DNA of 64,000 nucleotides from Paralichthys olivaceus (Eukaryota > Chordata > Actinopteri > Pleuronectiformes > Paralichthyidae). Shown here one piece after another: positions 1-64,000 of this stretch; positions within the stretch are counted from its first letter, which is position 1; the number at the start of each line of letters is the position of its first letter. The notes beneath the pieces are model-generated. The model was given only the letters and a program-made list of their open reading frames with translations, did not search any database and had not been told where the DNA came from. The DNA is taken from positions 7,175,001-7,239,000 of the forward strand of contig NC_091108.1 of the NCBI RefSeq assembly GCF_024713975.1, written 5' to 3'. The position numbers and the translations under genes are program-made.

Positions 1-3000
1 TCAAAATATTTTTCAAAAGACAAGAAATCCTTTTGAAATGTCATTACAGTTATGATATTTGTAACAATTTATTTAATTGGTTAAAATCTGTCCCTGAGTT
101 AACGTTCGATATATTTCTATAACTTTTAATTGTACAGCATTTTTTGTTACAAAATCTAATAGAGTGACAATTTATAAGTACTATTTTAGATGTTATGTTA
201 ATGTTTTTTAAAATTTTATTTCATTCATTCAGATCAGCAACTGAAGTCTCAAACCTCAAGAGGAAAACGAAATATCTGACTGGACAGACACATAAATATA
301 GTGACCCCTAATACAACCATCGCCTGTTCTAACTTGAACCTGAAGATAATAACAACCAGCAGCCACGCTAAACACAACACACACATTCATGTGAATGGAA
401 CGGGTTTGGCATACATGTGTGTGTGTGTGTGGTTTTTGGTAATACTGCACTTCTGTTTTGACTGTGCAGTTCACACACACTTACAGGTCGCCCAGGTGTC
501 ATTCCTCAGAGCGTGTCCTGAAATGACTTTTCCTGTTAAGAGATTTCCATTCAAAAGACATGAAAACAACATGTTCCTGCTGGAAAATACATTATACAAT
601 CTGATCAGCTTTAGAAATGTGCCATTATATTAGAGTTTAGGATTCTGTGAGTCAGAAACACCTGCACAGGGACCAGGACACAAACTATTTTGATCGACCA
701 AAGCTGACGCAGGAGGGGAAGGGATAAAAAAAACTGGACTATGCATAAATTGAGTTTGCATAACAAACAGAAGATCCACATTCAACTGTATTCAACAGGG
801 TGATGTGAATGTACAACAGTGTTGACAGTTAGTCAGCTAATAAACACCTAATCTTTATTATTCTGAAGGGCCTGACAAAACAAATAGATATGTGATGACA
901 TTAACATTATGAGAATGAAATACGGGGAAAACTGAATGTGCAGCATGTCTCTCCACATACACATCAAGGGACAAATAATCATAATCAGGATCAAGTAACA
1001 TGACTATTAATTTCTGATGATTTAACAGTTGTTGTTTCTCACAAACTGATCTGAGAGTTTTGTTCATTAACAGCAAAGAAAACCACATCCCTTTGCAGTC
1101 GATTTTAATAAAACAAGTCGAGCCATTTATTTAATAGAAGCCAACATTTACTCCTCACAGTCAACGAGAAGTCAGAGGCATTTAAGCTCAAAACCTTCTC
1201 ATTCTCACGTCATTAATCTGCCACGGGCTTGTTCAGTCAGAACCACAAGTGCTGCTTTTTCTCTCTGCAAGTGACTCCAGCTTCCATCACTTCAGGTGCC
1301 AAAAAGGCGTATAAGGCAAAGTCAAAAGCCCAATTTGAAGGACTTTGATCAAAGTCATCATTATTAGGGAACACTAACATTAATCACATGGAACCTCCAT
1401 GTGGCTCGGAGCCACATGCAAACCAAATTACTAGTTTAATATGTGCGTCGTCTAGAGGGCAGGCGGTGTGTTCTCTCTCGCCCTGTTTTGTTGTCCATAT
1501 AATTGCCTCCGTTTATGTATTCCTTTAATTTTCTTCCACTTTACTCCTCATCTTTTCCTTTTGCTTGCTTGGCATTTTTCTTTTGTAATTATTTCCTTTT
1601 TTTTTTTTTAAAGACGCCGATGAGTAAACACCTTAAAGAATACGACTACAGTATTTGGGACACATGCAAACACAAAAACAAACTAATGTAGGCTTTTCAA
1701 GTAAAAAAAAAACAAACAATGATAATAATAACGTGGTTTTGTTCATTTTAAAATTATTTTAGTATTTAAAGCCCTGCATGTTGATGTTATGTCGAGGAGA
1801 AATGCATTTTGGTTATCCCAAAAAGATGGCGGGAAAGTACTGTTAGTTTTAGCCATTGTTTGCTTATAAACCATAGGTTAACTGTTATTATTCAAATCCT
1901 GTACAAACATACAGACGACCGTGGACGACCAATTGTTGGAATTAGTCACAACAACTGGACACATTAGAGATAATATAATATAATAAGCTCTAAGATCAGC
2001 AAGCAAGGTCGTTTTGTATGCACTTTTTGAGTGGATGCTTTTTGAGTGGATGCTTATTAGCCTAGCTTGATACCTTCCAAAGTGGAAATTCAAACTTAAT
2101 AGCATGTGACCTTCGAAATGTTATACTATGATATAGTACTGTTCTCAAATACTGTAATGTTACATGTGTTTGTTGGGGAACATTTGTATTTTTATAGTGA
2201 AAAGGGCAAAACTGCAGTGACACAGAGAGAACAATGCTACACAACTGAAGAAATCACCTGGATAAAGACAAAACAGGAGAAGACTAGAAGATAACCGCTC
2301 CACCAGTTTGACCACACGCGTTGCATTTAGAGAAATGTGTCTTGTGACTTAGCAGCATTTTTTCTGTAAGATGGATACGCGCAGTCAAATAGTGTGTCAT
2401 CCTAAGTTGCAGTGTGTTGAGCTCTCAAGGCCTCTCGAAATAAAACATTGTGTATCATAATCTGTAGACAATGACCTGCACCACAATAATTCTCCTGGCA
2501 ACGTCAGCCCTCAAACGTCAGTCACCCAGCGGCTTGAAAATGAGACACGTCCAAAATCAAATCTATCATCTTTGAAGATGGACAAAATAAGCCCATGAGT
2601 TTCAGGACCTTCATATATTTACATAGGACATAAGGAAAACTCATCACTTTCAGTCTGTCTTCTGTCTTTGTTTCTGTCTTTTGATCGGCTATGTGCTGGA
2701 GCATCTCTCCCTCCTCTCTCCTCATCTTGTCCGTCCCTCAGCCCATTAAGGACAAAGGGAGGCCATCAGGCCATCGATCACACTAACCTCCCGTGTGACC
2801 TCTTGCCAAATGACGCCTCCAGAAAACCAGGTCCGCTCCTCGCTGTTCTTTGTTTGCTCTCTTCCTGTGTTTCGCAGGGCAGCATTGTGGTACTCTCAGC
2901 AGCTCATTTAGCCGCTGGAGCAACAGGAGCCTGACGTGTTGAAACACACATCCTGCTCTAAATGAAGGTTCGCTCGCAAACAAACACAAATGATGTTTTC

Positions 3001-3650
3001 CGCACGTACTCCAAATATCAAGCTGACGGGAAAGGGCAAGAAATTAATTTGCATTTCCACCTTTCGGGGAGAATTTTATTTAGAACAGTTGGGAACTCTT
3101 CAACCATGCCTACCGATGGTGGTGAAAATATTTACACCTCTAGTGGCAAAAAAAAAACTGTGCTGGAGTAACGCTCAGCCTGCAAATCCCTTTGACTTTA
3201 TAATGTATATAGAGCTGAGGAGGAGAGTGACAAAAACAAGCCAGGAAAGGAGAGGAGGAGAAAAAAATACATTGAGAGTATATGGGAAGCCGAATTGCTA
3301 ATTTCTGGAAAAACCCATCATGAGTCAGTGGATCGGATATTTTTCTTAGTAAGCCCAGAAGTGTATGATAAACAAACCTATGGTGCATTAACTCCTTTTT
3401 ATTCACTGACAGTATTTTATAATGTAATGCGTTAATAACACAAAAAGATCATTTGAGAGTAAAAAGTGAAAAAAAGGCGGTTGCACCGACAGCGAGGCAG
3501 ATATTTGTTAGAGAAGCAAATATCCGTTGGAAAGAGAAACGCATGAGGGAGGCTGTGACTCATTCACCTTGAAGAAGAACATTGCTGGTGGCTGAGTCAC
3601 CAGGGTCACACCCCATACACCTAGCAGTCACTCAACCAGTTCCCTCTCTT
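1..3650. other. Gene-free AT-rich sequence
   Basis: Only short chance open frames; no exon pair or known domain seen. A 16-bp direct duplication lies at about 2,024-2,055 (TTTTTGAGTGGATGCT twice). Confidence 0.6.
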
Positions 3651-3654
3651 TTTG

Positions 3655-3670
3655 TCTCTCTCTCTCTCTT

Positions 3671-3704
<34 letters not shown>

Positions 3705-3739
3705 GCAAACACACACACAAACAAGCACACGCACACACA
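3655..3739. repeat. (CT)n(CA)n microsatellite
   Basis: A CT tract followed directly by a CA tract with minor interruptions. Confidence 0.95.
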
Positions 3740-3949
3740 GTTAAACATTTGGCATCTGATTTCCCGCACTACGTTCTAACTGGCAGATCTGGACACCATC
3801 CCTTCTCATTACTTTTCTCACTCAACAACTTTACATTTACAGATGAATAAAGTGTTTTCATTTTCTTTTGTGATATAGCTGATTTCGTTTTATCATCTAC
3901 TACCATTCAGCAATAATTGTCTATTTAAAATATTTCACATAAAAGTAAA

Positions 3950-4070
3950 GAAATGGACATGTATCTGCTTTCATGACTAGATTTAGCTGAGAAGATTGAC
4001 ACACGTTTGCACACCAGTTAGCTTAGCTTAGCATAAAGTCTGTAAACAGCTTTGGTTTTTGTGTAAATTA
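3950..4070 (-). mobile_element. Teleost interspersed repeat copy (TTAGCTTAGC type)
   Basis: Contains GCTGAGAAGATTGACACA followed by GTTAGCTTAGCTTAGCATAAAG, a combination I recognise as a very abundant short repeat in teleost genomes. An opposite-strand copy is at 40,478-40,600. Family name not assigned. Confidence 0.6.
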
Positions 4071-4090
4071 GAAATGCTTGATATGTTTAA

Positions 4091-4740
4091 TTAAGTAGTT
4101 AGGTTTGGCTTTGGATCAGATCTGAGGGATGTTATTGATCTATTCTCCCTTAAAATGGATGAATAAGTCTTTGGAGGATCAAATGCTAATTTATCACATT
4201 GGACTTTAAACATCAGCGAGCCTGTATCTGATGGGTCTCGCCCCCCCTTCCATTCAAACCGCATGTCCTGGAACTGTTTGGAAAATCTTAAAGGGGGTGG
4301 GTCTGATGACAGAAAAGCATCCAATGGAACGCTGCAGAAGCATTTGTTTTCCAAAACCAAGATGGCTACCACTGATGCGGGGAGGTCTGTTGAGGTCAGG
4401 TTGTCATTTATGTTTCTCTCAGAGAACAAACAGTTGTACTGTGGATTATGTTTAAATAAATGTATCTTGTCACTTTGGGTCATACATTCCATTGCTCTGA
4501 TTGGTTGTCGGTCTGTTCTGGGAAAGTTGATAACGTCCTTCGGAATTCGAAAATGAACATTGCAAAAGCAAATTCTATCTGGTAATGCCAGGTTGTTACC
4601 ATGGTGAAAGCAACAACAACTATATATCAGAGAAATGGTGGCTGAACAGAGTAAAGAGCTAAAACCCACTAACATCTTTTCTTTGTCTGCAATGGGAATA
4701 ACATCGAACATGATCACACTGGAAACCAAAGACAGAAAAG
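4091..4740. mobile_element. Probable decayed repeat with a long chance open frame
   Basis: A 212-codon open frame on the minus strand has no recognisable domain, no splice-site or promoter context and an ordinary base composition. The DNA holds motifs typical of fish interspersed repeats (AAGATGGCTACCACTGATG, CATTGCTCTGATTGGTTG). I interpret the open frame as a by-product of a repeat, not a gene. Confidence 0.35.
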
Positions 4741-5997
4741 GTAAACTCCTCTACAGTCAATGGGAAATGGCTTTAAATGAAGTTTAAAAAACAAGCATGT
4801 ATCAGCTAAGTATTTAAAGTGCTAATTGCTGCCACTACACATCACAATTTCAGTTAATTGTAAATGACTGAAACATTTTAGTGACACTTTACGATTCGAG
4901 TGATCCACCCACTATATTTTAAACACAGGATTTAGAGCATTTAACTAAAGTGGAAGCTTTCCTTCCAAAAAAAAGTAACGTGTGGATTGAATTCATAAAC
5001 GCTGATTTGTTGCATTACACATTTCTGGGCGCACCACAAATCCCTCAATATCATCTCTAATCTACATTTCACCTCATCACGGTCACAGAATTTGCTGCAT
5101 TACACACTTTGTGCAGCTTTTATTTCCATGCATTTCCATGTCAATAACACGACTCAACACTGTTAAATATAGAATCAGAATCAGACACAGACTTTCAGGT
5201 TTCCGTGTGTGGAGAGTCACATTGACCTTGAAAGGTGCGCTGATTTTTATTGAATGTTGACGCTGCCTTTACAGAAATGAAAGACTATGAGGTGAATATG
5301 AAGTCAAACAGTGTTTCACCTAAAAAACTACTGAAGATTTTCTACATGTGGAGTCGTCTCACGCTTCTTTTGAAATGATAATCCACACAGGATACACATC
5401 TGACAGAAATTATGTCATATATTTCCATCCTTTAGCTTCTGTCCAAGTACCTCTCAGCACCAAGGTACTTCATGGAAAACAGATGGTTGTTCAACACAGC
5501 GTTCTTCACATGTGTCTTATGTGTCATCAGCTTCATTTGAAAATGGTTTTTTAACCGTGTAATTTGAGAGCGTGGATACAATCAATATAAGTTTCTGTGA
5601 GTTATTTTAAAAATGACCTTTCACTGTATTTCACTGTCACCTCTGCCCCTTACAATATCCCTCTGGTCTGTTGACTTATTACTCTATATTGGCAGCAGCC
5701 CCAAGTTCAATCTATTTATAATAAAGTAAATTCAATTTATTTCTTAATGTTACATCCATTAGCAGGAGTCCAGCAGCTTGAAACACTCCACACGGTCCTT
5801 TATTAGCTTTAACTTATCATATTTACAAATCACCATGTTTAAGTTAAAGCAGAAGGCTGTTTGGGTGCTGAGCAGTGGAGCTAATTAACTTCCCCGAAAT
5901 TCAAACATGATCAGGGCTCAAAAATCCTGCTTGGTTTAAAATCACAAGTCAGATCAGTGACTCAAGAGAGAAAGATTTCCCTCCAAAAATCTACAGA

Positions 5998-6018
5998 AAC
6001 ACACACACACACACACAC
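5998..6018. repeat. (AC)n microsatellite
   Basis: About ten AC units. Confidence 0.9.
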
Positions 6019-9000
6019 GAAAGAATGAGTGTAAATGCCACTCTGAAGCAGATTTTCCACATGGCCGGCTGGCACTTCCAGTAACCGGATGGCACACTTC
6101 CCTTATTTCCACTGAGAGTGAAAATTGAAAGAGGGTGTGGACGATTTAAATAGACTTCTACAGCCACGCTGGCAGTGAAAAAAGAGAAAAAAGATTAATT
6201 TTCATTTAGTTGTGGTGAACAAAATTAAACTGTCCTTCTTAACTTATTATGAAATTAAGAGGTGGTGTTCCAGGCCTTGTGTACTTTTTTGTTGCAAATC
6301 GTAAAATGTATGTCTGCATTGTGACGCATCAACAGGTTTTTTATTTTACCCCTTTGGTACTTCTTTGTTAGTGAGGCATTTTGGGAAATATTAGCTTACT
6401 TAGCAACAGTTAGGAAATGACTAGCCTGTCCGAAAAATAAAAAAATCAACCAACCTCTCCAAAGCATTTAATAGTATTGTTAAATCTACATAGTTGGTTT
6501 AATCTACACAAAAACGAAGTTACCATATGAAAATAAACAAAAAGTACTTCTGCAGTTTACTGGAACACCTGACTGACCCTACAGCAAGGCTGTGATCCAT
6601 AAAATAAAACTTTTTGTTGCTCCTCTTTGTCAACAAGCTAACGAGATAGAACTCACACCCACTGCCACAAACTAAAATAATAAGAGGCTCACATATATAA
6701 AAATATGTCAACCCCGTAAAGTGGAATGAGTTTAAACCTCATAGGGTTGCACAAGGTTTATATCTTGGATTGGATAATAAAAAAAGAGCTTGACAAGGTA
6801 ATGACAGCCTCATGTCCACATTCACAGGTGAGGAACTTGCATTTGTTACAACTCTACTTGTACACAGCAAAATTGTGCAAAATTCAACATGATATGGCGT
6901 CATGGTTCTGGTGTTTTCTTCTGGTAAAATAAGGAAGACAGGTCATAAAAATGAAACATAGCAGGTAAATATCCATATACAGGTTATAATGGCCTCTTTT
7001 CTCTACTCTCCTTTTGGTTTTCTGATGGTAAACAACACCAAAACAAAGGTAGTCTGTGCTACATAGCAATTTCAGCAGTAACAATATATGTCCCTGTCAG
7101 TACTAATGTTCCCACATCCAGCATATGCAGACGACAGGGCTACAAGCCGGGGCTCGGGCCTGCAGCATCTCTCCTCTGTTGCCTTATAATGAGGGCTGAC
7201 TCAAGCAGAGATTAACTACGATCTGGCTTACGTTAACCCCCAGCAACTGCACGTGCTTCAGATACAGATTCAATATTTTGACATGGGACTATAGGGTGGG
7301 TGGATATTTGATTCGCCCAGTTTTTCAAATCAGTTCATGAAAAATACACCAATTAGGCAGAACTGAATGGATGGCCATGAAAACTACACCCAATTACAGG
7401 AGAATAAATGGACATCTCCAGGAGGGAAACCTTATTAGTGTAAAACAAGTTAGTGTGTCCGAGCCGCCCGATTCTGAGTCAGTGAGACCTGCGGATTTCG
7501 AGGCGTAACAGTCTGACAGCTAATTTTCTGATGTCAGCCAACTTAGCGTTGCAGATTTACGAGCAAGAAGCAAACAAAGATAAATATGACGCTTAAATAC
7601 ATAATGAGAAGCATTTTGCCACTTGTGGCTTGTAAACTCTACTTTAAAATTCACTCTCAGCTCAGCAGCCCGACAAGACGTGAAGCACGAGGCCTGTAAA
7701 TTTCACTGCCAGAACACCACAGTGCGCTGGCATCATGATCAGCAGACGTCACAAAACCACTCAGTCTGAACCCGAACCAGCACGAGAGACAAAATGATGT
7801 ATTTTTATAACAAATAATGAATTTCCAAATAACTGGAGACTTTTTAAACTCAGTGCACTTGCAAGCTGCGATTAAAAGAGGGCTGTTATTGGTGGTGTTC
7901 CCTCACCTCACCCCACTGTTGAAGGGTTAATGACCAGATCATTCAGAAATCATAAAAATGGTTGTTGAGTTTATCATATTATTTGACTGTTGCAAATATT
8001 GATTTCGAGCATTTGTTTTCTCTTCCAAGTAATTGTGATAAAATGTTGTTGTGTCGTCTCATAACGAAAAATGAATACCCAATTATAAAACTAACAAAAT
8101 AAGAGTAAAGAAACACAAGTACAAGAAGAAGACGGATTACAATCTTGAACTGTGAAATACAAACTGATTGTGTTGCACAATAAGATGCAGGATTGTTCTT
8201 GGATCTAATTATACTCATATGGAAGTCATTTATGCCATCATTTAAAATGCAGAAGGTGTAAGGTACACAGGGACACAATGACTATATTCAGATCCAGAAT
8301 GCACACCTATGTATAAATAGAGTATGTGAGTACTTTTTAGTGGTCTGAATCATTTAAATCAAATCAAGTCATCCAATATTTGTTCTCCAGCGTTTGACTT
8401 GTGACTGAATGATGCAGCTGAAACATGGTCGAACGTCCAGTTCCGCTTTTCATTTTTCAGCAAAGAACCATTTGAAAACCAAAAGCTGTTGTAACAAGTC
8501 CCGCCCGTTATGCAGAGCAGGTTTATTTATGCAACAACAAAATATTTGGTTCAACTTATTGCCAAATGCCTAATCCACTATCTGTTTGGAAATGTGAAAA
8601 GTGAAAGTTCTGAACCACAGTTTTTCTTCGTATTGAAGGTTTCAGCTCACATTGTAAACAATGATTCATGTCATTCATATTTGTTCTATTACAACTATTT
8701 TTTTTTTTTTTTCCCCACTGCGGTCGGACTTGATTCCCTCTCTGAACCTTATTTTTCAGCACTCGACGGAAATAAAATATTCACTTTGCCTCTTTAATTC
8801 TGAGCCTCACATCGTAACTTCTTCTTTAAGGTTGGATGCACATGGCTGATGGATTTAGCTCCAAATGGAGCGGCCCCTGATACATCCTGGTTTTTCACTT
8901 TCTCCTCAACCGCCAAATAAAAAATGACTGGACGGTAACTTTGGCACATGATTAAGATGAGAAAATCTGTCGCGGTTTGCATCCCGGCTTCCCTCAACCC

Positions 9001-10365
9001 CTCCGCTCCAACTACATTTCTGTTTCAAGACATATTCATCCATCTGCACTCGCTTGATCCCCAGTCCAAACCACAGCGATGACTCACGGGTAAATGAGCA
9101 GGGGCTGGGGGTGGGGCGGTGGAGGGGCAGAAAACGGACAGATTAAGTCTCAGGGAACAGTTTGTGGCGGGGAATCAGAGAGGGGCGTTTTGAAGCAGAC
9201 TGCTTGTGGGCGCTGGAAGCCCATCATGCAGCGCAGTTGCCTGGAATAACAAACAGAGACTGTCAGGATGACGAGCATGGATGGTGGTCCCCACTGTGAA
9301 GCCTTTTATAGAAGATCCTTCTCTAGAGACGATGGAGGGGAGATTCATTTCACTTTAATTCTGCAAAGGTTTTGGAACGACGTCCAGGGTGTGTCCACTG
9401 GGGACAGTTAAACATTATTGAACTATAGTGAACAATATGAAACACTGCTTTCATTCAGAAGGACAGTTTAATTTTTTCCCATTGAACACAAAACACTGAA
9501 TAACCAGTGAACTCGAGGTTCAGTTATTATTTCAGAGGAAATTGTAATTCTGTCTTTTGTTCTTATTCTGAATATAACTCATTATTCCTCTGCATCATTT
9601 GCTGTCAAAAAACCAATCAAAACATCAGGCGGCATCAACATTTTACTGGGTGACATGTTCCTTTATTACAATGGATGTGGGCCCTGCACTTTATTTTGTT
9701 TCAGTCACGTACACACTGCTGCGCCTTTGTCAAAATCTAAATTCTGATCTGACAACAAATGCACCAGCTAGTCTGTTAAAGCGATGCTATAAAAGCTGTT
9801 ACAGGAACAGTTTTTATATAAAGCTGCATATTTGTGACCCATCTCCATCTGGTTTACGATCGCAGTAGGAACAAATGTTCTGACCCCATGACTCACATAT
9901 TTGTTTCCAATAACTGACACAGTGTTTTATTATGAGTCAATCCCACATAATTACGCAGGTGCTGTCCATACTCACTACCACATCAAATATGTACTAAGCT
10001 GCAGATGAAAATAGTCCCTGCAGAAAAGCACTATATACTTATGTTTAAGTAATGTAATGTAAAATCTACAGTGCACAGCTATTTCAATAAATCTCTCTAC
10101 TAGACTCACCAACTTCACACTCTGCCTGCACATTGTTAAGGACACAAGGAAGTCAAATTTAGTTGCATGGATTTCGACCTGTGATACGTTCGATATTAAT
10201 AAACTTGCTCTGTAGCAGCAGTGGCAGGAACTCATCAATGTTGTCGATCAACAACAGCGCGTTCGTGACAACGGCAAATGCAATCCTCCAGGGTTAGTCG
10301 AGCTTCGCAGCCACAATCTGTCAAAGAAAGAAAAAAAACGTTGAGAAAAGAGATTTAAAAATAAA

Positions 10366-10440
10366 AGGATCCGCACCTTCACTTAATGGGTTCTTCCCTG
10401 ATCCATACCAGACTTTAGTACCAGAAGTTTAGTTGTGTTT
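10366..10440 (+). mobile_element. Fragment of an interspersed repeat
   Basis: GGATCCGCACCTTCACTTAATGGGTTCTTCC-like sequence (GGATCCGCACC, then AATGGGTTCTTCC) matches the internal part of the copies near 20.4, 38.3, 50.6 and 62.4 kb. Confidence 0.45.
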
Positions 10441-13400
10441 TTTGATTTTTGTTCACAAACAAACAAGCCAACAAACCAACACACAGGGAGAAAACATAAC
10501 GTCCTTGGCAGAGGTAAGGAAACAAAAGAAGAAACAGACTTTGCTCTCATGTCTCAGACAGGATCTGAAACCAGACAGTCTAAAGAGACCAATTCTTGGC
10601 GTCTTATTTCACGGCCTTAATAATACTTGTGTTGGCAATAACAAGAATCTCAAATAACAATAATAATAACAATAATTACTCACTAATTATCATTACTTCA
10701 TATTATGATTTCAGCCTACATAATTACCACGAAAACCCCAGATTGTTACTGTTACTGCACAGAGCAGAATTATATAATTGTTCCATTATTCATACTATAT
10801 TTTCTCTGTTCAGTTTGAATTCTGTGTTTCCGCCCCCACATCTTATAAGGGGGCAGAAACTGATCGCACATGTTTCTTTCATTACTTTTATTTGCTGAAA
10901 AACAATTAAATATTGAGAAACACACTCTGAAACACTTACAGGGAGATAGAAGCACATAGTAGGGGAGATTTTTATATATGTTTGCACCTACCCCAGATGG
11001 CTGAGAGTTGAACATGCGGCTCTCTGCCAGTCCACTTCACCAGAGGCATCACCTTCCTCAGCAGAATGCTCGAGAAGAAGAAGAGGAAGAAAAGCTGTTT
11101 CTGAGATTAAACAGGAGAAGAAATTAATGTAGAAAGTAAAAAAACAACACAGTAAACTAAGAAACTTTATTTTAACTCACCACCCATCAGGATGTAAGAC
11201 TATTTTTTATGTCCCCTTCTTTAAAACAAATGAAAATAACAGAATGCACCACGAACGATTTGATCTTTTATTCTCATCTATAGTCGTGGTTCCTCTTTGA
11301 GGTTAAGACCGTTGTTGGGGAACAAATGCAACGTTTCAGCTGCTCAAACATCGCAGTGAAAGGGAACTGTCCAAACCTCTTATTAACGTGACTAATGACG
11401 GTAAATATGAAGCGATAACAGAGAAACATGACTCACAACCTGTGTCAGATTTAACAATGTAACGTCAGAGCTGAATCAAACATCTGCTTAAAAATCTGTG
11501 TGATTCTGTTTCTTTTTTATGAGCAAATTTAAGTTGAACTGTTTTACACCAAATCCTAAATGTGGTGGTGAATAAATCACATTGTTAAATATTACTATCA
11601 TCATATTTTGTATTTTGTGCTACTTCGCAATTTTTCAGTTTTCACTTCATGGCAGTTTCTAAAAAATGTTGTTCCATGTATATTTGACAAAACTGTGTTT
11701 AAAAAACAAAACGAAAAATTAAACTTTAATATTTTTAAAGAGGCAAAACTCAAGTTACACACCTACCAGTTTTATTTTACTGCTGTAGCCTCCACAGAAA
11801 TTCTACTCAGTTGGGAATGAAGGTAAAACTTTAATGCGTTCTCGAGAAAGAGTTTGAATCCAAAATGAAGAAAAGTTTCTGTTTTTTTTTTCTTTCTCTC
11901 TGTGTACTTCTATTAAAATTATATTTTTAATGAAGTATATTACTAAATATAAATTAATAATAATAATAACTGTATTTGTATCGCACACACACACGAAACA
12001 AATGTGTTATTAATCAAGCAAAACACAAAAAACGTGTAGTAAATTTTGTCAAAACCATCGAATATCTGTAAAAAGTGGACTGGGCGAGTTCAATGTATAT
12101 TCGCGTGTTGCTTATGCATTGTGCACAGTGAGGATCTATTACACATAATTAATCGACCTCAGATTTCTAAAACAATTAGTCTTTAAAGTTAAACAATAAT
12201 GTGACATTTATTGTGATAATAATTTATATTGGACTGATGAAAATGTTTGACGTACGTCTCAACTTTTTTTAAACTGTATTCATTGTTTTTTATTCCATTT
12301 ACATTTTTTTATATTTATTAGTTACTAATTATTTACTCATGCATATTTTAGACTCTTGCTGCTGGGGGAAAAAAAAACCTTAAAAAAGCTGAGATGTGAG
12401 TGTGTTCGTCGAATGTAGAACTCCATTGACCTGTTCATGAGCGTATTGCTGCTGTTGTGACTTCTCCCTAATCTGGAACAGTGTTTTACTGACGTTACAC
12501 ATTACTGTAACTTCTGAGCCACAGTTCATGTTCCTCCCTCTGAGCTCTTCCTCATGCCTGTGAAATAAAAGCAGCATGTAGCAGGGGGTCAACCGAGGTA
12601 GCTGCGAGTCGTTCGCAGTGGAGGATGTAATACTCACGCATTTTGTTGTGTGTGTGTGTGTGTCTGCGTCTCACCATCTGGCTGCCATCAGCCACTCCAG
12701 TCCAGGTCCTGCTGACAGTCAGGACCAGCTGGCTGACTGGACAACAGTACAGTTGTAGCAGAGCAGACGGGGGCTGGTTACTGCTGCGTCTGAGCCTCAG
12801 TGTGAGAAAACACACTGAGTTAATGTATGGCGTTGGTCGTGACATAAAGACGTCCTGTTTCTTTATATTCAGTCATACTCTGAAAAATCTGCACATTTTC
12901 TTGGTGTCATTTGAAGATTAAATCTTTATTTATACTTGTATTTATTTCTCCTGCTATTTTACATATGTATATTCTATATATTTTTGTACGTACCTGTGTA
13001 TTAGAGCACTTATCTTCAAGTTCTTCATTTATTCATTCAGACGTTGAAAATAAAAGTCCAAGACATGAGATGTAATTTTAAAAATTAAGACTTAAATTAA
13101 AGTGTAATCATTAATTACTTCCTTATTGATCAGAAATAGGCTGCTAGACCCTTCTTTGATTACCTGAAGGGGTTATACAGTAATAAAAAACTTAATTAAT
13201 ATTGATTAACACAATACACTTGAAAATACAGGATGCTGGACAATGTTTAATTTAAGAGCATCAGCCCAGAAAATCTCTTTATTAATTGTCACTGTGTTGT
13301 TGACAGTCAGTGTATTCATTGTGTTGAAGGGTAAACAACAATTGTACAGAGAAAAACAATACTGTGATTTTATTTCATTTTAAATATTGCACCTTTTTCC

Positions 13401-14653
13401 AGAGCTTCTTCCACCACTGCACACAACAGACAGAAAATTACTGTGTCCTTACATGAGTCTTTTTACTGTTGCAGCTCTCAGGTCTGTTGCATTGGATGAG
13501 ATAAGAGCAGCAGTAAAACACGGTGAACACAAACATCCTCAACAACCCAACACGCCTGCCAGCGCCACAGCCTTTGTGGCCTCTCTGCTATCTGCCATGC
13601 TTCAATCGTCTTATTATCTACTCCACAGCCTCATTTTCAAGTATCACGCTGCAGATCTGAATACGTCAAGATGATCGCCTCTGTGTGCAACTCACAGTCG
13701 AGTCGGGGCTTCATTGTTCTGGCCACCTTCCTCTGAATGGTCCCTACAGGCCAGACTGGACCAGAGCGGAGCAGCAGAACAAAGCATGGCCTCTGGCCCC
13801 GGCGTTGTTCCCACACTTCCACTATTAATCACAGCGTCCAAAACACAGAGGCTCGCATGTCTGCATTGAAAAACGATATTTGTGAAAAAATCTCTTTGTA
13901 ATAATAACCAGTAATCCAAACAGTGAGATCAGGGTATATTTAGTGAACCAAGTAAAAACCAATATGGGATGGTGTTAACATATCATATGAAGCCCATTTA
14001 TAACTTTTCAGATCTATTTCTATTCGCCCTCGAACATTAGATCCAGCTCTGTCAGCATCCAGACACGTTAAGCGTGTTTAGAGCTGCTTTGAAATTCTTT
14101 TGGGTTCTGTTTATGCGTTTACTCTTCTCCTGTGTATCTGTTCGCTGACATCGTGTGCAATCAGAGCAGATCCCGTGAGCCACAAAATAAGAAAACACAG
14201 CCCGCTCATCACGGCTTCGGGGCGGACACACGAAATCCACAGTCGTGATCTGCTGAGGAGACGAATACGTCACAGGGGATTGTTGTGTCTTAAAACTGTT
14301 AAAAAGTGGTGAAAGCGTAAAGATCAAAGCTCTAGAACAGAAACAAAACAGACAGGAGAAAAGGAGGAATGTGTCAGATCTCACTGCTAACATTATGGAG
14401 TGGGGTAAATTAACCCACAGTGAAGTTTTGCGAGCATAAAGTCGGATTCTGTTGTTTCTGCAATCTGGCAAAATGGTGGTGAATTTTCAGTGATGGTGTA
14501 TTGTGTCTTTAGAAGCGAGCCTGGATGCCCCGGAGGTCTGAGGGTTGTGACTCATGCTCAAAGCCTTTGCGCCTGTGACATGGAGGAAAGGAAATAAGAG
14601 CCAGATGCCAACAGATATCCACAAACACATGGCTCAACGCGACAGACCCTGCT

Positions 14654-14683
14654 CTGTGTGTGTGTGTGTGTGTTTGTGTGTGT
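14654..14683. repeat. (GT)n microsatellite
   Basis: GT tract with a single interruption. Confidence 0.9.
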
Positions 14684-15617
14684 TCCCAGAAGTTTTACAA
14701 AAAGGATTCAGGTGTGACTCAAGTGATTTTTCCAGTGGTGATTTTGACATCACAGTCTCGGCGATGTGTTTACAATACAAACAAGATCTACAAAAATCCC
14801 AACACACTTGAAGACACCAACAGCGTACAGTACGAGGAATCATGGGTTTTAATTGTTTACTCTGTAGCCTGTAATTTTGTCTCAGGATTTATGATGTTTT
14901 TTTCCAGTGTTTTGGCGGGAAGAGAAATGTTCCAGCGACAGATTTTAACAACCATGTTTTAGATTAGCAGAATTTGAGAACCGGCGCAGATGTTGGTTTC
15001 CATCAGAAATATCTTAATATACTGTTGTGTGCTGCCAATAAATGACAAAAAAACAAAACAACAAGATCCACCAAACTGGAACTTTCACCATCTGCTTACA
15101 TAGTTCATTTAAATAATGAGGTAAAGAACTGGTTTTTATGAAGTGCAGCTTTCCCAGGGTTTTTACAAATTTCTCTGCATTTTAACGGCAGGAGATCCTG
15201 TGCAGGGATCAGCTTGAGCAAGTCGGCGTGTTGAAGATTTTCCTAACAGGTTTTCTACAACGTAGAAGATACCAACTAAGATGTCGAGGCAGTTTGTAGT
15301 GATAAGGGAAGGCGCCAGTCATGTAATCAAAAACACAAGATCTCCACCAAGGAATTAATATGTTGCATCCTGCTGCACCCCCCCTCACCTGAATGCTGCA
15401 GAGATTTCAGTGTCTGAACAGAGAATCTCCTGATGCAGTGTTCACTCATGAAAGGCCTCCGCAGAAAGTTCGGAAGCAGTTCTGCGGACATTCTCTTGAG
15501 GTCATGTCCGAAAGTGGCTGTATTTAATGTTTTTCCCCTGGAGCATGAAAAGTTTCCATCTATCATTTTGTACCCGGGTCATCAACATTTTTGATCTATG
15601 AACTTTACGGCGGTCAT

Positions 15618-15630
15618 CCACTAGGTGGCG
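15618..15630 (+). promoter_or_regulatory. CTCF-like site
   Basis: CCACTAGGTGGCG on the plus strand agrees with the CTCF core. It sits in non-repetitive sequence in the gene-poor part of the window and points toward the gene cluster. Inferred from motif only. Confidence 0.4.
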
Positions 15631-16466
15631 AATAAGGAGATTTGGCTTCACTTTCGGTGAGCAATCTTTTTACAGTCATTTATTCGTTTTGATATAGAAT
15701 TTAAAATTGTGTGATTTACAGAGCAGATAAGAGATGGATTTATTTCTTCTAACTTCTTTGATTTTAAAAAACTACTTGAAAAAATGCTGGAAATCTACAT
15801 ATCGACAGTGTTTATGCAATTAACTGTGGATGGGGCTTCACGTATTAGAAATCAGAGACTTTTCTGTACATCTGGAGAACACGGACAAGGAAGGAGAGGG
15901 ATTATGAAAAATATGAATGGTGCTTCAAAACGATTCATCATGTATTATTAATCAGTACAGGGAAATAATTAATCATGGTGCATGAGGAGGTAATTATAAA
16001 TCCATTTCTAACGGATTATCCCACATTGGGTGGAGAAAGTAATCTAGATTCATAACTTCATTCTGTGTAGCTAAACACGAACGCATGTCTTATTTCATCT
16101 CTGAAGAACATGAATTCTCCTGTGTGATGGTATCCAGACACACCACTGGATGGAATTTTCTCAAATGATTGATTTAAACCTGCGGAGCCTCATTTGGGTT
16201 TAACAACTTGCATCTTTAGGAGCATTAGTCACATGAACACCTGCGACCTGAGCCTCATCTCTCAGCAACTAACAGGATGTACAATGTGGGCATTATAAAC
16301 AAAAGTCGAGAGTAAATGCTTCCAGTTTGTGAGTCACTGACCCATGATGCTGCTGCTTGTTCACATAAGGCTTTTCAGTTCAACAAGAACCCTGATGTAA
16401 CTCACGTTGTTTACATTTTCCACCACATTCTTATCTTTACTGGAGCACACAGTGAAAAGGACGAAG

Positions 16467-17000
16467 CAGGCGTTGGGTGTGACTGGTCAGTTCACACAGA
16501 CTCAGAGTCATCAGCTTATTGTTCAACTCGTCTGTCTGAGCCACTTGGCTTTATTGCTTGATTGATAACAATGTCCATTCACCGTAGCAAGAGAACGTCT
16601 GCAGCTACATATTTTATCACATTTCACGTTAATACAATGTCAGAGATATACGTGACATCACCTGTCTGTAGCTGCTTTCAGACATGCACTGAACTCTGGA
16701 TAACATTCCGTAAAACGGTCAGAGGCTTGCAAATACTCAGGATTATCTCCGAATGAGTCGATGTGAGAACACAGCAGGAGATTCTCTGAGAGATTCACCG
16801 CAAGTGAGTGAGCGTTTTATCACACGGTGACCAGTTGCAGTAGGAGTTGGGACTGGTCAGCACAGATGCATAGTGCAGAGTCATCAGCATATTGTTTGAG
16901 CCTCTATGATTGAGCAACTTGGCTTTATTGCTTTTTCCTGCAGTTTATATCTAATTTATTTAGACCACATACATCAATCAATTGTAATAACAATGTGCAT
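16467..17000 (+). repeat. Direct duplication, two diverged copies
   Basis: Copy 1 (about 16,467-16,579) and copy 2 (about 16,837-17,000) share GACTGGTCAG, CAGAGTCATCAGC, TATTGTT, CACTTGGCTTTATTGCTT/CAACTTGGCTTTATTGCTT and TAACAATGT in the same order. Copy 2 has an extra piece of about 50 bases near its right end. An interspersed repeat fragment (GCTGCTTTCAGACATGCAC at about 16,671) sits between them. Confidence 0.6.
16668..16760 (+). mobile_element. Non-autonomous repeat copy
   Basis: Starts GCTGCTTTCAGACATGCAC and continues GAACTCTGGATAACATTCC; related on the opposite strand to the odf2l intronic copy at 48,770-48,900. Confidence 0.5.
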
Positions 17001-20000
17001 GAAAGAGAGCGGATTGTGGTCCTTCAATGCCTCAATATTTACTCTATGATGCATTATGTTTACTGTATGACAGCACATTTGAGTCTCTGATTTCTGAATG
17101 TTACATTTACTGTAGAAACACTTAAGAAAGAAGAGTCCTTAGATAAATAGTGTCTTTTTGTTTAGATCATAACTCCCGCAACTGAATAAATGCTCAATAA
17201 CCCTTCCCTTTTGATGAAGCACCACATTTGGTAAAAATGTTTTCTCACGGGTCAGAGGATCCATGTTTGGTATTTCTAACTTCTAAAATACTGTCTGGAG
17301 AGTTTAGCGTGGAGAAAATACATGAAACACGAGCCTTGTTTAATGCTCCACTGGTTCATTTGAAAGATTTTCTCCAGACTGTTTACATTCATCCACTCCT
17401 CCGTCATGGTGTTGACTATTTTGGCACATTTCTTTTTTTTAAAAGATGTAATCCATTTCAGGTGACAAAGATAATTTGCCTCCCTTGAATCTGATCAGTG
17501 AGACGATTGCTGGCTCTACTCGGCGGTTGTACACACAGTGCAGGACTAATGGAGCGAACCCGCCTCCATTTAAGTGTTTCCATATTTCCAGATTGCCTTT
17601 AAGTTGTACGTTTTGCATTTGACCTTTCTGCCTTGCCAGCTCACGTGCTATTAAATACTAGGAAAGCTTAATGTTCCCTGGCACTAGAACACAGATAAAA
17701 TAACACAGCCCCATTCTTTTTGTGCACATGCTGCCGCAATATTACTGTGCTTGTGAATTTCAATGTGCAGGTCTGATCTCTGTGATTTATTGACTTTTCT
17801 GTGCGTCCAGCTGTGTTGTTTATGGAGTCCTTTGAGGATTTCTCATATACATATTGTTTCAGTATCGTTGAAAAGGTATCACCATAGTGTTGGGCCATAA
17901 AACCAGACAAAAAGCAAGTTTGCCAATTAGTCCGAGTGATGCACAAATGGACCGAGGGCTGAATATTAGGATTAAATGGCAAATTTTACAAAATGTAATG
18001 CAGTTGTTTCTGGTAGCTGCTCTAGTAAACACCTCACTTATAGGATGCTTGCCTCAGGATAGCTGCTGGCATAACACTCAGGCTGAAACCTAATTGTGGG
18101 CATTAAAGGGATATTAAGAGGCCCACATGGCCACACACTTTCTTGATCTCGTTGCAGGCCAGCAGCTCTGGTCTTCACCCTCTGTGCTCACATGAAACTT
18201 CAAAGACGAGGACGTCAGAGCATGAGCAGCACACATTCATAACAGGCAACAGGACGAGCTGGAGCCACACGGCTGCCGCAGCAGCTCGTTGTGCGTCTGA
18301 GAATGTTTCCCTTTATTTTCTTACAGCGCTGGAGTTTGATGCGCTGACACATTGAAAGCGGCTCCTTTTCTAGAACCAGATGGTGCCGAGCTGAAACAGG
18401 AGGATTTCAATAGACTAGGTCCTAATGCAGCAAAAGTGCAGCTGTAGGTAACTGCTCAGCGAAAAGACGTGATAATGATTCTGCGATACATTCATCCTGC
18501 AAAGTACAAGCTCGGCCGCGTGTGGCTCGGACTGAAGTAACATGGCACGTTTACTGGCTGTCACAGTACAAAATACACTAAGTAATTTGTGATCGAATAC
18601 AATCAAGTAAAAACTGCACTGAACATTAGGTCTGTACCAACACTGCCAGATTCTACAAGCAGAAGTCAGGGGTTTTTTTTCGGACGTTCACGGGTTAACA
18701 CCTGCCTTGTTAACATGTCAGTGTAACAGTACACCACGTTATGACCTCATGTTGACATGCACTGCTGTAGTCCCTGTTAAAGCTTAATTAAAAGGCATGA
18801 TATGACATGAGCACAAGTGTGGGCAGCGCTTGACAGACAAAATGTAACTCAGGAAAAAAATAAGAAATAGCAAAGCACCAATAACTGTTTTTCCGGTTTT
18901 AAAAACATGGGCTGCAGATACATTTTTTCATCATTGCCTTATCTTTCTTCTCCCCAATTGCAAATGTGATGTTACTCTGTATTTTTTCTGTTTGTTAGTT
19001 GGCAGCATTACACAATGCTACAGGGTGATTTACAATTAAACTTATTGGAAGGCTTCAGTTTGGTTCAGGAAAGAACCCATTCTAGTTTAGTGTGGATCAA
19101 GATCAGGTGGCGGACCCAGAAACCTTTTTTTTCTTTTTCTATAATATTGCACAATAGTACGGAAGCGTATAGCATACACTTGACAGAGTCGGAATGTTTT
19201 TGTCAAAGTATTTCGCTATATATTTTGTTAAATAGAGCGGTAAATGCAATATGATTCTGAATCCGTGTAGTAGGGCCTTATTTTACCTAAATGCGGTTCT
19301 TTGAAGACTAACATATTATTACTTCAGATTACTTTTAGTTTATGATTTTTTTTTCTTCATTGACTTGTGTGACATAATTTCAGCCTTCTTGATCATTTTA
19401 AATCTAAATCACTGTGTTGAAATATTTTCATTGAAGGAGGACGATTATTCAGGCGTTGGTCACACCTGTTTTACAGCCTTGGTCTAGTCTCCTCGGGCCT
19501 CACCAAAGGTTCCGAGTTGAAGAACAGGAATAATCCAATTAAACACAATTATATTATGTATTACATGGGTGTGAATAGGAGTGAGTCACAAGGGCCCAAC
19601 AATAATTCCTCTTTATACTCTTGATAAGGACAGGAACCCAACCTTGTTCTAATCTGTCCAGCTGCAGTAAACTCCTTCTTAAGAAGCTCTGACTCAACCT
19701 TTGCGAAGTTATTCCAACAGAAATGCTGGAGATAATTGACAAAGTACAGTAAATTGGCTTTAACTAGGCTTGAAAAAGTGCAGCTGTTGTGGTGAGAGTC
19801 AGTGCAAAGTGGCCGCTGCTTTTGCTCAAGTGAGCTCAATTAGACAAGAAACATGCAACAGACTGGAGTGTCACCTTTAAAGAAGATGACAGGATGGTGA
19901 CGGCAGCATCTGCATCTGATGAAGCATTTCTCAAAACATTTTGTTCACTCGGGCCACTGGCAGCTTATTTTAGTCACATGTTTTAAAGGTGCTGACCTCT

Positions 20001-20321
20001 GTTTTTAATCACCGTGTTGTTGCTGGATAATTAAGAGAATAGACTTTCCATGTACATGCCTCTGAACACAATAAGCTTTAAAACCGTGTTGACTCAGGTC
20101 TCCTGCTGACACTGAGGAAGCAGCTTCAGAGAGACTGCGTAGCACAGAACTGACCTCTGACATAATTTGACATGTAACTATTACTATTTAAATCTGTGGT
20201 TCCACAGTGTAGGGCTGTGAACTGGTACCAAACAGAAGGGGAAAAATAATAATAATAGAATGAATAAAAATGTATTCGTGTAAGTGACATAACTCACCAT
20301 CATCCAAAAACTAAAATAGCA

Positions 20322-20600
20322 GTTAGTAGAGCACATACCCCCAATAGCTCCCTTAAATTCAATCAAGCTGCACAAACGTTTATACACTCATATCAGTTCC
20401 CTGAAAGTGATAGGTTTTTTTTTTTAAGAACCATGAATTATTTCCTGGGATATCAATGAAAATCTAAAAAAATACAAGCTTGCAATGTTAAAGAAAAGTG
20501 AAAAAATTCTGAATCCGCCCCCAGGTTTGGATCAGCGCTGACATTTTTCAATGGGTTCTATCCTCACCTTATTATTTTGAATGGAAGAACAATGTATGTA
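20322..20600 (+). mobile_element. Interspersed repeat copy
   Basis: Shares TTAAATTCAATCAAGCTGC, ACACTCATA, TTCCCTGGGA-type and GGATCAGCGC/AATGGGTTCT stretches in order with the copy at 62,284-62,566. Non-coding and diverged. Confidence 0.55.
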
Positions 20601-21576
20601 ATCAATATGGATCTGAGGACACAACCAGGCTCCTGAGTGAAAAACAATATCGGTTGGGAGTTTTTCAGATGAGGTTTATTGCAAATGAAAAGTGTAGCGT
20701 TCAAACGGCTCACCTGCGAACAGGCTAACCTTAACTTCAAGTCATGAATACTCCCTTCCTCCCTCCGCTCCAGGCTGTTTGCAAAAACTTGTAAAACTGT
20801 GCAAAAAGCGTCTCCAGAGCTCTGCTTTGTACGACCACTACAACACTGCAGTTACTCTGTAGTCGAGAGAGAATAACATGTAATGGCGGATATGATGCTG
20901 AATACTGCAGAAGGTTATGTGTTGTTATAATCTAATATCAAACCACATGAAAGTGGTCTTAAATCATTTTGACACCCTGAGCATTCTAGTAAAATAACCT
21001 TCTCCTCGACTGGAGCACAACACTTGTGTTTCATTTGACATTTAAATGAATCTCAGCTAAAATAGGTTCAAAACAAAGCCACTTCAAACGCTGCCTCGAA
21101 AGCCTCATTTTCTTCATGTGCTGAAGTGCATGAAAAGAAATAGGAAGCACATTATCACAGAAGGCAGCAAAGGATCTAACGTGTACTTATTCCTCACTAT
21201 TGATATACAGTTGATATATTTCTGTGAGGGTTAATAAGTCCCTGAGACAAGGTTATTTAACATTTAATGAATAACTGATGCTGTGAGTTCAAGTTGTGTA
21301 TTTCACCTGGGTGACAGGCGGCCCTCGGTGATACATAGCGTGGGTTCAACGCTGAGTCGTGGCGACACAAAGCAGCGAAGAAAGACACAAGGAAAAGGCA
21401 CGAGAAGCAGCGACGGGATCTCTTTTCTTCCTTTGAGGGGAGTGACATTTGGAACAAAGAGGCCAGTTATGTGAGCTGTTCTTTCTGGGACAGGCAGACT
21501 GACAGAGGCCAAATACTCCCGGCCCGCCAAATCAACCGCCCACGTAGGGTGGGGTCACTCTAGGATGACTCATTCA

Positions 21577-21633
21577 TACACACACACACACACACACACA
21601 CAGGAAACAAGGAACACACACACACACACACAT
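21577..21633. repeat. (CA)n microsatellite, interrupted
   Basis: Two CA tracts separated by AGGAAACAAGGAA. Confidence 0.9.
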
Positions 21634-21837
21634 GCACGCATACGTATAAACTGTTCACACTCTAAACTCTCTTTTAGACTTTAGATGTGCAAGGTGAAGA
21701 AGTGCAACCGTGCAGAACTGCTCGGAAATGTTTAATGGAAACGTCACAGTAAATATCACATTCTTTTCTCAGGTTTGTCTGCAGCACAGGTGAAAGTGTT
21801 CCTGGTGGGATTGCCTGTCCGGCCGTCTCGTCATTGA

Positions 21838-21839
<2 letters not shown>

Positions 21840-21881
<42 letters not shown>
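21840..21881. repeat. (GT)n microsatellite
   Basis: About 20 uninterrupted GT units. Confidence 0.95.
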
Positions 21882-21882
<1 letters not shown>

Positions 21883-23979
21883 ATAGGCGTGCTTTGTTTT
21901 CGCTTGCCATCCAGGCAACGTGCCAGACCAAATAGCCTCAGACATTTCTTTATACTTTGTTTCTAGAGCCCTCCTCTGTGAGATAGCACTTTCTGCGGCT
22001 CCATGGAAAAGGCTCTGTCAATATTTCAACCTCCATTAAGTCACAGTGAATTACGTCGGCCAGACAACTAAACAGCGTCTACTCGGGTTTGTGTGGTTTT
22101 TGTATCACTGCTGGTGGTCAGCTAAACTACCAGTGGCAGATTTTCGCATCCTTCCCTGAAACGTTTGTTTGTGTTTGTCGAGGCGTCGCAGCTTCTGTGC
22201 GAGCGACCCGATGAGATATGACGTATGCGCTGCTGCCACTTTCTGAGCTGCTAATTTTAATTTGATAACTTCGATAGAGCCGACTGTTCCCTAGCAACAT
22301 AATATTTGGCCGTAAATAGAAACTAATGGACAAACATTGCCCATGCTTGGCCACCTTCCAAACACCACCTCTGGTTTCGACGGCCATTTTTATGAATGAT
22401 TGCCCCTGAAACGCAGCAGCTACATGAACTCTGCCATAACATGAGACTCAGTGAGAAGGAAATACTAAACAGTTGAGGAAATGAGTTGTTTGTTTTCACA
22501 ATGGAGCTACAAAGTCATCAGTCTGGAGGCTGGTTGAGTTTGAATTTTACAGAATGGATTTATTTTATTTAATATTGTACTTTTGCTTAGATTTAACGGT
22601 TAAAGAAATAATACCTGAGCTTTACTGAAACATTTGATTTAGCTTATTTCATATTATATATGATATATCAGATCACACAGTGTCAGGATAACACAATAAA
22701 CCATACGACTACACCTATTTCCATTTATCCCTGACCCAAAGCAAATCCGCAGAAGTCAACATAATTAATCCTTCGAGTTATGATTAATGAAACAATTAAT
22801 TTGAACTATAAGTTGAATAAACTTAATTCATGTGTGTTCTATCAGTTAAAGTATTTTTTTAATTTGATCCAACAATCTTTTCAGTGTTGTTACCAAATTA
22901 CTATTGTTAAAAGGATTTTTTTTTATATTTGCGTTATTGCTTTCTGAGTGGTAAAACTGTTAATTTCCCTGTTCCAGAGACGCCCGCAGTGAAAAACCTT
23001 TTGAAAAACACCTCTGAGCCACCTTACACCTCAGTCCTCACTGGAGTGACAACTGTGTATTAATCCTCGACAGGAAATAGTATGTATATTGTATTTAGTC
23101 ATGTTTGCTATGACAGTATAATGACAGTACCCAGCTGCTTTTAGTTTTGATCTTTGTCGACAGTATAAGAATATAAAGCAGAGTTATCCTCGAAAGGAAA
23201 ACATTTAGAGTACCTGGTATAGCTCGGTTCAAGCACATGGATTTGGCCCTCTTTTTGAAAATGATTGGTTCGAGGGAGTTTTGACGACGTTAATCCATAG
23301 CTGTGAATCTACAATGTGGCGCTGACACTGCCAGCAATAGGAGTCGGATTCCCGCCAGACCACACTGTGCTCTCACAGCATTGTAAAAACCTCCATCGGA
23401 TGAAAGCTGCCAACAAAGGACCTTATATGTTATGTTATAATAAAGTGAGATCAAATAAATGGCAGGGCCAGAGGAATTGCTCTGGGATTGCACGTGTTTG
23501 GTTAACGCCAAACAGATGTCGGCGTACTGTATGATTACTGCATTATAGCATGGATTGTATACCCACTCAGACAGGAAAGAGATGGCAGCTGTTAGCCATC
23601 AGCACGGAGGCGCAGCGAGCCCCAAACTGCAGGCCGCAGCCGTGCCTACTCAAACACACATCAATGTATGCACATGTTTTGCAAAATATACATGCCATGT
23701 AGCCGGATGTGCAGACGCCCGGGAGCATGTGGAGGCACGAACGGACACAAACGCACTCACAAACTTAATCCCTTTTATCTGGGTAATCTGATGTTTAACG
23801 TCGGGACCCACCGAACGCCCACTGCCGCCTTTTAAAAAGTGCAGAGCTTCGGCTAAATAACGTAAACATCCTCAGATGACTGCTGCCCCGCGTCGTAATT
23901 TTCTTTTCATAACAGAGCCTGGTTATTTCAGGGCTCTGGGTGACCCTGAAACCAGAAGTTTCCTCACTCCTCCTCTGTT

Positions 23980-24425
23980 GTTATTTAAGGACAACTTGTG
24001 TTTCCCTTACTGCTCTCTCTCTCTCTCCCTCTCTCTCTCTTTCTCTCTCTCTCACTGGGTGTGGTTTTTTGCAAGAGGCAAACTTGGGTGAATGATGTGG
24101 ACTCTCCCCACAGTCATAGCTTTTGAATCAATCCACACCCTTCAGCTAAAAGAGGAGTTTGGAGGAGGTGGAGCAAAGCTAGCGCTCGGAGCACACTTTA
24201 AGCTCGGAGGCTTTTGGAGGCAACATGTTCGTACGCTGTGACCTGCGCTGTGGCTCTGCTGCACTCTGTGACTTTTGGATCTCGCCAGTGAAAGCTTGCA
24301 GAGGTTTTTTTTTTTTTTATAATTGCTTCCCACTTTCTTTCTGTTTTGTTTTTTCTCAGCCTTCACTCAAAGATGTGTGAGTATAAGAATCATTTCTGCT
24401 TGACTGACGTCTCAGAGGTGAGTGA
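23980..24425 (+). promoter_or_regulatory. Candidate promoter and first exon, gene unknown
   Basis: A TATTTAAGG box at about 23,981 is followed by a CT-rich tract, a GC-richer block (24,150-24,300), then an acceptor-like TTTTTTCTCAG and a short open stretch starting at the ATG at 24,373 that encodes MCEYKNHFCLTDVSE and ends at a consensus donor (GAG, then GTGAGTG). A second donor-like GTGAGTATAAG overlaps the ATG. No downstream exon could be linked before ift22, which is on the other strand, and I do not recognise the peptide. It could be a lncRNA promoter or the first exon of a gene with distant exons. Confidence 0.22.
24010..24053. repeat. (CT)n tract
   Basis: Polypyrimidine CT repeat inside the candidate promoter region near 24 kb. 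Confidence 0.9.
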
Positions 24426-25483
24426 AGTTTGCAGGTGGTGGCTGTTGTTCAGGTGAAAATAAAAGTTTTGGGAGTTTGGAAGTTTTAGGGAAGTGCGACT
24501 TTATAAAATGGTCTTTTTCTTGACTTTATATGGTGGAAAAGTTTCAAAAGTTTAGAGTAATGTGAGAATGTTGTGTTTTCTAAGTTTTAGAGTCATGAAT
24601 ATCACACCCCGAGATTCATTTTCTTTTACTTTTAGTCTTCTGCATATTAGTTTTTTGTTTCACAGTTGCTGTTTCATCAGGGAACATGCACGTGAAATGA
24701 CTTAAGGGGTTGAAACTTGCATAACAGAAACTAAGACATGACGACACAAAAGACATAAAAAATTAGCATCAATAATTCTCACTTTTAAGCTTCTGATCTG
24801 AAGGTTTAAATCTCAAGTTTGTGTTCTGGTAGAAACTCCCATGACGTGGAAGTGTGAACTGATTTTGATGTTTGTAGATGAGAAAATATTAATCAGTTCA
24901 GTGTTGTACGTGGTGGACTTGAGAAAGTTCAACTCTAACTATTTTAACGCTGCCAAATTTATTTTTGTCAAAGTTTCTAATTAATCTCAGACTCATGACT
25001 AGTCTTTTTCATTTGCCAAAACTGAAAAAGTTTCCTTTGTCTGCCCTGATGAGAGTATAATTAGCTTCTCCATTCATCGTTTCTCTGGCCTTCCTCTGTT
25101 CTGGCCAATTTACAAATGTTATTTTTCAAAAAGAAGGATTCCCCTTCTTCATGTTTAGCATCAGTGGAGGCCGATCGTGTTCAACCGCAACTTTAACTGG
25201 TGGGATACGTTCGTTTGGAGATTTGGTTATTTCAAGAAGAAAACGTCCAAACAAAGAAAACTTGCAACATGTGGCTTCGCTGCTCTTAGTCTTCCTTCCT
25301 CTGTACGTTAAAAGTTGGCACAGATGAAGGAAGTCGCCAGTCTCTTTCACCTGACATCACTTTTCAATCACACACACACACGCAGGTCTCCCTCCGATTC
25401 ACTGCCTGCCCATTTAGCTTTTCAAGTCTTTCTGGGTTTCCTCAGTGAGCAGTAAAAATCAAGCTGATACTGTCCAGAAAACT

Positions 25484-25485
<2 letters not shown>

Positions 25486-25550
<65 letters not shown>
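25486..25550. repeat. (AC)n microsatellite
   Basis: More than 30 uninterrupted AC units, the longest in the window. Confidence 0.97.
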
Positions 25551-25551
<1 letters not shown>

Positions 25552-26896
25552 TGGACTGTAAAAACACACCTGCCTCCGCCTATATGTCAGGGGGAGTGTG
25601 TGACAGTCCAGACTCGGTTTAACTTCTTTAACAAACTGAACAAAGGGCCCGTAGGAGCAGAAGCAGCAAGTCACTGTGACAAATTACTGCAGACATTAAG
25701 AGACGTTGTACTCAAACGTGTCTGCAGCTTTTCTTGACAGGATTTATTTTAGCAAAAACACAAAATTTCCTTTTTACATTGACTTAAAATATTGATGAAT
25801 TTCTGCTTCATCGTCTCACAGAGAAAACTAATTAAAGCTAATAAATGTTAAATAAACAAAAATCTCAAGTCAATCAACTTCACTAGTTTTTGAAATACTT
25901 GGACTTGACGAAGTTTGTCTGCAGCATATGTTCATTAAAACTACTTTACATCATCTTTGAATCTAATAAAATACAACACATCAGAGGAGGTGAACCGAGA
26001 CAACGTCCAGGCTCTGCTGATTGAATTATATCAAGCCTGGTATTTAATGGGCACAGAGGAAACGGGGGAAATTCTCGTAAATCAGATACGTCATGAGGCT
26101 GTTTCACGAATTATGTGGTTTGTAATTTATAAACAACAGCTTGAAAAACTGTGTTTATACAAAATAAAGACCCACTGTAGATTTACTGGAACGACACAAA
26201 AAATTAATAAGCAAGACATCTATATTATTTCATGTTAGTGCACTCAGTGCTCAGTATTTTTGATTTATATCTGTCATATACTGTTAAATATAATATAATG
26301 TAAAAAAGCTGGAACTTATTTTCAAAATAACTGGCAATGACAGCTTTGCTAACTTTTAAATTTCACATTAATAAAAAGTAAAAAAACGACATCCTGGCAG
26401 TAAGGAATTTGATTTAAGACTAAAATCAAGCACATTGATGTCAGCAAGGTGCTCTGAGGACAAGTTAGAAAGAGAGAGGAGGAAGGCAGAGAGACACTGA
26501 CACAGACTGGGAGAGGAGACGGAGAGACCAGCAGAGAGAAAGAAAGCTGAGAGTCAAAGATCTGACGCAGAGAGCAAAAAAATGGAGGAAAACAAAGATG
26601 AAAGGGTGATTCCAGGCAGTAGTGGATTGTTGGAAGAGTGTGAGAGGATTTGTTCTCTGCAGTCTTGTTTACAGGAAGTTCTTTAAAACTTCCACAGATG
26701 GCTGCATTAACAGAAAGGCTTTTTATTGCATTTTTTCCAAGCCCCATAAACTCCCTATACATTCATTTATGTGTGGGAAAGTATGATTGCTGCTGCTGCT
26801 GCTGCTTGGCTGAAGGTTTGGTCTCATCTCAGGCTTTTGTCAGAGTGATCGCACGCTCACTGCAGGATGATTGCCACAAGTCTGGATATGTATTCT

Positions 26897-26933
26897 GTGT
26901 GAGTGTGTGTGAGTGTGTGTGTGTGTGTGTGTG
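26897..26933. repeat. (GT)n microsatellite
   Basis: GT tract with GAGT interruptions. Confidence 0.9.
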
Positions 26934-28999
26934 CCTGCATGTACACGTGTGCGTGTCTACCAATTGGTTTGAGCTCTAGTCATGATGATACTTCTGAGTA
27001 GAACTGTATGAAGTTAACGTCCAACATGTCCACACACTACCATTAATATCTTTATGGTATTAACACTAATGCAATTACATTATCTGGGTAAACATAGTAA
27101 ACTGTTTTTGCCGGACGGAAACATATTTCTGTTTATTTTTTTTAAGTAACATCATTAACACTGAACATTGAACTTATTAGTTGATTGACAGAAAATGAAT
27201 TGTCTTTCAGTCATCAGGAGTCCAAGACAATTCTGAGTTTGAGTCACAAAGTTGAATCTGAGTGGAGACTCCACTACCTGAGTGTCAGTCCTATGACTCT
27301 GCGAATCACATGTTTCAAGGTGTCATCATCAAACAGCACCATCACTTTCACTGACAATGTGAACACGAATCCTCTTGTTATCTGGGGCACATACACGTCT
27401 GCCCCTGCAGCATATTGAATAAAGTTACAGTATTAGTATGCCAATTATAGCATTTGAGTATATAGCCTAGTACGTAAAAGTAGTAAGTCCTCATCTCCAA
27501 AGCTAAATACAGTCAGTGATCAAGTTCAAATCCGAGCTCCTGGACTCAAGCAGGCTAAAACAATCAATCATAGGTTCAATGTTTGCATTTTAAAGGGTCT
27601 AAAACTTAAAGACTTATGGCTTCTCTTCCTTTAACTTCATTGTTAGCTCAATATTTTTAGGATTTGTTTGAACATAATAAAACATTTGAATTATCTCAAC
27701 ACATTTTTACAATTTCAGTAATTCGGCCAAACATTTAAATCTGTATTATTTTCATTTAATAAATCAAGTTGAAAATACAGATTTTTTTGTGAATATGAAT
27801 TTAAAAAATATACAATGCAAGTATGAAACCAGCCCTGTTCATTATTTCTGGAAATCTCCTTTAGAGCTTCATGGTTAAAGGGTCTGTTTCCATGCACCCA
27901 AAGCATTCATTTGGTGTTCCAGTCCGGGCTGTACCCAGGACACTGAGTCCACAGAGGGCTCTTTAAAAAGCTACAGAGGCATACATTACCCACGGTACCA
28001 TGTTGAGAGGTAAATAAAGTTAAGGAGTCCTTCAGGGCTGTTTTGTCTCCACCTCTACTGGGTCTGTAAGAGATTTAGTGGGAAACAAATCACTTCAACA
28101 GAAGTGACTTGGCTGCAGCAGCCAAACCACAACCAAATTATTTTTGTTGATTTATTTCACAGGCAAATGTAAACCCGTCCTATAGCTTGTAATTAGGCCT
28201 ATTTTTAGGCTTTTCCATTTAGTCTGACACATGTTGACAATTGAGGCTTTATATGTATAAAAAAAAAGATATATGGAGGCTGAAAATGTTCTGAGTGCAA
28301 GCAGAGCTCTTTAACATTGATCTAAATCATTATGCAGTTGCAGAATAAACATCATGAAATACTAGTCTCTCAAATTTGTATTTAAATAACTCATAATAAG
28401 CTCAGGGAGGAACAACCTCAGATCAAAGAACATTTCAGAGCAGTTTCTTCTCGTGAAAACCTTGTGATCACTTGTTATTGTTTAGTGCTGGTTCCATTGG
28501 ACAAAAACCATCATCTTCATTATGACTCAAACCAGCTATGAGCTGTTTTATGTCTTCATTCACATGTACATATACAGAAGTAAACCAGGGTCTGCTACTT
28601 TTACACTTGCCAGGGGGAAACATGGTAAATGAACTGTATAGCACTTTTCTTATTTACACTCAAAGTCATTGACACTACAACTCGCATTCACCAAATCAGG
28701 CACACGGACGAAAAAGCCCTGCTTTTTATTCTATCGTACACATGTTCATACACCTTCAGCACAGACATCAGGGTTAATTGGGGGTTCTTGCCCATGGACA
28801 CTTCAGAATGCAGACTGGAAATACCTGTGATATAACCAACAACCTTCAGGTTTGTGGACGACCCACTCTGCCCACCTCCAACAGTTACCAATATAACATG
28901 ACAAACATTATTTGGAGTAGAATAGAAACAAAATAGTGAATGGTTTAAACAGTAAAACGTGTTCTTTTGTCTCATGTTGACGACCTGCTGCTGTAAGAA

Positions 29000-29045
29000 G
29001 TGACTTTCCTCAGTGTGGGATCAATAAAGCTCATCTTATCTGAAA
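29000..29045 (+). mobile_element. SINE/LINE-type 3' tail
   Basis: TTTCCTCAGTGTGGGATCAATAAAG followed by CTCATCTTATCT resembles the conserved 3' end of fish retroposons that finish in GGGATCAATAAAGT and a short tetramer repeat. Only the tail is recognisable. Confidence 0.45.
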
Positions 29046-31672
29046 GTAATGGAAAATGGCTCAAATAGGCAGTTAAATCCATCAGTCACAGATTCAGAGT
29101 CTCTCCTCTCAGGCTCCTGGACACAGTCACAATCATCTTCTGACAGTGAGAGAAACTAAGTACATTTTCTTCGAGTTCATCGTCTTTGACATCCGTGACT
29201 TTTGGCTGTCTGACAGATTTTCTCTCTCTGCTTCAGTTCTACAGTGTCATCAGCATCAGCAGATTTCGTAAACTTGTTTTCAATTGCAATTAATTAATTT
29301 CATCCATGACAGCAAAACACATCAACCTTCAACAACTCCTGCAAAACACTTCAAAGGTCTTAATAACTCAATGCAAACAGACTAGAAAACATCCATTGAC
29401 ATATGATTTATATAAACACTGACATGGTCTTTGTTCAAATATCTGAACACAAATGTCGAATTTGTGCTCGTTCCGCTGTAACTTCCAGAGTAAACAACAC
29501 AATAGGAACAACACCCCTTGACGACGAAGTTACATATCGTATGTTTAAATTGCTAAACGTTTGGTTGTGTGGATGAGGAGGCACGTGGGCTGTGGAGGAG
29601 CAGCAGACAAAGACAGTGGAAACCACTGGTCTACAGGATGTGTTTGACCGAAAGACCAGACATTCCAGATCAGATCTGTTCTGACATTTTGTTGGAAAAA
29701 CTATTCTGGTGATTCTGTTGCTCCATTTAACTAAAGATTCTTGGCTTTGTCTTCAAAATACTGTGTGCTGACTTCTCACAGATCCTCAAATTTGGCATAG
29801 GAAAGTTAGCTACAGGCTATCTAAAGCTAAATCTCTCCATCTCTACAGCTCATCTATTAAGCCCTGTTAAAGTTCTCACTGTCTGCTCTTACGTCACGTC
29901 GTCTCAGTCTGCTCCCTCTTCCTGTGTCTGTGGCTCCGCGCCAACTGTAACGGCACCTCAGGAAACCCTCTCCTCCTCTCTTAAAGCTTTGCCATAATGC
30001 AGTGCCTCCTTTGTCCACACACTGACGTGGACACTGTGGCGCCACCACTTGTGGCTCTGGATTAAAGCCACGTTAGGATGTTGACAAGAGGTCAAGTTAC
30101 AGAGTCCTCATCCAAACCTTTGAACATCAAGAGCAAAGCGGAAAAACTGACCCAAGAATCCAGTAGCCTCAGTTTTTATAGTGCAGGTGATCGAAAGCCA
30201 CAGGTCAAACTAGGATAAAACAACCATGTGCACACACTGTCCAATCACGTGTGCCCTTGGACTGCTCCCAGAAAAAGTGTCTAGCCAAAATACAGCACAG
30301 CTGAGGCTGTTAAAATCACGGGGTAATCACGAGAGATGGCCGTGGCTCATAGCACTCCACACAGCTGAGGAGGAGCAGACATTGTTTGGCTGTGAGTGAG
30401 GGCTCCCCTACAGGAGGCCAATCTAGGTGTTGAGTGTCAGGTTAATGCATTCCCAAATGGAGGGGGCAGCTGCTGATGTTTGGAATGGGTGTTCTTTAAG
30501 ACCAGGTCATTCCAGCACTCTTGTTTTAAACAAACCTCTCTCTCTCTGCCTGATAACAGGGTGGTGAGTTAAAGCAATTTTCTTCATTCTAAAGAACATG
30601 CCAGCACTTGTGGATATAGGGATTCAAGTTATTATTTTCTACTGAGATAGCCCCACAGTCAGTGTTCAGGTGCTGCTGCAAACATCAGACTCTGATGTTC
30701 ACTTTGTGGGGTGGAAATTATTCAGGACGTATAGAGACTGTTGGTGGCTGCTATGGATTTCCTATTCTCAATATAGCTTTTGTTCGAAAAATGCTTGTAA
30801 TTTTCATGAGCGGTAAGGGGCTCTCAGCAGAGTCTATGTGAGAACATAATTTAGGCTATTTAGTCTAATTTTAGACTTTCTTTTATATCTTTCATTGGAA
30901 AAATTATGTGCTACGCCCCTGCAGTCTTACTTGTTGCATGAATAACAAAGGACGGAAAGAGAGGAGAGAAAAAAGCAGCGTGTGGAGGGCATTACTCATG
31001 TATGTACTTTCATGCTGTTTCTGAGTGGCTCAGACGGTTTGTACCTCGTCCAGGCCAGTGTTTGCTCATTTAGCTGTCAAACAGCCAGATCCCAAAAGAC
31101 CGTCACAGGCGAGGAGCGAATAAGTTTTATACTGACTGAAATGTAAGACTTTGTTTCAATTCTGTCATGTGAGTGTGTTTTTGGAGACATGTGATCGACC
31201 CTTCGAGCTTAAAATCAGGGGTAATTTGGAATTTTTTCCCCCACTAGCTTCAAATTGCTTTGTGTCACTTTAGGTGCATCCAAAAAAAATCCTGCGAATG
31301 GAGCTAGGAGCTCTACAGTCCCTTATGTGCAGGTTAGTCACTCATGCCACCATTAATGCAGTGCAGTGGTACTGCATTAGTGCACATCATTGTCCCAAAA
31401 TACCTCTCCAGGTTGGCAGTTAGCAGACGGAGAGAGTGCAAGGGAGATGGGGAGCGTGGATGGAGACAGACAAACAGCACCCGGCTATTGAGTTAGTGTG
31501 ACTGTCAAAGCTGAGCCCAGAAACAGACGATAGCTCTCGGCTATTATTGTCAGGCAGCTGTGAAAGTTTGAGACTGACAATAGAAACACTGCTCCAGAAC
31601 CAGACATTGATTAAGTCTAATAGTGGTCATCACGAATAACAAGAATTAAACCTTCACTGAGAGATTGTTTGA

Positions 31673-31689
31673 CCACTTGGGGGCAGTAG
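31673..31689 (+). promoter_or_regulatory. CTCF-like site, possibly repeat-borne
   Basis: CCACTTGGGGGCAGTAG resembles the CTCF core. I recognise ACCACTTGGGGGCAGTAGAAGC as part of a repeat seen often in teleosts, so this may be a transposon-borne copy. Confidence 0.35.
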
Positions 31690-32136
31690 AAGCAAGCTTG
31701 GAACATAATGCTGACATGTCAGCGCTTACGTTAACAAATCCAAACTTAACATACAGCTGCGTGTTTACTTATCCAGCACAGTCAGAGATGCATGTAACTT
31801 GGCAGCTAAATGGTCAACTATGCTAGCTAGTTGCTAACTCCATGTGTGTCTACAGTAATATGCGAGATTTGACTGCTAAATCTGGAAATTATGCTAATTA
31901 ATCTAGTGAGATTGAAGTTGCACAGAGGAAAACCAAAACAATGAGCCGATAGATGCAAAATGAGGAGCTGCAGACTCGGATGATAAATATTTGTGGGCAT
32001 GTCATTATGAACGACTCCTTTAACAAATTATCTTTGGATCCATTGTTGATATAAGAAATATTGATCGTAGCAGCTTTAATAGTTGTTTGTTGTTCTCTGA
32101 CATCTGTTTTATGTGTGACCTTTTTGTTGTAATTAG

Positions 32137-32141
<5 letters not shown>

Positions 32142-32184
<43 letters not shown>

Positions 32185-32189
32185 TGTGT
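32142..32189. repeat. (GT)n microsatellite
   Basis: GT tract of about 20 units ending in a TTGTGTGT variant. Confidence 0.95.
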
Positions 32190-33842
32190 CAGATCTTTAG
32201 TGGACTCAGATAGATTACTTGGCACCACCCACCTTGCTCTCTGCATGCATTAAAGTAAACACTCTCAGTTTGAATGAGCCTGTATTCTAGAGATACTCAA
32301 AGTTCTGGTTTGCATCACCAGGAAAAGTCAACAGAGGATATGAGTGTTGAGGTGAAAGGAAGCCTGCTGTTTACTCTGGGTTGCTTGCTCATATTTCCTG
32401 TTCTATCAAACACTTTGAGATAAATATGTGTGAGAAGCAGCCATGTGCAGCCCTTTACTCCTGCTCCATGTCATCTTACAATCAATTATTCAGCAAAGAC
32501 GTCGGTTTTTAAACCTGTTACAAAGCACTAAGAACAGTTTGCATCATCATTTCAGCGTCATTTTGAGCAATAGAAGCCTTTTTTCCTAACTGACCGTGTT
32601 GCTGCCGAAACCTCACAAGCTCTTCTAGGCTTCATGTCACTTTTTCTTTCCTTCCTTCACTAGCTCATTTAAGAGCTGCGTAAGAGGAAGCTTGTGGCGA
32701 CAAATGCAGGAACACAACATGTAGCTTTACTCAGATAGACAAGTAGTTACCATGTACTATAATAAGACACTATTTACTAAAGCTGCCTTAAACACCTCAG
32801 ACAAATACGTTCCTTCAATCCATCGATCATATCATGTAAAAGAGGTTATGGGCAAACTGCTGAACATCTAATACGTCTATTTACTTGATGTTTACTACGT
32901 TGTTGTTTTTCTTCTGAGTTACTATATAATCCTACATGTAAAAAACATTCAAATAAAACAAGGGAAAACCGCAACTGGTAGACAAATGCGTGATTAGAAA
33001 TTACTGTTTTAAATTGGGTCACAAGCCAAAAATGATAGGGACCAATAAAATAGGTCATCATTGAGGGAAGTTGACAATGGTGAAGCTAAGATTTCATGTT
33101 AAAATACAATTAATTGCAAAAGCTTAGCATGTTGAAGGTACATTTGTCTGACGAATGTATAAAAAAAGAGTTGGTAATGACAAGTAATAGTGGGAGATCA
33201 TTTTTCCTTCCTTGGAAAATCATGCTTTTGTTTTTTTAAATTTCAAATTCACTCAAAGAACGTATGTGGTGACCTGAACCTGAACTGATTCGACCTGATT
33301 CATAATTCACACACAATCTCACAAACACTCATCACCACACCTGCCTTCTCAATCACAGCCTATAGATTCTGTTTTTCCAGGTGCATCAATCAAAGAAAAG
33401 TCATGCGTGGTGTGTGGCTGTGCACGTGTCAGCATTTAAAAGTATGTGTTTTTCCAATTATTACAAAGTGATGAGGGAGAAAATGTGCTATGTATCTTAA
33501 CATGCATCTTCTTTTGTATAGTTCTAATTTCGTATAGTTGTATATTTCCACGCTCAGTTCTCTCACTCCTCCTCCACCTCCGTGTCTGCATCTTCCCAAA
33601 CAGGATACCGACTGAGTGGTTGGTTTAGCTGGAGGGATTCCTGGCAGAGTGATTTGGTCGTGATGTAATATAAATCACATTGCCAGGGATTTCCAACCAG
33701 CTACAGCTGAATCCCACGCTATAGTCTCCTACACATGACGACTGTTATGCAAAGCAAGTCACTGCTAAAATCTTTTCTTTAATGTTTAATGAGAAATCAA
33801 TGATCTCCTCAGAACTACCTAACTACCTAAGAATGTATTTAT

Positions 33843-34130
33843 TTAAAGGTTAGTTTAAGTGTGTAATTATCTAAATTGTATGAATTGTTGATTTCTTTAC
33901 CCTAGAATGGTCCCTTTATATTTACATCATGAGCGGGTCCTCTCTATGGAGGCCGCCATGTTGTTGTTTTTTTTACAGTAATCCAAGCTAAACACCTTTT
34001 CAATTTTTATGACGACTGAAGGATACCACAGGTTAACTTTCATGTTTGGAAGGGCAGGGTGAGGGGTGTTTACCTGCAACATGCAACTTCACCACTAGAC
34101 GTCTCTTAATTCTACACACCGAACCTTTAA
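33843..34130. mobile_element. MITE with TTAAAGGT-type ends
   Basis: The left end TTAAAGGTTAG(TTTAA)GTGTGTA and the reverse complement of the right end TTAAAGGTTCGGTGTGTA are inverted copies; the left one has about 5 extra bases. The interior contains GGAGGCCGCCATGTTG and TTTACAGTAATCCAAGCTAA, motifs I recognise from a very common teleost MITE. 288 bp, no open reading frame. Confidence 0.7.
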
Positions 34131-37100
34131 CGTGTACATCATGTTCAGGTCTATGTCCCATGACATGAAGGAGGCAGGATTTATGACCTATACTGCCAGC
34201 AGGTAGCAATCAAAATGCTTTTGGGGAGAACAATGTCGTCCTTCCATGTATAGTTCATATTTACTTGTCTAACCCTTGGCAACACTTCATTCAATCATTC
34301 ATTAAAATGTTAAACTACGATTTTGAATGGTATTCATGTCTATTACTCATCGTCTGCATAAGAGAATGTGCAGACAGAGAAGGTAAATTGGTGCATTGGG
34401 TTCCAGATGTCTTCAGTATTTGTTGGTCCACAGTTTTGTGGAGGTGCAGGACTTGGCTCGCTCCGTGAACAGTTCAGTGAAAGCCTGTGTTCACAGTGGC
34501 TAAGTTCCGCTCCTCTCAAGCCTTTCCAGCTTTTCACGCCCACTGTTATAACAGCTGAAAGAAGTCAACATGGATACAAAGGTCCCTGTGATGTTACCAG
34601 TTGCTACATCCCACTGCACAGCATTGTAAGGCTTCTTTTCAAGGAGATGAACAAAGTAAATATTTTTCATTTCCTTTTTTTCTTCATAATAATGAGTGTG
34701 TTTTGCTACACACAGTCACATTGCTTGTATTGTGTTCATAGCACTGATGGAAAATGTGTTGGACAGACAGAGGAATGCAGTCACTCTCTTCTCTGACCTT
34801 CTCTTTATCTTTTCTTGACAACAGATGAAGGAACATCAGTGATCTTGTGATGAAGTTGAAGATGAGGATCCTAAGAGAAAAAGAAAAACAGGGGTGAGAG
34901 AGGAGGGGGAGGTGGGAGGAGGCAGGGAGGGCTAACTCATACAGGAAGGAAGTACAGGAAATGTCCCGATGGGAAAACAAGTAGAAATGTAATTGTGAAC
35001 CCTGAGCTCATTTACTGTTTGGGTGGTTATGAGGGGGATTTGTATGTGTATCTACACGCAAACATGCAGCCCTTCATGTGCTTAGGGAAAAAATGACTTG
35101 TGTAAATGACCTCATACTGTGAACATTGTTGTTGTTAAATGCTCTCAGACTGCACTGTTTGGTGGAATCATACTGTGATTCCCAGTTATATTTAACTTGC
35201 AACTTTCTTTTATGACCAAATAAAGAACACTGTATAGTGCAATCTAAACTCATCTTCAGCACAAAGCAATGGGGCAGCAATTGGACAGTGGAAAACAATG
35301 ACGGCACAGTATTCAATTTTTATTTAAAATGTTTTCTCCATGGCACCAAGTCTCATTCCGTTTACTTCCCAATCAGAAAATATACTAACACGATCACAAG
35401 GATCATCATATGGCAAATAACCAATGAACCAAAATAGCTAATTGACCTCTTTTTATTGAGTCGCCCATTGTCAGAGTAAAATATATAACAATACTATGAT
35501 ATTTGTTGAAATGTTCCGAATAAAAAGGAGTCGGTTGATGTTTTATTTTGTTGCATGATGTAAGTTTGGATCCTGGAAGGTCATCAAATTTCTCTTTTGG
35601 GTCTGTAGCTGGTAAAGTTGAGACTCCTGGTCTCATTTAATTGGACTTCCTGTGGCAGCGTACGTGTTGTTTGGTTCCCTGTGAAGTGACAACTGGTTGG
35701 TGCAGGTGCCTGGGCTCAACCTCCTGTGCCTACTGAGCTGATTACAGTTAGATGTTCAACAAGCACTGGCTCAGTTCAGCAGGAACCGGAGTTAGGCCCT
35801 TTAGAAACAGCGGCGGTTTGGTTGTCAACCTGAAGTCATCATTTTCCATGTGCATCTACAGCAATATGTTGTCCCAAGTTATCATTACTTCTTTACTGCC
35901 CCAAAAACCAGGAACAGCCAGAGAGTAATGATTCTTAATCAGAGCTGAGGAAGCACAGAGCCACACATCCTCTCTGAATTTAACCTTTAAAGCTCCTGAT
36001 GGAGGAAATCTGCTTCTGTTGATTTGGTATTACTGAAAGATCACAGGAGCAGAGTTTTTCCAGTTGTATTCTCCACACGCTACTGACCGAAGACACTGGA
36101 GACGCATTTCAGTAAATGTATTTACATGATTTATGACATTTTTTCTTTGTGTTTGTAAGTGTGCGCCCTCCACAGGTGAGGAGAGAGCTAACTGTTATAT
36201 TGTGTATGAGGTGAAGTTGGTGTTCAAGTTTCAGCATCAGCAGATGAAGGGGATCTGATCTGTGTAGTTAAAACTCAATGGATTCAAGCCACTGCTTCAT
36301 GTTTTTGTATTTTTGCAATAAAATTCTAAGCACCAGTGAACCAGATGCTCCTTGGATTTTTTTGGGGTGTGAAGGCTGGAAATCTGACACACTGCTCTCA
36401 GCTCTCAGTGGAACAACAGGAAAAAGGGGGAAGAAGAAGTTACATGAGAAACCCATTCTACTGATGGTGTGCCTGTAGACTACAAGAGACTCCAAAAGAT
36501 TCAAATGAGACATATGATGCTTCTTTTTTAGTTTTTTTAATCAACTGTGTTATATAGGTTTTTGTGTAAAAGTCCAGAATAAAGCACAGGAGTATAGTGA
36601 GAGATTGTGAGGTCATCATACTGCTCCACATTTGCATAACCCATGCTAACCAGCTAATCTGGCACAACCCCCGATAAAGCCAGTGGCACATTCAAAACTG
36701 AAGAGACAGGAGCTAAAAGTTTCAGACAGAGGCTGGAAAGAGGAGCTGCAGCGATGGACAGTATGAGGAAAGTGATGCTTTTCTGTATATTTCAGCATGT
36801 AAACCTTTTTGAGTAATAACCCAGATCCTGAGTATGACAGTTATATGTCTCCTTTAATCCACCAGAGATGGTTGAGAGGAAACAAATTAATCAGGTTGTA
36901 AAAATGATAAAAGTGACATTAGAGAAATGAATTTGAAAGCTGTGATTATGTTCCTTCGCTTTTCAGCTCCTCACCCTCGCTCCTTTTCTCTAAAGGGACA
37001 TGAGTCATATTCCTGTCTTTGTTTGTCATGTCGCTTATTGCATCAACACTTTAAAAGTGCCACAATAATGTACACACACACAAACAAACACCTGCATCCA

Positions 37101-38212
37101 CACAAACTTCACTCTTATATAAAAATAATTTCACAGGTAGCCTTAAGCCCACTCCCACGAGCTGAAGCAGCACCACACCAAGACGACTGCGTTCTCACCC
37201 TGACCTTTTAAAGTCACTACATTAATGCAATTCCATTTTTTCCCCAGTCAGACAGTAAAAACACAGCTGTAATATTACACTGAGGAAGAAGCTGTAGTTT
37301 GCGTGACAACACATAATCTTCTATTTCTGAGAGAAACCACAGCATGTGTGCATGTGCACAATCAATATGAAAATAAATCATTTAATAGTGTGTGTCAGGC
37401 TTGTTTGTGACAGCTTCGAACCCGAACCCAGCACGAGCTCTCAAATTTAAGATAATTAGAGTAGACTCACACACGACACTTCACTGGTGCGCTGCAGCCG
37501 CCATTTCCCATATGTGATTAAATAGGGCTTAAACTGTCAAATACAAAGCACGCTATGACTGTTTTTAAACTTAAATATAGATCAGGGATTGAAATATTTA
37601 ATTACATGGAATAATCTGTCACATATGAAAGGAGGTTCACAGCTCGGTATTTATGCGACTGAAGAAATTTCAATACGACTTTCAAAGGTAAAACATTTGC
37701 GCATTTTGAAATCCTTTTGTGGGTGTTCTAATAGTCAGCCAGAGATGAGATAAACAAAATACAGTCTGAGGCAATTTAAGGCTGCTTAATTGGTTCCAGT
37801 GAGCAAACTACGCTTCACAAAACTCTCTGCTCTCTGACCTGAGTTTCTATTTGTGCAGAGGTTTCTTTGTCTCCTGCACAGCTCTGATAGCTGAGTGCAA
37901 TGACTTTGACCTTTGCATGTAATGATATTTTTGAATTAAAAGCTCATTTTCACGGTCACGCTGCTGGTTCTGAAATGGAAAAGAATTATATGATAACCGT
38001 TTGCACATAATTTCTATAGCCCCTGAATTCACCTGTAAGCACCAAGTCAGCTAACCAGAAGTCAAAGTCAAAATACATTTGTACTTTTTCACCTCAGGGA
38101 AAATCAAATTCAGCCTAAAGTGGAGTAGATCAATCACTACACAAACAGCAGCAGCAAGGGCAGTAACATGTGACCTTTATGGAACCACATTTAAATTCAT
38201 TAGATCTGGATT

Positions 38213-38375
38213 TTATTTGGAACTGCACACACTCATAAATACCAGTCCCCTACATATCTGATTTTTCCGTCAAGATCCATGACTGTGGATCTGCACCAAA
38301 ATTAAAAGGGTTCTCTCCTGTCCCACATCTTTCCACCAAGCTCTTGTGGTAATCCAGAAGAGATTAAAACAAAAT
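38213..38375 (+). mobile_element. Interspersed repeat copy
   Basis: CTGCACACACTCATAAATA, GGATCTGCACCAAAATTAAA and CTTTCCACCAAGCTC appear in the order seen in the copies near 20.4 and 62.4 kb. Confidence 0.5.
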
Positions 38376-40477
38376 CCTATTCATTACTATTCTAAATAAC
38401 AGAGGCAACATTAGAATACATATATTTCACCAGTATGAAAATCAACAGTGTGACTGCATCATAGTGCCAAAAGGAAAATGAGCTCAGTTACTACAAGAAA
38501 GTTATTAAATACCAATTCATATTCTGCACAAGTCAAGGTCAACAAACGTATGTTCCAAATACAACTTCTAAGATATTTCTGCAAATAATACAGCTATAGA
38601 TACATTAGTTAAAAAAAATTAATTTTTCATGCTATGTGTGCATCGTATAGGCCTAGAGACTAAAGCTTATATAGAGTAAAAAAAATAACGTATGATTATA
38701 TGATAGGAATTATTTCATCACATCACTATTAAGTCAGAAAATGTTCTTACATAATATAGTAATGCATTTACAATTGCAATCAATACCATTGGAATAATGA
38801 TAATATAAATGTTGTTCAGATTAACCTGGTATTATTATATTATATTATAGTCACAGCATTATTATAATATATATTAGTTGAATATCCTGACAGGGTAGGT
38901 ATCACCCCTCTGATACTTTTAAATTACATTGTCTGAAAATAAATATATTGACCTAAATGTTCTAGCTCAAAAATGATATATGAACAAAGACATTTGTGAA
39001 AAACAAGTGAAAAACAGCTGAATCATCAGGTGTCATGTGAAATGCATGGCGTTTATGAGGTTGAAATATAAAACTGGAGCTGGGAGAGCTGACTTGTATT
39101 ATCTGAAGAAGCTGAGTGTGGAAACATGTTGCTGAAGCAGCTAAAAGGCAAATGATCTACAGCCGAAGCTGGGAACAGAAATAAAACGTTAACTATGAAA
39201 GTGAAATTCTTTTGTTTTAATGTTATACAGATGAACTGTTGCCTGAAATTAGCCAAGATGGCTAAACTGGCTGATTTATAGAAATGTGTATGAATGTGCA
39301 TTGTCCCTGTAACTTTTAATAATAAATAAATTAAACAATCAAACAGTTTGAATTTATTAACAATAAAAATGCCGTGCCAAACAAAGCGTACCTGATCGAG
39401 GAACTGTATCATCCACTATCTCTGTCTGTCTCAAATTTCTCCTCATTGACTTTTATAGCTTTATCTGATTTGCCAGTGCACACAATAATAATCCTCTTCT
39501 CACACTCATGGGTGCAGATTTCCACAGATAAATTCTGCAGGCAATTAAGCAAAAAAATTTAATAAGCGTGTATTTGAAAACGTTTACCTACAGCTACACA
39601 CATTCTGGATGTAATGTGGATTCAGATGCTTGCGAGCCGGGTCTGAGAGAGTGAAAACAGACAGTGAGAGAAAAAGACTGATCAGGGCAGAGATGATAAT
39701 CAGAGTGAGGAGTCATGCAATGAAATTATATGTTTGTTGTCTCAGATTCTGAAATAGCGACACGTGAGATTCACACAGATGACTTCATCACCTCTGCAAT
39801 CAACATGACACATCCTAGCAGACCATCGGAGAACTGGCTTATGTCCTCGTCTGTCTTCTGCGGAGGACGAGGTTGATTAATGCCCTGTGTGGCGGCTCCA
39901 TCACCAAAACCTGTGTTTGTGTTGATTGCTGAGGTGATGTCATTTGTTTGAATCTCATCTGCATTTTCTGGCCGTCTTAGACCATGAAAGGCAAGATCCA
40001 CTGATTTGCCGCTGCCTCCTCTCCCACTTGTTTTTGTCTTCTTGTCTCTCTGCATATTTCTGCCTTTTTCGATGACTCACAGTCCTTCAGTTTGACTGCG
40101 GGAATCTAGCGCTGAGAGAGTTTTATGCTGAGGGTCATTGGGATATTAAAAAAAAGCACCGACTAGAAATTAACCAGCATTTTCTATTTTGTCGTCCCAT
40201 GTCTCCTGCTCTCATCTTTAAGAAATGACGTGTAAGTGGTGCCAAGAGTTAGATGAGAAAACTGACACCTATGTTTTGATTAAGAGTTACTCGACCTTGC
40301 AGCAGCTCTGTAGCTCAGTAATCAACACGTTAGCAATATAAAAAGAAAAATGAAGTGGTCTGATCTGGTCTGGTCTGATAATCTAAATTAATCACTTGAC
40401 ATAAAACAGTTCAATAAAGTGGAAACTGCCTCTAAATGTACAAAATCTACTTCAGGTTATGTCAGTGGTGCATTTAA

Positions 40478-40600
40478 AACTTCCAGGCTAGTTCCCCCTC
40501 TGCTTTCAATCTTAATGCTGAGCTAAGCTAACCAACTGAGGCTTCATATTCAAACATGAGCGTGATATGAATCTTATCTAACTCTTGGCAGGAAAAATAA
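40478..40600 (+). mobile_element. Teleost interspersed repeat copy (TTAGCTTAGC type)
   Basis: CCAGGCTAGTTCCCCCTC, ATGCTGAGCTAAGCTAACC, AGGCTTCATATT, ATGAGCGTGATATGAATCTT and CTAACTCTTGGCAG occur in the order known for this abundant fish repeat. Inverse of the copy near 4.0 kb. Confidence 0.65.
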
Positions 40601-41202
40601 TAAGCACATTGTTTTGAAACTATTCCCTGACTGAGCGCAGTGTTGTAATCTGTTCTGTGCGTACGAAGTAAATCAGTGACATTGCATCACAGTTTAAACT
40701 CAAAATTACAATTAAAGTTACTGATATTCTGATACTGATATAAGTGAGCGAAACCTTCCTTTACTCTGTGTGACAACATCACTACCTGCAGTTTGTTTCT
40801 ACTTGTACACAAAGAACTTTATGCATTTATCACATGTTCAGTGAGAAAAATCTAAGGTGACACTGATTTTCTTTTGATGCCTTTGTTTCCCCTTTAATGA
40901 TTCAGTCCCAGAAATATGGAAACTGTGGCAGTGTGAGTAAAGCGTGACTTCAGAAATGAACTCCAGTGGGTTCATACGTGAATTTGTAATGTTTGTAATG
41001 AAGAAACCACACAACGGCTGTGGGGGCTTAGGGAGAAGAAGAACTCCCCCATGAGGTAAGACGAGGCAACACAAGGCAGGTTTATCTATAAACAAATAGC
41101 ATGGTCCACTAAAGGTAAAGTTTTACATTAAGGTTCAGAAAGCAACACATGTATAAAACAATGTTAAAAATGCAACAACATCAAGTCCTCAATAAGACAC
41201 CA

Positions 41203-41368
41203 ACAATACAGACAGATAGACAGATACATATATATAGACATAAAATAGATAGTCAGACAGACAGATATAGACAGACATATAGATATATATAGATAGACAG
41301 AGAAATATGCAGATAGATATAGACAGACAGAAGATTAATAAATAGAAGATAGACAAACAGACAGATAA
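41203..41368. repeat. Degenerate GATA/GACA array
   Basis: Mixed AGAT, AGAC and ATAT tetramers over about 160 bp, with imperfect phase. Resembles Bkm-type GATA/GACA satellite DNA. Confidence 0.85.
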
Positions 41369-41699
41369 AGAGTTTTTTTTTGCTTTCAAGCTTTTTATTT
41401 TGAAAATACACTGTCTTCCTTCTACTTTCTTTAAAAACCTTTTTATTTTGAAACCAACCACCTGGATTCTTCTTTCCTCTTTCTCAGGTGTCCACAGGTC
41501 TTCGTCTCTCCACTATGACTCAGACAGTAGCTAGTGGCTGAAGTTCCACCTTTAGTTGCCGGTAAATTTACTACAGGTTAGTTTGTTTGTGCCAAACAAC
41601 TGAAAACTCACCTGGAGTCGTGTCCTGCGGCAGAGAAGACCAAAAGTTCTTGATGAAGACAAAGTTAAAAACAAAACACAAACACCTGTGACCTCAGGT

Positions 41700-41752
41700 G
41701 CTTCTTCTTCTTCTTCTTCTTCTTCTTCTTCTTCTTCTTCTTCTTCTTCTTC
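41700..41752. repeat. (CTT)n microsatellite
   Basis: About 17 uninterrupted CTT units. Confidence 0.97.
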
Positions 41753-42151
41753 TGGTGTTTGTTGAAGGTTGGCAAATCATCTTATAGTTGCGTTACCGCC
41801 ACCTTCTGGACTGGAGTGTGTAGCAGTAGAATGGCAGTAAACAACAACCCAAAAAAATGAAATTGAATTATTAATTATAAGTCCTGTTTCTCTTAAATAG
41901 TTAATTCGAAGAATACGTTTATTCTTTGATGTCGTTCCTAACAATTTTTTTAATGTGATATTTCGCTCTTCGTCTTTTAATGCTTGCCTATTTTATGAAG
42001 TGTATCATTAAAACCTGTACGACCAATTCTCAGAAGGTATTGATTTTTTCACCTGTGCTCCTCTCACCAGTGGCTACAAGTTTTTAGATTTTGTTCAAAT
42101 AAAGTAAGGCAGTAAACATTTAGTATTCAACTCCAGATCATTTTTTTTTAT

Positions 42152-42157
42152 TTTATT
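42152..42157 (-). terminator. ift22: Candidate poly(A) signal of ift22
   Basis: AATAAA on the minus strand about 170 nt after the ift22 stop codon, followed by an A-rich run. Its position is plausible for the 3' end. No transcript evidence is available, and other AATAAA-like hexamers occur in this AT-rich stretch. Confidence 0.45.
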
Positions 42158-42329
42158 CATGACAAAAAGTACAAGCACATCTATGTGAAGGAAAATATAT
42201 ACATTTGAAATGGTTTTTTTGGAAATGACATTAGCATCTAAAAAGCGGTTCATTTTATTAATGATTAATGTTACTTAGAGAGCTTATTTTGTGAATTAAT
42301 TATTGTTTATTAAGCTGCATAAAAACATG

Positions 42330-44295
42330 CTATGTAATGATGGACATCTCCTCTTGCTCTCGACTCTCTGACATTGCATTCACTACATTTCCCAAGTATC
42401 TGCAGAAAGTTTGCCTCACGTCCTCTGGCTCCTCCTCCAGGTTGGAGTGAATAAGCGACAGTCTGCTCAGATGTGAGGCTGCATCAAAAAGAAAGAATGT
42501 TAGTTGAGAAATGGCCATAACTGAAACAGCTCTGGTCTGAGAAGCCTGTAGCACAATTACCTAAAGGCAGGCGTTCATCTTCTACTCCGCTGCCGGGTTT
42601 GTGATGAGCTATGAGCAAGCACTGATTGTCCAGCAAACCCTGAGAGGAGATGAACATCGAATACCATGTCTCAATTTCTTTGAGGTGGCTCGGAACATCA
42701 GGATTAAAAACGATCACCACGCCACTGGAGTCTTTCATAAGTGCAGGCCAGCAGGATTCAAATCTGGATGATAGGATTAAAGAACATTTGTGAAAAATAA
42801 TAGTAAGCAAATTTGTAAAGTTAGTTTTTACAGTACTTCTCAGATTAAGAGTCACCAATTATTCAAATGGCCGTTAGATAGAGTTTGTACGAGCTCATAA
42901 AATAGGAAAACGGGAAAATAGGACAGACCTCATACTTGACCAAAGGCAGGTTTCAAATGATATTGCTTAGAGTTTTTTATTTATTTTATTATTTCAGGTT
43001 CTGCTGTCCCAAGAGGTGGAGATAATGTACTCAACAACATAGGTGTTACGACCTCAAAAGCTCGATCACCTCAAGTCATTAGACGGGTGTGTGCGATATC
43101 TAATAGTTTTAAAGTAGTAATATGTCTTTTTTTCAAAGCACACGATGAGATAGTCTAAAATCCAAACTTGTCAGTGATGTTTAACTCACTTGAAATCTCC
43201 AGAGCAGTCCCAGAGCTCAACCTCACATGTGTTGTGGTCACCACTGCCTTCAGGTTGGGATTCAAATTCCAATATCCTATAAAAACATTTACATGCTTGT
43301 TTAACATGAGTTAAACCTCTCATCATGTCAAGCCAAACAAGACGGGTTAGAGCTAATAATCTTCTTTGAATTCAAAAAATGCCCATAAAACATCTGTGCC
43401 AGGTGAAAGGCAACAGCGATGAGACAGTTTGTACCTGACTCCCTGAGTGGGTCTGTAGTCCCCCCCCATATTTTCTGCTGTGTCCGAGAGAAAATTAGCA
43501 AGAACTGTTTTCCCACTCTGAAAGACATACACAGAGCATTATAAGAGAAGAACAATCAATAATGTTATGAGATGTGTGCTGTGAAAAAGGTCAGTTACTA
43601 GTTTTACTTTAGTTAACACTTGATTGTGAGACTGCTCCACACCTCATAGCAGAACAACTGGTTGAGGAAATACTGCAAGGTGGTTTGTGTTACCAAAGTA
43701 CAAAATAAAACATTTACATCGGCCGAAAGTGTTGAAATCTTTGAATGCAAGCTGAAACTGTTCAGCCTAGTTTAAACTATAATTTTATTGCATCTATGTT
43801 TCAGGTTGTATTCACTTTCATCTATCTGTTAATATTGTGAGTATGTGTTTTTGTCTCTTGTATCATTGTTCTCACAGCTTTTAATATAAGTTGATGGTTG
43901 CTCACTGTCTGCACTTTGGTTTGTTTCGTCTGTTCTTGGCTCATCAGTCAGTTGTAAAACACTCTGAGCTGCACTGACCTGAATGACAGGTGTTGTATAC
44001 AAATCTCAAATAATGTTAAGTTACTTTTGTTAACAGTTATGAAGCTAGTGAGCACAGAAGACCTCACACGGGATGGTGACGTTTGGAGTCAAGCTTACAA
44101 TTGTGGTGTTTGATGCCATTAAAACAGTTTGTGAGCATCACATGCATTTCAGCTAAGGTAATATGTGCTCAACACAATAAAAGCCACATCACAGTTCTGT
44201 CATTCAGTGACCAACACAACAGACCACACAGCAAAACCAGAGAGACGAGCACTTACCTCACTGGGACCAATAAAGAGTATTTTAGCTTTGAACAT
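42330..44295 (-). CDS. ift22: Intraflagellar transport protein 22 (Rab-like GTPase, RABL5)
   Basis: Five coding exons on the minus strand: 44295-44257, 43517-43435, 43276-43190, 42763-42561 and 42478-42330. All introns are GT/AG, all phases agree, and the product is 186 aa (human about 185). IFT22 is a small Rab-like GTPase of the IFT-B complex, which carries cargo along ciliary microtubules; it is known to bind the IFT74/IFT81 pair. The P-loop GPSESGKT is at residues 10-17 and is split by intron 1. A DxxG-type motif, WDCSG, is at 63-67. The block FESCWPALMKD and the C-terminal MSESREQEEMSIIT are near-identical to the vertebrate family. The usual NKxD guanine motif is absent, replaced by AHHKPGSG, which I recall as normal for this family. 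The ATG is the only one in exon 1 and lies in a CCAAT-containing promoter shared with odf2l. Seen: exons and motifs. Known: function. Very sure of identity. Confidence 0.96.
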
Positions 44296-44751
44296 TTCCG
44301 GAAGCTTAGCATTAGCCTCCCAGCTAACTCTGACTGCAGACAAGCCGTGCTAGCGACAAGTGAAATCACAACCCGTCACTTTTAGCTGAGCTCTCATCTA
44401 AAACATGACGTTTTCTGCGATTGTCGGAGAATCGCGCACTTAAACAATAAATAGGAATAATCTTCTTAAACTCGATGTCAGCAGAGGATCGTCCTCCTCC
44501 AGGGGGAAATAAACTTCCTCCTCGTTTCTATGGTTTCAACCAGCCTCTTCGTTTTCTTTCTGCCCATTGGCTGCTCGTGAGTGAAATCAAATTTACTCCC
44601 GCCTACTTTCTGCCCAAGGGACGAATCAGTAACGAGTACGCAAGGAAGTGACGCGACTTGGTGTTAGAGCTAACCAATCCGGTTAGAGGAGGCGGGCCCT
44701 TCCGCCTGGAGCAGCGTCGTTCACAACCGACACAGAGCGAAGCTGAAGCAG
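44296..44751. promoter_or_regulatory. Bidirectional promoter of ift22 (left) and odf2l (right)
   Basis: The interval between the ift22 ATG and the probable end of the odf2l non-coding exon 1 is GC- and CpG-richer than its surroundings. It holds inverted CCAAT boxes (ATTGG near 44,568) and a direct CCAAT near 44,673. A 14-base stretch at 44524-44537, GTTTCTATGGTTTC, matches 10 of 14 positions of an RFX X-box palindrome of the type that drives cilium genes. There is no TATA box close to either start. The two genes are transcribed divergently, so one promoter for both is the simplest reading (inference). Confidence 0.6.
44700..44751 (+). other. odf2l: Probable non-coding first exon of odf2l
   Basis: A GC-rich stretch ending in GAAGCAG followed by GTGATG, a usable splice donor, lies immediately right of the shared promoter. 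It has no ATG in frame with odf2l. Splicing from here to the acceptor before 45,331 would give a 5' UTR followed by the coding ATG at 45342. The 5' boundary is a guess. Confidence 0.4.
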
Positions 44752-45029
44752 GTGATGTTTACGTGTTCCGGTCTCTTTATATACAGTCTATGGTTCCGGT
44801 TTACGATCGATTATTGGTTTGATCTCTGATCGCTGAGTGGCAGCTGTCTGTAGTTAAGCAGAAGCGTCAGTAGCCACTTCCACTCTTCCTGTCTGTCGCT
44901 AAGGACTCAGCTGAGTGAGCCTACTTGACACACCGTCCTTCATAGTATCAAGCTAACAGAGCTAAAACAATGAGCTTTAAAAGGTCATGTAGGTTGAACG
45001 TCTCTGTCCTTACTGTGTAATCTACTGTT

Positions 45030-45440
45030 TGTCTGTGCTGTCAGTGGTGACAGGTATGTCCCCAGAGGTTGAACCCCCCCCCCCCCGGTTTCAGCTCTAC
45101 CATGGAGGACCTCATTCTGAGTCGCCCTAATTTTCCTCTTTGTGATCAACTAATGTTGCCTTCATGTTGTTGTGTCAGCAGTGGGAGGTATGTCCCCAGA
45201 GGATGATCCCCAGCGTCCCTCCATTGCTCCAGCTTCACCACAGAGGCCCTAACTCCGATTTGTGATGCTCCAGATCGCCCTAACTGTCCTCTGTGTGAAA
45301 GTTAATATTGTCTCTATGTTGTTGTGTCAGTAGTGAGAGGGATGTCTCAAGAGGATGAACCCCAAAGTCCCGCCCGTGTATTCAGCTCTACGGCAGAGGG
45401 CGTCACCGCGAGTCTTAGCGAGCCAGATCGACCTCAGGAG
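45030..45440 (+). repeat. Triplicated first coding exon of odf2l (two decayed copies)
   Basis: Three degenerate tandem units, each made of an acceptor-like TGTCAG, an ATG followed by codons similar to MSPED/EP or MSQEDEP, and a tail. Their ATGs are at 45056, 45190 and 45342, so the periods are 134 and 152 bp. All share forms of TGTCCCCAGAGGATGA, and copies A and C share AGCTCTAC. Only the third copy stays open and joins a donor at 45502. The second stops after 20 codons; the first contains a run of about 15 C and has no useful donor. Copies A and B may be dead, or may form upstream open reading frames in the 5' UTR. Confidence 0.75.
45067..45087. repeat. Poly-C tract
   Basis: A run of about 15 cytosines inside the first exon-repeat copy. 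It is likely to vary in length between individuals and to be a sequencing weak point. It decides which frame the first copy would be read in. Confidence 0.8.
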
Positions 45441-48400
45441 CTGGGGAGAAGAAAGACACGCAGCGGTCTCCAGACAAGACCCCCAGAGGATGACGTCAGC
45501 TGGTGAGGTCCCTTTGAATAACTAGATCCTAATCTGTCGGGCTAAGCGTCCACTCCCCCGCCGCCTGAGTGATTTAGAGCATTTTCTCATTTTAAAGTTT
45601 TTCATCTTCCTGTTTTTCATTTAGTCATGGAGCTTCTGCCAGCGGAACCAGCCCCTTCCTGAAAACACTGATGGACGCGGAAGCAGCTGCCAACTCGGCT
45701 GCCGTGCAACTCGTGTCTTTTAAAGATGCGATGGAGGATGAGTTTGCTGTACGTTGACTGCAACTTAGCATCAAATGGGTTCAAACATGGGCCCTGCACG
45801 TGTGTAAACCAGAATAATATTATATTCATGACCCAATGATGTAACTTGTGTTTTTATTTCTCTGTCAATTAAGGATTCGAGGCAGTCCGCCATGGACAAG
45901 CGCCGAGCTACGAGGCAGAGAGGACTCCTGCTGGAGAAGTTGGAGGATTTCAGACGAATAAATAAATCTGTTCGACAGAAGCTGAAGCAGCTGCAGGAAG
46001 CGGAGGTTGGTTATGACACCTTTGTGAGTCAAGTGCATATCAGAAGATAAAAATGTGTTTTTATTTTATTTTTTTTACTTTTGTTGTTCACAGGCTGATC
46101 GAATTGATGCCAACCAACATACTGAGATGTTAATGAAGAAGATAACACAGGCTGAAAGTGAAAATGAGGTGTGTTTCAGTTTATTATTATTGAAAAGGGA
46201 AGAACTGGAAGTGGCAGTAAATTAGTTTTTGTGTAATCCTGCTGTCAAACAGACAGGTGTGTAAACATGACCTCCTCGGAGGACGTACTTGATGTTAATG
46301 GCGGGTTTACCCCACATTGGTTGATGTTATTGCTGACACACGTGACATAAGTGCTTCTATTGTATGAGATTGAACGCATGTTTAGAAAGATCATAACTAT
46401 AACAATCATTTTGTGATTTCTGTTGTTTTCTTCCTCAAGCGTTTAAACCGAAATTTGACTGAGACAGAAAGAAGATTCGAGGAGCTGATGGCTCTGCGGA
46501 GAGAAGAGCAGGTGGGTGTAGGAGTATTGTCCATTCAGACGATGAAATAACTGCATTTGAAATCCTCTGTCCACACTGTTGTTCTCAGGAGAACGTGAAG
46601 ACTGCCACTCACATGACAAAGTCTGTGGAGGCGACTCGGACTCACCTGCAGGAGCAGCTTCGCACCAAGGACGCTGAGAACAATCGTCTGACGGCACGGC
46701 TGCGGGTATGAACAGCTCAGTGTTTTATCAGCCAAAGCTTCAACAGACAAATGGCTTAAACGGGCATGTGTGACAGATCTTCGTGGTGTCTTCTAGACTC
46801 TGGAAAGAACCCGGACTGAGCAGAAGATGGAGATTAAAGATCTGAGAGGATCCATCAACGCTTTAAATGAGACGGCAGCAAAGGACAAAGAATCTCTAAA
46901 GAAAGCCACAAGAGCACAGAAACTGAGAGCCGAGAGATTTGCATCTGCTATTGAGAAATGTTATGCACAGCTAAGGGAAAAGGTATGAATTCAAAATAGC
47001 AATTTTTTAATACCTCTTTCCAATCCATGGTTGTTCAATGTCTGACTTTCTTTTTCGTTGTCGGGCTAAAGGATGCTCAGCTGGTCAGTGCCCGTTCGGA
47101 AAGAGACTCCAAGAGACGGCAGAAGGAGCAGCAGACGGATGAGAAGAACAAGCTCGAGGCTCATATAGACTTTTTGAAGAGGTTGGCCTTTTCCTCTTGT
47201 TACACACTCCTCCTCTTGTAGCACGCAGTGGAAATCAATACATGCATGTGTCAACTAACAGCTTTCACCGATAAATGTTGAATCTACATCTCCGTTAAAG
47301 TCAAATCACGGACTTGACAGCGAGGCTGCAGAAGGAGAGGGATGAGCTGACCGCGGCTCGTGACACCGTGATGCAACGCGTTGAAAAACTCTGCGCTGAA
47401 AACAGAGACCTCCGCATCAATAATGCAGCACTTGAGGTACAAGTTGCCAAACAGCTTGCACATGAGCCAAAGGCATACAAATTCAGAATTCCAGAATTGT
47501 TGCTATGCAGACATTTGGTACAAGGTTTGAGGCTATTTGTCAAATATTAAAATGTTTATGTTGTTGCTGCACTGCTACAAGTATCATATTTGCTTCTGAC
47601 TCTTACTTCTGTCACTAAAATGATTTGTGTGATCACAGGCATCAGTTGCTCGGTTGGAGCAGCAGCTGAATGATTGTGAGTCGGCTCTGGTGGAGGAGAA
47701 GGTCGAGTCGCAGGAGAGGAAACATCAAGCTGAACAGTGTCAATATCAGGTGACCGATCACTAATCCATATAAAGTCTTTTTATTTTTTAGGAACTCTTT
47801 CTTTTTTCTATTCTTTCTTTATGTTGACAAACTTAACACACACATTTGAAATAAAAATAATAAATAAATCATAATTTAATAAAAAAGATTATCATGCTTA
47901 TTATGCTTTGAATGTCATCCACGGCATATTAATTATGGTTTGCTTTTTATAATGAATGCAAATCATTCCTGAACAGAAATTGAGAAGTCTTTTTAGGTGT
48001 TTATGATCCACAGTTGCTACTTTAAAGAAAAACCATCGGACATCTAGCCAGTGAACGCAAAGAAAAACACTATGTTTTAAACCTACAGACGATTGTAACA
48101 AACTTATCTATTTAACCTCGTTTCTCATGCCAGAAATAATTTTTTCATGCTTTTCTAACACTGTTTTATATCTTGACTCTTTCCTTGATCCATAATGTTC
48201 TAAGCATATTACAGCTGTAGGGAAGGTTGTTGCTTATTTGATTATATGGCTCTGAATTTTCTTTCTAGGTCGCAGAACTTCAAGTTGAGATCAATGATAT
48301 GAGGATAAAATATGGAAATATTTTAAGAGAGACGGAGAAGACAAGGGATGGGAAAGATACAGAAGTTGAGAAGGTGAGCCTCTCCTGCCTCTATGTGTGT

Positions 48401-50406
48401 TCCTCTATATTTTCTCATTTCTAAATCTTTCAGCATGCGCTAATCCTTAGGGCTACCAGTTGGTTCATTCAACAGTATGGAATATTTAAGGTGATTATTT
48501 TCTCTGAATTTACACTGTTGTCAGACCTTTTACAGAGTTACAGTACAAAGCAGGAGATTGTGTGGGTCAAACAGGAAAATGTCAGAACATTTGGGAACAT
48601 TCAGTCGAGGGGTGGTGTTTGAATTCCACTGCGGAAACCAACTTTTTTTGTGTTCTTTTTTTGTTTGTTTGTCTTTTTGATTGTGCGTCTGTTGCGTGTT
48701 AGATTAGTCATCAACTCACCCAGTTTCCTGCTGTATTCTCACATAGACTTCACTCTGACATTTTCCAGATAGGGGCCAGGGCAGGAAAAGTTCTGGAAAC
48801 ATTTCCAGATCAACTGACTCAGACATTTTCATCCTCACATATGGCCTCTCCAGAAAATGTCAGGAAAATGTTCGGTGCATGTCTGAAAGCAGCTTGGGTA
48901 GAATTTGCATGACTAACATATTACATGCATCTGTGAGTAGTCAGGGTTTACTATGAGAGGTTTGATTAGTCTTTTTATTTTGTCTACTCCCAACGCTGCA
49001 ATCCTTTCAACCCCCTCCCTCCTCTGGGGCCCCAGGTGAGGCAGCAGCTCCAGGCCCGTGTGGACGAGCTGAAGCGTTACCCTGAGTTGCTGAGTGCAGC
49101 CGAGCAGAGTCTCTTTGAGAAGCAGGAGAACCTGCGAAGCTCAGAGAGGAAGTGCTCAGAAAAGTCAGAGTCCATTAGGCAACTGCAGGTTAAGGTGTGC
49201 AACATGAGCTGTGCTGGTCACATTGCCTGCATCTGACCACTAGGCAGTAGTACAACCTCACGTGTCTGTCGGTGCATCTTGTTTTTTGGTCGTGCTGTGA
49301 GTTTTGATGATTGTGATGAATGAAAAACACATCTCAGCCATTTGTAACTCCAGACCAATTTGTGTTTTTTCAATCTCCATCATCAGCAGTGTTGAACTGG
49401 TAGTTTGAAAACTGTGTTTTCTAGTTTGTGTTTGAAGCGTCATTTCATCCAGTGTTGCATGTGATGTGAGACTCTTTTTTTTCCCTCTTGTAACCAATGC
49501 AAATGATATGAAAATAGCAACTGTGAATTTTGCATATGCAGATGGGAAGTCAGACTACATTGCTGAGATCATCGTTGGGGATGAAAGAGTCCATTCACGA
49601 GGCCAACGTTAAACTACAAGAGAGAATTAATTCGGTTCAAAAGTAAGACAAACCTTAATCAACAGATTAAATATAGAAATTGCTTGAGCATGATGTTATA
49701 AAGTGTTGTATTCCATGCGTGTGTGTTTGAAGGCAGATGGAGAGGCTGCAGCAGGAGAACCTGGAGCTCGTACGGAGGCTGGCAGCTCAGGAGGAAGCTC
49801 TGAGCTACAGCAACCAGCAGCTGGATCAGCGCTCGTCGGAGAGTCAGGCCCTCACCCGGCAGCTGGAGGCGGCTTTATCAGACGTTCAACAACAGGTACA
49901 GCTCACACACAGGGTTGTTGAAGAGCATCTACAACTATGAAAAACCAAATCACTGATTGATCTGACACAAGCCTGATTCCCTTTATCCGATGATAGAAAG
50001 TTTTGTCACGTTTCCAGGTCAAAAAAGTCAAAGAGCAGAATCTCTCCAGAGAAGAGAGTCTTCAGACTAAAATCCTGCAGCTGGAAGCTGAGAAGAGCAG
50101 AAGAGATAAAGAGCTGAGGCTTCTCCGCCAGAGTAAACTGACTGTGAGTATTCTTCCTTTCCTATAACGTGTAACACATTTGAAAGTCATGGATTGATCT
50201 GATTGTTGTATTTTCTCTCTCTGACTGTGCAGGCAGAGCGACAGTTCGAGGTGCGTCTGAAGGACCTGCAGCTCAGCCTCGACCAATCAGAGAGCCACAA
50301 AAAAAGCATTCAGAACTACGTCGACTTCCTGAAAAACTCCTATCAGACCATGTTTGATGAGGGACTGCAGACTTCCACAGTTACATCCTCGTATTTCCTA
50401 AAATAA
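45342..50406 (+). CDS. odf2l: Outer dense fibre protein 2-like, centriolar/basal-body coiled-coil protein
   Basis: Sixteen coding exons: 45342-45502, 45625-45748, 45874-46005, 46094-46168, 46440-46511, 46589-46705, 46797-46982, 47072-47181, 47301-47436, 47639-47749, 48269-48373, 49036-49194, 49542-49642, 49733-49895, 50018-50143 and 50233-50406. All phases join, giving 683 aa. From about residue 90 to 670 the protein is almost continuous charged heptad sequence (coiled coil), rich in Glu, Gln, Lys and Arg. The C-terminal block SIQNYVDFLKNSYQTMF is the signature shared by ODF2 and ODF2L. The central blocks KESLKKATRAQK and ELKRYPELLSAAEQ also match this family. ODF2L is known from centrioles/basal bodies, where it restrains cilium formation. 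Choice of ODF2L over ODF2 rests on C-terminal similarity plus human synteny with CCN1 and BCL10. The start chosen is the first ATG of the last of three repeated exon copies; the N-terminal 53 residues are low-complexity and poorly conserved. Confidence 0.9.
48770..48900 (-). mobile_element. Non-autonomous repeat copy in odf2l intron
   Basis: Read on the minus strand it begins GCTGCTTTCAGACATGCAC and continues with a region resembling ATTTTCCTGACATTTTCTGG. The same start occurs on the plus strand near 16,671. Two diverged copies in one window, and my recollection that this motif is abundant in teleosts, support an interspersed element. The family name is uncertain. Confidence 0.5.
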
Positions 50407-50483
50407 TTCAGGGTTCATCCTTTGATATTTAAATTTTTGTATTTATTTATGGGTTTACTGTAATATATATTTTTTAGGTTTTA

Positions 50484-50740
50484 TTACCTCAATTTAGCAA
50501 AAACTGGTGAATCAATTTCCATGAAACTTGGTGGAAGGATGTCAGGAAAGAGCCAATAATATTTTGGTATGGATCCAAATCACTGGGCGAAACCAGGATT
50601 TTTTTTTCACTGTCTTTTCATCATCAATCATTTCCATTGATTTCTCAGGGAACAATTCATGGATCCTGATGACAAGAAAAAGTCTGACATCTTCAGGGGA
50701 CTGATATTTATGAGTCTGAGCAATCCATAACATCCAAATA
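50484..50740 (-). mobile_element. Interspersed repeat copy after odf2l
   Basis: Read on the minus strand it contains GGATCCATACCAAAA and CTTCCACCAAGTTTCATGG, matching in order the copies near 10.4, 20.4, 38.3 and 62.4 kb. It starts about 80 bp after the odf2l stop, so it probably forms part of the 3' UTR. Non-coding. Confidence 0.55.
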
Positions 50741-50744
50741 CAAT

Positions 50745-52950
50745 CTGGATCGAGTGAACTTAAATTTTGGAGTTATGCACGCTACTATTCTACTTTTTAC
50801 TGATGGTCTGTTCTTTTATTTATGACTTGGCTACCTTTGGGTTTAAAATGTTAGTGAGATAAAACAAGTAATCTTTACTCAATTTCCTCAACCTGAGATT
50901 TCGTAGATGACATCTAATAAATAAATAAATAAGGTGTCTCCTGCTGGTAGAGGAAATGTGCCACTAGGTGGAACTGTTCATCTTTTCTCCCCTTTTAAAG
51001 AATCTTACTTTCATACACAAAGTTCAGTGTCTGTGAGTGTGACATTATATTATGACAACAATGGTTAACCAATACAATTAGTGCTATAAAACCAAATGCG
51101 TAGGTGCAAGTGCCCCAGCTAAGTCTACATGTGGTACAATAGACCACATTTAACATGGTGCTTGAACGTGATTATACTTCCAGCTTTACTCCCACCCTCT
51201 CACCCTGATTTTGAGCCATGACACGGAAAATGCTCTCTTTACCGCCTCCCTGTTTGAGCATCGTCTTTTATCTGTAGCAACAATAATAATAAGGAATGTG
51301 CGATGTGTATTGAATGTGTTTATGTTCTTGTTTCTCACTTGGACGTGGAGATTAATTAGTTTAAAAATCTTTAATTTAACTGTCAAGTTTGTGCCTTTAG
51401 GGCTGCAAACACAGTCGCAGAGATTCAATACTGGGATATTTCCAAACCTCTGATACTGGTTTGCATTCAGGCTTTTGTACTAGAAGTTTTTATATTACTG
51501 CTCAGGGGCAAAGAAGGTTGAAGGAATCTGCTGCGGCACGATTTTGCCAAAAGGCAGAACTATTGGTCTTATGCCGCGCTTATTGGATCTTGTCATTGCT
51601 TGATTTGTGGTTCCACACTGTGTCTATGGCAATAAACCACCGTGGTCCTGACCACTGTGAGGCCCTGCTGTGTCTCTGCAGCGGGCGTTTTCCCCCGGGT
51701 GAGCAGTGCTCCTCTCAAATTCTCAAAGACAAAGCTCTATTGTGTTCACTGTCAAGGGATGGAACCATTTCATCTGCGTGTGCGTCAGTAACCCTGTTTT
51801 TCCCCCCTTTGCCCTTGTTCTCAGTATTCTGGTTCTTGCCTGTTTACGCAATTCTGTTGATCATTCACTGGGAATTGGCTTTCTTTGCTTTTTTTTTGTT
51901 GGAAAATAAACTTACATCTGGCTGTGTGGTTGGTATCATTACTGCAGCAGCATGATCAACACACCCTGTAGCTTATATGATCATTAGTCTCAAATGAGTC
52001 AGAAGACCCATTTATCTTTTCATAATTTTTTTATCTACTCTGCAGAACTAATTATCAAAAACAGACAGAGGCATCACTGTTGTATGAATTTTACTTTCTT
52101 TTGACTGCTTTTTATCTTTTATTATTTCTGATGATTATATGATATTAATTTTATGAAGCACTTTGTAATTAGAATTTTGAAGAGTGCTTTGTGAATAAAT
52201 ATTATTATTATTATTATTATTAGAATGGGCAATATTCAAGTATCTCAAAGCATCTGTCCAACAGCAGGAAAACCACTCTGTTTTATGTTACAGTCATTGG
52301 CTGAACTAGTCAGTGACATGGAGACATGTAGGTCTCTGCAGAAGTGGGTCAACTAAGAAGCTCCAGTTTATTTATCACTGCAACAGCTGAACTATGTTTT
52401 TACATTTGTCAATACTATAAAATAATTGCTAGACTGTATTGGGCTTCTTTGCATTTATTTGTGAAAAATTATGAATAAAATGGACAATATGGCAGTTATT
52501 TCATCTTTTACATACAACACAGTTTTCCTGGCCTTAGGGTCATATTTCAACATTTGACACACACACAAGCAAATGCAGACAAATATTGCAAACAAATATT
52601 ACTGCACTTTACTATGATTGAATATAGGAATACATGAAGTATGAAAAAACAAAGTGTCATAAATAAAATGAAAAGGTTCAGTATACAAACAAAAACAGAG
52701 TAACATTATGTTATTTAATAGCTGCCATAGTTTTTACATCATTTCATGCAACATGTTGAATGTCCTTAAACATATTAGTGATATGTCTTATCAAAAATCA
52801 GAAATTATGGAAAGGAAAGATAAGAATCTGATGAATATAAATACAACACTTCACGAAGAAGCAAATCGAAGGCTCCAGTGTTATGAAGCAGAATAATGAA
52901 CAACATTGTTCATCAAATTCGTCCTGCCAGGTATTGTTCTGTCAGTCAAT
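50745..52950. other. Intergenic region odf2l to ccn1-like
   Basis: Convergent 3' ends face each other here. Contains a CTCF-like CCACTAGGTGG at 50,961-50,971, an AATAAATAAATAAATAA tract at about 50,917 that may serve as the odf2l poly(A) signal, and a SINE-like tail. The 164-codon open frame at 51,461-51,955 shows no known domain. Confidence 0.5.
52196..52222. repeat. (ATT)n after a SINE-like tail
   Basis: GCACTTTGTAATT and GTGCTTTGTGAATAAAT precede an ATT repeat, the usual arrangement of a retroposon 3' tail in fish. Confidence 0.6.
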
Positions 52951-52952
52951 AC

Positions 52953-53320
52953 TTAAAGCAATGCTATGTAACTTTGAGCAACAGCGCCCTCTGTAGACAC
53001 ACATGTGGTGATTCAGTTGGGCTCCATATCTGAGCGAGTAACTGGTTTTCGTGGCAAGAAAAAAAAGTCCATCAATCTCTGACTGAACAGAAACACAACT
53101 CAACGACCATCTATCTCTGGCCTCCTGAGTCCTCCAAGAGTTGCTGCTGTAACAAATAAACAGAATGGGGAATCTTTACAATACAAAAGTTTCCTCATGA
53201 ATATTGTGTTCAGGGTGAAGAGTGGGAATGTTAGCGACATCATTATCTCTGCTCCAAATCAATCAACCATCAAACTAGTTTAGAGGCTGCTGGGTGAAAC
53301 GTTGCATAGTGTTGCTTTAA
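52953..53320. mobile_element. MITE with TTAA-ended terminal inverted repeats
   Basis: The left end TTAAAGCAATGCTATGTAAC and the reverse complement of the right end, TTAAAGCAACACTATGCAAC, match at 17 of 20 positions. The element is 368 bp, has no open reading frame and begins and ends at TTAA. It also carries AGCGCCCTCTGTAG, a CTCF-like core on the minus strand. This is a non-autonomous DNA transposon of a type common in fish; the superfamily is not certain. Confidence 0.75.
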
Positions 53321-53326
53321 TGGATT

Positions 53327-53332
53327 TTTATT
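53327..53332 (-). terminator. Candidate poly(A) signal of the ccn1-like gene
   Basis: AATAAA on the minus strand only 27 nt after the stop codon and 7 bp before a MITE. If used, the 3' UTR would be extremely short for a CCN1 gene, whose 3' UTR is normally long and AU-rich. Use of a later signal inside or beyond the MITE is equally possible. Confidence 0.4.
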
Positions 53333-53358
53333 CCCACTAAAATTTAGAAGTTGATATC

Positions 53359-54917
53359 TTAATGTATATCATTAACAAGTCTGTGGAGGGCAGGTGACTT
53401 TGTGTCATTGTTGGCAAAGCAGCTACACTTGCAAGACTGAATCATCATCACCATCCTGCTGAAAGTTTCTCCATTTTTGCATCTGAAGCGCACGGCTATC
53501 GTCTGAGTCCGATGCGGCCTGCAGCATCTCAGCCCCTCTGAGCACGACCCGCAGTTTCTGGGCTGGAACTTTTTCAGGCTACGACAACCTGAGCGGGAGA
53601 GTTTTACAGGGCGGCCGGCCTTTTCCATGTGGTTGCACCTCTGACCTTTCTGTGAGAAGAGAGATAGTTCTCAAAATTGCAATTCAAGGAGAATAATTTG
53701 TATTCTGCAAAGGATGCTAACTGCTGCAACACGTTATGAAATAATCAGGCTGTGTCTAAGCTATAAATACTGGATATAAAATATTTGGGGTGTACCTTCA
53801 ATCTGACGGAGGTCATGTGTTTGTGGGGGGGAACTTTACAGATCCGAGTCTCTTTCACGAGTTTGCACTGAGTATTGTTGTTGGTCAGCCTGGTGGACAC
53901 TCCGGTGCCACGGGAATTGGAGCAGGGTGACCAGGCCGTAGTTTGAGACACACACTTGAATCCTCTGGCAAAGATGTGGCTCACTGGGTGACTCCTGAAG
54001 GCTGGTCAGTGGAAAATGTAAACATTTTAGATGACACAACACATAATTTGATGAAATTGTTCAAGATAATCAAAGAATTTCATTTTGACGTATCTACATA
54101 TTTAATTTCACACGTTTCCTTGGCTTCTCAAAGCCTCCATCAATCACTCACCTGCTGAAAGCTCAGATTCTCCTCTCCACACAGGGGCCAACTCATACTG
54201 GTTGGTTAAGTCGTTTTCAAGCATTCTGTATTTGCTGTCCTTCTTTCTGTGATTCTTCAGTGGAGAAATCTCTTCCTTGGGGCAGACTAGTTGTTCGCAG
54301 CACCGTCCTGGCACCTTGACCCTTTTGGGTTTGGCACAACCCAGTTTGGGCAGCATGAGCTCACGTGGGCACAGAGAGACACATCCCACAGCCCCATCCA
54401 TGCAAGTGCACTGGTGTTTGCAGTTCGGACGGAAGATTTCTCCATTCTGGTAAATCTTGTTGTTGTACTCGCAAGTTCTTCCATCTGATTTAGCTGTTTT
54501 AAAGAAACAGGAGTAGAGAGTCTCAAAATAATAACTTTATATTGAGTGAATTGATTGAAAAAAAAAGATAAAGAGAACCAACCTCGACAGATGCCTTTAG
54601 CAGAATCATATCCACCTCCAAAGTTGCACTCCAGTCCCTTCGTGTGGTCACATGGCTGCGAGGTGTTGCAGTCTTCAAAAAGCTGCCGAACACAAACCTT
54701 ACAGCATCCACATCTGTCCAGCATGAGACTGACTCCGGCTGCACATGTGGGGATGTCAAGGGGACAGTGACAGTCCTTTGGGCACGAGGCCGACACCTGA
54801 ATCAGACAATTCCAATCTAAAAGTGACCAACAGCCCAAAACACAACATGTGAATGAACAGTGATTATTTCCTCACCATTGTAATGCAGAGGATCCCGGCA
54901 AAGATTTTCCACATCAT
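53359..54917 (-). CDS. ccn1-like: CCN family matricellular protein, CCN1 (CYR61)-like
   Basis: Five exons on the minus strand, one per domain: 54917-54876 (signal peptide), 54796-54583 (IGFBP-like), 54493-54152 (von Willebrand factor C), 54001-53796 (thrombospondin type 1) and 53649-53359 (C-terminal cystine knot). Phases join to give 364 aa; human CCN1 is 381. The N-terminus [14 protein letters not shown] is hydrophobic and fits secretion. The stretches [23 protein letters not shown]-type [14 protein letters not shown] and [16 protein letters not shown] identify CCN1 rather than CCN2 or CCN3. CCN1 is a heparin- and integrin-binding immediate-early protein acting in matrix, vessels and wounds, and a YAP/SRF target. 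Oddities: in the TSP1 domain two conserved cysteines are replaced (Arg230 in CSNSRG, His259 in VPPHK), and the IGFBP motif reads RCGCCKVC instead of GCGCCKVC. Teleosts have several ccn1 paralogues; this is more likely a ccn1-like duplicate than the main copy. Confidence 0.92.
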
Positions 54918-55017
54918 CAGAAGTTGAAGTTGTCTCTCATGAGTGAACAACTTTCTGTCTATTTATTCTAATACCAGACCTGACGGCGAGTTGAGGAGTG
55001 CTGGCTCTTCCCATCTC

Positions 55018-55025
55018 CTTTTATA
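55018..55025 (-). promoter_or_regulatory. TATA box of the ccn1-like gene
   Basis: TATAAAAG on the minus strand about 100 bp upstream of the ATG, implying transcription start near 54,990 and a short 5' UTR. A strong TATA box fits the inducible, immediate-early expression known for CCN1. Confidence 0.65.
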
Positions 55026-55029
55026 CGTT

Positions 55030-58000
55030 CAGAAAAAGTGTCCTGAAACATATGATCAGAATGCTTCTCCCAGCGTCCTCCCAGAAGCCTCAAGAGAAGC
55101 CGACCCTCCTCCTCCTTTCATTCAGTGAGCCAAGAACCACCCTGTCTGATTTCCACTCTGCCAGGACTCTCTCTCCAATTCATCCATTTTCATATCTGTT
55201 TTATTATCCGAGAGGAAATCCTAAATGAAAGAAAGAAAAAGAAAAGAAAACAATGAAATATTATATAATATTATAAAATATATAATAAAAAAAAAAAATT
55301 GGCAGAATTGACTCTATCAACTTGTGCTTTTTATAGTGGAAACTGATCATTTATTAGATTGTTCACATGATTATTTTAATTTAAAACTCATTTCTGCTTT
55401 ATATGTAAAAGCCTTATTCATTCTATCAAGCTGCTTTTTTGTTGGGTTCTTTTGTATAGAAACAATATGTTTCTTCTCTTCTTCTCCTCCAGGTTTTTGA
55501 TATAAAAGATATTAACCTTGATGATGATGAAACCTTTCCTGGTTAGATCAAGTGGGTAGCAATAAAGTACTGAGTAGTTTTGTTAAGGCCAAAAAAGAAA
55601 AAACAAAAGCACGAATAACATTAATACCTGAAGTATTTCATCATCAGCCTCCATACATGCCAGAGCAGCCCCACACAGGACTCAACATCGGGGAACCACA
55701 AGTTCTGATATAAATATTGAAGAGAAGCTACATATTTCTATGACCAACTGAATTTCTATCTCAGACGAAACCGTGTTTAGACTGCCGCCCCTTGTCTTTG
55801 CTGGGCGATTGTGTTTTCTAACTTTGCGTGCTTTTAAATTCACAGATTCCATTAGGGTGTGCGTGGATTAGAGTTTGCTCAGATTCAATATTGAATCTCT
55901 TTGTATCCTTTGTTTGGTCTGAATGAGAAACATGCACACACAGAAACAAGAAAGCAAAAAGAAAGCTTGAGCGACGCCTGCGGCAACATTCCTCTCAGGA
56001 TGAACGTTGCAGGTCTCTTTGAAACAGCTGCCAGGATAAAAAAGCTTCTTCTTTTATCTACATCAAAGAACAATGAAAACGATCAGGGAAAGAATAAAAA
56101 AATCGTTCCTTTCATTTCAACCTGTGTGAACAAGAGGCCGACCAGGGAAGACAGGCACATCCTCCATCTTATCTAACTGAGGTATCCAGAGCCAGTTTGA
56201 GTCAGAGCCAGCTCAGGCAGATGAGGAGCAAACATGCGTGAGCTGGGTCCGTCCACTGATTCCTGGAAATCGCTGAGTGTTGTGTTGTTTTAATCTCCAT
56301 AGACATTGCACATACCAGCCACTGCCAACCAAATGACCAATAGGGAAAGTTTAAGTGCAACAGGTGATTTGCTAATGCTACCAGGTGAGCAAGCAGGCAT
56401 CCGCATGCACTACATCTCATGAACGTGATTCCACAGGCTCTTGATTCCACAGGCTCGTGATTCCACAGGCTCGGCTAACCTAAAATGCTATCTAGCATGG
56501 AAAATGCTATAGGCTAGCTCTTTTCAGTCAAAGGTGTTCCCTGGGCTTCTTTCTGGACTGGCTTTTCAAGGTTGAACTTTTTAAGGCTAAAGATTTAGGG
56601 CAGGGGGAAACACATGTTTGCTAATTTCATAAATTGAGAAAAGGTCAACAAAATTAAACTCACATAGATTAATTTTGGTCACACAAACAAATCTGCACTA
56701 AAGGGGAGATTTTAAATGCTGCATCTTGGAAATAATTGTGCGGAAGAAGTAATTGTTCCTGCTAAGTAGAGCCAATCGTGGTGTAAATCATATATCTCTT
56801 GGAAAGAAAACAAATGTATAATGTACCAAATAAGAATTAAACATTAATGAATTAAAAGACCACATTTTACGTGGTTTCCCTCATCTTGCTGCTGAGTTCC
56901 TGTGGTCATCCATTGCAACTGTAAAGATTGATTTACTTATTTTATAAGAGACATTATGCAACATTTACCCATCCTGCAGATGATCCTGTTATGGAGACAA
57001 GGCCTTTGTTGTCTTTGTTATCCCCTTCTACTCTATACTCTGAGCCATCCTACTGTAATTACATTAGTCCACATGTAGTTGTCCCTTGGACATGATGGGA
57101 CATTAATGGGATGTGGAGACGGTGGGTGGGCAGATGGTCGAGATGATGACCAGTTGGAGAAAAGAAGAAACACATATAAACAGGTAATTTTTGCGATAAT
57201 GTAAAGATTCATGCTAATCTCTAATGTGTAAATCCACAGTGGGTCTGAGAGAAACTCTTTCTGCTTATGTAGGAGCAGGTCATACTCTGTGCCACAGACG
57301 GGTCTAGATATGAATCCAAATCCAGTTACGTCATTTCTATAAATGATTCCCTTTGTCCGTCTTCTGTTCCCTGTGGAGCCCACTCCCGAGTCAGTACTTT
57401 GTGTTTATGTTAAAATCTCACTGCTGATTCGACATTATTTCCAGGCTTCTGCTCTCTGCTGTTCAACATGAATGAAGAGAATTAATATGAAGCCTTTTTT
57501 GGAGCATGTATTGTCAGTTTCTGCAGACGCTTTGTTGACATTTACCAAATATGTTTCTCTTGTGTAAAGAGGCTGATGTACGCACAACCTGACCTTTTAA
57601 CACCTGACATTTAAAGGGCAGTGTTTCTTTTGTAATTCTCCCCCAGAAATTACTGGGATGCATCAGCAGTCACAGTGATATCGGAGCCTGTATTTCCCCT
57701 TCTCTTTCAAACCATTATCATTACGCCGAAAAAAAAACCCCAGGGCGAAATAAACAGACTTGTGTCTGATTCCAAATAAGTAAGGATATCTCTCTGCTCG
57801 AAGATGGTGTTTTCCTGATACACAGTGCATATTAGATTGCAGAACATGACAAAACAAGCCAGACAACCATCTCCTCAGGGAGCAACTGTCCTCAAACAGA
57901 TGGTGGTATATCATGATCAGAGGGAAAGGAAAATATTGTTTTGCCATTTTACAATTTATTCAAAGTTTACTGGTCTTTGTAGGACTCCATGCTCTCTGTG

Positions 58001-58450
58001 CTCTTTTATTGTTTACAGATACTGCTAACTGCGTGAGAGCACAGGCCATGACCTTCCAGCTTCATATTAAGATCAATAAACATGGTAAACAACACAAATC
58101 AATGTTGAGCTTTGACTGGTGAGTCAAAACCATGACCTATAAAAGCACATAGGTGTTGTTATATCTGACCAATAGCGAGGCAGAGATCATTTCAAACAGC
58201 ACTAGCATATACTTACAAAATATGGAACATTTGATAAAAGATTATAAATTACTTGAGGTACTTGTAGTTGCAGTTACTAGTTACTACTTTGCAGACCAAC
58301 ATTGTACAAACAAAGTGTTTAAAACTCGTCTCTGTTGTGCTTTAGTTCCTATCCATTGTGTTGTGGCTATAATTGTGTTGCTTGTTTACCAATATGTTTA
58401 CCAGGGTTCTGAGGGCTCCCTAGAATATGTGAAATGAACTGTGTGCAGAG
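55030..58450. other. Intergenic region ccn1-like to bcl10
   Basis: Divergent promoters flank this interval. AT-rich with one minisatellite; no exon recognised. It is the most likely place for upstream enhancers of the inducible ccn1-like gene. Confidence 0.5.
56425..56472. repeat. 16-bp minisatellite, three units
   Basis: GTGATTCCACAGGCTC is repeated three times head to tail; the middle unit differs by one base. Confidence 0.95.
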
Positions 58451-58454
58451 GAGG

Positions 58455-58945
58455 TTCAGCAGCGTCACCTAGTGGAGCTCATCAGAATAACACTTCACCT
58501 GTATAAAAAAACTGACACTTGAGATCAGTTGACACAGTCTTAACTCGTCCACTAAGTTTTTATTCTTTATTCAGCTCGTTTCATTTTCTTTATAGATGCT
58601 TCTTTTTTCTTATCCTATGTTGATTCTTGTATTTGTCATCAGATTATCACTTCACCTGAATAAGAAACACTGGAAGTCAATGATCATTGTTTCTACTTGT
58701 CCACTACTTTTTGTTCTTTATTCAACCATTTGTACTGTCTTTATAACCGCTTCTTCTCTGTTGTTTTAATAATTTGTCATCTTATATTTGAAATAAAGTC
58801 ATTTTAATTCCCTTCCTGTTGAAATGTGCAACAGAAATGAACTTGTCTTGCTCGGCAGCGCCACCTAGTGGGGCTCATCAGAACAGCACTCCACCTGTAT
58901 CAGAAACACTATAAAACTTGAAATCAAGGAGCACGAGTCCGGACG
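58455..58945. repeat. Degenerate tandem repeat upstream of bcl10, about 200-bp unit
   Basis: Unit 1 runs from about 58,455 to 58,642 and unit 2 from 58,643 to 58,855; unit 2 lacks the first 30 bases. A partial unit 3 follows at 58,856-58,945. Shared pieces include CACCTAGTGG, GCTCATCAGAA, ACTTCACCTG, CTCGTCCACTA/CTTGTCCACTA, TTCTTTATTCA and ATTTGTCATC. Units 1 and 3 carry CACCTAGTGG, which on the minus strand is a CTCF-type core. Confidence 0.7.
58856..58871 (-). promoter_or_regulatory. CTCF-like site
   Basis: The minus strand reads CCACTAGGTGGCGCTG, which agrees with the vertebrate CTCF core consensus across its whole length. A weaker copy with one change (CCACTAGGTGACGCTG) lies at about 58,460-58,475. 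Binding is inferred from the motif alone. Confidence 0.5.
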
Positions 58946-59039
58946 ATGAAAGTTGTGTATCAGTGTCCCGTTGCGTTAAACGTTAATTTTAACATTTTAA
59001 AACAGAAATAAAGAGAAACTGTTTCTGCTTCTTGTCTCG

Positions 59040-59300
59040 CGCTGACCTAAAAAAAAAATCTTCCGGACACAATCAGGAAGTCCGGGAACTGTTTTTATTT
59101 CCTGTGGCTTCTAGAGACAGAGAATTTGAATGGAGAGTGGGCTCGAACTCTTTAAACGACTTATAATCATGAACCGAACCGACTGACGCTCGCTATTCAT
59201 TCATCGATGTATTGTAGCTTGTTATTTGCGGCTGATTAACGCGTTCACGTCGACACTCGTTACCCGGAACACCTGGATTTAAAGTTTGCGTGAGAGAGGA
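59040..59300 (+). promoter_or_regulatory. bcl10: bcl10 promoter and 5' UTR
   Basis: Directly upstream of the bcl10 ATG, with several ETS-type cores (CTTCCGG, AGGAAGT, TTTCCTG between about 59,060 and 59,115), no obvious TATA box, and modest CpG content after 59,150. This suits a broadly expressed gene. Exact transcription start unknown. Confidence 0.45.
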
Positions 59301-59368
59301 ATGGATGTTCCTCTGATCACTGAAGATGAGATGGCAGAGATCAAAAAAGACGTGAGTATGAAAGGTCA

Positions 59369-59408
<40 letters not shown>

Positions 59409-59507
59409 ATGGGTGGGGGGGGGGGTAATGATGTTTTTATCAGTATATGATCACACTTGGCTCAACCTTGGCCTGTGTAAGGAGGAAATGAAACACACAC
59501 ACGTGTT

Positions 59508-59541
<34 letters not shown>

Positions 59542-61191
59542 CGTGTGTGCGTGTGTTAGGATTTGTTGGCCCTATTAAAAAACATCCCCAGAAGCTGAAA
59601 GCTGGACACCAAAGAATAACTAGACCACACACTGGTTTAATCCAACACATCAAAATGGGTTTAATGATCTTTCCACATTTTGGTTCATAATAGTTCAAAT
59701 TTTCCATCAAACATAAGTTACGGTTTGGTGCCTTGCTCAAGGACACACCGGCCTGGTGTTTTGGTTACAGGTCGACCCAATCAACGGTACCGTCTGATTG
59801 TCAGTCGGTCACACACACACAATCATTTAAGCATACAGGACAAGATGGTGAATATCCCTTGTACATTCTGCACGGCACCATTTAGATGTTAGCAGGTGTT
59901 TGCCACCACCAGTATATGTATATTTGGATTTATTCTAAAGGTTCGGTGGCTTAGGCCCCGCCTTCTCACCCTTGGCCTATACCTGCATGTGCAGAGCGGG
60001 ACAGCTGAGTTGTCAAAGTGATATTTTTTAATCTCATTTATAAAACAAGCGAGAGAGAAAGTGAGATACAGAGAATGAGAAAAGTAAAAAACACAACTGA
60101 CGTTTTTCACATATTCTAAAGATATATATCTATATATACATATAGATATATATCGTATATATGCAATACTCAATACTGTACCTCTCTATTATCTCAACCA
60201 CTAAACCAGCACCTGGATTACACAAAAACTACCCAACTTCCTGTGCAAAGCCCAGATAAATGGCTCAACAGGCTCATCTTGGAGTTTGAGTAGCTGAAAT
60301 AACCCAGCATTTTTCTGAGATTTAGTTCCTTGCTCGCTTTGTTCTACTTCTTCCTCTCCTGCTATGGATTTGCCAGGTACTGACCAGACTGCGGCACTAC
60401 CTCTGTGACAAGATCAGGGCCGAGCGTCATGTCGACTTCCTGCGCTCTCGCAGGATCCTGACACGGGACGATGCAGAGGAAATCAGCTGCAGGACCACGC
60501 AGACCAAGAGGACGGCCATGTTGTTGGACATCCTTGCCGAAAATCCTCGGGGCCTGGACGTCTTGATTGATTCCATTCGGGAGATGCGCTCACAAAACTT
60601 TATCATCACCAGGATCACAGACGAGGTGCAAAAGGCCAAAAATGAGAAGATCGAGTTTCTCAAGGGTGAATAAGCCACATCATGATGAAATCTGTTGTGT
60701 TTTTTAAAATCTATTCCATATTCTTGATGGTTTTATTCAAATTCTCTCCCCACTTTCCTCTCTTTATCCATCACGCCACAGCAGGGGCTTCCAGTTCCTC
60801 TTCTGACAGCAAGCTTTGCTCTCCAAGCTCGACCAGTGACATCCCCGCAACATTTTCAAACAACTCCACCCTGCTTTTCCACCCAGACGGAGAACGAAGC
60901 CCTTCCTCCTCAGACATAGTCGGCCCACTCAACCTGCCGTTGTTACAGACAGGTGGGGACCTGTCCTCCGTGGCTGTTGCTAGCATTGCTGTAGCTTCCT
61001 CCACTACCTCCTCCAGCCTCCCGAGGCCGGGAGACCCTGGAGCTCCTCCGCTGCCCGATGATGTGATTGTTGAGTCCCCCTCCAACATAGATGTCGGAGC
61101 GTCGGGGTGCAGCAGCAGTGGCGGGGACCCAAACTTCCAGCCCCTGCGGTCGCGCTCGCTGACCCCAACGTCACACCCTAACATGTTTTAA
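59301..61191 (+). CDS. bcl10: BCL10 immune signalling adaptor (CARD protein)
   Basis: Three exons, as in human: 59301-59351, 60377-60665 and 60782-61191, giving 249 aa (human 233). The first 17 residues and exon 2 form the CARD (about residues 13-105), with conserved stretches LRHYLCDKI, AERHVDFLRS, TTQTKRTAMLLDIL and NPRGLDVLI. The rest is Ser/Thr/Pro-rich and disordered, ending LTPTSHPNMF, like the family tail. Bcl10 polymerises through its CARD downstream of CARD9/10/11/14 and recruits MALT1 to activate NF-kB; it acts in the cytoplasm. The start is the only ATG near the expected MDVPLITEDEMAEIKKD terminus. Exon 3 has a NAGNAG acceptor, so a form one residue shorter is expected. Ser/Thr-rich phosphorylation region is longer than in mammals. 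The intron 1 donor is followed by GT and G repeats. Confidence 0.96.
59372..59425. repeat. (GT)n and poly-G in bcl10 intron 1
   Basis: A GT tract followed by a G-rich run, shortly after the intron 1 donor. Confidence 0.9.
59502..59553. repeat. (GT)n microsatellite in bcl10 intron 1
   Basis: GT tract that changes into GCGCGCGTGC, a purine/pyrimidine alternation. Confidence 0.9.
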
Positions 61192-62283
61192 CCTCACACC
61201 TCAATTAGACAGTTCACATGGGACAAACTGGCACAGACCGCAATTACTCAACTCAACTCAGACACGTCCTTTTGGTGTCGCTCTTGCATGTGATTAGGGA
61301 ATTTGTGAGAAATGGCTGCACATGGAATATTGAACATGTTAGCCCTATAGTGATCAGCTTATTGCATAGAAATTACAGACATTTTGTCTCTGGGGACGGG
61401 GTCGTGTTATTACTGTAGCCAATTTGTTTCTGTAGTATTGGGATGAGGCCAAAATAATACCTTAGTTTTGAGAATATCCATATAAAGTGCATATCTTTCT
61501 AATTCACTCTTTTTAGTTAAATGTGCAAGAACTGTTCCTAAGTAAAAACAGTTTAAAGTGGAAGAAAATATTTATGTATCGACAATAAGTGTGCATACAT
61601 TTAATGCAATCTTTCAGTAATTCTTGGTTTTCTATACTCAATGAAGTTATTCGATACCACATAAAAAAATACAATCTCTGTTAATATACTATAATATAAT
61701 ATACTGGCTTTATGTCAAAAAGTCTCAAAAAAAACAAAAACTAATCAATTTCACCGAACAATGAAGAGCCATAAAGGTCTGAATTTATTATATTATTATG
61801 AATGTAACTCTTTCATTTCTCCCAACAAAGGTGTGATTTCCTGATAAACTGTATATTGTGAGGACACGGCTGCTAGTTTATGTGAAATGAGAGAAAATAT
61901 GTCACATACACTGGATTGACTACTTGAGAATAAACTATATGTCTTTCTTATAAGATCTTACGAAACGCTGTCTTTGACCAGAGCCGTGCAGCTTCAAGTG
62001 TTTTATACTTGTTTCTATGCAGCATTAAGTCAAGAAAAAGTCATTTAGATGTTTTATCACTACAGAAAATATGGTGAAATACACACAATGTACTGCTTTT
62101 TACTGTGTTAAACGTCTTGTACAATGTATCTCATACTAAAGGTTTTCTGTATGAATTTGACTTTTCTTTTGTCCTTTGTTGGTGGAAAATAACTTATTTC
62201 ATTTAGAGAAGACACATAATTGAGGTGACATTGAGAAATTGTTTATAAATTATCTGACTGGCTTTTCATAGTTCTTGATGAAT
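61192..62283. other. bcl10 3' UTR and intergenic AT-rich sequence
   Basis: No open frame of interest. Holds the AATAAA at 61,929 and several ATTTA-like pentamers; the first part is probably bcl10 3' UTR. Confidence 0.5.
61929..61934 (+). terminator. bcl10: Candidate poly(A) signal of bcl10
   Basis: AATAAA about 740 nt after the stop codon, in AT-rich sequence. A second AATAAA at 62451-62456 lies inside a repeat copy. Which is used cannot be told from the sequence. Confidence 0.4.
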
Positions 62284-62566
62284 GTTCAAAACTTAACAGT
62301 GGCACTCAGTAGAGCGCACAACAGCCCTTTTAAATTCAATTATGCTGCACCAAATTTAACACACTCATAGAAAGTTGTTCCTTAAATGTGCCTGATATTT
62401 TTCATCAATATCCATAATATCATTATTCCCTGGGAAATTGTAGCAACTTAAATAAAGTGATTAAAACATTCTTGGATCTGCACCTACTCTAAATTGAACA
62501 AGTTCTTCCTCGACATATACTACATCCTTCCACCTGGTTTTGTGGAAATCCCTTCAGTTGTGTTTG
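62284..62566 (+). mobile_element. Interspersed repeat copy between bcl10 and mcoln3
   Basis: Begins near GTGGCACTCAGTAGAGCGCA and ends near TTCCACCTGGTTTTGTGG and GGAAATCCCTTCAG, the most complete of at least four copies in the window. It supplies an AATAAA downstream of bcl10. Confidence 0.6.
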
Positions 62567-62589
62567 TGTAGTGTTGCTTATGAACAGAC

Positions 62590-62810
62590 GGGGTTGAAAA
62601 CAGAACCTCTTTGCCGTTGCACATTCAATATCAGCGTCTGGATTTGCAGCGATGGTGTGACTGTGAGCTCTGTCTGTGTTTTGGAAAAATTGGACGCAGA
62701 GGGATGTGTCATCGTGGTGACGGCTTTTGTCTGCACTGTCTCGTCCTCGCACACATCACGCCACTGTTGTACTAGTTGCTCTGCGGCTGGTGCACTGGAG
62801 GCGTCGGCAG
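62590..62810 (+). other. mcoln3: Possible non-coding first exon of mcoln3
   Basis: The coding exon of mcoln3 begins after an acceptor at 63,273 (CCCTCAG before TATTATGG), so an upstream exon must exist. The stretch ending GCGTCGGCAG followed by GTAAAT at 62,811 is the best nearby donor, and its composition is richer in GC than the flanks. The exon start and the link are guesses. Confidence 0.3.
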
Positions 62811-63278
62811 GTAAATCACTAATTTATTATTGCTATTTTATAAAATTGTATCTTAACTTTATTTAAAATTGTGGGAGTTTTATTCTCAGTAATATATGTA
62901 AATCCTAGAAAGGAGTATTTAATAGCATTTACTATGTAAGAACCTGTTTGTCGTTGGGATTTTAAATCTGCGAGCTGTGGCGGGCAGGATTCCCACAGAA
63001 TGGTAAAATGACACAGAAAAAATATTCTTAGCATTTTTTAGCTTTAGCTGCTTATTTTGATTCATTCAGTTTGCATGAGAGAGTATCTTAGTCGAGACAG
63101 AATGACATCAGCTAACTTCTGCAGGAGAACCAGTTTGATAAACATCAGAATGACTGGAATGGCTAAATCCCTTCACCTCCCCTTCGGCAAAATTCTAAAG
63201 TATGCTGAAACAAAAAAAACATATGAAGACAAGCACAACTAAAGGTGTATTCTTCTTTTCTGCACTGCCCTCAGTATT

Positions 63279-64000
63279 ATGGAGGACTCTCAGCCTCGGA
63301 GGTCAGAGGGGAGGATGCAGAATGGCCACTGCAGGTGGAGTGCTGAAATTCTGGAGACCAAGGTCGTGGAAGATTTCAGGCGAAGGCTCAAATACTTTTT
63401 CATGAACCCCTGTGAGAAATACAGAGCCAGGGGTCGCAAACCATGGAAGCTGGTGTTGCAAATAGTGAAAATTGCTATTATCACAATCCAGGTAACGTAT
63501 AATATCCTTTATATTTCACTCTACAAATACGAACAGAGGGACAATGTATCTCATCTGCACATTGTTGTATTCTTTAATTTTGTATTTTTTGTCCCTGATC
63601 AGTTAGTGTCTTTCGGCCTGAGCAACGAGATGATGGTCACGTTCAAAGATGAGAATCTCATGGCCTTCAGACATCTGTTCCTCAAAGGATACAAAGATCA
63701 CCGGCTTGGAGGCTACGCACTTTACACAAAAGCAGATGTTTATGATCACATCTACTACGTCATCAACCGGGTATTGAAAAATGTAGATAAATATCATGTC
63801 ACATGAGGACTTCATGGCAAATTTTATGTTATGGAAAAAAATGTATGTGATGCCTTTTCTCATTTTTCTTTTCAGTATATCCGTCTCCAAAACCTGACAG
63901 TAGGTAATCTTGCATATGAGAGGGTTGACGGGGAGAACACTCCTCTGTCTCTCTGTCAAGAATTTTACAGAAACAGCAGCATTGATCCTGGAAATGAGAC
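63279..64000 (+). CDS. mcoln3: Mucolipin (TRPML) cation channel, N-terminal part
   Basis: Partial gene, cut by the window end. Coding exons: 63279-63491 (71 aa), 63603-63770 (56 aa) and 63876-64000 (41 aa plus 2 nt), all joining in frame. The first exon holds FFMNPCEKYRARGRKPWKL followed by the start of the first membrane helix (LQIVKIAIITIQ, then LVSFGLSNEMMV). Next comes FKDENLMAFRHLFLKGY and the start of the luminal domain with NLTVGNLAYE and DPGNET, including likely N-glycosylation sites. Mucolipins are Ca2+-permeable, PI(3,5)P2-gated endolysosomal channels. ARGRKPWKL and the NLTVGNLAYE stretch are closer to MCOLN3 than MCOLN2 as I remember them; CEKYRARG is shared with MCOLN2, so the paralogue call is less sure than the family. 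The pore lies outside the window. Confidence 0.88.

Follow-up and report, generated by a model that had tools for sequence, protein, structure and literature searches.

A potato RdRp gene gained an intron when a segment made up of the 3′ part of an intron and the 5′ part of the following exon was duplicated and a cryptic 5′ splice site was recruited; the copies differ at ten nucleotides (cited part of PMC4974935). In UGT1A and in hydra, alternative first exons are spliced to common exons (cited part of PMC9013439). A threefold tandem repeat around the start codon of an odf2l gene was compared with these systems. In human cells, over-expression of ODF2L blocked ciliation and knock-down raised it, and pronephric cilia were shortened in zebrafish ODF2L morphants, according to a meeting abstract that is silent on the 5′ end of the gene (PMC4519066). 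The array is described in none of the odf2l, tandem-exon-duplication, synteny, intron-creation or intron-gain literature among the matches listed, as judged from titles and the starts of abstracts.

The window comprises the whole 64,000 nucleotides analysed, from Paralichthys olivaceus (NC_091108.1, positions 7,175,001 to 7,239,000), and all coordinates are those of this stretch. Donor and acceptor scores were computed with provisional splice matrices. Sixteen exons were joined with consistent phases into a model protein of 683 residues, which includes the residues of the first coding exon (exon C). The protein was compared by BLASTP with provisional human sequences and matched ODF2 at 33% over 617 columns (242 bits) and ODF2L at 31% over 550 columns (180 bits), placing it in the ODF2 family of coiled-coil proteins. 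A Pfam search with the model protein gave 7 weak matches, 0 of them at the Pfam cut-off, and a PDB search gave 0 at E ≤ 0.001. Since ODF2 outscores ODF2L, it is the neighbours that decide for odf2l. Genes for a protein with IGFBP and VWC domains, a CARD protein and a mucolipin lie 3′ of odf2l in the window; beyond their Pfam domains we provisionally take these to be ccn1-like, bcl10-like and mucolipin. The neighbourhood resembles the mammalian ODF2L locus, a likeness that rests on the ccn1-like and bcl10-like genes. In the cited part of PMC10034349, one pig interval holds CLCA1, CLCA2, ODF2L and COL24A1, and a nearby interval on the same chromosome holds COL24A1, ZNHIT6, CCN1, DDAH1, BCL10 and C1orf52. 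ODF2L flanks the CLCA locus in mammals and chicken (cited part of PMC9651043, a paper on CLCA2). Judged by homology and synteny, the gene is odf2l. The following features were assigned to the gene and to the repeat units (A, B and C) at its 5′ end:

45000..45121 (start approximate), plus strand: unit A, with an acceptor-like region, ATG at 45056, a run of 13 C and a 24-codon ORF
45122..45274, plus strand: unit B, with an acceptor-like region, ATG at 45190 and a 20-codon ORF
45275..45432 (end about 45427-45432), plus strand: unit C, which continues without a break into the remainder of the gene
45331..45502, plus strand: predicted first coding exon of odf2l (exon C), with ATG at 45342, acceptor TGTCAG before 45331 or TAG before 45334, and donor CTG/GTGAGG
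45625..50406, plus strand: exons 2-16 of odf2l, from the gene model and BLASTP against the provisional human sequences

The initial annotation had proposed three tandem units at the 5′ end of odf2l, and these are present. Inspection of the sequence and the ORF list places TGTCAG upstream of each of the ATGs at 45056, 45190 and 45342, the ATGs being spaced by 134 (A to B) and 152 (B to C) bases. In self-BLAST, 45039-45246 aligned with 45173-45399 at 69.7% identity over 228 columns (E 7e-24), and 45039-45100 of unit A aligned with 45325-45391 of unit C at 76% over 67 columns (E 9e-10). Units B and C aligned at 77% over 126 columns. With the poly-C run of unit A masked, 1000 dinucleotide shuffles were scored per pair, and 0 of them reached the observed score for A-B, for B-C or for A-C. 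The comparison with shuffled sequence named in the initial annotation came out in favor of the repeat. Random segment pairs lying 150-400 bases apart within the initial 44 kb of the window reached the observed score in 0 of 1990 cases for A-B, 0 of 1988 for B-C and 1 of 1992 for A-C. Tandem Repeats Finder was run on the whole window (score at least 50) and returned 22 rows, among which the odf2l array was the sole one with a period above 60 bases. A, B and C are homologous and adjacent, as are the copies in tandem exon duplications with alternative first exons. Kimura two-parameter (K2P) distances were 0.33 for B-C (152 columns), 0.40 for A-C (122) and 0.43 for A-B (121); A is the most distant of the three copies, and distances of this size suggest that the duplication is old.

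Other repeats were recorded in the window. Local direct repeats occur at 58456-58926 (81% over 75 and 71% over 126 columns), a tandem repeat with a 16-base unit at 56424-56473 (3.1 copies, 94% matches), and a direct repeat pair within 16478-16933, formed by 16478-16559 and 16848-16933 (78% over 87 columns). A fourth CCCCAGAGGATGA match was seen in register at the end of exon C (45481-45493), 135 bases past its counterpart in unit C; this 13-base match is marginal, its score being reached by 8, 2 and 192 of 1000 shuffles against A, B and C. An ORF beginning MSAED at 44475 was tried as a further copy and rejected as near chance, with 166, 21 and 164 of 1000 shuffles reaching its score against A, B and C.

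The genome of the species (588,085,608 bases, 25 contigs) was searched with 45000-45520, with unit B, with unit A and with 45275-45502, and only the odf2l locus was matched. A dispersed repeat or transposon was rejected on these searches with the array and its separate units; at E ≤ 1 the unit A query returned itself alone, both B and C being missed, and a copy diverged to the same degree as A would thus escape such a search. Pattern matches for relatives were confirmed in 0 of 32 cases in viral_contigs and 0 of 192 in genome_contigs, collections of viral and prokaryotic DNA.

Alignment of the units defined the extent of the duplicated segment. Each unit consists of about 67 bases 5′ of the ATG (56 aligned in A) followed by the first 86-91 bases of the exon. 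The coding part of the exon, 45342-45502, is 161 bases long, and its second half and the donor CTG/GTGAGG at 45502 are single-copy, which rules out duplication of the whole exon. Unit A lacks stretches of 6, 5 and about 15 bases that B and C both have, and unit B has a one-base gap relative to C within the coding part. The initial annotation had described a tandem triplication of the first coding exon; the triplication is local as described, and the units hold only the first 86-91 of the 161 bases. It had also described the last copy as the only intact one, which holds, A and B being closed by stops and C being joined to the gene model. Because the duplicated segment has its 3′ break within the exon, the remainder of the exon and its donor stay joined to the last copy alone. 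The intactness of C alone follows from this geometry, and the proposal that the protein N-terminus is being rebuilt by exon duplication is unsupported and not needed.

Exon C itself is probably coding, as its frame is open and in the right phase. Its donor scores 9.2. A hairpin across this donor was considered and rejected, as it gave z −0.78, with 43 of 200 shuffles folding equally well.

The coding capacity of units A and B was assessed from the ORF list. Both are stopped early, at 24 codons in A and 20 codons in B; the stop after 20 codons given in the initial annotation applies to B only. The spacings of 134 and 152 bases are both 2 modulo 3, which puts the ATGs of A and B out of frame with the next ATG and with that of C. 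The best GT inside the ORF of A scores −0.4 and the sole GT inside that of B scores −5.5, whereas all 15 donors in the odf2l gene model have scores of 2.5-11.1. Neither A nor B combines a donor of its own with a frame compatible with the next exon. With no usable donor in their ORFs, early stops and incompatible frames, A and B are poor candidates for alternative first coding exons, and that suggestion of the initial annotation was not upheld. Differences to C at the three codon positions numbered 8/29, 10/29 and 9/27 for B and 4/23, 8/22 and 6/21 for A. No excess at third codon positions was found among the A-C and B-C differences, and these small numbers give no sign of coding constraint in A or B.

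All three units carry an acceptor (scores 6.7 in A, 5.6 in B and 5.5 in C), so A and B are not weaker than C, and a donor-like AG/GT is present in A and B. Each unit ATG has G at −3. In a patch running from the acceptor to the eighth codon the three copies resemble each other more than elsewhere: 30 of 40 columns are identical across A, B and C, which was equalled in 4 of 5000 column shuffles; this could reflect selection on all copies, and gapped columns, which lie mostly outside the patch, inflate the contrast. CpG dinucleotides number 1 in A, 3 in B and 8 in C.

The sequence upstream of the array was searched for a promoter and for a first exon. The divergent minus-strand gene starting at 44295 is provisionally taken here to be ift22-like; a Pfam search with another putative exon of it returned 0 families. 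The ift22-like gene (minus strand) and odf2l (plus strand) form a head-to-head pair of cilium-related genes at 44257-44900, with a CpG-island-like stretch between them. The features of this region and the candidate 5′ splice sites were as follows:

44257..44295, minus strand: first coding exon of the presumed ift22-like gene, MFKAKILFIGPSE, then GTAAGT
44300..44900, no strand: CpG-island-like stretch between the divergent ift22-like gene (minus) and odf2l (plus)
44751..44752, plus strand: candidate 5′ splice site CAG/GTGATG, which would end a non-coding first exon; score 7.2
45053..45054, plus strand: candidate 5′ splice site CAG/GTATGT, overlapping the ATG of unit A; score 9.8
45187..45188, plus strand: candidate 5′ splice site GAG/GTATGT, overlapping the ATG of unit B; score 8.8

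CpG observed/expected was 0.86-1.10 in five 200-base windows with starts at 44300-44700, 0.12-0.49 in those with starts at 43800-44200 and 0.15-0.59 in those with starts at 44800-45200. It was 0.15 for the start at 45000 and 0.31 for that at 45100, and 0.75-0.82 at exon C. Units A and B lie in CpG-poor DNA between the CpG island and exon C; their low CpG resembles that of the ordinary non-island sequence on the left and does not distinguish an intron from an untranslated exon. The stretch 44300-44900 is likely to be a promoter shared by the ift22-like gene and odf2l. Within 44201-45000 an RFX X-box (provisional consensus) is matched in at most 9 of 12 letters, by sites at 44207 and 44663; they carry no weight, because 311 places on the scanned strand of the window score at least 9 of 12. 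A scan for bacterial promoters and terminators (0 promoter-like and 3 terminator-like sites) is inapplicable to odf2l. Given an assumed start at 44700, a junction from 44751 to 45331 would leave a 5′UTR of 63 bases with no upstream ATG and with A and B excluded. For assumed starts at 44700, 44780 and 44880, an unspliced leader would hold 12, 11 or 10 upstream ATGs, and a leader using the donor at 45053 would hold 4, 3 or 2.

The array is most likely the product of an ordinary kind of event, apparently an old partial tandem triplication, and A and B are probably decaying relics within intron 1 of odf2l. A segment of about 134-153 bases would have been duplicated in tandem to three copies; it reached from the 3′ end of the first intron, with a branch-site-like element and the acceptor, to about halfway through the first coding exon. 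A and B have no donor 3′ of their ATGs and, spaced as they now are, stand out of frame. The odf2l RNA would then most likely begin with an untranslated exon inside the CpG island, whose donor lies near 44751 and would be spliced to the C acceptor, with A and B serving at most as spare acceptors that are occasionally used. Some observations count against the relic reading: the acceptors of A and B are no weaker than that of C and strong donor-like sites have been kept, and the 40-column patch is alike in all three copies, which is not decisive.

The kept donor-like sites would have a role if the duplication had created a 5′UTR intron, with the first exon running to the donor at 45053 (or 45187) and joined from there to the C acceptor. 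In C itself the donor would then have been removed by a change from T to G, which shields the true start codon from being spliced away. The sites in A and B are rare for the window, their scores being equalled or exceeded by 0.27% (A) and 0.53% (B) of its 3768 plus-strand GTs, and C reads GGATGT at the position where A and B have GTATGT, so that the donor-like site is missing there. As the GT is common to A and B, and A is the more distant copy, a change in C is the parsimonious one, and the potato gene provides a precedent for intron gain by a like duplication (PMC4974935, in the part cited above). Against this stand the 2-4 upstream ATGs that would remain with the donor at 45053, the cleaner structure given by the donor at 44751, and the mere 9 bases that separate the acceptor from the donor in both A and B. 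We consider such an intron unlikely. The wider proposal, that tandem duplication at a start codon gave rise to a vertebrate 5′UTR intron, is speculative and quite unlikely. In it, AG/GTATG would serve both as start-codon context and as 5′ splice site, still a donor in the upstream copies and no longer one in the coding copy, and the choice among the acceptors of A, B and C might include or leave out upstream ORFs ahead of a cilium regulator.

A further suggestion of the initial annotation was that A and B may act as upstream ORFs, which would have to be kept in the mRNA, and so reduce odf2l translation. The G at −3 of the three unit ATGs and the many upstream ATGs of an unspliced leader would fit this suggestion, but a leader with 10-12 upstream ATGs would be unusual and A and B give no sign of coding constraint; we regard it as improbable. 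That exon C too is untranslated, with the protein starting at the Met of exon 2 (45671), is highly improbable: a frame open for as long as that of C arose in 1007 of 5000 shuffles and the residues of exon C fall outside the BLASTP matches, which begin at residue 65 (provisional ODF2) and 68 (provisional ODF2L), but C has a good donor whose phase is right, its ATG has a purine at −3, and its frame stays open into exon 2.

Read as a set of relics, the array would clearly illustrate that, when a tandem duplication stops partway through an exon, a single sound exon copy and several defective ones result with no need for selection, and annotation could mistake A or B for start exons. Were the donors of A or B in fact used, the locus would record the birth of a vertebrate intron at a start codon, datable through related fish.

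As in the potato RdRp gene, within the cited part of its description, the copied segment brings a branch site, a tract and an acceptor, and a donor-like AG/GT lies in the copied part. Unlike that gene, odf2l has three units, which are far more diverged and lie at the start codon. As in the tandem exon duplications of PMC9013439, in the part cited, homologous copies of exon sequence adjoin at the 5′ end of the gene; unlike the first exons of UGT1A and hydra, the odf2l copies comprise half an exon without a donor.
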